A DNA stretch of 64,000 bases from Maricaulis maris MCS10. Lineage in GTDB: Bacteria > Pseudomonadota > Alphaproteobacteria > Caulobacterales > Maricaulaceae. This document shows positions 1-64,000 of the stretch, one piece after another. Under the pieces are notes generated by a model that had not been told where the DNA came from, searched no databases, and worked only from the letters and a program-made list of their open reading frames with translations. Both the position numbers and the translations under genes were made by a program. Within the stretch, counting starts at the first letter, position 1. Every line of letters starts with the position of its first letter. The stretch lies in contig NC_008347.1 of NCBI RefSeq assembly GCF_000014745.1, positions 2,558,001-2,622,000 of the forward strand, written 5' to 3'.

Positions 1-1
1 T

Positions 2-136
2 CAACCAAAGAATGATTGGGTGTTTTTTGGTTTTCGGATGAACAAAGAGCGTTATGGCTCCGCCTACAAACACAACAAAAAGTACCAGTTCCATGGAACG
101 CCTCAACACGAAGGAATGGATGAGGACGCCATCTAA
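2..136 (+). CDS. C-terminal fragment of an unknown protein (5' end outside window)
   Basis: An open frame enters from the left edge and stops at TAA (134-136), giving 44 residues. The piece is rich in aromatic and charged residues and contains WVFFGFRMNKERYG and a His/Lys stretch. It resembles the tail of a soluble protein, but I cannot name the family. It converges on the small gene at 189-506 and lies in the same AT-richer segment as ardA and the integrase, so it is probably cargo of the integrated element. Confidence 0.45.
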   Translation, partial: QPKNDWVFFGFRMNKERYGSAYKHNKKYQFHGTPQHEGMDEDAI

Positions 137-188
137 CCGAGATTAGCTCATATTATCTAGTTAAAATTGCGAGCATGGCGCTACGCAC

Positions 189-506
189 TTACGGAGTGTT
201 TCGCCGCGCAATAGCTACCCAATCAACCCAGCCTAAACGATTGGCATTTCGTTGGCCGTGCTTGGTCAAATAGGAATCTAGGTGGGCGCAGGTTTCTTGG
301 GTGATAGCGGCAACGACTTCATCATGACGCCGCGAAACCTCTTTGTCCGCCAAGGTAACGACTACGCGCCAGTCCGGACGACTAGCGTTGGGCGTTTGTT
401 GTTCAAGCCAGACAGACGTGCTGGTTGAATTGTAGTCCCGCCGGGACACGTAAATACGCGCATTCCTGTTAGCGCTGCGCGGATGCCAATAATTCAATCT
501 AATCAT
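189..506 (-). CDS. Small hypothetical protein downstream of ardA
   Basis: About 105 residues, starting at an ATG (506); an in-frame TTG seven codons upstream is the alternative start. The protein has no membrane segment or signal peptide. It has many Arg, Asn and Trp residues and a central VVVTLADKEVSRRHDEVV stretch. I do not recognise the family. It follows ardA on the same strand after 56 bases, so the two may be co-transcribed as mobile-element cargo. Its base composition is lower in GC than the chromosome to the right. Confidence 0.5.
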   Translation of the reverse strand: MIRLNYWHPRSANRNARIYVSRRDYNSTSTSVWLEQQTPNASRPDWRVVVTLADKEVSRRHDEVVAAITQETCAHLDSYLTKHGQRNANRLGWVDWVAIARRNTP

Positions 507-562
507 ACTGAAAGCATGGGGACTCAATCTCTAGGCTGCCATACCTATGAGGAGGTAGAGGC

Positions 563-1081
563 CTATTGGCCCCAGAAAATGTGGACCTCCTCGAACCCTT
601 CAGTGACGACTTCAATTTCTCCACCGAGCTGAAGCGACCGGGCCATGGCCTCGTAGTCGATGTAATACGCAAGCTGATCAGGAATCTCATACCATTGCTC
701 CGCACATTCTTCGGCGAAGGCAGCGACTGAAATGTAGCATCCGGCATAGCGCTCAAGCATCGATCGGGCTGCTGAGAGGTCACCGAACGAGTCCTTGAGT
801 GTGACAGCTGCTAACGTGCCGTGCTCAGCGAGAAACGAGGCGATCTCAGACACGTCTGGCAGGCCGGCATACTCGCTAATGAAGGCACCACCGAAATCCT
901 CGTAGTCGTGGATCGCATATTCCTCAGCGCCTGCGATAGGCGATGCGGCTAGCATGGAGTTCACTTGATCCTGCAGCTCGCTCACGCCCTGCGTGGCGTC
1001 GATCCAGGCCCCATGCAGGTAGCCATTATTGTATGCCGCCAGGCAGGCAACATAAATTCGTGGTTCAAAATCGGTCGTCAT
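563..1081 (-). CDS. ardA: Antirestriction protein ArdA
   Basis: ArdA proteins are elongated acidic DNA mimics that bind and inhibit type I restriction-modification enzymes, protecting incoming mobile DNA. The 172 residues match the family in length and begin with the family-like RIYVACLAAYNNGYLHGAWID. Asp and Glu are frequent throughout, as expected of a DNA mimic. The start is the ATG at 1081, preceded by a GGAG ribosome site about 8 bases upstream. The gene shares the segment with a tyrosine integrase and a disrupted tRNA gene, which supports an integrative or conjugative element. A hypothetical gene follows on the same strand. I am confident of the family; activity is inferred. Confidence 0.92.
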   Translation of the reverse strand: MTTDFEPRIYVACLAAYNNGYLHGAWIDATQGVSELQDQVNSMLAASPIAGAEEYAIHDYEDFGGAFISEYAGLPDVSEIASFLAEHGTLAAVTLKDSFGDLSAARSMLERYAGCYISVAAFAEECAEQWYEIPDQLAYYIDYEAMARSLQLGGEIEVVTEGFEEVHIFWGQ

Positions 1082-1639
1082 TGATCTGTCTCCTATTTGA
1101 GACCGTGTTCATTCACGGCCCGTTGGAGAGCGAGCAGCCGACACCGGATGAGCGGCGCACCTCGTCAGAGGCGCTCCGAAGGAGCGACGTTGAAGGGGAT
1201 GTTTCTTGGGTGGGCGGGGAAATGAGCGCAGCTCATGGCGAAGAAACCTCTCCGCAGGCGTTGCGCCCAGCTCAGCTGGGTCGGCAGGTTTCCAATTGTG
1301 AGGCCGGTGAAATCGGATTCACGGAGCGGATCTGCTTACGGCGACGGAACCAGATCTTATTGCTGTTTGGAATGAGATGGTGCTGCCGGAGAGCCCCGAA
1401 CCCGCATGGCCTTGATGCTGGAGGATTCTCTTACCCGCTACGGCTACCGCCGCCACTCGCCAATCGGAAATGTATCCACTCGATAGCGGGGCAGATTGAA
1501 CGTCTGACTTTGAGCATGCCTCAAAGCTATTCTCGACGTTACCTGGGAGTTCATAGGCAGAGCTTTCATCGCGCCAACGGCGCAGCTCTGGTGCGGAAAG
1601 GGTTCTCTTTCCGCCTGAATTTTCTGAGTGAAATGAAGA
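1082..1639 (-). other. Non-coding stretch between ardA and tRNA-Leu
   Basis: About 560 bases without a credible gene. Open frames here have poor coding character, and one simply reads through the tRNA. The part nearest ardA holds short perfect hairpins (1172-1186; nested 1243-1292). The rest, 1300-1639, shows nothing I can name. It may contain the ardA promoter or leader. Confidence 0.6.
1243..1292. other. Nested hairpin upstream of ardA
   Basis: GAAACCT (1243-1249) pairs with AGGTTTC (1286-1292) and encloses a second perfect inverted repeat, CCCAGCT-C-AGCTGGG (1266-1280). The structure lies 160-210 bases upstream of ardA. Leading-strand ardA genes of conjugative elements can be expressed from folded single-stranded promoters. 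That role is only a suggestion here. Confidence 0.4.
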
Positions 1640-1725
1640 TGGTGCGGGTGGTCGGACTCGAACCGACACGTCCTAGGGACACCAGATTTTGAGTCTGGCG
1701 CGTCTACCAGTTCCGCCACACCCGC
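1640..1725 (-). tRNA. tRNA-Leu (anticodon CAA)
   Basis: An 86-nt cloverleaf on the minus strand. The acceptor GCGGGTG (1719-1725) pairs with CACCCGC, with discriminator A and an encoded CCA (1640-1642). The D arm reads TGGCGGAACTGGTAGACGCG. The anticodon stem CCAGA/TCTGG encloses loop CTCAAAA, so the anticodon is CAA, reading UUG. A class II variable arm and the T arm GGTTCGAGTCC follow. All stems pair, so it should be functional. It lies inside the foreign segment, 73 bases past the integrase stop. Its acceptor differs from the truncated tRNA-Leu at 3134-3172, so it is a separate gene and not a rebuilt half of that one. Confidence 0.95.
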
Positions 1726-1798
1726 ACGAGTGGGACCGTGTTTACACTAGTTCCAAATGAAGGCAACAATATATGTTAGTGAGAATAAATTGCAATAA

Positions 1799-2986
1799 TT
1801 AGTTTTCTTTGCTTCTGGTTTTCTTGATTTTTCTCACATTAACTGCCGCTGCATTAATACTGTTTGCGATATGGGCGGCGTAATACTTCTCAATCATCTC
1901 GACACTCGTTCGGCAATTCTTCGCAACTTGATAGATGTCCGCTCCTTCGGAAAGACGCATTGAGATGTAGGTATGGCGCAATGAGTAGGCGGTTCGGCGC
2001 TGCCCTTCGCGATCGAATTTGAGATCCTCTTCATCCAAGATCGAATTCAAAAGCTCATTATGACTCTTTGGGAACAACAGCTCCGTGGGTGCGCCGTTGT
2101 TTCGCTTTTGAAGCCTCTCAAATGGCCTGATCGCACCTGGCATACTTTTGCAGTACCCAACGCCTCGTTTACCGCGTACCGAAATAAGTAGAATTACCTC
2201 TTCAGTGTCTTGGTCTTCAACGATCTCGACGTCCCGATACTCCAGCCGCTTGATTTCATCTGGGCGAAGACCGGTATTGGCCATGAGCAATACGTAGTCG
2301 TGCAACTGCTCTGCCGACCAGCGGTGGTTCTTTCGCGTCGCGGCACCAATGCGCCGGCGCGTTGCCTCATATAGTCGCTTATATTCGTCGGGCGCGAACC
2401 ACGCTCGTCGGGTAACTTTCTTGTTCGTCGCGTAGGGCTGGGACAAGTCGGGCAACCTATCGAGCCATCCATGGCGCACAGCCGTTTTGAGAACTTGGCG
2501 CAGCGCGACAATCTCTTGGTGGATTGTATTATGATGCGGCCGCTTCCCCGAATGCTCCTTCTTCTGATTGTGCCGTTTGACCGAGAATGATTGCCGATGG
2601 ATTCGGTATTCTTGGATGAGCCCAGCGGTAACTTCAGAAAGCCCTCGGGTGCCGAAGTAGGGGATGATGTAGTTATCCAGCTTCCTCATCATTCCGGTTA
2701 CGTACGTTTCGGCTCGCTGACCTTCCGTGATGACCAGATACTCACGCCTGAATTGCTCCGCAGCGTGTTTGAAGGATTTTTCGTTTTTAAGGAGACCGTC
2801 TCGCGCACGCCCCCTCAAGCCGAGATACCAATCCTCGGCGATTTCCTTCGCGAGCGACAGGCTCTCCTCGCCGGTACTTTTGCGCCGGTTCTGGCCCTTC
2901 AAATAAGCAGAACACTGCCAGAGCTTGCTGTTCTCGCGCTTATAGAGGTGAAGCTTCCCACCAAACAACGTGTGTTTATTTGTCAC
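1799..2986 (-). CDS. Tyrosine recombinase/integrase
   Basis: A 395-residue site-specific recombinase that probably integrates and excises the element at a tRNA-Leu gene. An N-terminal arm-binding region (about 1-75) precedes a SAM-like core-binding domain (about 75-180) and the catalytic domain (about 195-375). Catalytic features are Arg241 in GLRPDE, a Lys near 273, YSLRHTY with Arg337 and the Tyr nucleophile at 368/369 in IEKYYAAH. The usual first His of box II is Tyr334, and the region before the nucleophile reads KNCRTSVEM, a pattern I recall from a proteobacterial integrase subgroup. The start is GTG at 2986 with only a weak ribosome site. It lies next to the truncated tRNA-Leu, the usual integrase position at an element end. 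Confidence 0.93.
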   Translation of the reverse strand: MTNKHTLFGGKLHLYKRENSKLWQCSAYLKGQNRRKSTGEESLSLAKEIAEDWYLGLRGRARDGLLKNEKSFKHAAEQFRREYLVITEGQRAETYVTGMMRKLDNYIIPYFGTRGLSEVTAGLIQEYRIHRQSFSVKRHNQKKEHSGKRPHHNTIHQEIVALRQVLKTAVRHGWLDRLPDLSQPYATNKKVTRRAWFAPDEYKRLYEATRRRIGAATRKNHRWSAEQLHDYVLLMANTGLRPDEIKRLEYRDVEIVEDQDTEEVILLISVRGKRGVGYCKSMPGAIRPFERLQKRNNGAPTELLFPKSHNELLNSILDEEDLKFDREGQRRTAYSLRHTYISMRLSEGADIYQVAKNCRTSVEMIEKYYAAHIANSINAAAVNVRKIKKTRSKEN

Positions 2987-3025
2987 ACAGCAACATTACC
3001 AGAAGTTGCGTAATTGAGCAAATTT

Positions 3026-3038
3026 ATGTGTAACACAT
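3026..3038. promoter_or_regulatory. Palindrome ATGTGT-A-ACACAT upstream of the integrase gene
   Basis: A perfect 6-bp inverted repeat with a single central base, 40 bases upstream of the integrase start in an AT-rich region. A second imperfect TGTGT/ACACA repeat overlaps the start codon. It may be an operator for control of the integrase or part of the recombination site. This is inferred from position only. Confidence 0.35.
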
Positions 3039-3133
3039 GCGTAAGGGTTTTGGGGAGATGCGGTTTGATAATTGTGTGCTTAACGCGTTGTTTTTATTAT
3101 GTTTTTTGGATCCGCTATTTTGAATACAAAATC

Positions 3134-3172
3134 TTTTGAATCCGTCGCGTCTACCAATTCCGCCACAGGGGC
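3134..3172 (-). pseudogene. 5' half of a tRNA-Leu(CAA), cut in the anticodon loop (attachment site)
   Basis: On the minus strand the sequence reads as the first 39 nt of a tRNA-Leu: acceptor GCCCCTG, D arm TGGCGGAATTGGTAGACGCG, then ACGGATTCAAAA with anticodon CAA. Immediately after the anticodon loop, similarity to any tRNA stops and AT-rich sequence begins. No matching 3' half with acceptor CAGGGGC occurs in the window. Anticodon loops are standard crossover sites for tyrosine integrases, and an integrase gene starts 150 bases away. I read this as the chromosomal half of a disrupted attachment site. Confidence 0.75.
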
Positions 3173-3329
3173 CCTGTGATCGCCGGTCGGGCCTGTTTGC
3201 ACAGGCGGTTCGAGCCGGGGAAATTCGGAGGCGCAAGCTGCCCATCCGGCCTCAACCTGTCAACAACCCATTCCGCTTGGCCGACCCTGTCCATGCAGCT
3301 AGGTTCGAGACCGCTCCACGACGGATGGG

Positions 3330-3962
3330 ATGATGACCGACACGACTTCGCCACACGGCCTGATCGGGACGCTGGAACAGATCGCCGGGACGGCGCCCGA
3401 TGACGGGCTTTCGCTGGGCGAGTTTGTCGATGCACTGGGCGAGCGGGCCTTCGGGGTGATCCTGTTCGCGATGGCGCTGCCCGTCTGCATTCCCTTTCTC
3501 TACGGCGTCCCGCAGGTCATGGCACTGCCGATGATGGCGCTCTCGGCACAGATGGCGATGGGTCGGCCGGAGCCCTGGTTGCCGTCCGGCTTCAAGGCAC
3601 GGCGGATCGAAAAGGCCGGGCTGACCCGCATGGCGCGCGGCGGCCGCAAATGGTTCGGCTGGCTCGAAGCGCTGGCCCGGCCGCGCCTGACCGGCCTGTC
3701 TGGCGAGACCGCCGAACGGATTGTCGGCAGCATCTTCGTCCTGTTCTGCGCCTCGATCCTGGTCCCGCTGCCGCTGACCAATTCAACGCCGGGGATCGCG
3801 CTGGTTATCGCCTCGCTCGGGCTTCTCACCCGCGACGGGCTGCTGGTCCTGGCGGGCCTGATCCTCGGCATCGCCTGGATCGCGCTGCTGGTTACCTTGT
3901 TTTTAGTGTTCGGCACGGCGGCAGTGGATGTATTGAAGGATTTCATCCGGTCGCTGATCTGA
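3330..3962 (+). CDS. exoD: ExoD family membrane protein
   Basis: The 210 residues match the ExoD family, named from a Rhizobium gene affecting exopolysaccharide and alkaline tolerance. The biochemical role is unknown. The N-terminal third carries the family motif GLSLGEFVDALGERAFGVIL followed by a hydrophobic PVCIPFLYGVPQVMALPMM segment. The C-terminal half has at least two further membrane spans around the conserved PLPLTNSTPG motif. The start could be either of two adjacent ATGs at 3330 and 3333. It is the first clearly chromosomal gene to the right of the element boundary and is followed by dsbB after 58 bases. Confidence 0.88.
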   Translation: MMTDTTSPHGLIGTLEQIAGTAPDDGLSLGEFVDALGERAFGVILFAMALPVCIPFLYGVPQVMALPMMALSAQMAMGRPEPWLPSGFKARRIEKAGLTRMARGGRKWFGWLEALARPRLTGLSGETAERIVGSIFVLFCASILVPLPLTNSTPGIALVIASLGLLTRDGLLVLAGLILGIAWIALLVTLFLVFGTAAVDVLKDFIRSLI

Positions 3963-4020
3963 CCCGTTTTCTCTTGTGTGCGCATTGGTCGCGGTGCGTG
4001 GTTGAGGTGATCCCGTAAGA

Positions 4021-4548
4021 ATGCGTTTCATGAACCCCGTGCTGACTCAATTTCCCCTCACCCGCTGGCCGCTGCTGCTGGCCGGAGGGTCGCTCATGCT
4101 CATGCTGGGCGCCTGGGGTTTCCAGTATATCGGCGGCTATGAGCCCTGCGCACTGTGCCTGGACCAGCGCCATATCCACCTGACCGTGATCGCGCTGGGC
4201 CTGATCTTCGGCATCGCCCTGACCCTGCGCCCCTCGCTGGCGAAATTCGCGCCGTGGATGATTTTCGCCATCGCGGCGGTGCTGGCCTATTCGGCCGGCT
4301 TTGCCTTCTGGCATGCCGGGATCGAGTATGACTGGTGGGACGGCCCTGCGACCTGCACCACCACCGGCGGCACGCCGCAGGTTGATCTGTCCTGCATCAT
4401 CAATGGCACGGACTGCGGCCCCATCGTGCTGTGCGACGAAGCCGCCTGGACCCTGCTGGGCATTTCGATGGCCGGTTACAACGCCCTGATTTCGGCCGCC
4501 ATGGCGATTATCGCCACGCTGGTCGGCATCAAGGGGCTAAAGTCATGA
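4021..4548 (+). CDS. dsbB: Disulfide bond formation protein B (DsbB family)
   Basis: An inner-membrane protein of 175 residues that would reoxidise a periplasmic DsbA-type oxidase and pass electrons to ubiquinone. Four hydrophobic spans are visible. The first periplasmic loop holds the CALC pair (Cys43 and Cys46), and the second loop (about 117-145) holds several further cysteines, including CGPIVLC. Its stop overlaps the start of coq7 by ATGA, so the two are translationally coupled. Coq7 acts in the synthesis of the quinone that DsbB uses, which makes the pairing functionally sensible. The family call is firm; the exact DsbA partner is not in the window. Confidence 0.9.
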   Translation: MRFMNPVLTQFPLTRWPLLLAGGSLMLMLGAWGFQYIGGYEPCALCLDQRHIHLTVIALGLIFGIALTLRPSLAKFAPWMIFAIAAVLAYSAGFAFWHAGIEYDWWDGPATCTTTGGTPQVDLSCIINGTDCGPIVLCDEAAWTLLGISMAGYNALISAAMAIIATLVGIKGLKS

Positions 4549-5126
4549 CCAAGTCGGACCGGAGCAAATCCTTCACCCCGCCCATGCCCGGCAATCGTCG
4601 CTCGCCGCGCCGCATCGAGGAAATGATCCGCGTCGATCATGCCGGTGAATATGGCGCCGTCGCCATCTATCAGGGTCAGCGGGCTGTGTTCAAAGCCCTG
4701 CCCCACAAGGCCCGCATTGCCCGCCAGCTGGAAGAGATGGAAGCGGACGAACAGGTCCACCTGGACGCGTTTGACGGCCTGATCTTCAAACATGGTGCCC
4801 GCCCGACAGCGCTGGCACCGATCTGGAATCTCGCCGGACGGGCGCTCGGTACGGCGACGGCCCTGATGGGCGAAAAGGCCGCCCATGCCTGTACCGAAGC
4901 CGTGGAAAGCGTGATCGAGCAGCACTATGCCGGTCAGGTCGAGGAGCTGCGCGCCATGGGCGAGGACGAGCTGGCCGACCTGTTCGCCAAATTCCGCGAG
5001 GAAGAACTCGAACACCGCGACCTGGCCATCGAGGAAGGCGCCAAGCAAGCGCCGGGCTATGCCCTGCTGTCGCGCGCCATCGAGGCCGGCTGCCGGGTGG
5101 CGATCAAGGTCTCCGAGCGGGTCTGA
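4545..5126 (+). CDS. coq7: Demethoxyubiquinone hydroxylase Coq7
   Basis: A 193-residue di-iron monooxygenase for the oxygen-dependent C6 hydroxylation late in ubiquinone synthesis. The ferritin-like helical bundle shows paired carboxylate/His ligands: Glu35 in DHAGEYGA, Glu69-x-x-His72 in EADEQVH, Glu118/Glu121 in TEAVESVIEQHY and Glu154-x-x-His157 in EEELEHRD. The start is the ATG at 4545, overlapping the dsbB stop; the longer open frame upstream is dsbB read in another frame. An oxygen-independent hydroxylation operon (ubiTUV) lies at 53.7-56.5 kb, so the cell appears equipped for ubiquinone synthesis with and without oxygen. Confidence 0.95.
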   Translation: MTKSDRSKSFTPPMPGNRRSPRRIEEMIRVDHAGEYGAVAIYQGQRAVFKALPHKARIARQLEEMEADEQVHLDAFDGLIFKHGARPTALAPIWNLAGRALGTATALMGEKAAHACTEAVESVIEQHYAGQVEELRAMGEDELADLFAKFREEELEHRDLAIEEGAKQAPGYALLSRAIEAGCRVAIKVSERV

Positions 5127-5147
5127 CGCCGCCCCTAACCGCGAGCA

Positions 5148-5657
5148 CTAACCGGTCGCCATCTCCACCAGTTTTGCGACCGTGTTCATATTGCGCGCTG
5201 TCCCGGCCCTTGCCGCCGGGATGATCAGTTTCGACCGGCCCATGCCATCCACATAGTGGGTGTAGATCTCGCGCTGACCGGCGGCGACCTGCTCGCTGGC
5301 CTGGTGTTTGAGCGTATCCTGCAGATCGGCGGGCGGGGCCCCGTCAAGGAACAGCACCACGCAGCGATTGCCCGGCGCTTCGGGGAAAGGGTTGCTGTCA
5401 CACACCGCGGTCATCGCTTCCGGTGTGCGCATGATCACGCCGACCGGCTTGCCGGCATATTCCGCCAGCGCCGCCTCCAGCTTCGCTCCAGCCTCGGCGC
5501 CTGGCAGTTCGCTCTCAAAGACCAGATTGCCGGACGCGATATAGGTGCGCGGATTGTCGAAACCGATCCGCTGCGCCATGGCCTTGAGCTCGACCATGGG
5601 CAGCTTGCCGGTACCGCCGACATTGACGGCCCGCAGCAGGGCGATGTGGGTTGGCAT
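5148..5657 (-). CDS. DUF1697 family protein
   Basis: The 169 residues start with MPTHIALLRAVNVGGTGKLPM, the hallmark N terminus of DUF1697. A conserved TYIASGNLVFES segment lies near residues 38-49, and KLIIPAARAGTARNMNTV near the end. The fold is a ferredoxin-like alpha/beta protein of unknown function, without signal peptide or membrane span. It sits 17 bases after the HNH nuclease gene on the same strand, so the two are probably co-transcribed. It converges on coq7. No function can be assigned from sequence alone. Confidence 0.88.
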   Translation of the reverse strand: MPTHIALLRAVNVGGTGKLPMVELKAMAQRIGFDNPRTYIASGNLVFESELPGAEAGAKLEAALAEYAGKPVGVIMRTPEAMTAVCDSNPFPEAPGNRCVVLFLDGAPPADLQDTLKHQASEQVAAGQREIYTHYVDGMGRSKLIIPAARAGTARNMNTVAKLVEMATG

Positions 5658-5674
5658 GAAGGCGCTCCGGACGT

Positions 5675-6241
5675 CTAGCGTTCCAGTTCAATGTCCCAAT
5701 AAAGATAGTCGAGCCAGCTTTCATGCAGGAATTTCGGCGGGAAGCGGCGGCCCTGGGATTGCAGTTCGTGCATGTTGGGGCGTTGCGGCGGGCGCGGCAG
5801 CGGCATGCCGGCCTCGCGCGGGGTGCGGCCACCCTTTTTCAGATTGCACGGGCCGCAGGCGGCAACGATGTTTTCCCAGCTGGTCTTGCCGCCGGCGCGT
5901 CTCGGGATGACATGGTCGAAGGTCAGCTGCTCGACACCATGCTTGCCGCAATAGACGCATTTGAAGCCGTCGCGGAGCCAGACATTGTATCGTGTGAAGG
6001 CCGGAGTGCGCTCCTGGTGGACATAGTCGCGCAGAGCGACCACCGACGGCACATGCATCTCGAAGCTGGGCGAATGCACGACCTCGTCATAATGCGAGAC
6101 CACGGCCACCCGCTCCAGGAAGACATTCTTGATGGCTTCCTGCCACGGCCAGGTCGATAGCGGCCAATAACTCAATGGCTGATAGTCCGCATTCAGGACC
6201 AGACAGGGCCATCCCTGCAGTGCCCGATCAAGCACCTGCAT
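5675..6241 (-). CDS. HNH endonuclease domain protein
   Basis: A 188-residue protein of the HNH family widespread in bacteria. It has an N-terminal region with LVLNADYQPLSYWPLSTWPW and a C-terminal HNH finger, CVYCG...LTFDHVIPRRAGGKTSWENIVAACGPCN. The two Cys pairs should bind zinc, while the DH motif and Asn form the metal-dependent nuclease site. I chose the ATG at 6241 because upstream codons look non-coding and homologues begin close to the LVLNADYQPL motif. It precedes a DUF1697 gene on the same strand. The substrate is unknown; this subfamily is chromosomal and is not obviously linked to a restriction or toxin system here. Confidence 0.88.
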   Translation of the reverse strand: MQVLDRALQGWPCLVLNADYQPLSYWPLSTWPWQEAIKNVFLERVAVVSHYDEVVHSPSFEMHVPSVVALRDYVHQERTPAFTRYNVWLRDGFKCVYCGKHGVEQLTFDHVIPRRAGGKTSWENIVAACGPCNLKKGGRTPREAGMPLPRPPQRPNMHELQSQGRRFPPKFLHESWLDYLYWDIELER

Positions 6242-6468
6242 GGCGACCTCCCTCGCTGCGACCGGTCCCAACCGGCCGGATGGGACAGATCGGGAGGGGG
6301 CGGGTATTCCGGACGAACGTCCTGAAAGCACACCTCCCGTCGCACGCCGGAGGCAGATCCGTTGGTCCGAATCATGTCGCATCCAGCGCTTGCAGGAAGG
6401 CTACTCCCGTTCGCGTGTCAGTCCTATGACGAGCTCGCGAATCCTCGATGACACCCCGCCTGTGTGGC

Positions 6469-7134
6469 TCAGCGGTAACGCCCGGCCAGGGCGTTGGCGA
6501 TGAAATGGCGGCCGATTTCCAGCCCGTCCTCGCCGATGGAATGGGGCAGGCCCTGGGAGATATGCCATTGCGCGCCATGGCCGGCGGCGGCCAGGTTTTC
6601 CAGCGCATCAAACATGAAACCCAGCGGCAGGACCTGATCCTGGTCACCGTGAACCAGCATTATCGGCGGTTTGGAGCGCATCTCTTCTTTCAGACGCCCG
6701 CCGCCCGGCAGGGCACCGGAAAACCCCATGATACCGGCCACCGGTCGCTCACGACGCAGCCCGGTCGCCAGCGACAGCATGGTCCCCTGGGAAAAGCCGC
6801 ACAGGACCAGGTCCTGCTCGGTCAGGCCATAACGGGTGAGTTCCTGGTCGATGAAGGCGTCGACAATGGGCCAGGCCGTGGCGGCACCGGCCTCGATCCG
6901 CTCGGGATCGAGATTGGAGATCGGAAACCACTGATACCCGTCCGGCGCGCCCGGCACCGGGTCCGGCGCATTCGGCGACACCCACTGAACGTGCGGCAAA
7001 TCCCGCGCCCAGTGCTGACCCAGCCCGATCAGATCCTTCCCGTTCGAGCCATAGCCATGCAGGAAAATCACCAGCTTTTTCGGCTTCGAACCGTCGCGCG
7101 GCGCGAGGCGCGGTCCGTCAATGGGTCGGGTCAT
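6469..7134 (-). CDS. Alpha/beta hydrolase (phospholipase/carboxylesterase family)
   Basis: The 221 residues match the Abhydrolase_2 family of cytoplasmic carboxylesterases. FLHGYGSNGKDL near residue 25 forms the oxyanion region, CGFSQG near residue 112 is the nucleophile elbow with the catalytic Ser, and the expected Asp (VHGDQDQVLP) and His (LPHSIG) follow in order. No signal peptide is present. It stands alone, with intergenic sequence on both sides and a palindromic repeat upstream. Natural substrates of such enzymes are usually unknown short acyl esters or lysophospholipids. Confidence 0.9.
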   Translation of the reverse strand: MTRPIDGPRLAPRDGSKPKKLVIFLHGYGSNGKDLIGLGQHWARDLPHVQWVSPNAPDPVPGAPDGYQWFPISNLDPERIEAGAATAWPIVDAFIDQELTRYGLTEQDLVLCGFSQGTMLSLATGLRRERPVAGIMGFSGALPGGGRLKEEMRSKPPIMLVHGDQDQVLPLGFMFDALENLAAAGHGAQWHISQGLPHSIGEDGLEIGRHFIANALAGRYR

Positions 7135-7224
7135 GAAAGGGCTCCGGATTGATAGCAGACTGGATAGAGGGATGCGGGGGATGGGGGCAAGGGGGAGTGG
7201 GCCGCGCGCTACATCCCACCATTC

Positions 7225-7358
7225 TTGTCATCCCGGACGCATGCCCCGCAAAAGCGGGGCGGAGATCCGGGACCTATTCGCGCGAGAGCTGCCGGCAAAG
7301 GCGTCAATGGGTCCCGGATCTGCAACCTGCCTACGCAGGTCTCCGTCCGGGATGACAA
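7225..7358. repeat. Palindromic repeat element, copy 1
   Basis: A 134-bp unit with terminal inverted repeats TTGTCATCCCGGACG/CGTCCGGGATGACAA. Inside are hairpin GCCCCGC-AAAA-GCGGGGC, long arms AGATCCGGGACC/GGTCCCGGATCT and hairpin ACCTGC-CTAC-GCAGGT. It is nearly identical to 7785-7918 in the same orientation. GTCATCCCGG-type palindromes are common intergenic repeats in Alphaproteobacteria. Confidence 0.9.
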
Positions 7359-7423
7359 AGCGGGGATTGAGTTTTCGTGAACGGCGCTTCGGGCGGCGTG
7401 TGAGGCAAAGGCGGGGGAGATTG

Positions 7424-7756
7424 CTAATAGTCCGACCGCCGGATGCCCTCGCCGGCAATCTCTGATGGATCGGTTCCGCCGAGCCCTGGATAGAGATCGT
7501 CCCAATCGGGGTTATCCTGTTCGATCAGGGCCACCTTCCAGTCCCGCCGCCAGCGTTTGATCCGTTTCTCGCGTGCAATTGCTTCACCGATATCCTCATG
7601 CGCCTCCCACCAGACCAGGCGATGCACATGGTGTTTCTTCGTGAAGCCCGAAACCTGTGCCGATTTGTGCTCATACACCCGCCGCAACAGCGCATTCGTC
7701 ACGCCACAATAGAGCGTGCCATGCCGCCGCGAAGCCAGAAGATATACGTAGTACAT
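7424..7756 (-). CDS. GIY-YIG nuclease family protein
   Basis: A 110-residue single-domain protein with the GIY-YIG core. It opens with MYYVYLLASRRHGTLYCGVTN, where YVY and YCG are the variant GIY and YIG elements. Next come the conserved Arg of LLRRVYEH and the Glu of REKRIKRWRR. This small subfamily is abundant and often multi-copy in alphaproteobacterial genomes, with no established function. Two copies of the same palindromic repeat lie in direct orientation on either side, 65 and 28 bases away. That raises the possibility that nuclease and repeat form one mobile unit. It is a stand-alone gene otherwise. Confidence 0.9.
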   Translation of the reverse strand: MYYVYLLASRRHGTLYCGVTNALLRRVYEHKSAQVSGFTKKHHVHRLVWWEAHEDIGEAIAREKRIKRWRRDWKVALIEQDNPDWDDLYPGLGGTDPSEIAGEGIRRSDY

Positions 7757-7784
7757 CTACACAACTTACAATTGAAATGCCCGT

Positions 7785-7918
7785 TTGTCATCCCGGACGC
7801 ATGCCCCGCACAAGCGGGGCGGAGATCCGGGACCTATTCGCGCGAGAGCTGCCGGCGTTGGCGTCATTGGGTCCCGGATCTTCAACCTGCTTTCGCAGGT
7901 CTCCGTCCGGGATGACAA
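7785..7918. repeat. Palindromic repeat element, copy 2
   Basis: A second 134-bp copy of the element at 7225-7358, in the same orientation. I count eight base differences, and all fall in hairpin loops or unpaired spacers, while every stem arm is unchanged. Terminal repeats extend by one further T/A pair. It ends 28 bases before gluQ. Confidence 0.9.
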
Positions 7919-7946
7919 ATCGCCGTGACTCTGCCTCACTCACCGC

Positions 7947-8783
7947 ATGAGCTTCACCACCCGCTTCGCGCCCTCGCCCACCGGGCATCTGCATATCGGC
8001 CATGCCTTTTCCGCCTGGACGGCGTTTCAGGCTGCGGTGGAGGCGGAGGGGCGGTTCGTCCTGCGGATGGAGGATATCGATACGGTCCGCTGCAAGCGAG
8101 AATACGAACAGGTCATCCTGGACGATCTGATCTGGCTGGGGCTGGACTGGGAAGAGCCGGTTCGGCGGCAGTCGGAGCATTTCGAGGATTATGGGCGTGT
8201 GCTGGAACGGCTAAAGGCGCTCGGTGTCGTCTATCGCTGTTTCAAGACGCGACGCGAAATCATGGCGGATATCGCCCGCGCGCCGCACGGTGTCGGCGAG
8301 GTCTATCGCGGCCCTGTCGCTCCCATGAGCGGGGACGAAGAGTCGAACCGCGTCGAGGCGGGCGACGCCTTTGCCTGGCGCCTGTCTCTGGCACGGTGCC
8401 GCGACCTGCTGGGACCGCGCTTTGCCGCCATGCGCTATCTGGAAGAAGGCCAGGGCGAGCAGATCGCCGATCCGGACCCGCTGGGCGATATCATCCTGGC
8501 GCGCAAGGATGTCGGCACCAGCTATCACGTCGCGGTGGTGCATGATGACGCGCTGCAGGGCATCAGCCATGTCATTCGCGGCGAGGATCTGCGCGAGATG
8601 ACGCCGCTCCATGTCCTGTTGCAGACCCTGCTGGACCTGCCGACACCCGTCTACCGGCACCACCGCCTGCTGCTGGACGAAAACGGCGAGCGCTTTGCCA
8701 AGCGCAACCGGTCGGTAACGCTCAAATCCTTGCGGGAGAGCGGCGTGACGCCGGACGAGGTGCGGGCGAAGTTCAACCCCTAG
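7947..8783 (+). CDS. gluQ: Glutamyl-Q tRNA(Asp) synthetase
   Basis: A truncated glutamyl-tRNA synthetase paralogue (278 residues) that attaches glutamate to queuosine at position 34 of tRNA-Asp. It has the N-terminal RFAPSPTGHLHIGH motif, the ATP-site MEDIDTVRC segment and a KMSKS-like LLLDENGERFAKRNRS near residue 245. The anticodon-binding domain of true GluRS is absent, as the family requires. The zinc site of the E. coli enzyme (CxC...Y...C) looks degenerate: here the first Cys lies in YRCFKTRR and its partners are replaced. The stop codon shares a CTAG with the convergent lipoprotein gene. Confidence 0.93.
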   Translation: MSFTTRFAPSPTGHLHIGHAFSAWTAFQAAVEAEGRFVLRMEDIDTVRCKREYEQVILDDLIWLGLDWEEPVRRQSEHFEDYGRVLERLKALGVVYRCFKTRREIMADIARAPHGVGEVYRGPVAPMSGDEESNRVEAGDAFAWRLSLARCRDLLGPRFAAMRYLEEGQGEQIADPDPLGDIILARKDVGTSYHVAVVHDDALQGISHVIRGEDLREMTPLHVLLQTLLDLPTPVYRHHRLLLDENGERFAKRNRSVTLKSLRESGVTPDEVRAKFNP

Positions 8784-9340
8784 GGCATGCGCCTCTCCAG
8801 CTCCTCGCGCTCGAACACACGCCTCAGTGCCCCGTCGCGCCAGACATATTCCCGTACCGCCACGCCACTGCCCGCCGAACCGTTGAACACGGCCTGCCGG
8901 ACCACGAAGCGCTCTTCCCGATAATCGGACCGGGTTGTCACCTCATTGCCCGACATCAACCAGACGACCTGATAGTCCGCGCCGTCCGACATCAGGGCCG
9001 GAAAGGCGCAGATCGATCCGCCGCAGAAATAGCCGATGGCCGACCCCAGCTCGCTGCGGCACTGCAGATCCTGGGTCGAGATGGCGTAGTCCGGAAGTCG
9101 GTCATCATTGATGTAGCCAACGGCCCGCGGCGCAGCCTCGATGGCCGCATCGCTGCAGGTCAGGTCACCGTCACTCATGGCGGTCAGATGGACTTGCAAT
9201 GCCGCCACCGCCGCGCCCGGCAAGCGGGCTTCGTCAGGCAGTGGATCAGGCTCGTCAGCACAGGCAGACAGGGCCACCACTGCCGCCAGGCAGAGCGTGG
9301 CGACCGGATTGACATGAACACCGGATCGCGTGTCGTGCAT
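8780..9340 (-). CDS. Putative lipoprotein of unknown function
   Basis: About 186 residues with an N-terminal hydrophobic signal and a lipobox, VVALSAC, so it is probably lipidated at that Cys and exported. I chose the ATG at 9340 because it gives a short n-region before the signal; an open frame continues upstream but would bury it. The mature part contains two cysteine-bearing stretches (LQCRSELGSAIGYFCGG) and a basic C terminus. I recognise no domain. The stop overlaps that of gluQ in a shared CTAG. Its divergent neighbour is the Rieske oxygenase. Confidence 0.6.
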   Translation of the reverse strand: MHDTRSGVHVNPVATLCLAAVVALSACADEPDPLPDEARLPGAAVAALQVHLTAMSDGDLTCSDAAIEAAPRAVGYINDDRLPDYAISTQDLQCRSELGSAIGYFCGGSICAFPALMSDGADYQVVWLMSGNEVTTRSDYREERFVVRQAVFNGSAGSGVAVREYVWRDGALRRVFEREELERRMP

Positions 9341-9477
9341 GCGCGTTTTCCTCCAACGCGCCCCCTTTGCGACCGTCAGACTAGCGCCCGGGCCGGTCGT
9401 GCGACAAGTCCATATGCCGCACATGTGATCCCGCCCGACCGCTAGGCAGGCGCGCCGCAACGCGCTATGTGGCGATC

Positions 9478-10527
9478 ATGTTTGTCAAAGACCTGTGGTA
9501 TTTCGGCGCCCTGTCGAGCGAGCTCAAACCGGGCCAGCATCTCCATCGCGAGCTGCTGGGTCAGCCGGTCCTGTTCGGCCGCGACCATGACGGCAAGGCC
9601 TATGCCCTGAAGGACATCTGCCCGCATCGCGGCATCCTCCTGTCCGGCGGCGAAGCGCAGAACCATGATGGCGAGACCCAGGTCGAATGCCCCTATCATG
9701 GCTGGCGCTTTCGTACCGATGGCTCCTGCGCCGCCATCCCCTCACTGACCGCCGACCAGGCCGAGGCGATGGACCTCACCAGGATCCGGGTACGCCGCTT
9801 CCCGGTGCATGAGGATCAGGGCCTGATCTGGATCTGGTATGCCGATGAGGACCAGGCCGATACGGCCCCTTCGATCGACCCGCCCAAGCTGGACATTCCG
9901 GAAGGCCACAAGCCGAAACTGGTCGTGCACGACATCTTCAACTGCCATGTCGATCATGCCGTGATCGGCCTGATGGACCCGGCCCACATCCCTTACATCC
10001 ACCGGCAATGGTGGTGGCGTTCGGCCAAGTCGGTGCACGAGAAGACCAAGAAATTCGGACCGGTAGAGCGCGGCTTCTCCATGCTGCCGCACGTGCCTTC
10101 GAAGAATTCCTACCTTTATTCCCTGATGGGCGAGCCGCAGACCGAGATCCGCTTCCAGCTGCCAGGCCTGCGCACCGAATACGTCAAGGCCGGCGGCAAG
10201 CATTTCACCGGCTTCACCGCCGTCACGCCCACGAACGAGAACTCGACCGCTATCACCATCGTCGTCTACTGGGATCACTGGCTGCCGACGATCGTGCCCA
10301 ACCCGCTGATCCGCAAGGGTATCGAGACCTTTGTCGGCCAGGACCGCGATGCCGTGAATGCGCAGCAGGTGGGCCTGGCCTATGATCCCAAACTGATGCT
10401 GATCCATGACAGCGATGTGCAAGCGAAATGGTATTTCGCCCTCAAGCGCGCCTGGGACAAGCATCGCGAGACCGGCGAACCCTTCAAAAACCCCGTGCGC
10501 GCATCCGAACTGCGCTGGAGAAGCTGA
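9478..10527 (+). CDS. Rieske [2Fe-2S] aromatic ring-hydroxylating-type oxygenase
   Basis: About 349 residues. The N-terminal Rieske domain carries CPHRG and CPYHGW, two Cys and two His ligands of the 2Fe-2S cluster. The C-terminal catalytic domain holds a mononuclear iron site with the DxxHxxxxH pattern in DPAHIPYIH. The organisation resembles vanillate demethylase and other phthalate-type oxygenases, which need a separate reductase; none is nearby. The substrate is unknown. I prefer the ATG at 9478, giving MFVKDLWYFGAL as in homologues; a GTG at 9469 is possible. The stop overlaps the start of the next gene as TGATG. Confidence 0.88.
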   Translation: MFVKDLWYFGALSSELKPGQHLHRELLGQPVLFGRDHDGKAYALKDICPHRGILLSGGEAQNHDGETQVECPYHGWRFRTDGSCAAIPSLTADQAEAMDLTRIRVRRFPVHEDQGLIWIWYADEDQADTAPSIDPPKLDIPEGHKPKLVVHDIFNCHVDHAVIGLMDPAHIPYIHRQWWWRSAKSVHEKTKKFGPVERGFSMLPHVPSKNSYLYSLMGEPQTEIRFQLPGLRTEYVKAGGKHFTGFTAVTPTNENSTAITIVVYWDHWLPTIVPNPLIRKGIETFVGQDRDAVNAQQVGLAYDPKLMLIHDSDVQAKWYFALKRAWDKHRETGEPFKNPVRASELRWRS

Positions 10528-10733
10528 TGGATACCTTCCTTACAGGCCTGCTCTACATCGCCATGCTGGCCGTCCTCGTGACGCTCGGCTTTGGTGTCTT
10601 CAACATGTACAAGTCGGACGACAAGTCGCGGTCGCGCTCGAACAAGCTGATGCGTTTGCGCGTGGTGCTGCAGTTTGCCGCCGTGATGCTGATCGTCGCG
10701 ATCTTCCTGGTGAAGGAAAATCTGGGCGGCTGA
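10527..10733 (+). CDS. Twin-transmembrane HIG1-domain protein
   Basis: A 68-residue protein with two membrane helices (about 5-27 and 45-63) separated by the short basic loop NMYKSDDKSRSRSNKLMRLR. This matches the bacterial HIG1/twin-transmembrane family, whose mitochondrial relatives (Rcf1) associate with respiratory complexes. The start overlaps the Rieske gene stop as TGATG. In many Alphaproteobacteria the gene sits directly before a PduO-type adenosyltransferase and etfBA; the same genes follow here but with insertions between them. A role in respiratory complex assembly is inferred from homology only. Confidence 0.82.
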   Translation: MDTFLTGLLYIAMLAVLVTLGFGVFNMYKSDDKSRSRSNKLMRLRVVLQFAAVMLIVAIFLVKENLGG

Positions 10734-10741
10734 CGGCAAGG

Positions 10742-11848
10742 TCACTCACTCATGGCCTCGCCGGTCGCCCGGTTGAAATAGGGCCCCAACGCTTCCGCAT
10801 CACCGTCATTGGCGCCAATGATCACCGCCCGGTCGCGATCCGGCCAGATCGTCATTTGCACCAGCCAGAGTGTGTTCGACCCGTTGTGGATCAACCGGGG
10901 ACCATCGATCGCCCAGCCCATGGCATAGTGTTCGCCAAACGGCGGCGTATGCAGGATCTCCCAGGATTCAGCATCGAGGAAACCCGTGTCCTCGCCACGC
11001 GCCCCGGCCATGTGCACAGCCAGATAGCCCGACAGGTCCTCGAGCGACATGTGGACCGTACCGGCCGGTCCCAGAACCGGCGGATTGTCGGATGTCGGAC
11101 CGGGCGCATAGGCCGCCCGCCGCCCGAGCAGGCCTGACCTGTGGCCGCGCGGCTGATCAACGGTCTCCGCACTTCCCGGCGCACCGAAACCGGCGCTGGT
11201 CAGGCCGAGGGGCTCGAACACCTCCCGCCGGATCAGGACTTCCCAGTCGTCGCCCGTCGCCTGCTCCAGCATCGCGCCGGCCACGACATAGCCGGCATTG
11301 GAGTAGAGAAATTCCGTCTCCGGCTCGGCCGCCGGGTCTCCGGCCAAAACCTGCGCCGCATAGGCGATGCGCTGCGGAGCGATGTCGGCACCCTGCGCGC
11401 CCTGGGCGAGGAACCCAATCATGGCGGTCGAGCTGACATTGGCGGGAAGGCCGGAACGGTGACTGAGCAGGTGACGGAAGGTCAGGTCGCGATAGGCGGG
11501 ATGGATGTCATCGACCGCCTCGCCGAGGTGCTGGACGATCGTATCGTCCCAGCTGATGCGTCCCTGCTCCACCAGTCGCGCCACCAGGGTCGCGGTCATG
11601 GACTTGGTATTGGAGCCGAGGTGCCAGAGATCGTCAGGCTGAAGCGCAATGTCAGTGCCGATCGCGCGCACCCCAGAGAGGCCAAGCTCGATCTCATCGC
11701 CCTGCCGGATGAGAATTCCGATACCCGGCGCTCCGGTACGCTCGCGGATAATATCGGCGCCAGCCTGGATTCCACCGCCCTGGGCGTCGGCAACAGACAG
11801 CGTCGCCGCGAACAGGCTCGTCACCAGGACGACCAATGACTTCAGCAT
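10742..11848 (-). CDS. Secreted serine hydrolase, beta-lactamase/class C family
   Basis: About 368 residues with a cleavable signal peptide (LVVLVTSLFAATLSVADA). The penicillin-binding fold is evident from SxxK in HLGSNTKSMTA (nucleophile Ser), a YSN element in LYSNAGYVVAG and a C-terminal HNGSN near the KTG position. Such proteins include esterases, D-amino peptidases and class C beta-lactamases, and resistance cannot be inferred. The start is ATG 11848, preceded by GGTGGGG; a GTG three codons upstream is possible. It is on the minus strand and separates the HIG1 gene from pduO. Confidence 0.85.
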   Translation of the reverse strand: MLKSLVVLVTSLFAATLSVADAQGGGIQAGADIIRERTGAPGIGILIRQGDEIELGLSGVRAIGTDIALQPDDLWHLGSNTKSMTATLVARLVEQGRISWDDTIVQHLGEAVDDIHPAYRDLTFRHLLSHRSGLPANVSSTAMIGFLAQGAQGADIAPQRIAYAAQVLAGDPAAEPETEFLYSNAGYVVAGAMLEQATGDDWEVLIRREVFEPLGLTSAGFGAPGSAETVDQPRGHRSGLLGRRAAYAPGPTSDNPPVLGPAGTVHMSLEDLSGYLAVHMAGARGEDTGFLDAESWEILHTPPFGEHYAMGWAIDGPRLIHNGSNTLWLVQMTIWPDRDRAVIIGANDGDAEALGPYFNRATGEAMSE

Positions 11849-11895
11849 ATTCCCCACCCTTTCAACCGAGCCGTCCTGACGCTAAGACTGGCGCC

Positions 11896-12471
11896 ATGGT
11901 CCGTCTCACGAAAATCTACACGCGCACCGGCGATGCCGGATCGACCCGGCTGGGTGACATGTCGCAGACAGTCAAGCACGACCCGCGCGTCGACGCCTAC
12001 GGGGATGTCGACGAGGCCAATTCCTCTATCGGCCTGGCCCGTGCCGCCTTGATATTAAACGACCCCCTCGATCCGCCCCTCGCCCGCATCCAGAATGACC
12101 TGTTCGATCTGGGCGCTGATCTGTGCGTTCCCGAAAGCGACACACCGCCGGACTATGAGCCGCTACGGGTCACAGCAGCGCAAGTGGACTGGCTGGAAAC
12201 CGAGATCGACCGGCTCAATGCGCGATTGGAGCCGCTCAACTCCTTCATCCTGCCAGGCGGCAGCGAGGCGGCTGCGCGCCTGCATGTCTGCCGTACCGTC
12301 TGCCGACGTGCCGAGCGCAAAGTCTCGGCCCTGATGGCGGGAGGCGTGACACTCAACCCGATTGTGCTGACCTATCTCAACCGCTTGTCGGACCTGCTTT
12401 TCGTGATGGCGCGCACCGCCAATGAGGAAGGCCGCGCGGATGTTCTCTGGGTACCGGGCAAAGACCGCTGA
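11896..12471 (+). CDS. pduO: Cob(I)alamin adenosyltransferase, PduO type
   Basis: A 191-residue corrinoid adenosyltransferase that makes adenosylcobalamin from cob(I)alamin and ATP. The N-terminal KIYTRTGDAGSTRLGD forms the ATP-binding region. Mid-protein YGDVDEANSSIGLARA and the C-terminal CRTVCRRAERKV and YLNRLSDLLFVMAR are family signatures. The ATG at 11896 gives the usual N terminus; the upstream codons of the open frame are antisense to the hydrolase start. It would supply the cofactor of enzymes such as methylmalonyl-CoA mutase. It belongs to the HIG1-PduO-EtfBA neighbourhood common in Alphaproteobacteria. Confidence 0.94.
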   Translation: MVRLTKIYTRTGDAGSTRLGDMSQTVKHDPRVDAYGDVDEANSSIGLARAALILNDPLDPPLARIQNDLFDLGADLCVPESDTPPDYEPLRVTAAQVDWLETEIDRLNARLEPLNSFILPGGSEAAARLHVCRTVCRRAERKVSALMAGGVTLNPIVLTYLNRLSDLLFVMARTANEEGRADVLWVPGKDR

Positions 12472-12481
12472 ACTGTCTCAT

Positions 12482-12500
12482 TGTTTCCGCGTTGGAAACA
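12482..12500. promoter_or_regulatory. Inverted repeat TGTTTCC-N5-GGAAACA upstream of the YceI gene
   Basis: Perfect 7-bp arms with a 5-base spacer lie 84 bases before the YceI start and just after the pduO stop. There is no T-run, so it is more likely an operator than a terminator. The binding protein is unknown. Confidence 0.4.
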
Positions 12501-12583
12501 TCAACTTCCCGTCAGCCCGGTCGACAAGATGTCGCAACTCCCTATCTGTAGGCCCATCAGTTCTGTCCATACGGAGTTACCGC

Positions 12584-13165
12584 ATGACCCGCCTTTTCCT
12601 CGCCGCTTCCACGGCCCTGCTCATCGCCGGCGCCGCCCAGGCCGAACCGGTCAGCTATGAGTTCGACAAGTCGCACACCCTGATCGAAGCCCGCTGGGAG
12701 CATCAGGGCTATTCGACGATGTCGCTCCAGTTCACCGACTATGACGGCACGCTCGATCTCGATCTCGACATGCCCGAGAATTCGGCCGTCGACATCACCT
12801 TCAACCTGATCGACGGTTTCTGGGTCGGCGCCAATCAGGACCGTTTCATCACCCATTTGAATTCCGCCGATTTCTTCGAGACCGAGGTCAATCCGACGGC
12901 CCATTTCGTGGCGACCGGGTTTGCGACCGAAGATGGCGAAACCGGTACGATGACCGGTGATCTGACCATGAATGGCGTGACCAGCCCGGTCAGCCTGGCC
13001 GTGACATTGAACCAGGTCGGCGAGACCCGGGACGGCAACACCAAGCTGGGCTTCACGGCGACCGGTTCGCTGATGCGCTCGGAGTGGGACATGGGCTTTG
13101 CTGTCCCCTACGTCTCCGACGAGATCGAGCTCTTCATCTCGACCGAATTGACGGCGGCTGAATAA
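12584..13165 (+). CDS. YceI family periplasmic protein
   Basis: A 193-residue exported protein with a clear signal peptide (LFLAASTALLIAGAAQA). The mature part begins EPVSYEFDKSHTLIEARWEHQGYS, typical of the YceI lipocalin-like barrel that binds polyprenyl or other amphipathic lipids. It also has the conserved FFETEVNPTAHF segment and a terminal LMRSEWDMGFAVPYVSDEIEL. In other bacteria YceI proteins are linked to isoprenoid binding and stress. The ATG at 12584 gives the signal peptide directly. A strong terminator follows at 13193, so it ends its transcription unit. Confidence 0.9.
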   Translation: MTRLFLAASTALLIAGAAQAEPVSYEFDKSHTLIEARWEHQGYSTMSLQFTDYDGTLDLDLDMPENSAVDITFNLIDGFWVGANQDRFITHLNSADFFETEVNPTAHFVATGFATEDGETGTMTGDLTMNGVTSPVSLAVTLNQVGETRDGNTKLGFTATGSLMRSEWDMGFAVPYVSDEIELFISTELTAAE

Positions 13166-13192
13166 GCTCAACGGCCTGACAAATGAGAATGA

Positions 13193-13223
13193 GGGGCCTG
13201 TCCGGCGGACAGGCCCCTTTTTT
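13193..13223 (+). terminator. Rho-independent terminator of the YceI gene
   Basis: A GGGGCCTGTCC/GGACAGGCCCC stem around a short loop is followed by six T residues, 27 bases after the YceI stop. It probably also insulates against the convergent hydrolase gene. Confidence 0.9.
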
Positions 13224-13238
13224 CATGGCCGATCAAAT

Positions 13239-14723
13239 TCAGCGCCGATTTCGCGGGCTGGACCAGAGACACAGGGTCAGGATGGCAAACAGGCTTGTCA
13301 CGGCAATCGACAATCCTTCCAGCTCATCCATCGGCACCTCATCGATGAAGATGGTTTGGGTCCGCCAGATCACGGAATTCGTCCAGAACATCCAGATGAG
13401 GAAGAGTGTTACTGCGAATGTGAGGAAGGCCAGGAAGAGGCGCCCGCTCAGGCGCAGCGGCCCCCGGCCTGTCGGTCGCAAGGTCAGAACGCGCTTGCCG
13501 GCAACACCGCCCGCCACAAGCCAATAGACCCAGAACAGGCCGGCGGCAGCGACACCCCAGCTGACCCAGGCCAGCTGGTGCGTCAGGGACACTGCCTCAT
13601 CACAACGCGCCGCGCCGTCTTCGCTTTCCATCAGACCCAGCCAGGCGCAGCTCAAATCGAAGTCCAGCTGCGCACCGGACGTGGCATTGGTGAGAAAGTA
13701 AAAACCGTCACCGGTTTGCGGGCGGATGTAGATTTGCCCGTTCCATGAAGAATTATTCCCCCCGTGTCCGTAGAGGATGCCATCGGGGGTCTGCCAGCGT
13801 GTGTAGCTCATCGCGAAGCCCGGATTGGGGCCGGTCGGCATGAAGGCCTGTTCCAGGCTGTCGGTGGTCAGGACGCCCCCGCCCGTCATGTGCGCCAACA
13901 GGAAGTTTTCGATATCACCGCCCGAGGCATAACCGCCCGCTGCCGTCTGTGCGACATCGCGCAAGTCCTCGATGGGTTGGCGATAGTAATTGAAGGCTTG
14001 CGACACAGTCGGCAGTCGCGACGGGTCAAAGCCGGACGTCGTCATGCCGAGCGGGTCGAAAACATGTTGGCGGGCGACAGTGTCAAAGTCCTGCCCGGTC
14101 ACGGTTTCGACCAGCATTTGCAGCAGGACATATCCACCACCGGAATAGCGCCGGTGTTCACCAGGCTGATAGGCGACGCGAAGAGGCGCGTAATTTTCGC
14201 TGAGATCCACCGCGTCTTCGGGCTGTTCTTCGTGAACGCCCCAGCCGCCATAGCCCGGCTGGTTGGTTCCCGCCGTATGCTGAAGAAGGCGCCGGACGGT
14301 GACCGCCTCCGGCGCATGCTCGCCATAGTCCGGCTCATAGGGCAGGTCATAGGTCGACAGGGGCGCGTCCAGGTCGACAACCCCGTCCTGTGCCAGGCTG
14401 AGGACTGTCCAGACTGTCAGGGGCTTGGAGATTGATCCAAGATTGAACGCCGTCGCATCCGTTATCGGAGCACCCTCGCCATCCGAGCGGCCTTCACGCG
14501 CCTGCCAGACAATCTCGCCGTCCCGGATCACGCCGGCCGCGACGCCGGCAATCGAGTAACGCTGCATCGCGTGATCCAGAACATCATCCATATGCGCCGC
14601 GATTTCAGCGTCGGAACTCCCGGGCTCAAGACCTCGCATTTGCCGGAGTCCAATCGCCGACAAGCTCGCACTCACAACCAGAACAGCCAGGCAAACGGCT
14701 CTCAATTTCATCAGGGGCGACAT
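13239..14723 (-). CDS. Serine hydrolase (beta-lactamase family) with C-terminal membrane domain
   Basis: 494 residues. An N-terminal signal/anchor (about 5-25) precedes the penicillin-binding-like domain. SxxK is in LGSISKPLTVW, the YSG element in RRYSGGGYVLLQM and HGGNNS near the third motif. From about residue 385 three to four hydrophobic helices follow, so the catalytic domain is probably tethered to the membrane facing the periplasm. The substrate is unknown. It is divergent from a padR gene whose product probably represses one or both sides. It is a second, distinct member of the fold within 4 kb. Confidence 0.82.
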   Translation of the reverse strand: MSPLMKLRAVCLAVLVVSASLSAIGLRQMRGLEPGSSDAEIAAHMDDVLDHAMQRYSIAGVAAGVIRDGEIVWQAREGRSDGEGAPITDATAFNLGSISKPLTVWTVLSLAQDGVVDLDAPLSTYDLPYEPDYGEHAPEAVTVRRLLQHTAGTNQPGYGGWGVHEEQPEDAVDLSENYAPLRVAYQPGEHRRYSGGGYVLLQMLVETVTGQDFDTVARQHVFDPLGMTTSGFDPSRLPTVSQAFNYYRQPIEDLRDVAQTAAGGYASGGDIENFLLAHMTGGGVLTTDSLEQAFMPTGPNPGFAMSYTRWQTPDGILYGHGGNNSSWNGQIYIRPQTGDGFYFLTNATSGAQLDFDLSCAWLGLMESEDGAARCDEAVSLTHQLAWVSWGVAAAGLFWVYWLVAGGVAGKRVLTLRPTGRGPLRLSGRLFLAFLTFAVTLFLIWMFWTNSVIWRTQTIFIDEVPMDELEGLSIAVTSLFAILTLCLWSSPRNRR

Positions 14724-14774
14724 GTTCGATCCTTTCGCCGCAACGTTGGCGATACCAACTACTATGCATTGCTA

Positions 14775-14796
14775 TATATCTTGCTAAACCGATATA
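14775..14796. promoter_or_regulatory. Candidate PadR operator TATATC-N10-GATATA
   Basis: An inverted repeat in the AT-rich gap between the divergent serine hydrolase gene and padR. PadR-family proteins bind AT-rich dyads in such positions, usually their own promoter. Assignment to this PadR is inferred from location. Confidence 0.5.
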
Positions 14797-14837
14797 CAAG
14801 CCATAGGAAGGGAGTGCAATCAGTGAGGCAGGGATTC

Positions 14838-15200
14838 ATGACCGGGACGGAGATGGAAGACATTCTCGACCGCTGGAGCTCCCAGGCTCGCAAGGGGTAT
14901 TTCGAGATGTTGCTTCTGGCGCGCCTGCAGGCCGGGCGGGCCTATGGCTACCAGATTGTCGCCGCACTGAAGCAGGCGCCCGGCTTTGAAAATCTGGCCG
15001 AAGGCACGGTCTATCCGGTGCTTACACGCATGAGAAAAGACGGGCTCGTCACCGCCGAATGGGTGGCCGACGACTCCGGCCCGCCCCGCAAATATTACAC
15101 CGTGACTGAATTGGGTGCCCATACGCTAGATGCCATGCGCGAGATCTGGCGCCGCATGGACGAGGTCCTGTTGGCACAACATGCAAAGGAGGCGTCCTGA
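14838..15200 (+). CDS. PadR family transcriptional regulator
   Basis: A 120-residue regulator with a PadR winged helix: FEMLLLARLQAGRAYGYQIV, the recognition region EGTVYPVLTRMRKDGLVTAEW and the wing GPPRKYYTVTELG, then a short C-terminal helix for dimerisation. The ATG at 14838 is preceded by AGGCAGGGA; in-frame GTG codons slightly upstream behind GGAAGGG are alternatives. Its stop overlaps the next start as TGATG, so it is translationally coupled to a membrane protein. This is the common PadR plus membrane-protein two-gene arrangement. An AT-rich dyad at 14775-14796 is the likely binding site. The effector is unknown. Confidence 0.88.
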   Translation: MTGTEMEDILDRWSSQARKGYFEMLLLARLQAGRAYGYQIVAALKQAPGFENLAEGTVYPVLTRMRKDGLVTAEWVADDSGPPRKYYTVTELGAHTLDAMREIWRRMDEVLLAQHAKEAS

Positions 15201-15751
15201 TGCGCATGACCCTGGAGCTCACCACGGCCGAAGCCCGCCGCCTCTGGGCCGACTTCCTGAGACGCCTGGACTGGGCCAATCGCGAGCTTGGCGCCGAAGA
15301 TCGGGCCGAAGCCCGGGCCGAGGCCGCTGCACACATGCGCGAAGCGATGGGTGACGCGCGGGCGGACGACGAAGTCGACCGGCTGCTGGCAGCCATAGCG
15401 GAGTTCGGCGACCCACCAGCCCCGCCACCCGTCTGGCTCAAGCCTGCCGCCGTGATCGGGCATTATCTTTCGATCATGGTGATTGGCGTGACGGGACTGA
15501 TCGTCCTCGTCTTCGCGCACATGGCCATCATGGAGATCATCAACCCGGCCGGGGTCGGGCTCTGGATTTACCCCAATGACAGCGCGCTTACGCTTTCCTA
15601 TGAGGCCCAGCCAGGTGCAGATGAAATCCTTGGAGCCGGCTTCATTCCGGTCATGCTGGCAGTTTGCGCGATCCTGAGCGGTGCGATTTACGGGTTGTGG
15701 CGGTTTGCCCTGTCGCCGCGCGGGCCGGTCGCCAGATGGATGAAGCCCTGA
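15200..15751 (+). CDS. Membrane protein coupled to PadR regulator
   Basis: 183 residues. A soluble, charged helical N-terminal part (1-80) has AEDRAEARAEAAAHMREAM and is followed by two predicted membrane spans (about 87-112 and 146-170). Proteins with this layout (DUF1700-like and permease-associated) often sit next to PadR regulators and may act as membrane partners or sensors; the precise family is uncertain. Start overlaps padR by TGATG. No catalytic motif is seen. The following 290 bases up to etfB contain no gene I can support. Confidence 0.65.
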   Translation: MRMTLELTTAEARRLWADFLRRLDWANRELGAEDRAEARAEAAAHMREAMGDARADDEVDRLLAAIAEFGDPPAPPPVWLKPAAVIGHYLSIMVIGVTGLIVLVFAHMAIMEIINPAGVGLWIYPNDSALTLSYEAQPGADEILGAGFIPVMLAVCAILSGAIYGLWRFALSPRGPVARWMKP

Positions 15752-16044
15752 CCTGCAAGCACCTGCCTGCGACAAAGACGGTCAGGCCACAGCGACAGGA
15801 ACATACCGAAACGACGAAAGTGGGCGGGCCACTGGCGCAACCCGCCACAATGCGCTCGCGCCTATTGGAAAGGCAGTCCACTTCGCGCGCGCCACAATGC
15901 CATACCAACAATACCGCAACTGCGAATTGACGTTGGCGTAAGCCAGTTGGACGCATTGACTTACCGCACGGGCGAAGGCAGGTTTCCGGCCTATTCTTGT
16001 CAGGTGCGCAGACCATCCCGCGCGCGGCCAATCGGAGCCCCAGC

Positions 16045-16794
16045 ATGAAGATTCTCGTCCCCGTCAAACGGGTCGTCGATTACAACGTGAAGGTTCGTGT
16101 CAAACCCGATCAAACGGGCGTCGACCTCGCGAATGTCAAAATGTCCATGAACCCGTTCTGCGAGATTGCGGTCGAAGAAGCGATCCGTCTCAAGGAAAAG
16201 GGTGTGGCCGAAGAGATCATCGTGGTCTCGGTCGGCCCGGCCCAGGCCCAGGAGACGATCCGCACCGCCCTCGCCATGGGCGCTGATCGCGGCATCCTGA
16301 TCCAGACCGATGACGCCGTCGAGCCGCTGGCCGTCGCCAAGCTTCTCAAGGCTGTGGTCGACGAGGAGAGCCCGGAAATCGTCCTCCTCGGCAAGCAGGC
16401 CATTGATGGCGACAACAACCAGACCGGCCAGATGCTCGCCGCACTGCTGGACTGGCCGCAAGGCACCTTTGCCTCGGAAGTCACCATCGCTGACGGCAAG
16501 GCCACCGTCACACGCGAAATCGATGGTGGTCTTCAGACCCTGTCGCTGACGCTGCCTGCCATTGTCACCACCGACCTGCGCCTCAACGAGCCGCGCTATG
16601 CGTCCCTGCCCAACATCATGAAGGCCAAGCGCAAGCCGATCGACACCAAGGCCCCGGCCGATTACGGCGTCGACACGGCACCGCGCCTGAGCGTTGTGAA
16701 GGTCACCGAGCCGCCGAAACGCGAAGCCGGGATCAAGGTCGAAAGCGTCGCCGAACTGGTCGACAAGCTGAAAAATGAAGCGGGAGTGATCTGA
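16045..16794 (+). CDS. etfB: Electron transfer flavoprotein subunit beta
   Basis: The 249-residue beta subunit of the FAD/AMP-containing flavoprotein that carries electrons from acyl-CoA and other dehydrogenases to ETF:ubiquinone oxidoreductase. It begins [19 protein letters not shown] and contains the AMP-site region [20 protein letters not shown] and the [17 protein letters not shown] motif. [20 protein letters not shown] marks the recognition loop where acyl-CoA dehydrogenases dock. I chose the ATG at 16045; the longer frame adds an atypical leader. etfA follows after 2 bases. Confidence 0.97.
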
Positions 16795-16796
16795 TC

Positions 16797-17726
16797 ATGG
16801 CTGTTCTCGTTATTGCCGAACACGACAATGCCACGCTGAACGACGCCACCCGCGCCGTCGTAACGGCTGCCAAGGGCTTGGGTGGCGACATCCATGTCCT
16901 CGTCGCCGGTTCCGGCGCCCAGGCTGTTGCTGATGCGGCTGCCAAGCTGGACGGTGTCGCCAAGGTGCTGCACGCGGAAAGCGATGTGCTGGCCAAGCCG
17001 ACGGCGGAAGCCCTCGACGCGCTCGTCACCCCGCTGATGGCTGGTTATGACGCCGTGCTCGCCGCTGCGACCACGTCCGGCAAAAATTTCATGCCCCGCG
17101 TCGCGGCCAAGCTCGACGTGATGCAGATTTCGGAAATTTCCGAGGTCGTCGCGCCCGACACTTTTGTGCGCCCGGTCTATGCCGGTAACGCCATGATGAC
17201 GGTCAAATCGTCCGACGCGAAGAAAGTCATCACGGTCCGCCCGACCACTTTCGAGAAAGCCGGCGATGGTGGCTCTGCCAGCATCGAGGATCTCGGTGCC
17301 GCCTCCGGCCCGTTCAAGTCGGAATTCGTCTCCGAAGAGCTGTCCAAGTCGGACCGTCCGGAACTGACCGCTGCCAAGATCGTCATCTCAGGCGGCCGTG
17401 GCATGCAGTCGGGTGACAATTTCCACCTGCTCGACAAGATCGCCGACAAGCTGGGTGCCGCGGTCGGCGCCTCGCGCGCTGCGGTCGATGCCGGCTATGT
17501 CCCGAATGACTACCAGGTCGGCCAGACCGGCAAGGTCGTCGCGCCCGAGCTCTACATCGCCGTCGGCATTTCCGGTGCCATCCAGCACCTCGCCGGCATG
17601 AAGGATAGCAAGGTCATCGTCGCCATCAACAAGGACGAGGAAGCGCCGATCTTCCAGGTCGCCGATTACGGCCTGGTCGCGGACCTTTTCACCGCCCTGC
17701 CCGAGCTCGACGAAGCGCTCGGCTAG
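16797..17726 (+). CDS. etfA: Electron transfer flavoprotein subunit alpha
   Basis: The 309-residue FAD-binding alpha subunit, translated directly after etfB. The C-terminal FAD domain carries [37 protein letters not shown] and the family signature around [29 protein letters not shown]. The N-terminal domain pairs with EtfB. Electrons would pass on to the quinone pool. A strong terminator lies 27 bases after the stop. Confidence 0.97.
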
Positions 17727-17752
17727 ACCAAGCGACACGACGAACAGACCAA

Positions 17753-17781
17753 GGCCCGGCTGCAGCAGCCGGGCCTTTTTC
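17753..17781 (+). terminator. Rho-independent terminator after etfA
   Basis: A perfect AGGCCCGGCTG/CAGCCGGGCCT stem with loop CAG is followed by a T-run. Confidence 0.92.
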
Positions 17782-17795
17782 GTGGTCAGGACCGT

Positions 17796-19208
17796 TTACC
17801 GGATGGCCAGTTGGTGCTGACCCAGGCGCCACCAGGTGCGCAGCGAGGACGGATGCGTTGCCGCTTCGGACAGATCATCAAGCCGGTCCCGGTCAAACCA
17901 GCGACCATCCCGCATCACCGCCTCGAGATCATGCAGGCGGGAAATGTCCTGCGTCGGATCACCGTCCACAAGGATGAGGTCGGCGGCACAGCCGACCGCC
18001 AGGCAGCCGATCTGACCGTCCATCCCCAGCACGTCCGCGCCATTCAGAGTGGCCGCCTGGATGGCTTCGAGCGGGGTCAGTCCGGCTTCCACGAGGATTT
18101 CCATCTCTCGCAAGGTCGAGACGCCATGCGGCGAGACCATCACGCCGGAATCCGTTCCCACGGTCAGCGGCACGCCGGCCTCGTGAAGCGCGCCGGTGAA
18201 GGCCACGTAGAAGGCCTGCATCCGGGTCCGGTCATCATGCTGGTAATCGCTCCAGAACGCCCACCCCTCGCGCTCAAATCCGGCAATCACCGGATTATAG
18301 CCGTCCATCTCGGGTCGCGTGATGTGGGCACCGCCGGTCTCCACGATCCGCGCCAGGTTCTCGTGCACGACAAGCGTCGGGTCCACGACCGTCCCGGAAG
18401 CAGCGATCTGACGGGCCAGGGCGCGCATGCGGTCCGGGTCCGTGTCATCGTCCAGCCCGTACCAGACGATCGACTCGGCATGCTCGAGCGTTCGCAGGCC
18501 GGCATCCAGCGAGGCCTCGAAAGCCAACGGGTCGGCTTCCGTACCTTCAACCGGGTGACCGCTCATCGTCATCCCGAGGGCGGCAGCTTCGTCGCGGATG
18601 GCGGCAAAACTCTCGCGGGACAGGTTCGAATAGACTTTCAGGTGGCGAAAACCGGCCGCGTATTGGCGCCGGACGGCGGCCCGTGCCTCTTCGGCACCAG
18701 CGACGGCTTCATGCAGGTCATTGCCGTTCCGGCCACCGGTTTCATTGAGAATGGGACCCGTCGTAATCAGGCGTGGCCCCAGAATATCGTCCCGTGCGAG
18801 CCGCTCGACCAGGGGCAGGTGAAACGGCATGCCTCCCATATTGCGCACGGTGGTGACGCCGTGTGACAGGCCGGCCGCGAGATCAGTTTCGTCAAACACA
18901 TGCACATGAACATCGATGAGGCCGGGCAGCAGCGTTCGGCCCTGCGCATCGATCCGGTTGACCCCGTCCGCTGCAGCCGGAACTGTCCCGCTTCCCAGCC
19001 ACTCGATACGGCCATCGACAACCAGCACCGAAGCCTCTGGCCGCGCAGCGCCGGTTGCCGGATCGAGCAGCACGGCGTTTTCGATCAACCAGGACCGGTT
19101 CCCGTCCCGGTCCGGCTGCATGGCCGCGGGTATCTGCCAGGCCGAAACGATGAAGGCGGTCACACCCGCCAGAAGAACGGCCACCACGACCAGGATTGTG
19201 CGCAACAT
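17796..19208 (-). CDS. Amidohydrolase family protein, exported
   Basis: 470 residues with an N-terminal hydrophobic segment (about 4-20) that should export or anchor it. The metal-dependent TIM barrel has HVHVF near residue 100, a conserved Lys strand (FRHLKVYSN), GHPVEG, HAES and the catalytic Asp in GTDSG, then the C-terminal AATLNGADVLGMDGQIG typical of imidazolonepropionase-like enzymes. Related secreted members are Xaa-Pro or organophosphate-hydrolysing dipeptidases. The substrate is not predictable. A membrane AraC-type regulator gene lies upstream on the same strand (88-base gap). Confidence 0.87.
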   Translation of the reverse strand: MLRTILVVVAVLLAGVTAFIVSAWQIPAAMQPDRDGNRSWLIENAVLLDPATGAARPEASVLVVDGRIEWLGSGTVPAAADGVNRIDAQGRTLLPGLIDVHVHVFDETDLAAGLSHGVTTVRNMGGMPFHLPLVERLARDDILGPRLITTGPILNETGGRNGNDLHEAVAGAEEARAAVRRQYAAGFRHLKVYSNLSRESFAAIRDEAAALGMTMSGHPVEGTEADPLAFEASLDAGLRTLEHAESIVWYGLDDDTDPDRMRALARQIAASGTVVDPTLVVHENLARIVETGGAHITRPEMDGYNPVIAGFEREGWAFWSDYQHDDRTRMQAFYVAFTGALHEAGVPLTVGTDSGVMVSPHGVSTLREMEILVEAGLTPLEAIQAATLNGADVLGMDGQIGCLAVGCAADLILVDGDPTQDISRLHDLEAVMRDGRWFDRDRLDDLSEAATHPSSLRTWWRLGQHQLAIR

Positions 19209-19296
19209 GTCTGTCTCCCGTTTGTTGACAGGAGGACAGCAGCACGGCGACGCCGTTCGGTCGTCCGGGATCCGGATTCCGGACGTCCGAAATCCG

Positions 19297-20409
19297 TCAG
19301 TGCTTGGCTGGACTGGATGCCGGACCCGCCCCGGGCGGCGTCAGCGCAGCAGCATAGGCCGAGGGGGTCTGACCGGTTTCCCGCTTGAAGACAGAGTTGA
19401 AAACGGACTTGGAACTGAAGCCGGCCGTATAGGCCAGATCGATCAACCGGCTACGGGTCGGGCCGGCGGCATCTTCCTTCATCATCGCGCACACATCCTC
19501 GATCCGCAGCGCGTTGATATAGTCATTGAAATTGCGCCCGGTCTCCGACTTGATCGCCACCGACACCGCCCGCTCGGTGAGACGGGCTGCCGTGGCGACC
19601 TCCTGCCGGGTCAGTCGGGGTTCCGTGTAGAGTGCCTCGCCTCGCACGACCGCGTCGATGCGCTGGTATGTGGACGCATGGTCAGCGTCAGTCGCTGAGC
19701 CCGCCCCAGCTTCGACCGGTTTGATCGGCCTGCCACGCCACGAAACGAGCGACCCGTCGTCGAGCCCCGTAAACAAGCGACCATGGCGGACGGCGAGAAC
19801 GATCAGGACGCACACGAACACCAGGGAGATCGCTATCTGAAAGACATAGGCCGATTGGGTCCCCAGCCAGGGCCAGTAGGGATGCAGCCAGCGCGCATCC
19901 ATGCGGGCCATGTCGAATATGCCGTCCACGACGTAGAACGCGATCAGCCCCACCATCCAGTTCAGCTGGATGGTCTGGGCGTCCGAGCGTGTTTCGCGGG
20001 TGGCCTGGTGGAAGCGATGGATCATCACGATAGTGGCCGCCGAATAGGCGAACAGGCTCAGCCTGGCGGCATGCTCGACCAGGCCCACCCACGGCGTCAA
20101 AAACAGGGCGACAAGAAAGGGCAGCGCATGTGGCCAGTCGCGCCAGCGCAGACCCGGCCCGGACAGCATCACGCCGCGGGCGACCAGATAGACCAGCGGC
20201 GGATAGGCGAGGCGAAAGGCCGGCGTCACCAGCCAGATGCCGCGAAACCCGGCAACCTCCTCCAGAAAATTGAAGACCATCCAGAGCACGGACATCAGCA
20301 TCAAGGCTGACGCCGCCCGCAGCCTCGGCTGCGATATGGTCAGGACGACCCCGAGGCCAGCGACCGCGATCAACGCGAATTGCAGGAGGTTGACGGCAGA
20401 CAGGATCAT
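19297..20409 (-). CDS. AraC family regulator with N-terminal membrane domain
   Basis: 370 residues. The first 215 hold about six or seven hydrophobic helices. The C-terminal part (about 260-360) is an AraC-type double helix-turn-helix with LTERAVSVAIKSETGRNFNDYINALRIED and LIDLAYTAGFSSKSVFNSVFKRETGQTPSAYA. The membrane domain presumably senses an envelope or extracellular signal and controls DNA binding directly. Such genes often regulate an adjacent secreted enzyme, and the exported amidohydrolase downstream on the same strand is the obvious candidate. Its ligand is unknown. Confidence 0.88.
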   Translation of the reverse strand: MILSAVNLLQFALIAVAGLGVVLTISQPRLRAASALMLMSVLWMVFNFLEEVAGFRGIWLVTPAFRLAYPPLVYLVARGVMLSGPGLRWRDWPHALPFLVALFLTPWVGLVEHAARLSLFAYSAATIVMIHRFHQATRETRSDAQTIQLNWMVGLIAFYVVDGIFDMARMDARWLHPYWPWLGTQSAYVFQIAISLVFVCVLIVLAVRHGRLFTGLDDGSLVSWRGRPIKPVEAGAGSATDADHASTYQRIDAVVRGEALYTEPRLTRQEVATAARLTERAVSVAIKSETGRNFNDYINALRIEDVCAMMKEDAAGPTRSRLIDLAYTAGFSSKSVFNSVFKRETGQTPSAYAAALTPPGAGPASSPAKH

Positions 20410-20474
20410 AGCGCCAGACTAGCCCCGTCGCTGACGATGGCAATCAGGTCCGTCGACACCGGCCCGCACCGGGC

Positions 20475-20774
20475 TCACGCCTTCCACCCCCGGAATGCGC
20501 GATACTCACGGATCCCGGCGAGCGCCCGGTGCAGGGCTGTTTCGTCCCGTTTCCCGAAGGCATCCACGATCAGGCGATAAAGGTGCTCGGGCGCTTCCCG
20601 CAGATGGTCCGATCGCATCAGGTCCGGGTCGGGCACAACGCCATTTTCGGCCGCGCCGATCAGGGCCTGTTCAATGCGCCACAACTCACCTCGCAGGCCA
20701 CCATCGCGCGATCTGTGTCCGAGGAACAGGATCGAGAGGATGACGACCAGTGCGATGGGAAGCAGGAATGCCAT
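20475..20774 (-). CDS. Small membrane-anchored hypothetical protein
   Basis: 99 residues with one N-terminal membrane helix (LLPIALVVILSILFLG) and a charged helical remainder of about 75 residues (LRGELWRIEQALIG, REYRAFRGWKA). I do not recognise the family. It follows the phytase gene after 9 bases on the same strand, so it is probably the second gene of that transcript. Whether it has anything to do with phosphate release is unknown. Confidence 0.65.
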   Translation of the reverse strand: MAFLLPIALVVILSILFLGHRSRDGGLRGELWRIEQALIGAAENGVVPDPDLMRSDHLREAPEHLYRLIVDAFGKRDETALHRALAGIREYRAFRGWKA

Positions 20775-20783
20775 GCCACCGTC

Positions 20784-21821
20784 TTATTCGCTCGGCGTTG
20801 ATGCCTCAATCGCCGCGATCACCGACCGCAGGTCGACGAATTTGAAGTTCTGGCCGCCCGTATCGTTTTCATCGTCCTGGACAACCAGCACCCCGGCCGG
20901 GAATTCCGGGCCGAGATCGGCCGCCGAGATGTCCAGACCGTCGGTGTGGGTGGCGCCGTCAATGACGGCGTCGACAATCTGCAGCCGTGTCACGAAGGCA
21001 TGGCTTTCCAGATCATAAACGGCATAGGTGTTGTCGCCCTGGCTCGACACGACCAGCCAGCCGCCGCGCTCGCCTTGTGGCAACAGGGCTGCGCCCTCGG
21101 CATCGGCGGCGATTTCCCGGCCGTCGGTGACGGCGATGGGTTGCGGCTCGGCCGGATCGGTTGGCTCGGCACCCATGGTCCAGACGCCGACATTCTCCTC
21201 ATTCATGTAGAGCTGGCCGGTCCGGTCATCGGCGACGCAGCCCTCGGCGATCGTCCCCAGCGTGACACGGCGCACTTCCTGCGTCGTCACAACCGTCCCG
21301 TCCCAGCCAAGCGCGTACTGGACGAAGGTTCCCGGCTCCTTGTCGGAGAGGAAGGCATAGAGCGACTGATCGACCGGCGAGCGATAGAGACAGAAGCCGT
21401 AGGGCTCGGTCACGTCCGCAACGGTGACAGCGCCGACATAAGTGACCTCGCGCGACGCCGGATCGATAAAGAAGAAGGCGATGCCGCCATTGGACCGGTC
21501 CGACGCGGCAGCCAGGTCGACGATGCGGTCCCCAAGGTCAAACCCGTAGCGGACATCGACATTATTGAGGCGCCCTTCGGGCAGATAGGCATGCTCGGCG
21601 CCGGTCATGGTGTAGACATAGACGCCATTGTCCTTGTCGGTTCCGAAGATGAGACTGTCGGCCGGGTTTTCGGCAACCCAGACTGCCGGATCGTCGGCGG
21701 CATCGCCCGTGCCAGCCACACTGGCCGTTTCCACGACAGCTTCGATCTCGACCGGCGGCAGGCCCTGGCTGCACGCAGCGACCACACTGGCCGTCGCAAG
21801 AAGTCCCAACACATGTCTCAT
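20784..21821 (-). CDS. Beta-propeller phytase, lipoprotein
   Basis: About 345 residues. The ATG at 21821 gives a signal peptide ending in the lipobox VVAAC, so the enzyme is probably anchored to the outer membrane. The mature protein follows the six-bladed phytase pattern: DDPAVWVAENPADSLIFGTDK, NNVDVRYGF, AASDRSNGGIAFF, DKEPGTFVQYAL, EGCVADDRTGQLYMNEENVGVW and the C-terminal GLDIS...VVQDDEND calcium/phosphate-site residues. It would hydrolyse phytate to lower inositol phosphates and phosphate. A TonB-dependent receptor gene is divergently transcribed from the shared 238-base region, which supports a phytate-use locus. Confidence 0.9.
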   Translation of the reverse strand: MRHVLGLLATASVVAACSQGLPPVEIEAVVETASVAGTGDAADDPAVWVAENPADSLIFGTDKDNGVYVYTMTGAEHAYLPEGRLNNVDVRYGFDLGDRIVDLAAASDRSNGGIAFFFIDPASREVTYVGAVTVADVTEPYGFCLYRSPVDQSLYAFLSDKEPGTFVQYALGWDGTVVTTQEVRRVTLGTIAEGCVADDRTGQLYMNEENVGVWTMGAEPTDPAEPQPIAVTDGREIAADAEGAALLPQGERGGWLVVSSQGDNTYAVYDLESHAFVTRLQIVDAVIDGATHTDGLDISAADLGPEFPAGVLVVQDDENDTGGQNFKFVDLRSVIAAIEASTPSE

Positions 21822-22059
21822 CACACATCTCCCAAGCTTCAGCGCGCGCTTAGCATGGGGACAGGGGGGCGCTAAGCCGATTTCGGCGACATTTCCGTGA
21901 CGACCCATACGTTAATACCGGTTGTCACGAAGCATCCAAGAAAACGACACGGAGGTGAGACGCAAACGTCATCACCATGTCGCCGCCCGGCGCGCATAGA
22001 GGCCCCAACTTTGCCCGCTCGGGCAAGGCACCAGTCATGTCCATGTGAGGGGGACTCCC

Positions 22060-24867
22060 ATGAAAAAGACCATCGCCATGCTCGGCACGGCCTCCGTGCT
22101 CGCACTCGCGGCAGCCACCGCCGCCCATGCTGGCACCATCGCCGGCCGCGTCACCGACGCCTCTGAAACCATCGGCCTTGAAGGCGCCACGGTGCGCATC
22201 GTCGAGACCGGCCAGACCGCAACAGTCGGTGCTGACGGCACTTTCCGTGTCACCGGCCTCGCGGCGGGCGACTACACATTGCGTGTCAGCTATATCGGTG
22301 CGGACGTTCGCGAAGTCAGCGTCAACCTCGCCACGGTGAGCGACACCGTCTCCCCGACCATCACGCTCGGCGATGATGTCGACTATGTCGAGAACATCCT
22401 CGTCATGGGCCAGCGCGGCGCCCTCAACTCCGCCCTTTCGCGCCAGCGCGCGAATGACGGCAATGTCGCCGTCCTGTCTTCGGACGCCATCGGCCAGTTC
22501 CCGGACGAGAATGTTGCCGAAGCTGCCCGCCGCGCCGTCGGCGTGAACGTACTCAATGACCAGGGTGAAGGCCGCTTCGTCTCGATCCGCGGTCTCGATC
22601 CGAACCTCGTCTCCACCTCGATCAATGGCGTCCGCCTGGTGTCGCCGGAAGCCGAAGACCGCCAGGTCGGCCTCGATGTGATCGACGCCGACGTGCTCTC
22701 CAGCGTCGTGATCAACAAGTCGCTCCTGCCGAACATGGATGGCGACAGTGTTGGCGGTAATGTCGAGATCGAAACCATGTCCGGCCTGGATGTCGACGGC
22801 ATGTATCTGCGTGCCCGCGTCGCCGGCCTCTACTCCGACCTGGAGCAGGAATTTGGCCATCGCGGCTCGATCAACTGGGCCAACAACTTCATGGACGGCC
22901 GTCTCGGCGTTGCCGGTTCGCTGTCCTACCAGCAGCGCGTCTTCGGCTCCGACAGCTTCGAAGTCGACGGTGGCTGGGATGTCGATGAAAGCGTTGCCTT
23001 CCCGAATGAAGTCGAGATGCGCAACTACCAGGTGACCCGCGAACGTACGACCGCGGCCCTGAATTTCGACTACCGCGTCAACAATGATCTGAGCCTCTAC
23101 GCCCGCACGACCTGGTCTGACTTCTCGGACCAGGAGACCCGCAACCGGGTCGAGATCAAGTTCGAGGACGCCGAATATGACGACGTCAACTCGAGCGGCA
23201 ATCTCGCAGTCTTTACGGCCGACGAGATGGAAATCGACCGCGATGTGAAAGACCGTCTGGAAACCCAGACAATCTTCGCCTCCGATTTCGGCGGTGAGTG
23301 GCTGAACGGCAATACATCGATCGACTGGTCGCTGTCCTACGTCTACGCCGAGGAAGCCGAGCCGAACCGCCTCGACACCGATTTCAGCTATGAATTCGAG
23401 AATGGCGAACTCTTCACGGTCGACTCCACCAACCCGCTCCGCCCGGAGCTCGGCTTTGGTGGCGGCATCACGACGGACCGTGTTTTCGACGCCTCCAACT
23501 ACGAGAATTCCGGCTACGAGCTGACCAACGGCCTGTCGCAGGACCGCGAATACGCCGCCGCTATCAATGTCCGCCACGACATGGATTTCGGCACCATGCC
23601 TGGCTACATCCAATACGGTGTCCGGGCCCGTACACGGGACAAGAAATTCGCCCTGGATTTCGACGTCTATGACGATGACAGCCTGCTGCTGTCAGACGTG
23701 GTCCGCTCGGTCGAGTACGGCCAGGGCTCGATCGGCCCGGTTGCCGATCCTTCGCAGGTTCGCGATTACTTCTTCTCAAATCTCGGCAATCTCGACTATG
23801 TCGGCATCGACAGTGACATCGACAGCTTCGGCGCCTCCTACCGCGTCGAGGAAGATGTCATGGCCGGTTATCTGATGGGCTCGGTCGAGAACGGCCCGCT
23901 GCGCCTGGTCGGTGGTGTCCGTGTCGAACAGACCGACATGGCGGCTCGCGGCTACGAAACCTTCCTCGCCGAGGAAGATGCCACGGTGAACGGTGTCGTC
24001 CTGACCGAGGACACGGTGTTTGTGACCCCGACAACAGCCTCCGACGACTATACGGACGTGCTGCCGTCCATCCTCGCTCGCTACGAGCTGACCGAAAACG
24101 TAATCGTTCGCGGTGCCTATTTCGCCTCGATCCAGCGCCCGAACCCGGGCCAGTTCGCACCACGTATCCTGGTCGAGCAGAATGACAACGACGAAGTCGA
24201 GGGCGAGTTCGGCAATCCGGACCTCGAGCGCCTGGAAGCCGACAATTTCGATGTCTCCATCGAATGGTATCCGAACAATGACGCTGTCGTTTACCTCGGC
24301 TATTTCCGCAAGGATCTCGACAATGTCATCGCTGGTGTCGGTTATGAGAACATCACGCTGAACGGCCGCTTCTTCGACGAGGCCGCGTCCTTCATCAACC
24401 TGCCGGAAGCCGAAGTCTCGGGCATCGAGTTCAACTACCAGCAGGCGCTCGACTTCCTGCCGGTCGAAGGCTTCATCGCCGGCTTCAACTTCACCGCGAC
24501 CGACAGTGAGGCGACACTCGCCGATGGCCGCGTCGTGCCGCTGCCGCGCCAGTCCGACAGCGTCTGGAACGCCGTGCTCGGCTATGACCGGGCCGGTTGG
24601 GACCTGCGCGCAGTGGTGTCGAGCCGCTCGGAATACCTGGACGAGATCCGCGGCGGTGCCGACGAGGATCGCTGGGTTCTCGAGCACACCCAGCTCGACC
24701 TCTCCGCCAAGTATTCCTTCAACGATACCTTCCAGGTCTTTGGTGATCTGAAGAACGTCACGGACGAGCCCTACCGCGCGGTCACCCGCCCGGACGGCAT
24801 CGACCGTGTCGAGCAGTTCGAAGAATATGGCTGGTCGGCCGTCTTCGGTGTCCGCGTCACCTACTAG
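22060..24867 (+). CDS. TonB-dependent outer-membrane receptor (carboxypeptidase-like N domain)
   Basis: 935 residues. A signal peptide (about 1-24) precedes a CarboxypepD_reg-like domain (TIAGRVTDAS...AGDYTLRVSYIGA). The plug follows (about 100-230) with ENVAEAARRAVGVNVLNDQGEGRFVSIRGLDPNL and a VGGNVEIET segment, and then a large beta-barrel ending FGVRVTY. The class imports large substrates powered by TonB-ExbBD. Start ATG 22060 has GAGGGGG at good spacing. It is divergent from the phytase, so phytate or an inositol phosphate is the likely cargo by context. A terminator follows at 24897. Confidence 0.93.
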   Translation: MKKTIAMLGTASVLALAAATAAHAGTIAGRVTDASETIGLEGATVRIVETGQTATVGADGTFRVTGLAAGDYTLRVSYIGADVREVSVNLATVSDTVSPTITLGDDVDYVENILVMGQRGALNSALSRQRANDGNVAVLSSDAIGQFPDENVAEAARRAVGVNVLNDQGEGRFVSIRGLDPNLVSTSINGVRLVSPEAEDRQVGLDVIDADVLSSVVINKSLLPNMDGDSVGGNVEIETMSGLDVDGMYLRARVAGLYSDLEQEFGHRGSINWANNFMDGRLGVAGSLSYQQRVFGSDSFEVDGGWDVDESVAFPNEVEMRNYQVTRERTTAALNFDYRVNNDLSLYARTTWSDFSDQETRNRVEIKFEDAEYDDVNSSGNLAVFTADEMEIDRDVKDRLETQTIFASDFGGEWLNGNTSIDWSLSYVYAEEAEPNRLDTDFSYEFENGELFTVDSTNPLRPELGFGGGITTDRVFDASNYENSGYELTNGLSQDREYAAAINVRHDMDFGTMPGYIQYGVRARTRDKKFALDFDVYDDDSLLLSDVVRSVEYGQGSIGPVADPSQVRDYFFSNLGNLDYVGIDSDIDSFGASYRVEEDVMAGYLMGSVENGPLRLVGGVRVEQTDMAARGYETFLAEEDATVNGVVLTEDTVFVTPTTASDDYTDVLPSILARYELTENVIVRGAYFASIQRPNPGQFAPRILVEQNDNDEVEGEFGNPDLERLEADNFDVSIEWYPNNDAVVYLGYFRKDLDNVIAGVGYENITLNGRFFDEAASFINLPEAEVSGIEFNYQQALDFLPVEGFIAGFNFTATDSEATLADGRVVPLPRQSDSVWNAVLGYDRAGWDLRAVVSSRSEYLDEIRGGADEDRWVLEHTQLDLSAKYSFNDTFQVFGDLKNVTDEPYRAVTRPDGIDRVEQFEEYGWSAVFGVRVTY

Positions 24868-24896
24868 AACGCCGTCACACAAAACGACATGAAGAG

Positions 24897-24927
24897 CGCT
24901 CCGGGCCGGATGGTCCGGAGCGTTTTT
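24897..24927 (+). terminator. Rho-independent terminator after the TonB receptor gene
   Basis: CGCTCCGG/CCGGAGCG arms around a 10-base loop are followed by five T residues. Confidence 0.88.
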
Positions 24928-25139
24928 CGCGTCGGGGGCGAGTTTTTTGTCCGTCCCGAACCGCGCCCCGCCGAGCCGTCGACAGCGCCCGGGAGACCCG
25001 GCTGCGCATCAACGGTCTGCGACACACAAGCATCGCGCCGCTGTCATGCGCCCGTCGCAACTCGCCCATAGAAGAGCGCCAACCCGCTCCTCCCTGAACG
25101 GGCTCGCGACTCGATTATCCCTCCGAGATGCAAACTAAT
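24928..25139 (+). other. Unassigned stretch between two terminators
   Basis: About 210 bases with no convincing gene on either strand. It is bounded by the receptor's terminator and by a second plus-strand terminator at 25140. The second terminator has no gene of its own, so a small non-coding RNA here is possible; I cannot identify a promoter or a known RNA family. Confidence 0.3.
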
Positions 25140-25169
25140 GGGCCGCCCGGGTCGAGGGCGGCCCTTTTT
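25140..25169 (+). terminator. Second plus-strand terminator without an upstream gene
   Basis: GGGCCGCC/GGCGGCCC arms are followed by TTTTT. It could be a backup terminator for the receptor transcript or the end of an unannotated RNA. The minus strand lacks a T-run, so it is unlikely to serve the convergent tlpA-like gene. Confidence 0.82.
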
Positions 25170-25198
25170 GTATCGGCTTGTCTCCGGGGCTGTCAGCG

Positions 25199-25786
25199 TC
25201 AGATATTGCGGCGGATCGCGGCGCGGATCAGCGCATGGGCATCGTCGCTATTCCATTCCGCTGGCGCCGGCACCCGGCCGATCTCGCGACCCAGCCCGTC
25301 ATAGAGAATGGACATCGGCAGGCCGATCGCCCGCACCCGATTTGGACTTGAAAAGGTCTCGTCATGGATGAGCGGCAGATTGTCGAGTTCCATCCGTGTC
25401 AGGAATTCCCGGGCATCCTCGATCGAGCGGTCCAGTGTCACTGTGACGACCTGGAATTGTTCGCCCCCCAATTCGGCCTGGAGCCCGGACAGGGCCGGCA
25501 TTTCCTCAACGCAGGGTCCGCACCAGGTCGCCCAGTAATTCACCAGGATTACCTGCCCTCGATAGTCAGACAAACGAACCTCGCCGCCATCACCATCGCG
25601 ATAGACCAGATCCGGTTGCGCCGGGGCGTCGTCGATCGAGACAAAGGCCCGCATCTCACCATGGGCATAGCTGTCCAGTGGACCGGTTTCGCCCTTGCTC
25701 GCACCGGAAACCATCACGTATAGAAACCATCCTATGGCGAGCACGGTCATGCCCAGTATACCAAGGCCGATCGGCGACATTTTCAT
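25199..25786 (-). CDS. TlpA-like membrane-anchored thiol-disulfide oxidoreductase
   Basis: About 195 residues: an N-terminal membrane anchor ([20 protein letters not shown]), then a periplasmic thioredoxin fold with the active site [15 protein letters not shown] and the cis-Pro loop GLPMSILYD. TlpA proteins reduce cytochrome c apoproteins or copper-chaperone thiols for oxidase assembly. I chose ATG 25786, which sits 6 bases after GGAGGAG; a GTG at 25801 is less likely. Its 5' end faces argH, which starts 27 bases away on the other strand. In several Alphaproteobacteria tlpA and argH are divergent neighbours, as here. Confidence 0.9.
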
Positions 25787-25812
25787 CTCATTCTCCTCCA
25801 CAGGATATCGAC

Positions 25813-27231
25813 ATGGCTGACGATACTTCGAACGACGCCGGGCAAAAGGCTTCCAGCGCCATGTGGGGCGGCCGCTTTTCGGCTGGCCCGTCGGCCGTCA
25901 TGGAAGCCATCAATGCGTCGATCGACATTGATCAGCGAATGGCGGACCAGGATATTGATGGTTCCCTTGCCCATAGTCGAATGTTGGCCGCAACCGGGGT
26001 GATTTCAAGCGCCGATGCTGCGGCGATCCAGCGCGGACTGGAACAGGTCCGCTCTGAAATCCATGCCGGCGACTTTCCGTGGTCGAAAGCGCTCGAAGAC
26101 GTGCACATGAATGTCGAGGCGCGGTTGAAGGAGATCATCGGCGAGCCAGCCGGCCGATTGCACACCGCGCGCTCGCGCAATGATCAGGTCGCCACTGATT
26201 TCCGGCTCTGGCTGCGCGATGCCTGCGACCGTATCGATGCCATGCTCGCCGCCTACCAGACCGCCCTGGTCAAGCAGGCCGAGACCCATGCCGATCAGGT
26301 CATGCCGGGATTCACCCACCTGCAAACCGCGCAACCGGTCTCGCTGGGTCACCATCTTCTCAGCTATGTCGAGGTTGCCCAGCGCGATCGCGGCCGTTTC
26401 GCCGATGCCCGCAAACGCCTCAATGAAAGCCCGCTGGGCTGTGCCGCCCTGGCAGGGACCGCTTTCCCCATCGACCGTGAGATGACCGCCAGCGATCTCG
26501 GCTTCGACCGACCGATGGCCAATTCACTCGATGGCGTCGCGGCGCGCGATTTCGCGCTGGAAGTGCTGTCGGCTGCCTCGATCTGCGCCGTGAACCTGTC
26601 GCGCTTTGCCGAGGAAATCGTGCTGTGGTGCACACGCCGTTTCGGCTTCGCCACCCTGTCCGACGCCTGGTCGACCGGCTCCTCGATCATGCCGCAAAAG
26701 CGCAATCCGGACGCCGCCGAGCTGGTGCGGGCAAAGCCGGGCCGCATCATCGGCTCCTTGACCGGACTGCTGACCGTGGTGAAGGGCCTGCCGCTCGCCT
26801 ATTCCAAGGATTTGCAGGAAGACAAGGCCCCGGTCTTCCAGGCGATTGACGATCTGGAGCTGGCCCTGCTCTCGATGGCCGGCATGGCCGGCGACCTCTC
26901 CTTCTTCCCGGAAGCCCTGGAAGAAGCCGCCGGTGAAGCCTATTCCGACGCTACCGACCTCGCCGACTATGTCGTGCGCGAGCTGGGCAAGCCTTTCCGC
27001 GACGCGCATCACATCTCCGGATCGATCGTCAAACTGGCCGAGGCCAGAGGCGTACCGCTGGCAGAGCTGTCGCTGGCCGAGATGCAAAGCGTCGAACCGG
27101 CTATCGACGAGACCGTGTTTTCCGTGTTGAGTGCGCGGGCATCGATGATGAGCCGGACCAGTTTTGGCGGCACGTCGCCGATCCGGGTCCGCGAACAGGT
27201 GGCGATCTGGAAGGATCGCCTGGGTTGTTGA
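25813..27231 (+). CDS. argH: Argininosuccinate lyase
   Basis: A 472-residue enzyme that splits argininosuccinate into arginine and fumarate, the last step of arginine synthesis. [21 protein letters not shown] opens the conserved N-terminal region. [18 protein letters not shown] carries the catalytic His, and the fumarase/lyase signature [12 protein letters not shown] lies near residue 300. Length and all signatures are normal. Start ATG 25813 follows AGGA; the longer open frame overlaps the divergent tlpA-like gene. A small lipoprotein gene follows after 11 bases. Confidence 0.97.
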
Positions 27232-27242
27232 GAGCAATTGCG

Positions 27243-27380
27243 ATGAAACGTCTGGCCACATTCACACTTGTCGCGCTCAGCGCGCTCGCCGTCGCGGCCT
27301 GCGGCCTGCGCGGTAATCTGGACCGCCCCGACCCTCTCTGGGGTGACCCGCCTGCCGCTGAAGACGAGACCGACGAATAG
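27243..27380 (+). CDS. lptM: Small LptM-like lipoprotein
   Basis: A 45-residue protein: basic start MKRLATF, a short hydrophobic stretch and the lipobox AVAAC, so Cys20 would be lipidated. The sequence GLRGNLDRPDPLWGDP follows, then an acidic tail. CGLRGxLxxP is the signature of LptM/YifL, a lipoprotein that in E. coli assists oxidation and maturation of the LptD transporter. It lies 11 bases after argH on the same strand. In many Proteobacteria the small lipoprotein gene is followed by lysA; here a DUF4175 gene follows instead. Confidence 0.8.
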   Translation: MKRLATFTLVALSALAVAACGLRGNLDRPDPLWGDPPAAEDETDE

Positions 27381-27460
27381 CCCGTCATGCCCAAGCGGCT
27401 CACCAAAGTGTAATGCATCGGAGCCTCGTTATTCCGCTGCACCGTGGTAGTTTTCACGCC

Positions 27461-30016
27461 ATGCGTCGTACGTCCTTGATCCTCGCCTGGTTTTCGCTCG
27501 TCTGGGAGCGGTCGGTTCCGGTTGTCTGGCCGGCCATGGCCTGGGTCGCCAGCTTTGTGATTGTCGCACTGCTGGGCGTCTGGGACATGTTCGGCGACCC
27601 TTGGCGGGCAATCTACGCCGTCGTGACCTTCATCCTCGCGGTCTGGCTGACCAGACCCGGTGTGAGCGCCTTTCGCTGGCCGGACGCCGACGACACAGCT
27701 CGCCGGGTCGAAACCGACAGCCACATCACGGCACGGCCGCACGAAGCGCTCACCGACCGCCCGAGCGATGACGACCCGATCGCGCTCCGGGTCTGGACCG
27801 AGCATCAAACGCGCATGGCGGCCCGCCTGGCCGCAGCGCGTGCCCGCCGCCCGCGCGCTGCCTGGGCCCGCCTCGACCGCTTCGCCCTGCGCGGCATGTT
27901 GGGTCTCGGTCTCATCACCAGCTGGCTGATCGCTGGCCCCGCCGCTCGCGACCGGGTCGGAGAAGCCTTTTCGCCGAGGCAGATCATCGCCGGTGGCCAG
28001 ACCCTGTCGATAGATGCCTGGATCGACCCGCCCGCCTATACCGGCCGGGCGCCGATCTTCCTGGCGGACGACAACCGGACAGCCACCGTTCCGGCCGGTT
28101 CGACCTTCGTCGCCCGTATCGCCGGATCCCGGCGCCAGCCGACCCTGACCCTGCGCGACAGCGACGGACGACAACGCGCCTCGGCCAATGAGATAGGCGA
28201 CAGTGTCTGGGAACTGCGCCAACCCGTCGATCTGGACGCCAACCTGCGTCTTGCCGCGCCCGGCACTCGCGAAACCTGGTCGATCCGCGTCACCCCTGAC
28301 ATGCCGCCACGCGTGCGCCTGACCCAGGTGCCGGACTCGACTGCCGCCGGCGAACTCGATCTGGACTTCACGGTCACCGATGATTATGGCGCGACCGGCT
28401 ATGCGCTCGAGCTCCGCCCCGAAGACGAAAATGACGCCGCCTGGCAGACACTTGAGATCGACACCAATGCGGTCGTGCCCAGCGGCGAAACCGACGCCAT
28501 GTCGACCCTGCTGGAGACAGCCCGTCACCCTCTTGCCGGCAGCCGTGTCGAAATCCGTCTGGTCGCCACCGATGCCGCCGGCAATGCCGGACGGTCGCCG
28601 GAACTGGGCATCACCCTGCCGGCCCGCGTTTTCCTGGATTCACTGGCCCGCGCAATTGCCGAACAGCGCCGTGATGTGATGGCCGCCGATGCGGCCTATG
28701 CGCCGCTCGAGGAACCCGCACCCCTGTATGCCGAGGACGTCCCGACCGGTCCCGCCTATTTCACCGAGAACCCGGCCCGCCGCATCGAGCGGGCTCCCGA
28801 AGGCCTGCAACATGTCGCCCGCAGCCTCGCAGCGATCTCGGATGCGCCGGAATATTTTTTCGACGATCCCATCGTCTATCTCGGTCTGCGCGAAGCGCTG
28901 CACAGGCTGCGTCGCCAGCGAGACCAGGCAGCGCTGGGTGATCTGGAGGGCGACCTCTGGCAGATCGCTCTGCGTGCCGAGCTGGGCTCGCTTGCCGACG
29001 CCGAAGCGGCCTTGCGGGCTGCCGAACGCGCCTTGATGGAAGCCTTGGCACGCGGTGCCGACGAGACCGAGCTGGCAGCCCTGTTCGAGGCCTACCAGGA
29101 AGCCATGCAGAACTATATGGCGGCGATGGCCCGTGAGGCCGCCGAGGATGGCAATTTCGCCGAAGGCGGACAGGGCCCGAACCTGAATTCCGAAGGCCTG
29201 CAGGAAATGCTCGACGCGCTGCGTGACGCGGCCGAGCTGGGCAATACCGCCGATGCCCGCCAGGCCCTCGCTGCCCTGTCGGAAATGCTGCGCAACATGC
29301 AGATGCAATTGGGTCAGGGCGAAGGTGAGAGCCAGCCCAGCGACCCGATCTCCGAAGCCATTGCCGAGGCGCTCGAGGAATTGGGCGAAGTGATCGGCGA
29401 ACAGCGTAATCTCCAGGACCAGACGTTCGGCCTGTCCGAACAGGAAGGCGGAGCCAGCCAGCCGCAATCGGGCAATTCATCGGGTCAGCAGCAACAGGGG
29501 CCCCAGTCCGGCGACGGTCCGCAATCGCTGGCCGAGAACCAGAGCGGTGGAGGCCAGAGTGCCCAGGCCCTCGCCGATGCCCAGGGGCAATTGGCCCAGC
29601 GTTTCTCCGAGTCTGCCGACGCCCTGCCCGGCAATGGCGAAGAAGCCATGGGCGGTGCCGGTGAAGCCATGCGCCAGGCTGAAGAAGCCCTGCGCAATGG
29701 CGATACCGATGGTGCCCTCGCAGCGCAGGAGCAAGCCCTGGCAGACCTGCGGTCCGGCGCCGAGCAACTTGCCCGGGAACTGCTTGAGCGGATGCAGGAG
29801 AATGGCAGCCAGATGGGCGAAGGCGAAGACAATCGCGACCCGCTGGGCCGCCCGGCCGAAGGCGCGTTCGCGGATGGATCCGGCGTCGAAGTCCCCGATG
29901 AAATGAGCCGGGCACGCGCAAGGGACATCCTGGAAGAACTCCGCCGCCGCGCCGCCGAAGCCGGCCGCCCCCAGGAAGAGCTCGACTATATCGAGCGCCT
30001 GCTCGACCGGTTCTGA
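27461..30016 (+). CDS. TIGR02302/DUF4175 family membrane protein
   Basis: About 851 residues. Two N-terminal membrane segments (WPAMAWVASFVIVALLG and IYAVVTFILAVWL) and a third near 145-165 lead into a periplasmic region with Ig-like stretches (about 170-420). A long helical region follows, then a Gln/Gly/Asn-rich low-complexity part (QPQSGNSSGQQQQGPQSGD), repeated EEAL/QEQAL helices and a conserved tail, ARDILEELRRRAAEAGRPQEELDYIERLLDRF. The alphaproteobacterial family has no established function. I chose ATG 27461; ATG 27413 is possible but adds residues outside the family pattern. It follows argH and the small lipoprotein gene. Confidence 0.85.
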   Translation: MRRTSLILAWFSLVWERSVPVVWPAMAWVASFVIVALLGVWDMFGDPWRAIYAVVTFILAVWLTRPGVSAFRWPDADDTARRVETDSHITARPHEALTDRPSDDDPIALRVWTEHQTRMAARLAAARARRPRAAWARLDRFALRGMLGLGLITSWLIAGPAARDRVGEAFSPRQIIAGGQTLSIDAWIDPPAYTGRAPIFLADDNRTATVPAGSTFVARIAGSRRQPTLTLRDSDGRQRASANEIGDSVWELRQPVDLDANLRLAAPGTRETWSIRVTPDMPPRVRLTQVPDSTAAGELDLDFTVTDDYGATGYALELRPEDENDAAWQTLEIDTNAVVPSGETDAMSTLLETARHPLAGSRVEIRLVATDAAGNAGRSPELGITLPARVFLDSLARAIAEQRRDVMAADAAYAPLEEPAPLYAEDVPTGPAYFTENPARRIERAPEGLQHVARSLAAISDAPEYFFDDPIVYLGLREALHRLRRQRDQAALGDLEGDLWQIALRAELGSLADAEAALRAAERALMEALARGADETELAALFEAYQEAMQNYMAAMAREAAEDGNFAEGGQGPNLNSEGLQEMLDALRDAAELGNTADARQALAALSEMLRNMQMQLGQGEGESQPSDPISEAIAEALEELGEVIGEQRNLQDQTFGLSEQEGGASQPQSGNSSGQQQQGPQSGDGPQSLAENQSGGGQSAQALADAQGQLAQRFSESADALPGNGEEAMGGAGEAMRQAEEALRNGDTDGALAAQEQALADLRSGAEQLARELLERMQENGSQMGEGEDNRDPLGRPAEGAFADGSGVEVPDEMSRARARDILEELRRRAAEAGRPQEELDYIERLLDRF

Positions 30017-30045
30017 ATCAGGAAACTGATCCGCTGCACGCCAGG

Positions 30046-30939
30046 TCAGTGATGGTCTGTCGGGACCGGCTCGGCAGCCGCATGGGTATCTGCGGGAGCG
30101 CCGTGAGCCGCCTCAGTGTCCTCGGCATCCGGCTGCGCATGATCATCGGCTGCGTCATGGGCGGGCGCGCCGGCTTCAGCGCCATGCCCGTGTTCCGGCG
30201 CGTGGCCGGCACCGTCGCCATGTCCGTCCTGGACAGCATTGCCGTGGGCGGGCATCTCCATCAGCACCACCTCGACCTCAACCGCCTCCGGCGGCGGGTC
30301 TGAGACTACGGTGCGAAATTCCTGGCGACGGCCGGCATCCAGTCGCCCGGCCGGCATGGAGATCGTCCATTCCAGCACGGCTTCGCCCTGCGCGTCGCGC
30401 AGGATGGCGCGCAATGAGGGGATGGCGCGAGCGCGGCGGTCGAAATTGTGCACATCACCGGTAACCACCAGCAACGGCACGCCATGATCGACCTCGCGGG
30501 TGACGTCCAGCTCACCGACATCATAGCCCCAGGGATTGACCGATGTGCCGACCGCCGCATAGGCCGACGAGGCGCGCGGCCACAGGGTCACGATGTCGAC
30601 GCGGAAAATCCAGGCACAGACGAACAGCACCGCGCAGGCTGTGACCAGCCCGCCCCAGGCGCCGCCGGCAGCGGCGGCCGACAGGGTCCGGCGTTTCTTT
30701 TCCTGACGCTCGCGAAAAGCAGTGTGGACTTTTTTCTCGGCCCCGGCCTCTTCGGCCGGCGCCTCGGGCGTAACCGGCGGGGCGGGTTGCAGGCTTGGCA
30801 GATCGCTGGGATCCTCGACCTCGGCCGTCCAGACATGACCGCAGGAGGCGCAGCGTACACGACGGCCGTTCGTGCCAATCGCATTGGGATTGGCACGGTA
30901 ACGCGTGGTACATGACGGACAGCTGAGTACTATGCTCAT
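30046..30939 (-). CDS. MJ0042-type zinc-ribbon membrane protein with His-rich tail
   Basis: 297 residues. The N terminus is an MJ0042 zinc ribbon: CPSCTTRYRANPNAIGTNGRRVRCASCGHVW with two CxxC pairs. A Pro/Ala/Glu linker, one membrane helix (about 98-118) and a DUF3426-like domain (about 130-230) follow, and the last 65 residues are rich in His, Asp, Glu and Ala with about eleven histidines. The ribbon faces the cytosol and the rest the periplasm. The His-rich tail suggests metal binding but is only compositional evidence. It is divergent from ftsE, a neighbour relation seen in other Alphaproteobacteria. Confidence 0.85.
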   Translation of the reverse strand: MSIVLSCPSCTTRYRANPNAIGTNGRRVRCASCGHVWTAEVEDPSDLPSLQPAPPVTPEAPAEEAGAEKKVHTAFRERQEKKRRTLSAAAAGGAWGGLVTACAVLFVCAWIFRVDIVTLWPRASSAYAAVGTSVNPWGYDVGELDVTREVDHGVPLLVVTGDVHNFDRRARAIPSLRAILRDAQGEAVLEWTISMPAGRLDAGRRQEFRTVVSDPPPEAVEVEVVLMEMPAHGNAVQDGHGDGAGHAPEHGHGAEAGAPAHDAADDHAQPDAEDTEAAHGAPADTHAAAEPVPTDHH

Positions 30940-31021
30940 ATGAGTCGTCTACACATCTTCTTCGGCTCACCCGTCCCCATGGAGGATTTCCATCGTTTCG
31001 AGTTCATCCCAGTCGCCGCAC

Positions 31022-31879
31022 ATGGACCCGGAGCCGGTTATCCGCTTCGACAATGTCGGCATGCGGTATGGCCGGGGACCCGAGATTCTGCGCGATTTGT
31101 CCTTTGATTTACCACGCGGTTCTTTCCAATTCCTCACCGGGCCGTCCGGAGCCGGCAAAACCTCGCTGCTGCGACTGATTTATCTGGCCGCCAAACCGTC
31201 GCGCGGACTGATCAGCTATTTCGGCCGCGATGCCGCGACCCTGCCCCGCAACGAGCTGCCGGACCTGCGTCGACGGGTCGGCGTGGTGTTCCAGGAATTC
31301 CGCCTGCTCGGCCACATGAATGTGTTCGACAATGTTGCCCTGCCGCTGCGCGTCGCCGGCCGCAAGCGCCAGGACTATGCCGAGGATGTCGCCGAACTGC
31401 TGGCCTGGGTCGGACTGGGCGACAAGATGAACGCCCTGCCGGCGACCCTGTCAGGCGGCGAGCAGCAACGCGTGGCCATTGCCCGCGCGGTGGTCGGCCA
31501 GCCCGAAGTCCTGATCGCCGACGAGCCGACCGGCAATGTCGATCCGGAAATGGGGATGCGCCTGCTGCGCCTGTTCACCGAGCTGAACAAGCTGGGCACC
31601 ACCATCATCATCGCCACCCATGACCTGCAATTGGTGCGCATGCTGGATGCCCCGGTGATGACGCTCTCCAACGGGCATCTTCACATCCGCCCGCCACGCA
31701 GCGTCCGCCAGCGCATGCGGGAAGAAGCTGAGGCAGAGGCTGAGGCAGAGGCTGAGGCTGAGGCAGAGGCCGACCGTATTGCGGCCGCACCGGCAGCAGC
31801 CGCCCCCCGCATCCACGACCCGTCCGATACGGCCAGCGGGCCTGATGGGGATGACAGTGACGGGGGGAATGATGACTGA
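31022..31879 (+). CDS. ftsE: Cell division ATP-binding protein FtsE, extended C terminus
   Basis: An ABC ATPase that with FtsX links the divisome to cell-wall hydrolases. Walker A is GPSGAGKT (about residue 40), the signature LSGGEQQR (about 140) and Walker B VLIADEPTGNVD with the H loop ATHD. The core ends near residue 225. About 60 extra residues follow: an alternating Glu-Ala stretch coded by a hexanucleotide repeat, then an Ala/Pro part and a very acidic end. FtsE of E. coli is about 222 residues, so the extension is unusual. ftsX overlaps the 3' end. Confidence 0.95.
   Translation: MDPEPVIRFDNVGMRYGRGPEILRDLSFDLPRGSFQFLTGPSGAGKTSLLRLIYLAAKPSRGLISYFGRDAATLPRNELPDLRRRVGVVFQEFRLLGHMNVFDNVALPLRVAGRKRQDYAEDVAELLAWVGLGDKMNALPATLSGGEQQRVAIARAVVGQPEVLIADEPTGNVDPEMGMRLLRLFTELNKLGTTIIIATHDLQLVRMLDAPVMTLSNGHLHIRPPRSVRQRMREEAEAEAEAEAEAEAEADRIAAAPAAAAPRIHDPSDTASGPDGDDSDGGNDD
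31725..31771 (+). repeat. GAGGC(A/T) hexanucleotide repeat inside ftsE
   Basis: Tandem copies of GAGGCA/GAGGCT encode alternating Glu and Ala residues. The unit is a multiple of three, so slippage would change the length of the acidic helix without shifting the frame. Confidence 0.85.
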
Positions 31880-32777
31880 CGCCCTGCCCAAACCGCCCTC
31901 CGGCGGGAATGGACGACTGCTCCCCCCCGATGCCGGCCGTGACCGCCCGCTCTTCGTTGTCGCCGCCATCCTCGTCTTCCTCGCCTGCATCGCAGCCCTT
32001 GGCGCGCGCGGAGCCTGGCTGCAAGCGCAAAGCTGGACGACCGATCTGGAAACATCACTCACCATCCAGGTCCGCCCGGTCGAAGGACGTGATGCCGATG
32101 CCGATGCCGTGCGCGCGGCTGAACTTGCCGCCGCGATTGAAGGTGTGGAGCAGGCGACCGCGCGCGGCCGCGACCATGCGCTGGCCCTGCTGACACCCTG
32201 GCTGGGCGAGGGCAACCTGCCCGACGACCTGCCCCTGCCACTCCTGGTCGATGTGCGCACGCGCTCGGGCAGCGTGATCGACACCGCAACATTGCAGGCG
32301 CAACTCGACGCCGAGGGCATGGCGGCCCGGATTGATGATCACGGGCGCTGGGCCAATGCCGTTCGCCGCGCGGCCGGGACGGCGCAGGCGCTCGGCCTCG
32401 GACTGCTCGCCCTGCTCGCCGGCGCCGCTGCCGCAGTGATCGCCTTCGCAGCCCGTGCCAGTCTCGCGGCCCGGTTGGACGTGATTGACGCCCTGCATCT
32501 TTGTGGCGCCGAAGACCGTTTCATTGCCGGCCTGTTCCAGCGCCGTTTTTTCATGCTGGGCCTGAAGTCCGGGGTCGCGGGGGCTGTCTTTGCCGGCCTC
32601 GTGTCGATCCTTGTCAGCCTCGGCGACGCGCCGGCCGACATGGCATTCTTCCTGCCGCAATGGGCGTCGGATCCGTTCGAGTTCGTGCTGCTTGCGATCG
32701 CCCCCTTGCTGGCCGGCATCACCGCCGCCATCTCTGCACGTCTGGCGGTGGCTTCCGATCTGCGGGGGCGCTGGTGA
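31869..32777 (+). CDS. ftsX: Cell division protein FtsX
   Basis: A 302-residue permease-like subunit of FtsEX. A short Pro-rich cytoplasmic start leads to the first helix (LFVVAAILVFLACIAALGARG) and a periplasmic loop of about 120 residues that would contact an amidase activator. Three C-terminal helices follow, with the FtsX signature around DALHLCGAEDRFIAGLFQRRFF. Two adjacent ATGs (31869 and 31872) overlap the end of ftsE, so translation is coupled. The periplasmic loop is divergent, as usual. Confidence 0.9.
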   Translation: MMTDALPKPPSGGNGRLLPPDAGRDRPLFVVAAILVFLACIAALGARGAWLQAQSWTTDLETSLTIQVRPVEGRDADADAVRAAELAAAIEGVEQATARGRDHALALLTPWLGEGNLPDDLPLPLLVDVRTRSGSVIDTATLQAQLDAEGMAARIDDHGRWANAVRRAAGTAQALGLGLLALLAGAAAAVIAFAARASLAARLDVIDALHLCGAEDRFIAGLFQRRFFMLGLKSGVAGAVFAGLVSILVSLGDAPADMAFFLPQWASDPFEFVLLAIAPLLAGITAAISARLAVASDLRGRW

Positions 32778-32873
32778 CCGACCATAAATCCGCCTGCTTC
32801 GCACGGGAGTCTTGATGTTGGCGAGGTTCGACCTGTCCGGCCGCCCGGCGGCCAGACCATATTGGAGAGCGGC

Positions 32874-33461
32874 ATGAAACAGAGCTGGCTCTGGCTGCGA
32901 GGCCTGTGTTTTGTCGTCGTCCTGGCGAGCATGATCGGTTTTGCCGCCTATGCCGGGAAGGTCACCGGGTATGACCTGCCGGCCACAGACAACACGGTCG
33001 ATGCCATCATTGTCCTGACCGGGGATGCCGGACGGCTCTCGGCAGGTGGTGAGTTATTGCAGGACGGCCGGGCGTCGCACCTGATGATTTCCGGCGTCCA
33101 CCCGTCAGTCACGACTGCCGACATTCGCCGCCAGACCGGGTTGGGCGACGACGCCTTCAGCTGTTGTGTCACCCTGGGGCGTGAGGCAACCGATACCGTC
33201 GGCAATGCCCGCGAAGCCGCCGCCTATGTGCAGGCGAACGGTTATGATCGCTTGATCATCGTCACCTCAGACTATCATCTGCCCCGCAGTCTCCTGGAGT
33301 TTCGCAGCCACATGCCCGGCGTTGACCTGATCCCCTACCCTGTTCGCACGCAGGCCCCCTGGCAGGATGTCGGCGCCCTGAGGCTCTGGCTCCAGGAATA
33401 CGCCAAGTACACGACGGTCCAGCTGAGACACTCGCTGACCTCGCAGACGGAAGACGCCTGA
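32874..33461 (+). CDS. YdcF/DUF218 family protein
   Basis: 195 residues with one N-terminal membrane helix (LCFVVVLASMIGFAAYAG) and a DUF218 domain: DAIIVLTGDAGRLSAGGELL, the ISGVHPSV strand and the conserved REATDTVGNAREAAAY and IIVTSDYHLPRSLLEF motifs. Relatives such as E. coli SanA, ElyC and YdcF affect envelope integrity and bind nucleotide-like ligands. In Alphaproteobacteria this gene commonly lies between ftsX and plsC, as here. Its stop overlaps the plsC start (TGATG), so the two are coupled. Confidence 0.87.
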   Translation: MKQSWLWLRGLCFVVVLASMIGFAAYAGKVTGYDLPATDNTVDAIIVLTGDAGRLSAGGELLQDGRASHLMISGVHPSVTTADIRRQTGLGDDAFSCCVTLGREATDTVGNAREAAAYVQANGYDRLIIVTSDYHLPRSLLEFRSHMPGVDLIPYPVRTQAPWQDVGALRLWLQEYAKYTTVQLRHSLTSQTEDA

Positions 33462-34195
33462 TGCGCTTTTTGCGATCCCTCATTTTCTACATCTGGATGT
33501 ACGGGCTGATGATCGTGTTCGGCCTGGCCGGAACACCTTTCCTGCTCGGCCCGAGGTCCTGGGCCCGCGGCATCCTGCGCGCCTATCTCAAGGTGGTCTG
33601 GTTCGGCATGCGCTGGATCATGGGCGTAACCTTCGAAGTGCGCGGCCGCGAGCATCTCACCAGCGGCGGCGCCCTGGTCGCCTCCAAGCATATGAGCATG
33701 TGGGAAACTCTGGCCTTCTGGGAAATCCTGCCAGATCCGGCGATCATCCTGAAGAAGTCGCTGGTCTACATGCCAATTTTCGGCTGGTTCGCGGTCAAGC
33801 TCGGCAATATCTCGATCGACCGCAAAGGCGGTGGCAAGGCACTGAAAGGCATGTTGCGTGATGCAGCAGCCCGCGGCAGCGAAAACCGCCAGGTCCTGAT
33901 CTTTCCGGAAGGAACGCGGGTCATGCCCGGCGAAGCCCCCGAGCTGAAGCCGGGAATTGCCGGCCTCTACAAGTCGATGGGCAAGCCGTGCATTCCGGTT
34001 GCGCTAAATTCCGGCGTCCACCTGCAGACCTATTGCGGCTTGCGCAAGCCCGGCCGGATCGTGGTCGAATTCCTGGAGCCGATCGCGCCCGGGCTCGACA
34101 AGGCCCGCTTCATGCAGCAGCTTCACCAGCGCATCAACACCGCCACCGATGCGCTTCTGGCGGCAGGACAGCCGGCCACCGAGAAAGAGACCTGA
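33461..34195 (+). CDS. plsC: 1-acyl-glycerol-3-phosphate acyltransferase family (PlsC)
   Basis: A 244-residue membrane acyltransferase for phosphatidic acid synthesis or a related lysophospholipid acylation. An N-terminal helix is followed by the acyltransferase motifs: block I SKHMSMWETLAF, block II with NISIDRKGG, block III LIFPEGTRV and block IV CIPVALNSGVH. In block I the usual HxxxxD reads HxxxxE, a conservative change of the charge-relay acid that I recall in some alphaproteobacterial members. It is coupled to the YdcF gene and 2 bases before a DUF2125 gene. Confidence 0.9.
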   Translation: MRFLRSLIFYIWMYGLMIVFGLAGTPFLLGPRSWARGILRAYLKVVWFGMRWIMGVTFEVRGREHLTSGGALVASKHMSMWETLAFWEILPDPAIILKKSLVYMPIFGWFAVKLGNISIDRKGGGKALKGMLRDAAARGSENRQVLIFPEGTRVMPGEAPELKPGIAGLYKSMGKPCIPVALNSGVHLQTYCGLRKPGRIVVEFLEPIAPGLDKARFMQQLHQRINTATDALLAAGQPATEKET

Positions 34196-34197
34196 TC

Positions 34198-35208
34198 ATG
34201 GACGGGCGTTTGCGTTTCATCCTGCCGTTCGGCGCGATCCTTTTCGTGTTCGTGCTCTATTCGGCCTACTGGTTCTATGCCTCGACCCAGATCCGGGCGG
34301 CCGTGGAGGACTGGGTCGCTGACCAGGAAGCCGCCGGCTATGTGATCGAGCGCGAAGCCTTGACCGTGTCGGGCTACCCCTATCGTTTCCAGATCACCTT
34401 CCGCGAGCCGAACATCACGGCGCCGGCCAGCGATGGCGGCTGGCACGCGGAACTGGCCAGCCTGCAGGCCCATGCCGTGCCCTACGACCTGTCACACTGG
34501 ATCGTCCGCTTTGGCGGGCCGGCCTTTCTCGATGATCTGAACGCGCCCGGCAGCCGCCTGGAACTGGACGCCAGCGATGCCCGCGTCAGCCTCGTCTACG
34601 ACGATGCCGGAGAGACTACCCGGGTCGGTGCCGACCTGGTCGATCTCACAGTTGTCACACGTGCCGGCGACGCCCCGGACATTCGTTCGATCGGCGCGCT
34701 CTATCTCAATGGCGTCGTTGCAACCGACAACACGCTGCGCGTTCGCGGCATGGCTGAGAATGTGATCGCGGCACCAGGCGTGCTCGACCCGGACGTTGAA
34801 CGGGCCTTCGGTGAGACGCTGGCAATGGCCCGGCTGGAGTTCACGGTTACCGAATGGTCGTCTCTGGCCCGGAATGCCGACGCCATGGCCTGGAGCCAGG
34901 CCGGCGGTCGTCTGGACATCACCGATGCCGGTCTGCAGTGGGGACCGGCCGACCTCACCGCCGTCGGCGAATTCACGGTCGACCGGATGGCGCGTCCGGA
35001 CGGTCGCCTGTCCTTGCGGGTCACCGACCCTGACACGCTGGCCGAGGCCCTGGTGGAAGCCGGGCTTATCCCCGAGCAGAACCGCGAAGCGCTACGGGTC
35101 GCCGCGATGATGGCACCGCGGGGACCGGAAGGCGTGTCCCTGCCCTTCCGCATTCGCGATGGCGGCGTCTATCTCGGTCCGGCCCGGCTGGGCGGCCTGG
35201 AAGACTAG
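34198..35208 (+). CDS. DUF2125 family protein
   Basis: 336 residues. An N-terminal membrane helix (FILPFGAILFVFVLYSAYWFYAS) anchors a large beta-rich domain beginning with the family motif EREALTVSGYPYRFQITFREPNI and continuing with VPYDLSHWIVRFGGP. DUF2125 proteins are envelope proteins of unknown function restricted largely to Alphaproteobacteria. The start is the ATG at 34198, 2 bases after the plsC stop; a longer open frame that overlaps plsC is a reading artefact. The stop shares a CTAG with convergent hisC. Its place behind plsC is conserved in the class. Confidence 0.87.
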   Translation: MDGRLRFILPFGAILFVFVLYSAYWFYASTQIRAAVEDWVADQEAAGYVIEREALTVSGYPYRFQITFREPNITAPASDGGWHAELASLQAHAVPYDLSHWIVRFGGPAFLDDLNAPGSRLELDASDARVSLVYDDAGETTRVGADLVDLTVVTRAGDAPDIRSIGALYLNGVVATDNTLRVRGMAENVIAAPGVLDPDVERAFGETLAMARLEFTVTEWSSLARNADAMAWSQAGGRLDITDAGLQWGPADLTAVGEFTVDRMARPDGRLSLRVTDPDTLAEALVEAGLIPEQNREALRVAAMMAPRGPEGVSLPFRIRDGGVYLGPARLGGLED

Positions 35209-36293
35209 GCCTTCATGAAGGTCGACAGGGCGTCGACCAGACGCCGGTTTTCCGTCTCGCTGCCGACCGTGGCCCGCAGCGCATTGGGCAGGCCATACGG
35301 ATCAACTGCACGGATGATCAGCCCCTGGGACGTCAGATAGGCGTCGGCATCTGCGGCCGTCTTTCCGGGTGTCTCGGGGAAATGGATCAGCACGAAATTG
35401 CAGACACTGGGTGTCACTTCCAGACCCAGCCCGCCGATTTGCTGACGCAAGAAGGCAACCCACTCCTCGTTGTGCTCGACCGAGCGCTTCATGAAGTCCC
35501 GGTCCTGGATCGCCGCGGTGCCGGCTTCGATCGCAGCCATGTTGACGTTGAACGGGCCGCGCACACGGTGCAGCACGTCGATGATCGCCTTGTTGCCATA
35601 GGCCCAGCCGAGACGCAGCGCCGCCAGACCGTGGATTTTCGAGAATGTGCGCGTGACAATCACATCATCGCGCTCCCGGGCGAGTTCGATCCCGGCTTCA
35701 TAGTCGGGATTGTCCACGAACTCCGCATAGGCGGCATCCAGAACCAGCAAGGTCGACGCCGGCAGTCCATCGCGCAGGCGGCGGACTTCGGCAGCGGAAA
35801 TATAGGTGCCGGTCGGATTGTTGGGATTGGCGAGGAAGACGATCCGGGTGTCATCGCCGGCCGCCTCGAGGATGGCATCAACGTCCGAGCGATAGTCCCG
35901 CTCCGGTGCGGACACCAAATTGGCACCGCACTGCATGGCCACCAAACGGTAGACCAAGAATCCGTACTGCGACTGGACGACCTTGTCGCCGGGATTGAGG
36001 TAAGCGCGACCAAGGAGTTGCAGGAGTTCGTCGGACCCGGTGCCGCAAACAATGTTTTCCGCTTCCAGGCCTTCGGCTTCCGCAATCGCTTCGCGCAGCT
36101 TGGTGGCGCCGCCATCCGGATAGAGGTGGAGTTTCGACGCAGTCGCCGTCATCGCGGCCGCGGCCTTGTCAGAACAGCCCAGCGCATTCTCGTTGGAGGA
36201 CAGCTTGACCGGGTTCTCAATCCCGGGCGCTTCGGAGGAGCCCGGCTTGTAAGGACGGATGTCCAGAATGCCCGCGCGAGGTTCGATGGCCAT
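35205..36293 (-). CDS. hisC: Histidinol-phosphate aminotransferase
   Basis: A 362-residue PLP enzyme of aminotransferase class I/II that converts imidazole-acetol phosphate and glutamate to histidinol phosphate; many family members also act on aromatic amino acids. It shows KLSSNENALGCS, the NPNNPTG loop, the catalytic Lys in TFSKIHGLAALRLGWAYG and the C-terminal FETPGKTAADADAYLTSQGLIIR. It precedes no other his gene in the window; the gene upstream, on the same strand, is a methyltransferase 9 bases away. Whether it serves histidine or phenylalanine/tyrosine synthesis is open. Confidence 0.93.
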   Translation of the reverse strand: MAIEPRAGILDIRPYKPGSSEAPGIENPVKLSSNENALGCSDKAAAAMTATASKLHLYPDGGATKLREAIAEAEGLEAENIVCGTGSDELLQLLGRAYLNPGDKVVQSQYGFLVYRLVAMQCGANLVSAPERDYRSDVDAILEAAGDDTRIVFLANPNNPTGTYISAAEVRRLRDGLPASTLLVLDAAYAEFVDNPDYEAGIELARERDDVIVTRTFSKIHGLAALRLGWAYGNKAIIDVLHRVRGPFNVNMAAIEAGTAAIQDRDFMKRSVEHNEEWVAFLRQQIGGLGLEVTPSVCNFVLIHFPETPGKTAADADAYLTSQGLIIRAVDPYGLPNALRATVGSETENRRLVDALSTFMKA

Positions 36294-36302
36294 GATAACT
36301 CC

Positions 36303-37070
36303 TCAATCCCTTCGGGCCCGTCGGGCCCCGTGCCGGGGAGATAGCGCGGGCTGGCGCTGACCTTCAAGTGCTGTCCTGCTCACACGCGCAGTGCGAAGCC
36401 CCGGCGTGACGGCCGCATTGTGCTTGACCGCTTCCACCAGGATCAACCCACCCAGCGCCGGCCAGGCATACTCCCCGACCTCTTCCCACAGATTGGCGAC
36501 CCGTCGATGCGTGCTCCAGCCCCACGGCGGCGCGTACAGGGCCCGCGACCAGGCGGTCGGAACCAGCAGCGCGTCATCCAGCAGGCGGGTCAGCTGACCG
36601 CGGGTAAAGGGGCGCCCATGGCCGAAGGGCGTGGAGTCGAGCCAGGCCCAGATCCCGGCCCTCGACGGGGACACGATCAAGAGACGGCCTTCGGGTGCCA
36701 GCACGCGCCAGACTTCGCGCAGGAGCACCGGCAGCGAGTCCGTCTCCTCGAGCGCATGAACAAGCAGGACACGATCGAACAACGCCTCCTGGAAGGGAAG
36801 GTGTGTCTCATCCCCCAGCGCAGTCGGCACACCGGACGGCCCGGATACGATAGCGCCCTGGGCGGCCGGCGTCAGCGACACGCACCGCCGCGCCTTGCCC
36901 TGCCAGACATCGAGATAGGGATTGGCAAAGCCGATACCCAGCACGTCGAGCGCGGTCACATCCGGCCAGATCGAGCTCAGGCGGCGCGCGATCATGCGAT
37001 GCGCCGCCTGCCCCTGGCGGCTGCGATAGAAACGGTCGAGTTCAAGGACGTCACGGCGCACTGGCCACAC
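36303..37070 (-). CDS. SAM-dependent methyltransferase, class I
   Basis: 255 residues with a Methyltransf_11 core. The SAM motif I region reads VTALDVLGIGFANPYLDVW, an acidic motif II lies in LGDETHLPFQEALFDRVLLVHALEE and a motif III-like VWRVLAPEGRLLIVSPS. The C terminus is basic and possibly disordered. The substrate is unknown. The start appears to be GTG at 37070. It is divergent from gloB with an 84-base gap; this pairing is common in Alphaproteobacteria, but no functional link is established. hisC follows closely on the same strand. Confidence 0.83.
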   Translation of the reverse strand: MWPVRRDVLELDRFYRSRQGQAAHRMIARRLSSIWPDVTALDVLGIGFANPYLDVWQGKARRCVSLTPAAQGAIVSGPSGVPTALGDETHLPFQEALFDRVLLVHALEETDSLPVLLREVWRVLAPEGRLLIVSPSRAGIWAWLDSTPFGHGRPFTRGQLTRLLDDALLVPTAWSRALYAPPWGWSTHRRVANLWEEVGEYAWPALGGLILVEAVKHNAAVTPGLRTARVSRTALEGQRQPALSPRHGARRARRD

Positions 37071-37154
37071 TCCCGCACGATGCCTAAGTTCCTGATCAGC
37101 GCCCCAATGGGCGGAACCGATGATGACAGCCTAGCGCAAGCGGACATTTGGACA

Positions 37155-37925
37155 ATGAGCGAACTCCTTATCCGGCAGTTTCCCTGCCTTTCCGACAATT
37201 ACGGTTTCCTCATCCATGACCCCGACAGCGGAGAGACCGCCACCATCGACACGCCCGACGCGGATGTGATCCTGAACGAGGCTGATCAAGCCGGGTGGTC
37301 GATCACTCAGATCTGGAACACCCATCACCATTTCGACCATGCCGGTGGCAATGAGACCATCCAGGCCCTGACCGGCGCAAAGGTCGTCGCGCCCCGGTAT
37401 GACCGGCATCGCATTCCGGGAATTTCGATGGAGGTCGAGGATGGTGACGTGATCAGCCTGGGCGACCACAAGGCCAAAGTATTCTACACGCCCGGCCACA
37501 CCATGGGGCATGTCTGCTACCACATGCCAATGGACGGCATTGCCTTTGTTGGAGACACGCTGTTTGCCTTGGGATGTGGTCGCCTGTTCGAGGGCACGCC
37601 GGCCGAGATGTGGCACTCCCTGTCCCGGCTTGCCGCCCTGCCTGACGAGACCCGCATCTACTGCGCGCATGAATATACCGAGGCCAATGCCCGTTTCGCG
37701 TTGAGCATTGATCCGGATAATCACGACCTTCAGGTCTACGCCGCCATGGTCGAGGGTGAGCGCGCCCGCGGCGAACCGACTGTTCCGACGACGATCGCAG
37801 CCGAAAAGGCGGCCAATCCCTTCCTCCGCCCCGACGATCCGGCCATTCGTGCCCGGCTGGGCATGGAACATGATGACGATGAAGAGGTGTTTGCCGAAAT
37901 CCGGCGCCGGAAGGACTCGTTTTGA
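37155..37925 (+). CDS. gloB: Hydroxyacylglutathione hydrolase (glyoxalase II)
   Basis: A 256-residue metallo-beta-lactamase-fold thioesterase that hydrolyses S-lactoylglutathione to lactate and glutathione, completing methylglyoxal detoxification. THHHFDHAGGNE supplies the bimetal site, FYTPGHTMGH the next His, FVGDTLFALGCGRLFEGT the bridging Asp and CAHEYTEAN the last His. The C-terminal glutathione-binding helical part contains the conserved EKAANPFLR. ATG 37155 gives the usual MSELLIRQFPCLSDNYGFL start. The next gene overlaps its stop by 4 bases. Confidence 0.95.
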   Translation: MSELLIRQFPCLSDNYGFLIHDPDSGETATIDTPDADVILNEADQAGWSITQIWNTHHHFDHAGGNETIQALTGAKVVAPRYDRHRIPGISMEVEDGDVISLGDHKAKVFYTPGHTMGHVCYHMPMDGIAFVGDTLFALGCGRLFEGTPAEMWHSLSRLAALPDETRIYCAHEYTEANARFALSIDPDNHDLQVYAAMVEGERARGEPTVPTTIAAEKAANPFLRPDDPAIRARLGMEHDDDEEVFAEIRRRKDSF

Positions 37926-38374
37926 GCGCCCCCGAACCGGCCCTGCCCGACGATGCCCGGCGCATTGTCGACACGCTCGGAATGCAGCCGCATCCGGAGG
38001 GGGGCTGGTATGTCGAGACCCTGCGCGACCCGGACCCGGCGGGCGGGCGCGACCGCTCAACCGCGATATATTATCTGCTCGCTACCGGCGAACACTCCCA
38101 CTGGCACCGGGTCGATGCGGTTGAAATCTGGCACTGGCATGCCGGCTCGCCGCTCGATCTGGGGGTCAGTGTGGACGGACAGTCGGCAACAACGCTTCTA
38201 CTCGGCCCCGACCTGGCAAACGGGCAGCTACCGCAAGGCATTGTCCCGGAGGGCGCCTGGCAAAGCGCCAGGTCCACAGGACAGTGGACACTGGTCGGCT
38301 GCACCGTGGCACCGGGTTTCCATTTTGAAGGATTTGAGCTGGCACCGCCGGACTGGTCACCGGGGCAGGGATAG
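37922..38374 (+). CDS. Cupin domain protein, DUF985 family
   Basis: 150 residues in a single cupin barrel of the DUF985/YML079 type: GMQPHPEGGWYVETLRDP, IYYLLATGEHSHWHRVDAVEIWHWHAG and the late PGFHFEGFELAPPDW. The several His and Glu residues in SHWHRVDAVE suggest a metal or small-ligand pocket, but the family function is unknown. Translation seems to begin at TTG 37922, overlapping the gloB stop (TTGA), so it depends on gloB translation. It converges on the next gene with adjacent stops. Confidence 0.88.
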   Translation: MSAPEPALPDDARRIVDTLGMQPHPEGGWYVETLRDPDPAGGRDRSTAIYYLLATGEHSHWHRVDAVEIWHWHAGSPLDLGVSVDGQSATTLLLGPDLANGQLPQGIVPEGAWQSARSTGQWTLVGCTVAPGFHFEGFELAPPDWSPGQG

Positions 38375-39109
38375 TCAGATTGCGCCGGGATCGCTGAGCA
38401 GGACCTGGCCGATGAATTCCGAGGACGGGCGACCCGAATAACCGAGCAGCGGCGCAATCACCACAACCAGCGTCGACTCCTGCCGATAGGCCGCCGGGGT
38501 CTCTCCCAGGTCAATCCGGACATGTTCGACACCGCGCAAACGCCGCCGCTCTCCCCGTACTGCATCGAAGGCCCGCGCGATCACATGCAGGGTGTCGTAC
38601 TGCACACCCAACCCGGCCCGCGGCGCCGGGGCGTAGGTGATCGAGATCGACCGGTCGAGCGCGGCCGCCATTTCACTGGCCAGTTCTTCGGCCCGTTCAC
38701 GCACTTCGTCAGGCGAGCGCGGCGGCGGAGCCAGAGCACCGGCCGGACTGGCAAAATCGGCGATCACACCGTCCGGGGATGTGCGCGGGAAATAGGTGGC
38801 ACCGCCAAGGCCGGTCAGGCGGATGACTTCGCGTCCAGTATCCGTAATGAAAGCCGTCCCGCCGCCCGGCGCGCGATCCGGGTAGAGCACCAGGACTTCG
38901 CTGTCCGGGGCGTCACGCTCCTGCAGAAGCGCCGCATCACCGGACCGGTCAAACAGGAAGAATTCACCTGTGTCGGCACGCTGGAACCAGCCGGACACCT
39001 GTTGTGTCCGCTCATTGCGCAACAGGCGGTCACGCAGGGGATTTTGCATCCCTGTTGCGGCGCCTGCAGCCAGTGCGGCGATCAGTATGGCTATCAACCA
39101 ACGCGTCAT
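38375..39109 (-). CDS. Exported protein of unknown function (possibly DUF4908)
   Basis: About 244 residues with an N-terminal signal or anchor (LIAILIAALAAGAATG). Mid-protein the repeated pattern GWFQRADTGEFFLFDRSGDAALL and EVLVLYPDRAPGGGTAFITD suggests a beta domain. The C-terminal part contains YAPAPRAGLGVQYDTLHVIARAFDAV and ESTLVVVIAPLLGYSG. It recalls DUF4908 proteins of Caulobacterales, but I am not certain. ATG 39109 was preferred to ATG 39121 because it places the basic residue next to the hydrophobic stretch. It lies between phaB and the DUF985 gene. Confidence 0.65.
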   Translation of the reverse strand: MTRWLIAILIAALAAGAATGMQNPLRDRLLRNERTQQVSGWFQRADTGEFFLFDRSGDAALLQERDAPDSEVLVLYPDRAPGGGTAFITDTGREVIRLTGLGGATYFPRTSPDGVIADFASPAGALAPPPRSPDEVRERAEELASEMAAALDRSISITYAPAPRAGLGVQYDTLHVIARAFDAVRGERRRLRGVEHVRIDLGETPAAYRQESTLVVVIAPLLGYSGRPSSEFIGQVLLSDPGAI

Positions 39110-39166
39110 CCCGACACGCATAATGACTGGCAAGACGGCAAATTTGGGGCAGAACTGGATTTCATG

Positions 39167-39892
39167 TCAGGCGAGGTACTGACCACCATTGATCGTCAAC
39201 GTGGAGCCGGTCACAAATCCCGCCTCCTCGCTCGACAGGTAGACGCAAAGCGCGCCGATTTCATCGGCTTCGCCGAGGCGTCCGACCGGAATGCCCGCGA
39301 CAATGCTTGCCAGCACTTTTTCCGGCACCGCAGCGACCATCTCGGTGTTGATATATCCCGGCGTGATGCAGTTGACCGTGATCCCCTTGCGGGCAGTTTC
39401 CTGGGCCAGCGCCTTGGTGAAACCGATCACGCCCGCCTTGGCGGCGGAGTAGTTCACCTGGCCCATCTGGCCCTTCTGACCATTGATCGACGAGATATTG
39501 ATGATCCGGCCCCAACCGCGCTCACGCAGGCCGTCGATCAGCGGTCGGGTCACGTTGAACATCGACCCCAGGTCCACATTGACCACCTCGTCCCACTGCG
39601 CCTTGCTCATCTTGTGGAACATCGTGTCACGGGTGATGCCGGCATTGTTGACCAGGATGTCGATTGGCGCACCGGCCAGCTCTTCGGCCTTCGCCAAGCC
39701 ATCCGTCGAGGACTGGAAGTCGCCGACATCGAATTTGACCACCTTGATACCTGTTGCATCGGCGAAAGCGCGGGCGACTTCTTCATTACCCGCATAATTG
39801 GCCACCACCGTGTGACCCGCCGACTTCAATGCCATGCTGATGGCACCACCGATGCCGCGCGTGCCGCCTGTAACCAGTGCCGTTCGTGTCAT
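39167..39892 (-). CDS. phaB: Acetoacetyl-CoA reductase
   Basis: A 241-residue NADPH-dependent short-chain dehydrogenase that reduces acetoacetyl-CoA to (R)-3-hydroxybutyryl-CoA for polyhydroxybutyrate. The TGGTRGIGGAIS cofactor loop, NNAGITRD, the catalytic Ser in NISSINGQKGQMGQ and YSAAKAG (Tyr/Lys) are all present, as is the PhaB-typical GFTKALAQETARKGITVN. The ATG at 39892 is the natural start; a longer frame extends into the promoter. It is divergent from phaR, whose product probably regulates it. No phaA or phaC lies in the window. Confidence 0.94.
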   Translation of the reverse strand: MTRTALVTGGTRGIGGAISMALKSAGHTVVANYAGNEEVARAFADATGIKVVKFDVGDFQSSTDGLAKAEELAGAPIDILVNNAGITRDTMFHKMSKAQWDEVVNVDLGSMFNVTRPLIDGLRERGWGRIINISSINGQKGQMGQVNYSAAKAGVIGFTKALAQETARKGITVNCITPGYINTEMVAAVPEKVLASIVAGIPVGRLGEADEIGALCVYLSSEEAGFVTGSTLTINGGQYLA

Positions 39893-39981
39893 GATCGTCC
39901 CCCGGAGCCCATCTGTTTCGCCTCGGCTTTGCCGCCGTATGCGTTCGCGCTTGCAGCACACCGCCTTGAGCGCGTAAACCC

Positions 39982-39997
39982 TTACATGAAAATGTAA
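39982..39997. promoter_or_regulatory. Inverted repeat TTACAT-N4-ATGTAA between phaB and phaR
   Basis: Perfect 6-bp arms separated by GAAA in the 165-base divergent region. It may be an operator for PhaR or another regulator; PhaR sites known elsewhere are GC-rich, so the assignment is open. Confidence 0.4.
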
Positions 39998-40057
39998 TGC
40001 GCCCAAGTCGAACGCAAGACAATCTCGACATTTATCTCGGCGCTAACAGGGGAGTTT

Positions 40058-40669
40058 GTGGTGACAAAATCGACCGGCAAAGCCGCGGGCATCGTGATCA
40101 AGAAGTACGCGAACCGCCGCCTCTACGACACCTCGACCAGCCAGTACGTCACGCTGGACTACCTGCGGGACCTGGTGAAAAAGGGCACCGATTTCCAGGT
40201 TGTCGACGCCAAGAGCGGCGATGACCTGACACGCGGTGTGCTGGCCCAGATCATCTTCGAAGAAGAATCCCGCGGCGCCAATCTCCTGCCGGTGGACTTC
40301 CTGCGCCAGCTGATCGGCTTTTATGGCGACAGCCTGCAGAGCGTCGTTCCGGGCTATCTCCAGATGTCGATGAACTCCTTCTCGCAGCAGCAGGAAGAGT
40401 TTCGCGACAAGATGACCGACGCGATGGGATCGCCGCAGGCCACCATGGCCATGCTGGAGGAACAGACCCGCCGCAACATGGAATTGTTCGGCCAGACCAT
40501 GCGCATGTTCACGCCGTTCAGCGCCGGTGCCATGCCCAGTGCGGCCGCTGCGTCCGAGCCCGCTACCGATGACGGCGCCACAACCGGCAAGCCTGACGAC
40601 CTGTCTGCCCTGCGTGAGGAACTCGACGGGCTTCGGGCGAAGATGGACGAATTGCTCGACAAAAAGTGA
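40058..40669 (+). CDS. phaR: Polyhydroxyalkanoate synthesis repressor PhaR
   Basis: A 203-residue PHA granule-binding repressor that lets phasin and PHA genes be expressed once polymer accumulates. The N-terminal DNA-binding part, IVIKKYANRRLYDTSTSQYVTLDYL, is the hallmark, followed by the PHB accumulation regulatory domain (about 65-130: LTRGVLAQIIFEEESRGANLLP...FYGDSLQSVVPGYL). A Met/Gln-rich helix and a final coiled-coil-like segment follow. Two adjacent GTG codons (40058, 40061) follow AGGGGAG and are the likely starts. A terminator follows at 40742. Confidence 0.95.
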   Translation: MVTKSTGKAAGIVIKKYANRRLYDTSTSQYVTLDYLRDLVKKGTDFQVVDAKSGDDLTRGVLAQIIFEEESRGANLLPVDFLRQLIGFYGDSLQSVVPGYLQMSMNSFSQQQEEFRDKMTDAMGSPQATMAMLEEQTRRNMELFGQTMRMFTPFSAGAMPSAAAASEPATDDGATTGKPDDLSALREELDGLRAKMDELLDKK

Positions 40670-40741
40670 TCGCCTGGTCCGATCCGCACGCACCTGGCAC
40701 AACCCCCTCACAGGGTTAACAAAATCGTACCGAAATGAGCC

Positions 40742-40768
40742 AACCGGCCCGCCTCGCGGGCCGGTTTT
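40742..40768 (+). terminator. Rho-independent terminator downstream of phaR
   Basis: An AACCGGCCCGC/GCGGGCCGGTT stem with loop CTC and a short T-run lies 72 bases after the phaR stop. Confidence 0.85.
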
Positions 40769-40860
40769 GCTTTGTGATCTGCCCAAAACGCCGCATTTGC
40801 GGCCAGAATCATGGTTAACTTCTCATTAAGAGTTGGCATCCGGCTTGCGATGGAGAGGGC

Positions 40861-41190
40861 ATGACCACGATCCGCAGCGCATATTCTGTCCCGACCCCGA
40901 CCAGCCGGCGTATTGAGCCGGCTGCTCGTGTGCGCGGTTCGCAGGATCGTCCGCCGCGGCAGGACCGGGCCCTCGTCATCGTCCCGACCCCGCAGACGTC
41001 GGAGCGCGAAAGCGACCGTTCGTTTGTGAGGGCCCGTCCTGCCACGGCGGAAGTCATGGTCCAGATTATTGGTGACGCCCCGCGTCGCGGTCTCAAGGCG
41101 GAAGCCAGCGAGATCGAGCGCTTCCGTCGCACTTACGCAGCGGCCAGCGACAAGAAAACGCCGCCCCCGATGTGGGAGCGGCGCGCATGA
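40861..41190 (+). CDS. Small basic hypothetical protein
   Basis: 109 residues, no signal peptide. The N-terminal half is Pro/Arg/Thr-rich and probably disordered (SVPTPTSRRIEPAARVRG). The C-terminal half has a short conserved-looking segment, TAEVMVQIIGDAPRRGLKAEASEIERFRRTYAAA, which resembles small alphaproteobacterial proteins of unknown role. The stop overlaps the start of a 28-residue membrane peptide by ATGA, suggesting a two-gene transcript. I cannot assign a function. Confidence 0.6.
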   Translation: MTTIRSAYSVPTPTSRRIEPAARVRGSQDRPPRQDRALVIVPTPQTSERESDRSFVRARPATAEVMVQIIGDAPRRGLKAEASEIERFRRTYAAASDKKTPPPMWERRA

Positions 41191-41273
41191 CAATCGCTGT
41201 TGTCCAGGCCCGGCGATATGGCTTCTGGCTCGATGTGAGCCTTGGCGCCGGACTTCTTTTCGTTCTGCTCTGA
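41187..41273 (+). CDS. Possible 28-residue membrane peptide
   Basis: MTIAVVQARRYGFWLDVSLG... followed by AGLLFVLL and a TGA. It begins at an ATGA overlapping the previous gene's stop, a typical sign of translational coupling, and has a hydrophobic second half that could sit in the membrane. It ends directly against the stop of the convergent gene (TGA/TCA adjacent). Too short for family recognition; it may equally be chance. Confidence 0.35.
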   Translation: MTIAVVQARRYGFWLDVSLGAGLLFVLL

Positions 41274-41669
41274 TCAGCCTTCGCCGCCGACCGCAAGGTC
41301 GCGTCGGGCTGCCACGATGGTAACGACGAAACCGGCAACGGTGTCCATCAGGGCCATCAAAGTCAGCAGGAAGAAGGTCGAGGTCGCAAAGTGACCGACC
41401 AGCAGGAAAAGCGCCATGGCGATGACAAAGATCATCATCGACAGGCCGTGATTGATGATCGTCGCAGTGCCCGATCCGGCCGCCTTGATCAGCTCCATGA
41501 AGAGCATGATCATGCCGAGAATGACCAGAAGATCACCCTTCGAGATGGCCAGCGTGCCGGACACCATGTTCACCTCGAACAGGCCTTCGCTCATGTCAGC
41601 GCCGGTCGTGTAGGCAACAATCGTGTAGATGACCACCGGAATGATCAAAAGTGGAAATACGTTGAACAT
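41274..41669 (-). CDS. Integral membrane protein of unknown function
   Basis: About 131 residues with four hydrophobic helices (FPLLIIPVVIYTIVAYTTG, DLLVILGMIMLFMELI, LSMMIFVIAMALFLLVG, FFLLTLMALMDTVAGFVVTIV). The start at 41669 is supported by a strong ribosome site, GGGGGAGG, 5 bases upstream; an upstream in-frame ATG at 41762 lacks one. It resembles small alphaproteobacterial membrane proteins annotated only as hypothetical. No catalytic motif. It faces a small gene pair on the opposite strand with abutting stops. Confidence 0.78.
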   Translation of the reverse strand: MFNVFPLLIIPVVIYTIVAYTTGADMSEGLFEVNMVSGTLAISKGDLLVILGMIMLFMELIKAAGSGTATIINHGLSMMIFVIAMALFLLVGHFATSTFFLLTLMALMDTVAGFVVTIVAARRDLAVGGEG

Positions 41670-41823
41670 GGAACCTCCCCCATTACCGCGACCGCCCCGT
41701 CTCTGGGCTTGATTGGCCGCCGTCATACCTAACAATACGCCGTTATCCCCGCCACCGGCCATCGGACACTCTCCCCGGTTGTGAAGCGGTCACCTGACTC
41801 GCTTCGAAAACAAGTTGCGTCGC

Positions 41824-42570
41824 TCAGACTTCATCGCTGCCGCGAGAATTGCGCGCGCGTGAATTTAACCACATCACGCCCATCATGTCTGTCAGTGAGG
41901 CGAAAAGACGGCCAAAATTCGTATATTTCGACGTTCCGATGGTGCGGTGACGGTGGGTGACCGGCCTGAATTCACACACATAGCCCTCGCGGATCATCAA
42001 TGCGGGCAGGAAACGATGCTGGTGATCGAAGAAGGGCAGTTCCAGATAGGCCGACCGTTTGAAGGCCTTCAGGCCACAGCCGGTATCATTGCAATTGTCA
42101 TTGAGCATGGCCTTTCGCAGGCCATTACCGAAGCGGGAGGCGAATTTCTTCCAGGCCGAGTCCTGACGGTTGGCCGAACGGTCGCCACCGACCAGGCCCA
42201 GATTGGCCGGAGCATCGGCACGTGTCAGCGCATCGATCACAGTCGGCAAGTCGACCGGCGGGTTCTGGCCATCCCCATCCACAGTACACACCACCGCTCC
42301 ACGGGCATGCATGATACCGGTCCGCACCGAGCGTGACTGGCCGGCATTGTGACGGTGCGCGATCACCCTGAGCATCGGCAGCTCGGCCTTGGCGTCGACC
42401 AGTTCCTGGCGGGTGGTGTCAGTCGAACAGTCGTCCACGAACAGGATTTCGAAATCGCGACCGGCCAGCGCCGTCGCGATTTCGCGCGCCAGCGGCACAA
42501 CATTGCCAGCCTCGTTATAGGCCGGGACAACAACTGAAATATCGGGAGAATTTGGCGCGGATTGGCTCAT
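41824..42570 (-). CDS. Family 2 glycosyltransferase, polyprenyl-phosphate sugar transferase type
   Basis: A 248-residue GT-A enzyme of the dolichol-phosphate mannose synthase group: VVVPAYNEAGNVVPL, FVDDCSTDTTR, the DxD motif in CTVDGDGQNPP and the acceptor-site region NDTGCGLKAFKRSAYLELPFF. Such enzymes load a sugar onto undecaprenyl phosphate. It has no C-terminal membrane domain, so an interacting membrane protein may be needed. The divergent neighbour is an ArnT-like transferase that uses exactly this kind of lipid-linked donor, so the two probably modify lipid A or another envelope glycan together. Confidence 0.9.
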   Translation of the reverse strand: MSQSAPNSPDISVVVPAYNEAGNVVPLAREIATALAGRDFEILFVDDCSTDTTRQELVDAKAELPMLRVIAHRHNAGQSRSVRTGIMHARGAVVCTVDGDGQNPPVDLPTVIDALTRADAPANLGLVGGDRSANRQDSAWKKFASRFGNGLRKAMLNDNCNDTGCGLKAFKRSAYLELPFFDHQHRFLPALMIREGYVCEFRPVTHRHRTIGTSKYTNFGRLFASLTDMMGVMWLNSRARNSRGSDEV

Positions 42571-42677
42571 AGGTGTCTGCTTGAGCTTGCGATAACAGGA
42601 TGCCCGTTACATACCGGGTTTCACTGAAGACGCGAGGGATTTCTCATCCCGCGCTCCAAGAGAGGGTGTTGGCGGAC

Positions 42678-44591
42678 ATGGTCCGATCCGATTTGATGAC
42701 CGATCTTGCCCGTGGGATGCGCGCCTGGTGGGTCATCGGCCTGTTGGCAGCGCTTTCGGCCCTGGCCGGCGTCTTCACCCTGCCACCAATCGACCGTGAC
42801 GAAAGCCGCTATGCCCAGGCCACGGCGCAGATGCTCGAGACCGGCAATTACATCGAGATCAATTATCTCGACGAGCCGCGCAACAAGAAGCCGGTCGGCA
42901 TTTACTGGCTGCAGGCCGCTGCCGTCGCGCTGACCTCTGACGCCGGTGACCGCCAGATCTGGGCCTACCGCCTGCCGTCAGTGCTCGGCGCGATCCTGGC
43001 CGCGTTGGCCACCTTCTGGGCCGGGCAGCGACTGGTCGGTCGCGAAGCCGCTTTTGCCGGTGCCGCCCTGCTGGCAACCACCGTCCTGTTGGGCATAGAA
43101 GGCGGGATCGCCAAGACTGACGGGGTGTTGGTCGGTGTCACAACGCTGGCGATGGCCGCGCTGGCCAATGCGCGCAGCGGTGATCGGCCCGGCTGGCGGA
43201 CGGCCTTGCTGTTCTGGTCAGCCATCGGGCTGGGCGTATTGATCAAGGGGCCCGTCGCCCCGATGGTGGCCGGCGTGTCCGTCCTCACCCTGGTGGTCTG
43301 GGAGCGCAAGATCGCCTGGCTGAAACCGGTCCTGGTCTGGTGGGGACCGATCCTCACCGGCCTGATTGTCCTGCCCTGGCTGATCTCGATCCAGCTCGCA
43401 ACCGATGGAGCTTTCCTGCGCGACGCGCTCGTCGGAGATCTTGGTCCCAAGCTGGTGTCAGGCCATGAGCGACATGGGGGTCTTCCCGGCTATCATCTTC
43501 TGGTTCTTCCTGTGCTCTTCTTCCCGGCGACGCTCTTCCTCATCCCTGGCGCGGGTCGGATGGTTTCGGCGCTGCGAGGCGATGATGACCGCCTGGCTTC
43601 AGCCGCCCGTTTCCTGATCGCCTGGGCGGTCCCGACCTGGGTCCTGTTCGAGCTCCTGCCGACCAAGCTGCCTCACTACGTCCTGCCGCTCTATCCGGCG
43701 CTGGCACTGGCGGCAGGCTGGGGGCTGGTCGAGCTGGGCAAGGCCGCGCACTGGCAACGCTTGGCCGGCTGGGCCCTGTTCGCGATCGGCGCGGGCGTGT
43801 TCGCGATCTTTCTTCCCTATGTCTTCATCACCTATGGCAATAATGCCAGTTGGGACGCCATCCGCCTCGCCCAGGCCGGCTTTGAGGGCGGCTTCCAGTT
43901 GGGACTGGACCCATATGCCGCCGCCTGGGTGTTCGGATCGGGCGCGCTCTTCCTGGCCCTGTCAGCGGCGACCCTGACCACCGACCGGTTGCGCCCGGGC
44001 GTTCTGGCGCTTGTCTTTGCCGTCCTGTCCGGTTTGGGCTGGCAGGTCGCGGCGCGTTCGGGGGCGTTCGCTGAAGCTTATGCGGTCCGCCTGGCCGATC
44101 AGGTACGTGCCGCCCGGGCCTATTCGGAGACGATCACCGGCTTGTCGCCCGAGGACATCGTGACGGCCTCCAGCTTCACCGAACCCAGCCTCGCCTTCTC
44201 GCTGGGTTCGGACACGGTGTTGGGGACAACCGAAGAAGTCTTGGCCTTTGCCGAGGGCCGGGACGAGCCAACGATGTTGGTGCTGGACCTGTCACGGGAT
44301 GCGGAGCTACGGGCCGATCTGAGAACCGAGGCGCGTTCGGTCTATGAGTTGAGACTGGAAATGATCGCAACCGAATGGCGGCCTGAATTCTCTTCCCCTG
44401 TCCCGCAAGAGCCGCCTTGGATGGCGGCAGACCGCCTTCGCGGCGAGCGGCTCGCCTGGATGAGAGAATTGGGTGTCTGCCACCACACGCTTGCATCCGG
44501 CACCAATTACGCGCGTGGAACCAATACCGTGCTGGTTATCCTGTTCACCCGCTGCGCCCCAGAGGACACCCCCAATGACCCGCAAGATTGA
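42678..44591 (+). CDS. ArnT-like glycosyltransferase (GT-C, PMT family)
   Basis: About 637 residues with ten or more membrane helices and the GT-C catalytic loop PPIDRDESRYAQATAQML after the first helix. KTDGVLVGVTTLAM and LPTKLPHYVLPLYPALAL also fit the ArnT/PMT family. The C-terminal third is a periplasmic domain. ArnT moves aminoarabinose from a polyprenyl carrier onto lipid A; the sugar here is unknown. I chose ATG 42678; several upstream starts exist. The last 17 bases overlap the HMG-CoA lyase gene. Confidence 0.87.
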   Translation: MVRSDLMTDLARGMRAWWVIGLLAALSALAGVFTLPPIDRDESRYAQATAQMLETGNYIEINYLDEPRNKKPVGIYWLQAAAVALTSDAGDRQIWAYRLPSVLGAILAALATFWAGQRLVGREAAFAGAALLATTVLLGIEGGIAKTDGVLVGVTTLAMAALANARSGDRPGWRTALLFWSAIGLGVLIKGPVAPMVAGVSVLTLVVWERKIAWLKPVLVWWGPILTGLIVLPWLISIQLATDGAFLRDALVGDLGPKLVSGHERHGGLPGYHLLVLPVLFFPATLFLIPGAGRMVSALRGDDDRLASAARFLIAWAVPTWVLFELLPTKLPHYVLPLYPALALAAGWGLVELGKAAHWQRLAGWALFAIGAGVFAIFLPYVFITYGNNASWDAIRLAQAGFEGGFQLGLDPYAAAWVFGSGALFLALSAATLTTDRLRPGVLALVFAVLSGLGWQVAARSGAFAEAYAVRLADQVRAARAYSETITGLSPEDIVTASSFTEPSLAFSLGSDTVLGTTEEVLAFAEGRDEPTMLVLDLSRDAELRADLRTEARSVYELRLEMIATEWRPEFSSPVPQEPPWMAADRLRGERLAWMRELGVCHHTLASGTNYARGTNTVLVILFTRCAPEDTPNDPQD

Positions 44592-45486
44592 AATCGTTGA
44601 AGTCGGACCACGGGACGGGTTGCAGAATGATCCGGCGATGATGTCGACGGATACCAAGATCGAGTTCATCGAGCGTCTGGTCGCGGCCGGGGTGCGGCGC
44701 ATGGAGGCGGCGAGCTTTGTCCATCCCAAGCTGGTTCCGGCGATGGCCGACAGTGATGCTGTGATGCAGCGCGTGCCGCGTCAGGACGGGGTGAAATATA
44801 TCGGCCTGGCGCTCAATGAGCGCGGCATGCGGCGGGCGCTGGAGAACGGCTGTGACGAGGTCAATTACGTGATGGTCGCCTCGCCCGGCTTTGGTCTGAA
44901 GAACCAGAACGCCACGCCGGACGAGACCGCCGACCTGTTCGACCGGATTGCCGTGCTGGCCCATGATGAGGGTGTGCCGGTCTCGGTGACGGTATCGGTG
45001 GCCTTTGGCGACCCGTTTGACGGCGAGGTCGACGCCAATGTCGTGGCTCAACTCGCCGCCCGAGCAAAAGCGGCGGGCGCGGTCGAGTTCGCGATGGGCG
45101 ACACGATCGGTGTGGCCGATCCTTGGGCGGTTCGCCGGATGCTGGACCTTGTTCGCGCGCAAAGCGGTGACATGAAAATCCGCATGCATTTCCACAACAC
45201 GCGCAATACGGCCATGGCCAATATCTACGCTGCGGTGGAAGCCGGCGTCGATGTGATCGACGCCTCGGTCGGCGGCATTGGCGGCTGTCCGTTCGCCCCG
45301 GCGGCGACCGGCAATGTGGCGACCGAGGATGTGGTCTACATGCTCGAACGCGGCGGTTTCGAAACCGGGCTCGACCTCGGCAAGCTGATCGAAACGGCCA
45401 AATGGCTGGAAAGCGACGGGTTGAAACACCCGGTCGACAGCGCCCTGTCTAGAGCGGGCGGTTTTCCGACACCGGCGCCGAGCTAG
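44575..45486 (+). CDS. Hydroxymethylglutaryl-CoA lyase
   Basis: A 303-residue TIM-barrel lyase splitting HMG-CoA to acetoacetate and acetyl-CoA, the end of leucine catabolism. EVGPRDGLQND carries the catalytic Asp/Arg. MEAASFVHPKLVPAMAD, the metal ligands in MHFHNTRN and the cysteine loop GGIGGCPFAPAATGN complete the family pattern. ATG 44575 lies inside the end of the ArnT-like gene (17-base overlap). Other leucine-degradation genes are absent nearby, so its placement among glycan genes is probably incidental. Its 3' end overlaps the convergent glycosyltransferase by 38 bases. Confidence 0.94.
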   Translation: MTRKIEIVEVGPRDGLQNDPAMMSTDTKIEFIERLVAAGVRRMEAASFVHPKLVPAMADSDAVMQRVPRQDGVKYIGLALNERGMRRALENGCDEVNYVMVASPGFGLKNQNATPDETADLFDRIAVLAHDEGVPVSVTVSVAFGDPFDGEVDANVVAQLAARAKAAGAVEFAMGDTIGVADPWAVRRMLDLVRAQSGDMKIRMHFHNTRNTAMANIYAAVEAGVDVIDASVGGIGGCPFAPAATGNVATEDVVYMLERGGFETGLDLGKLIETAKWLESDGLKHPVDSALSRAGGFPTPAPS

Positions 45487-46522
45487 TCGCTTTTGATGAC
45501 CGACCGTCAGGCTGCTGCCTGGCGCGATGCGTCTCAAGCCGGCGCAAGCGGGCAAAGGCCTTGCGGCGACGGGTGACCAGTCGGAGCTGGTCGCGAATCT
45601 GGATCATGGTGATCCGGCCCCAGATCGCTCCGAAAATCGGGCCGATCATCGCCATGGTGGTCAGCCGCTCGAGAGCGCCGGGATAGTATTTCCAGAAATA
45701 CTTGATGAAGCCGAGCGCCTTGTGGGTCTCGACGAAGAAGGGGCTGGACTGGCTGGTCCCGCCATAATGAACGATCGACGCCCGCGGTTCGAACCACACC
45801 GTGCCACCGCATTCGCGCACCTTGCGGCAGATGTCGATATCCTCGACATGCAGGAAATAGCGCTCGTCAAAGCCACCCATCTGCAGGAATCCGCGCCGCG
45901 GCATCAGCATGGCAGCCCCGGAGACGACCGGAACGGGCACGATTTCGTCGGGCAATTCTTCTTTTTCCAGATGCATCCCCTTGAAGGCCGGGATGAAGCG
46001 GTCGAGCCCCAGAAAGGCGATCATTGCCGATCGCGGCGTCAATTCTCCGCGGCGCCCACCGCGTTGCTCGCTGCCGTCCGGATTGGTGATCCGCGCGCCG
46101 ACCGCCCAGATGCTGTCGCCGAGCTCACCGGCCGAGCGTTTCAGTCGACTTGCCACGCCCTTGGCCAGCACAGCGTCGGGATTGAGGAATAGCACGACAT
46201 CCCCGCTCGCCCGTTGCGCACCAATATTGCAGCCGCGAGCGAAACCCAGATTCGATCCGGTTTCGACCAGCACGAAATTATCCTTGTCAGCGGCCATGGC
46301 GCGCAAGGACTGGATCAGTTCGGGCGGATTTCCGTGATTGACGAGAACGAATTCATCAACGCCCGGCGCTGCGAGGATTGAAGCAACAGCCTCAATCAGG
46401 CGCGGGCCGGTCTGCCATGAAACAGTGACGACACTCAGGCGTGGCTGATCGGTCGCGCCCGTTTCCGGGCTGCGAGGAAGAACACGCTCGTTGCTGCCAA
46501 CGCCACTGTCCCTTGGTGCCAT
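45449..46522 (-). CDS. Family 2 glycosyltransferase (WbbL/rhamnosyltransferase-like)
   Basis: 357 residues. The GT-A domain starts near residue 28 (RLSVVTVSWQTGPRLIEAV), with the ETGSNLGFARGCNIG motif, the DxD-like LFLNPDAVLAKG and the late DERYFLHVEDIDICRKV containing the catalytic acid. A C-terminal amphipathic region follows. Members transfer rhamnose or related sugars in O-antigen or cell-surface glycans. The only plausible start, ATG 46522, gives an 88-base overlap with the upstream O-antigen ligase gene on the same strand. Confidence 0.87.
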   Translation of the reverse strand: MAPRDSGVGSNERVLPRSPETGATDQPRLSVVTVSWQTGPRLIEAVASILAAPGVDEFVLVNHGNPPELIQSLRAMAADKDNFVLVETGSNLGFARGCNIGAQRASGDVVLFLNPDAVLAKGVASRLKRSAGELGDSIWAVGARITNPDGSEQRGGRRGELTPRSAMIAFLGLDRFIPAFKGMHLEKEELPDEIVPVPVVSGAAMLMPRRGFLQMGGFDERYFLHVEDIDICRKVRECGGTVWFEPRASIVHYGGTSQSSPFFVETHKALGFIKYFWKYYPGALERLTTMAMIGPIFGAIWGRITMIQIRDQLRLVTRRRKAFARLRRLETHRARQQPDGRSSKATSSAPVSENRPL

Positions 46523-47673
46523 TCCTGCCAGACCCCGTAGGAGAAAACTATCAGAGACACGTAAACCACGACCACCCAGGCCACGCCAACAGCCTGCAAC
46601 CGCGAGAGCTGTTGTGCGGCGGCGATCCGTCCCCCCAAAGCGACAAGTACGCCAGCCAATAGCGCGGCTCCGACCGCCCCGGTCTCAAGCCAGACGTGCA
46701 GAGTGGCATTGTGTGGGTGCATCGGCAAGGCCTCGACACTATGCAACTCGCCGAACGCAAACACTTCGGCCTCCCCGTTAAGTGGCCGGGAAGCATCAAG
46801 GCCATAGCCGAACCACGGCTGTTCGCGGATCAGATCACCGGTATAGCTCCATATCTGCAGCCGCCACTCAAACGATGCGGGCAGAGCAGAGCGCCAACTG
46901 TCAGGTATCACATCGATAAGGCCGGGCATGATGAGAGGCAGCACGATGACGCCGCCAGCCAGCAGACCGAACAGGCTGGCCAGCATCGTCCGCGGCCAGA
47001 ACGCCGTCAGCAACGCTGCAACCGAGCCCAGCACGAACGCGACCATGTTCACTTGCGTCTCGAAGCTGAAAGCGGCAACGCCTGCCAGCAACATCACGAC
47101 AATTCCGACAACGGGCCCGCCCTCTCGCCAGCTGATCAGGGCGACCGGCATGCTCAATAACAGGAGCGGTACCGCAGCGTGACCCAGGCTGCGATTGACG
47201 AGAACGTCGATGCTGAATTCGGACAGGTCGTGATGCTCCTCGGCGCCCAGCTTGAAGCCGCGTGTTGCAGCTCCGTCAAACACCGTCTCGGAAAACAGGA
47301 ACAGGCCCAACGCGATCACCGCGAACAGCATGGCCGCTTCGATACGACGCTGCCACGGCCCGTCGACCTGCCCGACCCGGATCGCGAACAGGATGTAAAG
47401 CGGAACGCCGAGCCCGGTTCGCCAGATCTGGCCAGGATCATCGTGCGGCGACCACAGATAGCTGATAAGGGCCCAGCCCAGGAAACCGGCCGCAACAAAC
47501 AGCGCCCAAGGTGGCCGTTCGGGTCGCCAGAAGGACGTATGGACCGGAAAGGCAAGGATCGCGAGTAACGACACCCAGGGCGCAATCATCAAGCTGCCGG
47601 CGACCCCGAACGGGAAGGCAAAGGCAAAGGCCAACAGGCCTGCCCATCCCGCTCGGGTTTCGCCACGCTGCAT
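46435..47673 (-). CDS. O-antigen ligase/polymerase family membrane protein
   Basis: 412 residues with about ten to twelve membrane helices. The signature region of Wzy_C/WaaL lies late in the protein: LIREQPWFGYGLDASRPLNGE and LPMHPHNATLHVWLETGAVGAAL with the conserved His. An earlier periplasmic Arg-rich loop (NRSLGHAAV) also fits. The protein would ligate or polymerise a polyprenyl-linked polysaccharide. The GT2 gene overlaps its 3' end. Ligase and polymerase cannot be distinguished by sequence here. Confidence 0.85.
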   Translation of the reverse strand: MQRGETRAGWAGLLAFAFAFPFGVAGSLMIAPWVSLLAILAFPVHTSFWRPERPPWALFVAAGFLGWALISYLWSPHDDPGQIWRTGLGVPLYILFAIRVGQVDGPWQRRIEAAMLFAVIALGLFLFSETVFDGAATRGFKLGAEEHHDLSEFSIDVLVNRSLGHAAVPLLLLSMPVALISWREGGPVVGIVVMLLAGVAAFSFETQVNMVAFVLGSVAALLTAFWPRTMLASLFGLLAGGVIVLPLIMPGLIDVIPDSWRSALPASFEWRLQIWSYTGDLIREQPWFGYGLDASRPLNGEAEVFAFGELHSVEALPMHPHNATLHVWLETGAVGAALLAGVLVALGGRIAAAQQLSRLQAVGVAWVVVVYVSLIVFSYGVWQEWHQGTVALAATSVFFLAARKRARPISHA

Positions 47674-47688
47674 CGCGGTTTCCTGTAC

Positions 47689-49623
47689 CTAGACGCGCTT
47701 GAGGTCGGGCGCCTTGGCGTCCTCGCTCAAGCGGGCAATGGCGTCGGCGAGCGACAGGATTTCCTGTGTCTTGCCGCCTTCGCCAAGGAAGCGCAGGGCC
47801 AGCGTGCCGTCCTCGGCTTCCTTGCGACCGACAACAGCGATCACCGGCACCTTGCCGACCGAATGCTCGCGAACCTTATAGTTGATCTTTTCGTTGCGCA
47901 GATCGGTCTCGGCATGGAGCCCGGCCTTCACCATCGCGGCCTTGACCTCTTCGGCATAGCCATCGGCATCCGACGTGATCGTGGCGATCACGACCTGACG
48001 CGGTGCCAGCCAGAAGGGCAGCTTGCCGGCATAGCTTTCGATCAACACGCCGAGGAAACGCTCCAGCGAGCCGAGAATGGCCCGGTGCAGCATGACCGGG
48101 CGGTGCTTCTCGCTGTCATCGCCAATAAAGCTGGCGTCGAGGCGCTCCGGCAGGTTGAAGTCGCACTGGATCGTACCCGTCTGCCATTCGCGGCCGATCG
48201 CATCCTTGACCACAAAGTCGAGCTTGGGTCCGTAGAAGGCGCCATCACCCGGATTGTATTCATAGTCGAGACCTGAGGCTTCGGCCGCGGCCTTGAGCGA
48301 GGCTTCCGCCTGGTCCCAGACCTCGTCCGAACCAACCCGCTGTTCGGGGCGATCAGAGAACTTGATGCGGGGCTCCTCGAAACCGAAATCGGCATAAACG
48401 GATTTCAGAAGCTCACAGAAGTCGCTGACTTCCGCCGTGATCTGGTCGCTGGTACAGAAAATGTGCGCGTCGTCCTGCACAAAGCCGCGCACCCGCATCA
48501 GACCGTGCAGCGAGCCGGACGGCTCATAACGGTGACACGAGCCGAATTCGGCCATGCGCAAGGGCAGGTCGCGATAGGATTTCTGGCCCTGATTGAAGAC
48601 CTGGACGTGACAGGGGCAGTTCATTGGCTTCACGGCCAGGACTTTTTCTTCCTGGTCGATCGAGGAGATGAACATGTTCTCGCGATACTTGTCCCAGTGG
48701 CCCGAAGCTTCCCAGAACTTGCGATCCATCAATTGCGGCGTCCGGATCTCGACATAGCCGGCAGCCTCGAGGCGGCGACGCATATAGCTGGTCACCGTGC
48801 GATAGAGCCGCCAGCCATTGGGATGCCAGAACACCTGGCCCTGGGCTTCTTCCTGGAAATGGAAGAGTTCCATCTGCTTGCCGAGTTTGCGGTGGTCGCG
48901 CTTCTCGGCCTCTTCGATACGATGCAGATGCGCCTTGAGCTGTTTGTCATCGGCCCAGGCCGTGCCGTAGATCCGCTGCAGCATGGCGTTGCGGTGATCG
49001 CCGCGCCAATAAGCGCCGGCTACCTTCATCAGCTTAAACGCCTTGCCGATCTTGCCCGTCGAGGGCAAATGCGGCCCGAGGCAGAGATCAAACCACTCGC
49101 CCTGACGATAGATGGTGATCGTCTCGTCTTCCGGCAGATCGCGGATCAGCTCGGCCTTGTAGGCCTCACCCATCTCTTCGAACTTGGCGATGGCGTCATT
49201 GCGGTCCCAGACTTCGCGCTCGAAGGGCAGGTCGGCATCGACAATCTCGCCCATGCGCTTTTCGATCGCCTCGAAATCTTCCGGCGTAAAAGGTTCGCTG
49301 CGGGCGAAGTCGTAATAGAAGCCATCCTCGATGGCCGGGCCGATCGTGACCTGCGTGCCGGGGAAGAGGTCCTGTACCGCCTGGGCGAGAATGTGGGCCG
49401 TGTCGTGGCGGATCACCTCGAGGGCCTTGTCATCCTTGCGCGTGATGATGGCCACCTGGGCATCACCATCGAGCGGACGCTTCAGGTCCCAGTCCTGACC
49501 ATCCACCGTCGCGATGATGGCGGCCTTGGCGAGGGATTTGGAGATATCCGCCGCGAGGTCCAGCGGGGAAGCGCCATCGGGCAATTCGCGTTTGGATCCG
49601 TCGGGAAGCGTCACATTGATCAT
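47689..49623 (-). CDS. thrS: Threonyl-tRNA synthetase
   Basis: About 644 residues. The TGS domain ([19 protein letters not shown]), the editing domain ([17 protein letters not shown] with the metal-type His residues), the class II catalytic core (motif 2 region [22 protein letters not shown]; zinc Cys in [12 protein letters not shown]) and the anticodon-binding domain ([10 protein letters not shown]...) follow in order. ATG 49623 is preferred; a GTG at 49629 overlaps the yidD stop and is possible. yidD lies immediately upstream. Confidence 0.97.
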
Positions 49624-49625
49624 TG

Positions 49626-49994
49626 TCACATGTCCTTGTCGTCGGCGCGGTCTGCCGGCGGAAGCCTGTCATCCGTCATGCGTCCCGGTTTCGATCTGAA
49701 TCGCCAGACCGCCCACCAGGGCGCTTCATTTTGTTCGCGCGGGGCCGGATCGACACCGAATGTGCCGCCGGGCCGGCATCGGCCCAGCCGCCCCAGCGTC
49801 AACCAGCCGCCGCGCCAGGGTCCTTGGGCGCGGATCGCGTCCATGGAGTAATGCGAGCAGGTTGGTTCATGCCGGCAGCGGATACCAAGGGCATAAAAAA
49901 CCGGTGACAGGGTCAGCTGATAGGCACGAAGTCCAATCAGCATGATGCCGGCAACCGGGCTTTCCAGCCCCCATTTCCGTTCGCGTGAACGCAT
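49626..49994 (-). CDS. yidD: Membrane protein insertion efficiency factor YidD
   Basis: 122 residues; the YidD core is short: an amphipathic helix ([19 protein letters not shown]), then the conserved cysteine region [41 protein letters not shown]. The rest is a divergent basic tail. YidD assists YidC-dependent insertion in the inner membrane. The stop overlaps the GTG alternative start of thrS, so the two are translated together. The order iscU-like, yidD, thrS is widespread in Alphaproteobacteria. Confidence 0.95.
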
Positions 49995-50142
49995 ATGGAA
50001 TCAAGCCTTTTAACGCCGCCGTGCGCGCTGTCCACTGTGGACATGAAGCGCGTTTCGCGGACCGCAGTAAAGTATCGGGGTGAGGTTGCTTGCCTTGCGG
50101 ACCGTCCACCGCACCCTGCCGGCGCGGCAGGAGCGGACGGCC

Positions 50143-50607
50143 CTAGCCAGTCAGCGGGGTGTTTTGCGGTGTGGCCGCGCGGCCGCGCGTCGCAGTGGCC
50201 GCAGCGTCAACAACAGCCTCAAAGGCCAGCATGATCGACTGGTGCCGGGCCGGATAGGCGCGCGCGCTTTCCAGCAGGGCCAGTTCAGCGAAGCGCCCTT
50301 TTGGCGCCGGCTTGCCCTGTTTCAACATCGCCTTGAGCTGGTCACGGGCCATGACGAGGTCTTTCTGGGACGCGCCGATCACATGGCGACCGAGAATGGC
50401 CGCGGAGGCCTGGCCCAGGGCACAGGCCTTCACACGCAGCGCCAGGTCACCAACCCGGGTCCCGGCCATGGCGATATCAACCTCGATCTCCGATCCGCAC
50501 AGCCGCGATACCTTGCGGGCAGACGCGTGCGGCCGGGCGAGACGCCCGATACGCGGAATATCCGCAGCCAGCCGCAGGACGGCGTTGGAGTAGAGATCAT
50601 TGCTCAT
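50143..50607 (-). CDS. IscU/NifU-like iron-sulfur scaffold family protein
   Basis: A 154-residue protein with the NifU_N/IscU fold: LAADIPRIGRLARPHASARKVSRLCGSEIEVD with one Cys, KACALGQASAAILGRHVIGAS with a second Cys and a late LESARAYPARHQSIMLAFEAVVDA where canonical IscU has its third Cys (here an Ala-Arg-His context). The family is common in Alphaproteobacteria upstream of yidD and thrS. Cluster assembly is inferred from homology, and the altered third ligand position fits this subfamily. The 148 bases before yidD hold no gene. Confidence 0.85.
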   Translation of the reverse strand: MSNDLYSNAVLRLAADIPRIGRLARPHASARKVSRLCGSEIEVDIAMAGTRVGDLALRVKACALGQASAAILGRHVIGASQKDLVMARDQLKAMLKQGKPAPKGRFAELALLESARAYPARHQSIMLAFEAVVDAAATATRGRAATPQNTPLTG

Positions 50608-50683
50608 GTCGGCGACAATTTAGGGAGAAATGCCCCGCGGCGCCAGCGCGATGATTGTCGCAGCCCCGGCAGCCTCCGCGCCG

Positions 50684-50929
50684 TCAGGCCCCGGCGTAGG
50701 TTTTCCCGGTCCGTCCGGCGACCCGGCGAATACCGTCGGCCTCAAACGGGCTGGGGCCGAGATCATCCACCGAGGCGACCGTCGCAACGGCGATATCCTG
50801 CAGCGCCGCGGCGGCCCGGGCGAGGATCTCAGCCTCAACGGCATCGGGCGCCAATACCTTGAAGGTGATGCAATACTCCCCGGCGGCATCGCAACCGGTC
50901 AGAACCACATCAAATCGACGCGTCGCCAT
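50684..50929 (-). CDS. Small protein, paralogue of its upstream neighbour
   Basis: 81 residues without signal or membrane span, starting at ATG 50929. Its pattern (FDVVLTGCDAAGEYCITFKVLAPDAVEAEILARAAAA ... IRRVAGRTGKTYAGA) aligns along its length with the gene at 50995-51264. Both share an initial beta strand, DAxGE, VxAxDAxxAxxLAxxAA and a terminal V-GRT-x-TY. This looks like a tandem duplication. The function is unknown; it lies between cysS and the IscU-like gene on the same strand. Confidence 0.65.
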   Translation of the reverse strand: MATRRFDVVLTGCDAAGEYCITFKVLAPDAVEAEILARAAAALQDIAVATVASVDDLGPSPFEADGIRRVAGRTGKTYAGA

Positions 50930-50994
50930 CGAACACTCCCACCTGCACTGACCCGATCACGGTCCCGCCGGGCCAGCTGCAGCTTCGCACACGC

Positions 50995-51264
50995 TCAGTC
51001 GATGTCGAAATCATCCTCGTCGAGATAGGTCGGCTCGGTCCGGCCCAGCACTTCGGGGATGTCGCCCAGTGGTTCGTCGCCCTCTTCCGGTTCCGGCTCC
51101 CAGGCATCCTCGATCTCGACCGCCCAGAAGCCTTCCGACAGGGCCGCGCCCTCGGCCAGTTTTGCAGCAGCATCGGCATCGGCAGCGACGACGCCGTAGG
51201 AGACAAAACATTCTCCCACGGCGTCCTCGGCCTGAAGCATCACATTGAAGCCCTTGAGTGCCAT
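50995..51264 (-). CDS. Small acidic protein, paralogue of its downstream neighbour
   Basis: 89 residues from ATG 51264, 4 bases after the cysS stop, so it is likely translated in the cysS transcript. It begins MALKGFNVMLQAEDAVGECFVSYGVVA and has ADADAAAKLAEGAA, a strongly acidic middle (WEPEPEEGDEP) and VLGRTEPTYLDEDD. The N-terminal and C-terminal patterns match the smaller gene at 50684-50929. No known domain is recognised. Confidence 0.7.
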   Translation of the reverse strand: MALKGFNVMLQAEDAVGECFVSYGVVAADADAAAKLAEGAALSEGFWAVEIEDAWEPEPEEGDEPLGDIPEVLGRTEPTYLDEDDFDID

Positions 51265-51268
51265 CGCC

Positions 51269-52654
51269 CTAGTCCAGCTTGCGCCAGGTCGAGCCTTCCG
51301 GCCCATCATCGACCTGGACCTTCAAGGCATTGAGCTCGTCGCGAACGGCATCGGCGGTCGGCCAGTCCTTCTCTTCCCGCGCCGTCTGGCGACGCACGAT
51401 CAGATCATCGATCCTGGCCCGTTCGGCCGGGTCGAGATCGGTCAGGCCGAACCAGGCATCGGGATCGGCCTGACCGAGACCGAGCATGCCCGCTGCGGCA
51501 AGAAGCTCACCCTTGGCCTGCGCCTTTTCGACATCGCTCAACGCCTTGTTGGCATTGCCGGCGAGCTGGAAGAGCTCTGACAGGGCCTTGGGCGTGTTGA
51601 GATCATCGTGCAGCGCTTCGAGAAAAGCCGGCGGCACATCGCTCGGCGCGGCTTCGATCTCGCCGAGGCGGCGCAGCACGCCGTAGATCCGGTCGAGCGA
51701 GCGCCGCGTCTTGGCCAGCAGGTCTGCCGTCCAGGTCAGCGGCGCGCGGTAATGCGCCGTCAGCAAAGCATAGCGCAGCACCTCACCCGGATAGTCCTTG
51801 ATGAGATCGTGGACGAGCTGAACATTGCCCAGCGACTTGGACATCTTGTCGGTGCCCATGGTCAGAAAACCATTGTGCAGCCAGTAATTGGCCATGGGCG
51901 CGCCCTTGTGGGCGCAGACCGACTGGGCAATCTCGTTCTCATGGTGCGGGAAGACCAGGTCAGTGCCGCCGCCATGGATGTCGATCGTCTTGCCCAGATG
52001 CTTCTCGCTCATGGCCGAGCATTCGAGGTGCCAGCCCGGACGGCCACGACCCCAGGGACTGTCCCAGCCCGGCTCGTCATCCTTGGCCGGTTTCCACAGC
52101 ACGAAATCAGCCGGGCTGCGCTTGTAGCTGGCCACTTCAACCCGCGCCCCGGCGATCATGTCGTCGAGGTCACGGTTGGAGAGACGGCCATACTTCTCAT
52201 AGGACGACACGTCGAACAGGACATGGCCGTCGGCCTCGTAGGCGTGACCGCTATAGACGAGGTTTTGCACCATGCCGATCATTTCGGGGATGTGGTCGGT
52301 GGCATGCGGCTCGATGGTCGGCAGGGTGACGCCCAGCGCGCCCATATCGGCGCGGTAGATGTCGGCATAATGCGAGGTGATGTCCTCGATGGGCTTGCCG
52401 CTTTCACGCGCCGTCTCGATGATCTTGTCGTCGACATCGGTGATGTTGCGGGCATAGATCACCTGGTCCTCGCCATAGAGGCGGCGAAGGACGCGAAACA
52501 GCGTGTCGAAGACGACCGCCGGGCGGGCATTGCCGATATGGGCGTAGGAATAGACGGTCGGTCCGCAGACATACATCGTCACCCGGCCAGGATCGGTCGG
52601 TTCGAAGTCGCGCTTGCGGCGCGCCATCGTGTCGAAAAGGGTGAGCGAAGTCAT
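51269..52654 (-). CDS. cysS: Cysteinyl-tRNA synthetase
   Basis: A 461-residue class I synthetase. Zinc ligand Cys in [19 protein letters not shown], which also carries the HIGH-like motif (HIGN), [13 protein letters not shown] with Cys/His zinc ligands, [17 protein letters not shown] and the KMSKS motif in [11 protein letters not shown] are all present. The C-terminal helical anticodon-recognition part ends [27 protein letters not shown] 52654 gives the normal N terminus; 20 upstream codons in frame are not conserved-looking. A small gene follows after 4 bases. Confidence 0.97.
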
Positions 52655-52786
52655 GGGGAAACCCGTCTTTGGTCTGGTGTGATACTGAAATATTCCGCGC
52701 CGTATGCGACCCAATCATTGGAAATCGCGCGCGGACCGCCTAAATACCCGCAAGTGCGCAAGCGCGAAAGCAGAGGATAACAGGTG

Positions 52787-52806
52787 TGACAGCTGGCCAG
52801 CTGTCA
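52787..52806. promoter_or_regulatory. Perfect 20-bp palindrome TGACAGCTGGCCAGCTGTCA upstream of folE
   Basis: It lies between divergent cysS and folE, 76 bases before the folE start. The length and perfection suggest a dimeric repressor or activator site. There is no T-run, so it is not a terminator. The binding factor is unknown. Confidence 0.5.
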
Positions 52807-52881
52807 TCTGCATCCTCGATCCGGAAACCGGCACTACGGTTTGGACGTATAAGCCGAACCGACCCGAGAACGAAAGGATCC

Positions 52882-53505
52882 ATGAGGATGGACGCCGTGA
52901 CCCCTGACGCTGCCCGTATCGCAGCCGCTATCAATACCAAGCCGAGCCGCGAAGAGGCTGAAGCCGCTGTGCGGACCCTGATCTCATGGGCCGGCGATGA
53001 TCCGACCCGCGAAGGCCTGCTCGACACGCCCAAGCGCGTGGTCAAGGCCTATGAGGAATGGTTCTCCGGCTATGACGCCGACCCGCTCAAGGCGCTCGGC
53101 AAGACCTTCGAGGACGTGCAGGGCTATGACGACATGGTCATGCTGACCAATATCGATGTCGAGAGCCATTGCGAACACCACCTCGCCCCGATCATGGGCG
53201 TGGCCCATGTCGCCTACCTGCCGTCGAAAGCCGTGGTCGGCATCTCCAAGATTGCCCGCGTGGTGGAGATTTTCTCCAAGCGCATGCAGACGCAGGAGAC
53301 CATGACCGCCCAGATCGCCGACGCGCTGACCGAGGCGATGGAACCGCGCGGCGTCGCCGTGCTGGTCGACGCCAAGCACCAGTGCATGACCACGCGCGGT
53401 GTGCACCACCCGAATGTCTCGACCATCACCACCACCTTCACCGGCGAATTCCGCAATGACCGCGATCTGAAAGATCGCTTCATGCGCCTTCTCGAACGCG
53501 CCTGA
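52882..53505 (+). CDS. folE: GTP cyclohydrolase I
   Basis: A 207-residue zinc enzyme of the FolE type that converts GTP to dihydroneopterin triphosphate for folate. GDDPTREGLLDTPKRVVKAYEEWF, the zinc/active-site segment ESHCEHHLAPIMGVAHVAYLP, VGISKIARVVEIFSKRMQTQE and KHQCMTTRGV supply the Cys/His ligands and catalytic residues. The ATG at 52882 follows GAAAGGA. A terminator lies 26 bases after the stop, so it is a single-gene unit. Confidence 0.97.
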   Translation: MRMDAVTPDAARIAAAINTKPSREEAEAAVRTLISWAGDDPTREGLLDTPKRVVKAYEEWFSGYDADPLKALGKTFEDVQGYDDMVMLTNIDVESHCEHHLAPIMGVAHVAYLPSKAVVGISKIARVVEIFSKRMQTQETMTAQIADALTEAMEPRGVAVLVDAKHQCMTTRGVHHPNVSTITTTFTGEFRNDRDLKDRFMRLLERA

Positions 53506-53530
53506 TCGTCGCAACATCGCAGACACTGAA

Positions 53531-53560
53531 AAGCCCCGCAGCCAGGCTGCGGGGCTTTTT
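53531..53560 (+). terminator. Rho-independent terminator after folE
   Basis: AAGCCCCGCAGC paired with GCTGCGGGGCTT, followed by a T-run. Confidence 0.93.
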
Positions 53561-53632
53561 GTTGCGTGTTGGTCAGGCCTTTCACAGCCCTTGCAGCCTG
53601 TTCGATGTGCGCGTTTGTCGCATCTCCAATAC

Positions 53633-53646
53633 TTGATAATTATCAA
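53633..53646. promoter_or_regulatory. FNR/FnrL-type box TTGAT-AATT-ATCAA
   Basis: A perfect match to the TTGAT-N4-ATCAA recognition site of FNR-family regulators, 67 bases upstream of the ubiT ATG. The half-site outer bases are exact. It predicts activation of ubiTUV under low oxygen, in agreement with the oxygen-independent role of these genes. Confidence 0.8.
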
Positions 53647-53713
53647 TTAGCGGGTGTATCGATGAGGTGACAAGGGCGTGAAACGTCAAAGCTCCCATAG
53701 AGATTCGCAAACC

Positions 53714-54250
53714 ATGCCAGCCCGACGAAACGTCCACGCCCGCCCTCGTCTGCCCAGCCTGCAGGACGTGCACTCGAGCCTCGTTCAGAGCGCATGCGGC
53801 GTCATGCTGTTGCCGCTGTCACTGGGACTGTCGGCCGCCTTGCGTCGGGTCCTCCACCAGCGGCCCGATGTCTTTGACCGGATGGACCTGTCGCAGCACC
53901 GGACCGTCTGCATCGTGCCAACGGACATGCCTGTCAGCTTCCAGATCTCGCTGGGAGGACTCGATCCGCGTGTCCGGGCCATCGCCTGCCGCGACACCCG
54001 GCCTAGCGATGCGAGGATTGAGGCGCCGATCCGGACCTTGATCAATGTCTTCGAAGGTCGCGAAGACGGCGATGCGGTCTTTTTCTCGAACGACCTGTGG
54101 ATCGAAGGCGACACCAGCCTGATTGTCGGCTTGCGCAATGCCCTGGAAGAGGCAGAGCTGACACTCGCCGATCTTCTCCCCCTGGGCCTTCCGATCCTGT
54201 CCGCCCGGCAAGCCGGACCTGACGATCCCTCCCGGCAAGGAGCACGATGA
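53714..54250 (+). CDS. ubiT: Ubiquinone accessory factor UbiT (SCP2 domain)
   Basis: About 178 residues with an SCP2 lipid-binding domain. The C-terminal region EGREDGDAVFFSNDLWIEGDTSLIVGLRNALEEAEL matches the UbiT signature (DxxFF...LxIEGDTxL). UbiT binds ubiquinone intermediates and serves oxygen-independent ubiquinone synthesis. I prefer ATG 53714 to the GTG at 53678: an FNR box at 53633 acting about 41 bases upstream of the transcript start would place that GTG at or before the RNA start. ubiU follows directly. Confidence 0.88.
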   Translation: MPARRNVHARPRLPSLQDVHSSLVQSACGVMLLPLSLGLSAALRRVLHQRPDVFDRMDLSQHRTVCIVPTDMPVSFQISLGGLDPRVRAIACRDTRPSDARIEAPIRTLINVFEGREDGDAVFFSNDLWIEGDTSLIVGLRNALEEAELTLADLLPLGLPILSARQAGPDDPSRQGAR

Positions 54251-55252
54251 ATGCAGCCTCCCCCATTCGAACTGGTGGCACCGGCCGGCACACCGGCAAC
54301 ACTCAAGGCGGCAATCCGCGCGGGTGCGGACACCGTTTACTGCGGCCTGCGTGACGAAACCAATGCCCGCAACTTCCCTGGTCTCAACTTCTCCGAAGCC
54401 GAGCTGAGGGACGCCGTCGAATTTGCCCATGCGTTCGGCGCCCGCGTCATTGTCGCCATCAATACATTCGCAGCCGCAGGGCATACAGGGCCGTGGAAAA
54501 ATGCTGTTCGCTGCGCCCGGGAGGCGGGCGCGGACGCAATCGTCGCCGCCGATATCGGTGTGCTTGACCATGCGGCAGAGCGCTATCCCGATCTGCGCCT
54601 CCACCTGTCCGTTCAGGCCGCTGCCGGGACTGCCGAGGCGGTCGAGTTCTACGCCCGCCGCTTTGGCGTCAAACGCGTGGTTTTGCCGCGCATTCTCAGC
54701 ATTCCCGAAATCGGCAACCTCGCCGCTGAGGTGAATGTCGAGATTGAAGCCTTTGCGTTCGGCGGCCTGTGCGTGATGACCGAAGGGCGCTGCCACCTGT
54801 CGTCTTTCGTCACCGGGCGGTCACCCAACCTGTCGGGCGTCTGCTCGCCAGCAGAGGCTGTCAGTTACACCCGCGATGCCGAGTACAAGTCAGCGCGACT
54901 GTCGGGCCTCACCATTCAACGCGAAAACCACAACAAACCAATCGGCTACCCGACCTTGTGCAAAGGCAAGTTCAGTGCAGGCGGCCAGACAGCGCACCTG
55001 TTCGAGGACCCGGTCAGTCTGAATACGCTCGACGTCCTTCCCGAGCTCGCCGATGCGGGGGTCACAGCCTTGAAAATCGAAGGGCGCCAACGCGGAAAGG
55101 CCTATGTCGAACGGGTCACCCGGGAGTTTCGCAACGCCATTGATCGGCTGATGGCAGGAGACAGCAATCGCGTGTCGCAAGCCGCGGCCTTGGACCACAT
55201 GACGGAGGGGCACCGGTCGACAACCGGCGCATACAGGAAGACGTGGCGATGA
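54251..55252 (+). CDS. ubiU: Oxygen-independent ubiquinone hydroxylation protein UbiU (U32 family)
   Basis: A 333-residue member of the peptidase U32 family. It starts FELVAPAGTPATLKAAIRAGADTVYCGL. Four cysteines that ligate a 4Fe-4S cluster in UbiU are visible at about 174, 181, 198 and 237 (GGLCVMTEGRCHLSSF, GVCSP, GYPTLCKGKFS). With UbiV it replaces the oxygen-dependent monooxygenases in hydroxylating the quinone ring; prephenate is the reported oxygen source. Its stop overlaps ubiV (ATGA). Confidence 0.94.
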   Translation: MQPPPFELVAPAGTPATLKAAIRAGADTVYCGLRDETNARNFPGLNFSEAELRDAVEFAHAFGARVIVAINTFAAAGHTGPWKNAVRCAREAGADAIVAADIGVLDHAAERYPDLRLHLSVQAAAGTAEAVEFYARRFGVKRVVLPRILSIPEIGNLAAEVNVEIEAFAFGGLCVMTEGRCHLSSFVTGRSPNLSGVCSPAEAVSYTRDAEYKSARLSGLTIQRENHNKPIGYPTLCKGKFSAGGQTAHLFEDPVSLNTLDVLPELADAGVTALKIEGRQRGKAYVERVTREFRNAIDRLMAGDSNRVSQAAALDHMTEGHRSTTGAYRKTWR

Positions 55253-56148
55253 CCGCACCCATTGAACTCACGCTCGGCCCCCTGTTTTTCAATTGGCCGG
55301 TCCAGACCCTGGCCGATTTCTACGCGCGCATTGCCGACGAATCCGTCATCAATCGCGTGTACGTGGGCGAGGTTGTGTGCGGCAAGCGCAGCCCGCTCGT
55401 GGAATCCACCCTGGTGGATGCCGCGGAACGGCTGGAACGCGCCGGCAAAACAGCGGTCTGGTCGACGCTTTGCTCGCCGACCAACAAGCGCGAAAGAAGC
55501 GCCACCGCATCCCTGTCCACCTTTGACGCCGAAATCGAGGTAAACGATATCGGCGCGCTGGCCGCGAGAAATGGAAGGCCTTTCACAGCAGGCCCGATGC
55601 TCAACATCTACAACGAGACCGCCCTCGCTGCGCTGCAGGATGAAGGCTGTACACGTTGGTGCCCGCCGGTTGAAATGTCACTCGCTGCGATCCGCGCCGT
55701 CCATGCCGCCCGCCCGGACATGCCGATAGAGGTGTTCGGCTTTGGTCGATTGCCACTGGCACATTCCGGTCGCTGCTACCACGCGCGATTTCACAGCCTC
55801 AACAAGGACAGTTGCCGCTATTTCTGTGAAGAAGACCCGGACGGAAAAACTGTCAGCACTGTCGACGGCGCCCCGTTCCTTGCCTTTAACGGCTTGCAGA
55901 CCCTGTCCGACGGCGTTCACCTGGCGACGACACCCTCGTTCGACCTGCGGCGCGTCGGCATCGCCGCGGTGCGTCTGTCACCACATTCGGTTGACATGGT
56001 TCGGGTCGCCGCAGCATTCCGGCATTTTCTAGACGATCAAATCGCTCCTTTGGAGCTCAAGAATTCGCTGAAAGCCGATGTACTCGACCGCCCCGTGATC
56101 AACGGATATCTCGGCGGGCGACCCGGGATGGAATGGTCGACGCAATGA
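55249..56148 (+). CDS. ubiV: Oxygen-independent ubiquinone hydroxylation protein UbiV (U32 family)
   Basis: The 299-residue partner of UbiU. Cluster cysteines at about 44, 176, 189 and 193 (GEVVCGKRSPL, SGRCYHARFHSLNKDSCRYFC) match UbiV. STFDAEIEVNDIGAL and FTAGPMLNIYNETAL are conserved family stretches. The start is the ATG at 55249 overlapping the ubiU stop, and its own stop overlaps the AroQ-type gene, so ubiU, ubiV and aroQ are translationally coupled; ubiT is immediately upstream. Confidence 0.94.
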   Translation: MTAPIELTLGPLFFNWPVQTLADFYARIADESVINRVYVGEVVCGKRSPLVESTLVDAAERLERAGKTAVWSTLCSPTNKRERSATASLSTFDAEIEVNDIGALAARNGRPFTAGPMLNIYNETALAALQDEGCTRWCPPVEMSLAAIRAVHAARPDMPIEVFGFGRLPLAHSGRCYHARFHSLNKDSCRYFCEEDPDGKTVSTVDGAPFLAFNGLQTLSDGVHLATTPSFDLRRVGIAAVRLSPHSVDMVRVAAAFRHFLDDQIAPLELKNSLKADVLDRPVINGYLGGRPGMEWSTQ

Positions 56149-56495
56149 CACGGTCTCCGCTTGATCGTGTCCGACAGGAAATAGACACCGTCGACGCGGC
56201 CCTGGTCAGCCTGCTGGCCCGGCGGCACCGCCTGGTGACCCGGGCGGCGCGACTGAAGTCGTCGTCAAACCTTGCTGTCGTCGATGCCAACCGTCAGGAG
56301 GCGGTGCTATCCAACGCCCGACGGTCAGCAGAACTGCACGGCCTGGCGATCGACCTCATCGATCGGATCTGGCCTGAAATGATCGACTTCTGGGTGACCT
56401 ACCAAAACAGCCTGTCCGACCAGTCGGGCATGCTGCCACCCGCGTCTGGCACCCGCCTCAACCAACTCGTTCAACCGCAGGAACCTCACCATTGA
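56145..56495 (+). CDS. AroQ-fold chorismate mutase / PchB-like lyase
   Basis: A 116-residue all-helical chorismate mutase II domain. DRVRQEIDTVDAALVSLLARRHRLV contains the active-site arginines, and a Lys near 38 and a Gln in TYQNSL follow. The loop reads VDANRQEAVL, so the Glu next to the Arg in E. coli mutase is displaced. The C-terminal ending IWPEMIDFWVTYQNSL resembles isochorismate-pyruvate lyase PchB. It is the fourth gene of the ubiTUV operon (ATGA overlap). It may form prephenate, the oxygen donor reported for UbiUV, or act as a lyase on chorismate. The 3' end overlaps convergent phoD by 38 bases. Confidence 0.82.
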   Translation: MTRSPLDRVRQEIDTVDAALVSLLARRHRLVTRAARLKSSSNLAVVDANRQEAVLSNARRSAELHGLAIDLIDRIWPEMIDFWVTYQNSLSDQSGMLPPASGTRLNQLVQPQEPHH

Positions 56496-58158
56496 CCGCC
56501 GGACGCACCCGCCACTGGCTCTCGATACCGGCCCGATAGTCGCGCGTGAGAATGTCGCTGACCTTGATAAACTCGGCATCAGCCGCGTCGCGGGTCAGGG
56601 TCAGGCGGATATAGCCGTGATCTTCCATGTTGCAGTGGCCGACATCGTCATTGGCCTCGACCATCAACTTCCCATAGTCAACGCCGGGCGCCTTGAAGCT
56701 GGAAAAGGGTGACGGGCTGGTCACCGAAGCCGCGACCAGCTCGGTGCCGACCCGGGTGCCGTCGCTATCACGCAGGTCGTTGGCCCAGAAGGAATGCACA
56801 TCGCCGGTGATGGTGATGATGTCGGCATCAACAGCGCGCAAAGCGGCGTAAAGACGCTCGCGCTCTGCAGGATAGCCATCCCACATGTCGAGACCGAAGG
56901 GGACGCCAAATCGCGTGCTCATGATGAAATTGCGGGCGAACTCACTGTTGCGCGTCGCCCACCACCGCAGCCAGCCGGGCATCTCGGTGGCAAAATTCGG
57001 GAAGTCGACGCGGCTCATGATGACCTGGTTGGCAAGGATGCGCCACGGCTTTCCGGCCGCCTTGGACGCCCCGCAGGCTGCCTGGATGTCGTCGATCTGG
57101 TCGCGCCCGAGAAGGGTCCGGCCTTCGTCGCCGATCACATCCCGCTTCCAGGCCGCGACAGCTTCCAGATTGGCCGGGTCCGTCTCGTCGGCGTCAGAGG
57201 CCAGCGGGAAAGTGTCCACCCCGACCTGTTCATCACGCGCAATCAACCGGCTTTCCAGCAGGCACAGCGTGGCCAGATCCCCGATCTCGAAATGACCGCG
57301 CCGCTGGCGCAAATCACCATCCGGCTCGCGAACCGGCTGCCAGTCATACCAGGCGCGCAGAGCCGCCTCGCGCCGGTCGGCCCAGGCGCCCTCGCTCTCG
57401 TCATGGTTTTCGGCGCCGTCACGCCACGCATCATTGGCGGTCTCGTGATCATCCCAGCTCAGGATCCACGGTGCCGCCGCGTGCAAGGCCTGCAGGTCCG
57501 GATCGGATTTATACTGGGCGTGCCGTTCGACATAATCCGCATGGCTGATGATTTCGTGCACGGGCGCGGGCACGCGGTTCATCGCCTCGGAATTTCCGGT
57601 CGCATACTGGCCGGCGCCATATTCGTAGAAATAATCACCCAGGTGCACGACCAGATCGAGATCGCCATTCTCGGCGGCTTCACGATAAACGTTGAAATGC
57701 CCGGCCGGGAAATTGGAACAGGAAAAAACCCCGATCCGGTATTGATCCAGCGCGCCTTCGGGCAGGGTTCGGGTGATGCCGACCGGTGAGTATTCGTCAT
57801 TCAGCCGGAAACGATAGAAATAACTCGCGCCCGGCTCCAGGCCAGTGGCCAGGATCTTTAGCGTGCCGAGCGGCTGGACCGTCACATAGGCGATCTCGCC
57901 TCCCTGCTCGAAGACAATATCGGTGAAGGCGTCGTCCCGCGCCACTTCAACACCGCGATAGCCGCCGCCATCATTGGTCAGGGCTGTCCACAACATCACG
58001 CTCGACTGATCCGGATCACCCGATGCCACGCCGTGATTGAAGCTGCCATTCTCGACCGGCTGGAACACATCCGGGGACTGCGAACAGGCGGAAACAGCAA
58101 GTCCGGCGCCCGCAGCCCCGATCAGGGCGGTCCGGCGTGTCAGATTGATCTTGCTCAT
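56458..58158 (-). CDS. phoD: PhoD-family alkaline phosphatase/phosphodiesterase
   Basis: 566 residues. A twin-arginine-type leader (NLTRRTALIGAAGAGLAVSAC) also contains a lipobox Cys, so it may be a Tat-exported lipoprotein. A Fn3-like N domain carries GVASGDPDQSSVMLWT. The metallophosphatase domain has SCSNFPAG, VVHLGDYFYEYGAGQ, SWDDHETANDAW, ITGDVHSFW and the conserved Arg/His pattern of PhoD. The enzyme uses Ca and Fe to release phosphate from esters and diesters. A TonB-dependent receptor gene lies upstream on the same strand (158-base gap). Confidence 0.93.
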   Translation of the reverse strand: MSKINLTRRTALIGAAGAGLAVSACSQSPDVFQPVENGSFNHGVASGDPDQSSVMLWTALTNDGGGYRGVEVARDDAFTDIVFEQGGEIAYVTVQPLGTLKILATGLEPGASYFYRFRLNDEYSPVGITRTLPEGALDQYRIGVFSCSNFPAGHFNVYREAAENGDLDLVVHLGDYFYEYGAGQYATGNSEAMNRVPAPVHEIISHADYVERHAQYKSDPDLQALHAAAPWILSWDDHETANDAWRDGAENHDESEGAWADRREAALRAWYDWQPVREPDGDLRQRRGHFEIGDLATLCLLESRLIARDEQVGVDTFPLASDADETDPANLEAVAAWKRDVIGDEGRTLLGRDQIDDIQAACGASKAAGKPWRILANQVIMSRVDFPNFATEMPGWLRWWATRNSEFARNFIMSTRFGVPFGLDMWDGYPAERERLYAALRAVDADIITITGDVHSFWANDLRDSDGTRVGTELVAASVTSPSPFSSFKAPGVDYGKLMVEANDDVGHCNMEDHGYIRLTLTRDAADAEFIKVSDILTRDYRAGIESQWRVRPAVNGEVPAVERVG

Positions 58159-58316
58159 GATGTCCCCTCACCGCGCCATATGCAGCGCTTGTTTCGCAAC
58201 GTGTTCGCCACGCTCTCATGCCTCTTCACTAGCGCGTTTGCCCGACAGTTTCACCTGCCGCAATGAACGCGGTGCGGGACGTTGGCCAACGCCCCGCACC
58301 GGGTTCGACAATCCGC

Positions 58317-60677
58317 TTAGAAGTCAGCGCCGATACGCACGCCCCAGAGCAGCGGCGCGCCGGCAATATAGGTCGGCATGCCAAAGGCGCCGCCGGTATT
58401 GCCGGCATCGATCAGATAGTCCTCATCGGTCAGGTTCGAGCCGTAAAGCTCGGCATGATAGCGCTCGTCCGCGCTTTCATAGCGCAGGCGGGCATTGAGC
58501 AGGCCATAGGCCTCCTGCTGCAGCACGCCGCCAAACCGGTCATTATTGTTGTCGAAGTAGATTTTCGACTGCCAGGACCAGGTCGGCATGAAGCTCAGGG
58601 AACCCCAGTCACCGGATGCGACATCCCAGTCGAGACCAAGCGCAATCGTGTGTTCCGGCGCGTAGCGGAAGCGGTTGCCCGCCAGTTCCAGCGCATTGCC
58701 GGCGCTGTCCGTGTCGTCGAACGTGGCCATGTTGTAGGCGTAGCTGACGAACAGGTTGGCGGTTTCGGCCAGGTCGAAATCACCCTGGACCTCGAGACCG
58801 TATTGCGTGGCATTACCGGCATTGTCGGTGACGAAGGAGACCGTGTTCGGATCGAAACGCGAGGACTGGAAGTTCTCGTACTCGGAGTAGAAGACCGAGC
58901 CGGAGACCGTGCCACGATCAAAGGTGATGAAAGCACCGACCTCGAGCGAGTCGACAATTTCCGCCGGCGCTTCCGAGAAGAAGGTTGGCGAGGTGGTGTC
59001 GACGGAGATCACGTCGGGGCGACGGCCACGGGCAAAGCTGGCCCAGGTGTTGATCCGGTCGGTCACGGCATAGGATGCCGCGAAACGCCAGGTGAAGTCA
59101 TCGAAATCGCCGGACTGGCTGATTTCGGCGCCGTTCGGCGTGTAGGGCGTGATCAGGGTGTCACCGAAGGTCACGAAATTCGGGCCGGAGAGCGAGCGGC
59201 CATAACCGGCAGAGGTCTTGTCCTCAGCGGTATAGCGAAGACCGGCGGTCAGGGTGAGACGGTCAGTCACGGCGTAGGAAGCGTCGGCAAAGATATCCCA
59301 GGACGTGGTCTCGGCGCTGTTGGAGCCTTCCTCGAGATAGAAACTGCGCAGCGGGACGAGCTGGCCCAGCGTCAAAAGGCCAGCGACTGAATAGGGGAAG
59401 GGGTTGAGCGGATCGTCCAGATCAACACCCGGGAAGCCGTTCAGCGCCAGAAGGCCTTCCAGCTGGGCCACGGTGGCACCGAAACCGGCCGCCAGGGTTG
59501 GCGCGAGCATGGCCTGGGCGACGCGCTCATCCATCGCGATCGGAATGCGCTGTTCGCCCTCTTCGGTGAACCACAGGGCACCGACGGAACCGGTCAGGCG
59601 TCCGCCATTGTCATAGGACAGGCGGAATTCCTGGCTGAACTGCTCGCCCGTCGCATCTTCGGCGATGGCGAGGAAAGGCAGAAACGTGCCGTCCGGATCG
59701 AAAATCTCGACCGAGGCGAAGTCACGCCAGCCGGTGATCGAGCTGAGGGTCCAGGCGTCGTTGAGGGCGTAGTCGGCCAGCAGTGTCACACCGCGCACTT
59801 CGCGATCAAGGCCCAGCGGAGCGCCGCCTTCAAAGCCACCGAACGTGTTGAGCGCGGCCGGGGTGAAGGGGTCGATGTCACCACCCGGCGCCGGGATGGT
59901 GCCTGACTTGAACGAGGTGCCTGGAGGCGTGTCCTGCTGGTAGTTGGCGATCAGGTCGAAGGAGAAACGGTCGGTCGGCGCGCCCGAGAACACCATGCGC
60001 AGGGCCTGGGTGTCGCGACCCTGCAGGCCTTCGCCGCCCAGCGCATTGTCGATATAGCCATCACGTTCGCGGCTGACCGCAGCAAAGCGCAGGCCGTAAT
60101 TTTCGCTCAGTGCGAAATTGACGTGGCCGCGGGCTTCGATCTGACCTTCATTGCCGGCACCGACCTCCACTGAAGCGGAGAATTCGTCATCGGCCTTGTT
60201 CTGGATGATGTTGATACCGCCGATCAGCGCACCGCGACCGAACAGGGTCGGTTGGGGCCCCTTGGCGATCTCGACACGTTCGATATCGAACAGCTCGACA
60301 TAGGAGCCGCGCGAGCGGGTGATCGACACGCCATCCTGGAAGACGGCGACGCGCGTTTCCGACGTGGCTTCGCCGCTGTCCGTGGTAATGCCGCGGATCG
60401 AGTAGCCGGTATTGTTCGGGCTCTGCTCCTGCACGATCAGGCCCGGCGTGAATGCCGCCAGGTCTTCAAAGTCGGCAATGTCGAGCGCATCGAGACGTTC
60501 CTCATCAAAGGCAGAGACATTGATCGGCACATCGGCCAGCGACTGTTCGCGGAACTGGGTTGTCACGCGGATCACGTCGGTGGGCTCACCCGCATCGTCC
60601 TGGGCGAAGGTGGCGGGCGTGCTGAGTGCCAGTGCGCCAAGGGCGGCGGCGGTCAGAAGACGGGACTTCAATGTCAT
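58317..60677 (-). CDS. TonB-dependent outer-membrane receptor
   Basis: 786 residues from ATG 60677: a signal peptide (LLTAAALGALALSTPATFAQ), a plug domain with VIRVTTQFREQSLADVPINVSAFDEE, FTPGLIVQEQSPNNTGYSIRGITTD and VEIAKGPQPTLFGRGALIGGINI, then a 22-strand-type barrel that ends in Phe (LWGVRIGADF). The FREQSLADVPINVSA box is typical of the broad sphingomonad/Caulobacter receptor group. The cargo is unknown; phoD immediately downstream suggests a phosphorus-containing compound. It is divergent from the pseudouridine synthase gene. Confidence 0.93.
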   Translation of the reverse strand: MTLKSRLLTAAALGALALSTPATFAQDDAGEPTDVIRVTTQFREQSLADVPINVSAFDEERLDALDIADFEDLAAFTPGLIVQEQSPNNTGYSIRGITTDSGEATSETRVAVFQDGVSITRSRGSYVELFDIERVEIAKGPQPTLFGRGALIGGINIIQNKADDEFSASVEVGAGNEGQIEARGHVNFALSENYGLRFAAVSRERDGYIDNALGGEGLQGRDTQALRMVFSGAPTDRFSFDLIANYQQDTPPGTSFKSGTIPAPGGDIDPFTPAALNTFGGFEGGAPLGLDREVRGVTLLADYALNDAWTLSSITGWRDFASVEIFDPDGTFLPFLAIAEDATGEQFSQEFRLSYDNGGRLTGSVGALWFTEEGEQRIPIAMDERVAQAMLAPTLAAGFGATVAQLEGLLALNGFPGVDLDDPLNPFPYSVAGLLTLGQLVPLRSFYLEEGSNSAETTSWDIFADASYAVTDRLTLTAGLRYTAEDKTSAGYGRSLSGPNFVTFGDTLITPYTPNGAEISQSGDFDDFTWRFAASYAVTDRINTWASFARGRRPDVISVDTTSPTFFSEAPAEIVDSLEVGAFITFDRGTVSGSVFYSEYENFQSSRFDPNTVSFVTDNAGNATQYGLEVQGDFDLAETANLFVSYAYNMATFDDTDSAGNALELAGNRFRYAPEHTIALGLDWDVASGDWGSLSFMPTWSWQSKIYFDNNNDRFGGVLQQEAYGLLNARLRYESADERYHAELYGSNLTDEDYLIDAGNTGGAFGMPTYIAGAPLLWGVRIGADF

Positions 60678-60842
60678 GATGTTACTACCTCGAACGCGCG
60701 CGGCCCCCTCGACCGCGCTTGATCCAGCGTGCTTATGCGCTGGCCATGACGCTTTGCCCACAGGCAGGTGACAGCTAAATGACGCACTGCATCAAACTGC
60801 GTGCCCGTTGCATTCAGGCATCAGCTGGGAGACTGTCGCTGC

Positions 60843-61850
60843 ATGACCGATATCGCCGAAACCCGCACACTGGAAGCAACCGAGGAAGATGCGGGGCAGC
60901 GACTGGATCGTTGGCTGGCAGCCTCGGTTGAGTCCCTCTCACGCTCGCGCCTGAAAGCGCTGATCGAAGCCGGGCAGGTGGCGGTGGACGGCGTCGCCGT
61001 GACCGACCCCTCCGCCAAGGTACTTGCCGGAAGCGAGTATACGGTCGGCATTCCGGAACCGCGGGCCGACACACCGACACCGGAACCGATGGATCTCGAT
61101 GTCCTGCACGAAGACGACCACCTGATCGTGATCAACAAGCCGGCCGGCCTGTCAGTCCACCCCGCTGCCGGGAATTGGACCGGCACGCTGGTGCACGGCC
61201 TGCTGCATCATTGCGCCGGCTCCCTGTCCGGCATTGGCGGGGTCGAGCGCCCCGGCATCGTGCACCGTCTCGACAAGGAAACATCCGGCGTCATGGTCGT
61301 GGCCAAATCGGATGTGGCGCACAAGGGGTTGAGCATCCAGTTCGCCCGACACACCGTTGAGCGGGCCTACATCGCCTTCACCCGCAATGCTCCCAGCCCG
61401 AAGGCCGGCCGGATCGCGACGCAGCTGGCCCGCTCCTCGCGCGACCGCAAGAAATTCGAGGTCCCGCATGACCCCAATTCGGAAGCCGGCAAGCATGCGA
61501 TCACCAATTATACGACCCTGAAACGCTTCGGTCAGGCCGAAGGCGCGGCGATCGGCACCGGCATGGCGGCCAAGGTCGAATGCCGGCTTGAAACGGGACG
61601 CACCCACCAGATTCGTGTTCACATGGCGCATATCAACTGTCCGCTGTTGGGCGACCCGGTTTACGGGCAGAAACGCGGTCGCTTGCTCGAATATGATGAT
61701 GACAGCGGAACCCTGCGCGCCTTCCGCCGCCAGGCATTGCATGCCGCGATCCTGGGCTTCGAGCATCCGGTGACCGGTGAAGCGCTGCGGTTTGAAAGCG
61801 AGCTGCCCGACGACATGAAACGCGTCGAGGCGATCCTGGAAACGCTTTGA
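60843..61850 (+). CDS. RluA/RluD-family 23S rRNA pseudouridine synthase
   Basis: 335 residues. An S4 RNA-binding domain (about 15-75: QRLDRWLAASVESLSRSRLKALIEAGQVAVDG) precedes the catalytic domain with VINKPAGLSVHPAAGN and the hallmark HRLDKETSGVMVVAKS containing the catalytic Asp. RTHQIRVHMAHINCPLLGDPVYG completes the family pattern. RluD modifies U1911, U1915 and U1917 in helix 69. ATG 60843 was chosen; an earlier ATG gives a poor leader. Exact target is inferred. Confidence 0.92.
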   Translation: MTDIAETRTLEATEEDAGQRLDRWLAASVESLSRSRLKALIEAGQVAVDGVAVTDPSAKVLAGSEYTVGIPEPRADTPTPEPMDLDVLHEDDHLIVINKPAGLSVHPAAGNWTGTLVHGLLHHCAGSLSGIGGVERPGIVHRLDKETSGVMVVAKSDVAHKGLSIQFARHTVERAYIAFTRNAPSPKAGRIATQLARSSRDRKKFEVPHDPNSEAGKHAITNYTTLKRFGQAEGAAIGTGMAAKVECRLETGRTHQIRVHMAHINCPLLGDPVYGQKRGRLLEYDDDSGTLRAFRRQALHAAILGFEHPVTGEALRFESELPDDMKRVEAILETL

Positions 61851-61893
61851 AAGCCGCCGGATTGGATAGCCGCCACTTTTTTGGGAGACACAA

Positions 61894-63102
61894 ATGCCAG
61901 CCAGCACAATGACACGTGGCGTGGGCGGGTCGAACGCCGCGGCGGAGCTGGCAAAGCTCACCGATCAGCTCAGCCATTGTCAGCCGATATCGGCCGAACG
62001 TCTCACCGAGCGCCTCGACGGGCTGCGCGAGCGCATGAAGGCCGCCGGACTGGATGCGGCCTGGCTCAATGCCGGCACCAATCTGACCTATTATACCGGC
62101 CTTCGCTGGCGCGCCTCGGAACGGCTGGTCGGCGCCCTTGTCACAGCCGATGGCGGTCTGACCTATCTCGGCCCGGCCTTCGAGACCGGTACGCTGGAAG
62201 CCTTCATGCACCTGCCCGCCCCGCTGGCTGTCTGGGAAGAGCATGAAAGCCCGTTTGCCCTGTTGGCCGGTCTCGACGGCGCGAGCGGCCGGCTTGGCCT
62301 CGATCCGACCACGCCGCTGGTCACTGCCAACGCCATTGCCGCCGCCTGTCGGGGCGAAATCGGGGATGCCAGCGACCTCATCCTGTCCGGCCGCATGATC
62401 AAGGATGCCGAAGAGATATCCCTGATGCAGGCGACCAAGACGGCAACGCTGGACGTGCATGCCGCCGTCGCGCGCATCCTCCGCCCCGGTATTTCCACTG
62501 GCGAGGTCACCGAGTTCATCCACGCCGCCCACAAGGCCGTCGGCGCGCCGGGCGGATCGACCTTCTGCATTGTCCTGTTCGGACCGGACACGGCCTTCCC
62601 GCATGGCGTCGCCAATCCCAAGACGCTGGATGAGGGCGACATGGTGCTGATCGATACCGGCTGCGCCATCCATGGCTATCAATCCGATATCACGCGCAGC
62701 TATGTGTTCGGTGAGCCGACCGACCATCAGCGCGAGATTTGGGAGGCCGAGAAGGCCTGTCAGCTGGCAGCCTTCCAGGCCGCACAGATTGGGGTCGCCT
62801 GCAGCGCCGTTGACGCCGCCGCGCGCACCGAGGCCGAACGACGCGGACTGGGTCCCGACTATACCTTGCCCGGCATTCCGCACCGGACCGGTCACGGCAT
62901 CGGCCTCGACATCCATGAAGGACCCTATCTGGTCGGTGGTGACGACACGCCGCTGCAGGCCGGCATGTGCTTTTCCAACGAGCCGATGATCTGCGTGCCG
63001 GGTGAATTCGGCATCCGGCTGGAGGACCATTTCTACATGACGCCGACCGGTCCGCGCTGGTTCACCGAGCCGTCGCACGCGATCGATGACCCGTTCGGCT
63101 AG
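61894..63102 (+). CDS. M24 family Xaa-Pro dipeptidase/aminopeptidase
   Basis: 402 residues: a creatinase-like N domain (about 20-170) and a pita-bread catalytic domain. The five metal ligands are visible: Asp in VLIDTGCAIHGYQSDITR (two), His in RTGHGIGLDIHEGP, Glu in FSNEPMICV and Glu in GIRLEDHFY. Such enzymes cleave N-terminal residues next to proline. There is no signal peptide, so it is cytoplasmic. The stop shares a CTAG with the convergent sugE-type gene. Confidence 0.93.
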   Translation: MPASTMTRGVGGSNAAAELAKLTDQLSHCQPISAERLTERLDGLRERMKAAGLDAAWLNAGTNLTYYTGLRWRASERLVGALVTADGGLTYLGPAFETGTLEAFMHLPAPLAVWEEHESPFALLAGLDGASGRLGLDPTTPLVTANAIAAACRGEIGDASDLILSGRMIKDAEEISLMQATKTATLDVHAAVARILRPGISTGEVTEFIHAAHKAVGAPGGSTFCIVLFGPDTAFPHGVANPKTLDEGDMVLIDTGCAIHGYQSDITRSYVFGEPTDHQREIWEAEKACQLAAFQAAQIGVACSAVDAAARTEAERRGLGPDYTLPGIPHRTGHGIGLDIHEGPYLVGGDDTPLQAGMCFSNEPMICVPGEFGIRLEDHFYMTPTGPRWFTEPSHAIDDPFG

Positions 63103-63437
63103 GTCTCGCCGCTGACCGCCTTCAGACCGATGATCCCGACCAGGATCAGGGCCAGGAAGAAGAGCCGCATATGTGTGGCCGGCTCATTGAAGACGAGAAT
63201 GCCCAACGTGGCCACACCGAGCGCTCCGATCCCGGTCCACACAGCATAGGCAGTCCCGGCGGGCAATGACTTCATCGCCATCCACAAAAGCGCCATCGAG
63301 GCCGCGAGAACGGCCAACACCGCCGCATGCTGCCACCAGGGCGCGTCGCTGCGGACATATTTGAACCCCAGCGCCCAGCCCATCTCGCAAATGCCGCCCA
63401 AGACGAGCAAGGTCCAGGGATTGGTGAGAAACGCCAT
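63099..63437 (-). CDS. sugE: SugE/Gdx-type small multidrug resistance transporter
   Basis: A 112-residue SMR protein with four membrane helices and the essential Glu in the first (LVLGGICEMGWALGFKYV). LPAGTAYAVWTGIGALGVATLGILVFNEP is the family signature, and the GxCEMGW variant with Lys after it is more like guanidinium exporters (Gdx/SugE) than EmrE. It would act as an antiparallel dimer exchanging protons for guanidinium or small cations. There is no guanidine riboswitch visible upstream; the GST gene lies 5 bases upstream on the same strand, so the two may be co-transcribed. Confidence 0.88.
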   Translation of the reverse strand: MAFLTNPWTLLVLGGICEMGWALGFKYVRSDAPWWQHAAVLAVLAASMALLWMAMKSLPAGTAYAVWTGIGALGVATLGILVFNEPATHMRLFFLALILVGIIGLKAVSGET

Positions 63438-63442
63438 GCCGG

Positions 63443-64000
63443 TCAGGCCTCAGACTGGAAATTGCGGGCCCAGACCTCGGCAATGACCGGATCGGCCTCT
63501 GTTGCCTCGACCGCCGAGCAGAGGGCTGGTGCGGCCGACGCGAAAGCCGCCCGACCCGGATCCCAGCGGCTCATCATGGCGACATAGACATCCAGAAGGC
63601 TCAAGCGTTCACCAAGCAGGAAGGGCCCCGGCATGCCGTCAAAGGCATCATTCATCAGGGTCCACAGATCGGTCCGTCGCGTGTTGGCATTCGCCAGCAG
63701 GGTGTCATGCGTCCGACTGTCGGGATGGAAGCGGTCGGGACCATCGGTCAGGGTGAAAGTCGAATAGATCGACGAGGCGCAGAACAGAAGCCAGCGCAGA
63801 TATTCCGAGCGCTCGGCCGCGTCCGGAGCCGGCGCCACATCCGCTTGCGGGTAGCGGTCCCCCAGCCAGATCAGGATGGCGGCGCTTTCGGTCATGATAC
63901 GGTCGTCAGGCAGGATCAGGGCCGGTACCTGCCCGGCCGGATTGATCGCTTTCAGGCGGCGCTGGTCTGCCGCATCACCCAGCGGATCAGCCTCGACGAA
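63443..64000 (-). CDS. Glutathione S-transferase family protein (N terminus outside window)
   Basis: The open frame runs off the right edge; 185 residues are visible. The thioredoxin-like N-terminal domain is partial, with PAGQVPALILPDDRIMTESAAILIWL containing the glutathione-binding Pro and the Glu-Ser pair. The helical C-terminal domain includes FLLGERLSLLDVYVAMMSRW. The first start of the gene lies beyond 64000. It is followed on the same strand by the SugE-type gene. Substrate unknown. Confidence 0.9.
   Translation of the reverse strand, partial: FVEADPLGDAADQRRLKAINPAGQVPALILPDDRIMTESAAILIWLGDRYPQADVAPAPDAAERSEYLRWLLFCASSIYSTFTLTDGPDRFHPDSRTHDTLLANANTRRTDLWTLMNDAFDGMPGPFLLGERLSLLDVYVAMMSRWDPGRAAFASAAPALCSAVEATEADPVIAEVWARNFQSEA

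Follow-up and report, generated by a model that had tools for sequence, protein, structure and literature searches.

The closest described system to the locus studied here is the O2-independent ubiquinone pathway of ubiT, ubiU and ubiV (Pelosi 2019, PMC6747719). The available text of that paper includes a ubiT-ubiU fusion in Zymomonas, and that of PMC11707229 describes an FNR-type site for the pathway. According to the accessible part of a review (PMC11574389, citing Ferizhendi et al., PNAS 2024), prephenate is the reported oxygen donor of anaerobic ubiquinone synthesis. The U32 proteins TrhP and RlhA are also prephenate-dependent, as set out in the available text of PMC6599085, and in this they resemble UbiUV; unlike UbiUV, they hydroxylate RNA. 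For TrhP, the same text reports that tRNA hydroxylation was restored by added prephenate or by a PheA variant with chorismate mutase (CM) activity only. Term searches of the available text of PMC6747719, PMC11707229 and PMC10470549 found no CM gene. The window, a 64,000-nucleotide stretch of the 3.37 Mb single-contig genome of Maricaulis maris MCS10, has ubiT, ubiU and ubiV as well as an FNR-type site in common with the known pathway, and adds to them a fourth gene, a predicted CM. In another order, a CM domain is fused to UbiT. The kind of enzyme is known, and its recruitment into the anaerobic ubiquinone pathway, in two forms, appears to be new. In the literature searched, we found no report of a ubiTUV-linked or UbiT-fused CM, and none of the matches listed concerned, by title, a CM/SCP2/ubiquinone fusion.

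The gene set spans positions 53678-56495 of the plus strand, with ubiT, ubiU and ubiV contiguous and the AroQ gene last. The ubiT gene (53678..54250), the start codon of which is uncertain, encodes an SCP2-domain accessory factor that matched SCP2 and NF047962 (64.5 bits, cut-off 46.9). The two U32 family proteins, encoded by ubiU (54251..55252) and ubiV (55243..56148), matched NF047963 (499.9 bits, cut-off 440) and NF047965 (340.6 bits, cut-off 275), and the curated NCBIfam cut-offs were exceeded by all three. The fourth gene (56145..56495, plus strand) is an intact open reading frame (ORF), and its 116-residue product matched Pfam CM_2 (PF01817; 1.5e-17, 64 bits, cut-off 27), as expected for an AroQ-type chorismate mutase. 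The reading frame, the CM_2 match and the UbiT, UbiU and UbiV assignments confirm the original prediction of an AroQ gene in fourth place in a ubiTUV operon. Two ATG starts are possible, at 56133 and 56145. With the latter, the gene and the ubiV stop codon (56146-56148) overlap by four bases, ATGA, and this start was preferred because such an overlap is allowed in six of the eight genomes of the order, the window included, in which a CM gene is linked to ubiV. The CM gene overlaps the end of ubiV in all eight, by 8 and 16 bases in the remaining two. The operon ends at the AroQ gene, and the next ORF lies on the minus strand. This convergent frame (56458-58158), alkaline phosphatase D-like by eye, has a 38-base tail-to-tail overlap with the CM gene (56458-56495).

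A candidate FNR-type binding site, TTGATAATTATCAA, was predicted from a pattern match 5' of ubiT (53633..53646, plus strand). Within the 64 kb window, no other stretch matches the pattern TTGAYNNNNRTCAA exactly. Of the 15 linked operons scanned, only 4, that of the window among them, had an FNR-type site; the 15 include one locus (L253) with too little upstream sequence. The site points to putative FNR control of the operon. The AroQ gene and ubiT-ubiU-ubiV probably share a transcript and are probably coupled in translation.

The linkage recurred in other genomes. The survey of the order comprised 27 UbiV loci, of which 26 came from the genomes over the cut-off among 398, with one more added (G008). 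A CM gene was located directly 3' of ubiV on the same strand in eight of these 27, and no linked CM gene was found in the other 19. Among named UbiV loci, 80 were kept of the 419 found, and a CM gene adjoined ubiV in 14 of the 80. The 14 comprise Maricaulis salignorans, a Maricaulaceae MAG, Brevundimonas strains and MAGs, other Caulobacterales or Caulobacteraceae MAGs, and a MAG titled Bordetella. Five of them were already within the survey of the order, so that the pooled set contains 17 distinct linked proteins. Outside the order, no CM gene was found beside ubiV in 40 other alphaproteobacterial UbiV genomes, or directly 3' of ubiV at 76 further loci of the phylum, fetched out of 111 additional UbiV genomes. 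Co-occurrence with ubiTUV beyond the window, on which the original prediction partly turned, was thus found in both surveys. A chance neighbour is ruled out by these frequencies, by the 17 distinct linked proteins and by the UbiUV clade described below.

Some individual loci deserve mention. The ubiV-CM pair of the MAG titled Bordetella (L281) closely resembles the pair of Brevundimonas sp. 357 (pN 0.04 for UbiV, 0.08 for CM), and the MAG is possibly a mislabelled or contaminated bin. The ubiUV loci of Phenylobacterium, Caulobacter and Asticcacaulis (L240, L241, L255, L265, L268 and similar) are without a CM gene, which is present in Brevundimonas of the same family. A CM-containing ORF at L208 was rejected as a linked CM; it encodes a different, larger protein and lies on the opposite strand, about 6 kb away from ubiV.

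In a tree of UbiU+UbiV (58 rows), all eight linked loci fell within one clade of 12 (SH-aLRT 100). A clade made up of these eight alone was rejected by the same tree (AU p 1.6e-10). Because the clade also includes four rows without the CM gene, one gain followed by several losses is the simplest reading, which is not a proof. One member of the clade (G054) has an ORF that overlaps the ubiV stop codon (L037:2403-3785); its product of 460 residues is not a CM and by eye looks like an FAD-linked oxidase. Most of the ubiTUV operons sampled are without a CM gene, so the linked CM is an add-on that the ubiTUV pathway does not need. The CM tree placed the linked proteins apart from the main stand-alone group (99/99) and also, though with weak support (72/87), apart from the fused group. 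That the linked CMs arose once was neither shown nor rejected (AU p 0.31 and 0.24) in these short, long-branched trees. The linked CM is under purifying selection, with dN below dS in all nine close pairs of linked proteins, pairs that share sequences and are not independent. Each of the eight linked genomes carries three CM_2 genes, compared with one or two in the 19 UbiV genomes of the order that do not have the linkage. The three in the window genome encode a CM-prephenate dehydratase, a small stand-alone AroQ protein and the operon AroQ protein; the presence of the other two weighs against a dedicated role of the third, as does the scarcity of the linkage among ubiTUV operons.

A second form of the linkage was found outside the class of the window. 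Two phylum loci out of the 76 (L145 and L146) had their CM match within UbiT, as its N-terminal part. The order to which one of these fusion genomes belongs was searched with the fusion protein, and 89 of its 397 genomes matched (E up to 1e-12). The match spanned both the CM and UbiT domains in 58 of the 89, distributed over the families f218 (31), f197 (22), f240 (4) and f239 (1), and the remaining 31 matches covered the UbiT part with little or no CM part. Thirty of the 58 fusions were fetched, and every one matched both CM_2 and SCP2. R11, R28, K39, D48, R51, E52 and Q88, in the numbering of the E. coli CM domain (EcCM), were invariant in all 30. The model of one fusion (292 residues, mean pLDDT 82, pTM 0.54) consisted of an AroQ bundle and an SCP2 domain, the latter nearest to UbiJ (6h6p), with a low-confidence linker at 119-129. 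A loose FNR-like motif was present within 200 bases 5' of the fusion gene in 11 of the 30, a raw count. When plasmids were searched with the fusion, 19 records were returned, none covering 80% of it, and among the matches listed only the UbiT part was found. For the linked CMs and the fusions as one clade, the AU p value was 0.14, with 15 of the 30 fusions used and with CM trees that are short and long-branched. The two different linkages, operon and UbiT fusion, point to one role, the provision of prephenate for UbiUV.

We consider it probable that the operon gene encodes a pathway-dedicated AroQ chorismate mutase that gives prephenate to UbiU-UbiV. This role, one of the two first proposed for the gene, is supported by the conserved operon position, the retained active site and the CM-UbiT fusion. 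An AroQ CM co-expressed with UbiT-UbiU-UbiV under FNR control would turn chorismate into prephenate where and when UbiU-UbiV need an oxygen donor, and UbiU-UbiV would use the prephenate oxygen to hydroxylate the ubiquinone ring without O2. Phe and Tyr are also made from prephenate, and these two amino acids restrain the main chorismate mutases by feedback. A CM that shares the control of UbiUV could keep prephenate available during such restraint, and in this way the operon CM may contribute to ubiquinone. The demand of Phe and Tyr for prephenate also lends some weight to another, unlikely explanation, namely that the gene provides an anaerobically expressed spare CM for general aromatic amino acid synthesis and that its place in the ubi operon is a route to FNR control. 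Its absence from four of the 12 members of the UbiUV clade is in keeping with such a role. However, the spare enzyme would hardly account for two linkages to one pathway, an alphaproteobacterial operon and a UbiT fusion in another class, and two other CM_2 genes are present in all eight linked genomes.

The dedicated mutase is further supported by its predicted structure. The AlphaFold model of the window protein, built with 16 sequences (pLDDT 87), has the three-helix AroQ fold. Its best fold match was E. coli CM 5vht (E 4.7e-4, TM to target 0.90), and the comparison with 1ecm gave E 1.1e-3, TM to target 0.92 and rmsd 1.2; PchB ranked after E. coli CM. EcCM, the chorismate mutase domain of E. 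coli PheA (PDB 1ecm, AroQ class), has in common with the window protein both this fold and R11, R28, K39, D48, R51 and Q88, all six of which are present. The two differ in that EcCM is fused to prephenate dehydratase, whereas the window CM is encoded by a separate gene of the ubiTUV operon. The window CM also carries Gln at position 52, and at position 84 it has Trp in place of the Ser84 of E. coli CM. Glu52 is thus not present in the window protein, in which the Gln is followed by Glu, and it is kept in 4 of the 17 linked proteins. As described in the available text of PMC12329711, Glu52 contacts the 4-OH of chorismate and is typical but not universal, being found in 81% of an AroQ alignment, and Glu at this position is tied to high CM activity. 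The Gln52 and Trp84 of the window protein, and the scarcity of Glu52 among the linked proteins, weigh against the mutase reading. The linked proteins are 23-39% identical to the window protein, and an alignment inspected by eye showed ten residues invariant in all 17, including R11, R28, K39, D48 and R51. At position 88, 11 have Gln and six have Glu. Trp at position 84 occurs only in the two Maricaulis proteins, the other 15 having Ser or Cys. To judge from these residues, the window protein is predicted to have CM catalytic activity. A CCGC motif close to the C-terminus is present in six of the 17 linked CMs (L036, L041, L059, L262, L266 and L271, from Brevundimonas or Caulobacterales MAGs) and absent from the others; it might conceivably have a metal or redox role near UbiUV.

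The other role in the original prediction was that of a chorismate or isochorismate pyruvate lyase, suggested by PchB-like features of the protein. The resemblance to the isochorismate pyruvate lyase PchB (PDB 2h9d) and TIGR01803 CM-like stood in part. Both PchB and the window protein are stand-alone small AroQ proteins with an aromatic residue at position 84/87, Trp in the window protein and Tyr87 in PchB, and the best subfamily and PDB profile matches point the same way. The best NCBIfam matches were TIGR01803 CM-like (55.7 bits) and the isochorismate lyase NF005475 (49.6 bits), both under their cut-offs of 73.35 and 126. In PDB sequence searches PchB matched about as well as true CMs did, which weighs against the mutase reading: the single window protein gave 2.2e-5 for PchB versus 6.7e-5 for EcCM, and the profile gave 3.2e-14 versus 4.9e-13. 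According to the available text of PMC12329711, the PchB residues that differ from EcCM include Ala51 for Asp48, Val55 for Glu52 and Tyr87 for Ser84. This pattern was not found in the window protein, which has Asp, Gln and Trp at these sites; judged on sequence, position 48 would be mutase-like, 52 neither, and 84 PchB-like in bulk. The likeness does not extend to the CM-type Asp48, which is absent in PchB.

A lyase that supplies 4-hydroxybenzoate, for the ubiquinone head group, or salicylate is disfavoured, and we regard it as very improbable. The missing UbiC might seem to favour it, since neither UbiC (PF04345) nor PF01947 was found in any of the 23 genomes of the order searched. However, 15 of these 23 also have no linked CM gene, and because UbiC is equally missing from them, the CM gene does not track a missing source of 4-hydroxybenzoate. 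No isochorismate synthase was found in the eight linked genomes, in which the chorismate-binding enzymes found were TrpE-like and PabB-like only. The 16 chorismate-binding stretches, fragments to which curated cut-offs do not apply, were best matched by the models of TrpE (eight) and PabB (eight). In addition, Asp48 is invariant in the linked proteins where PchB has Ala, and the fusions keep the complete EcCM residue set. Just as improbable is an AroQ protein with little or no catalytic activity, one that binds chorismate or prephenate and acts as a regulator or scaffold of the UbiUVT complex; the fast divergence and the absence of Glu52 from 13 of the 17 linked proteins might be expected of it, but the invariant residues include substrate-holding ones, Lys39 among them, and the fusions keep all seven active-site residues.

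A dedicated mutase thus remains our preferred reading, and the fusion to UbiT suggests that its prephenate may be handed over directly to UbiUV. More tentatively, and with somewhat less than even confidence, CM could be a recurrent, physically integrated fourth component of the anaerobic Ubi complex. It would be a UbiV-coupled subunit in Caulobacterales-type bacteria and an N-terminal UbiT domain in another order. Prephenate would then be made beside the lipid-bound ubiquinone precursor and handed to UbiU-UbiV, and the oxygen-donor pool would be separated from aromatic amino acid synthesis.

Only recently has it been claimed that an organic molecule can donate the oxygen in a hydroxylation. 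A predicted prephenate-making enzyme in the operon, together with the UbiT fusion, provides independent genomic support for prephenate as that donor. Combined with this CM, ubiTUV would make a small set of genes with which the reaction could be reconstituted, prephenate source included.
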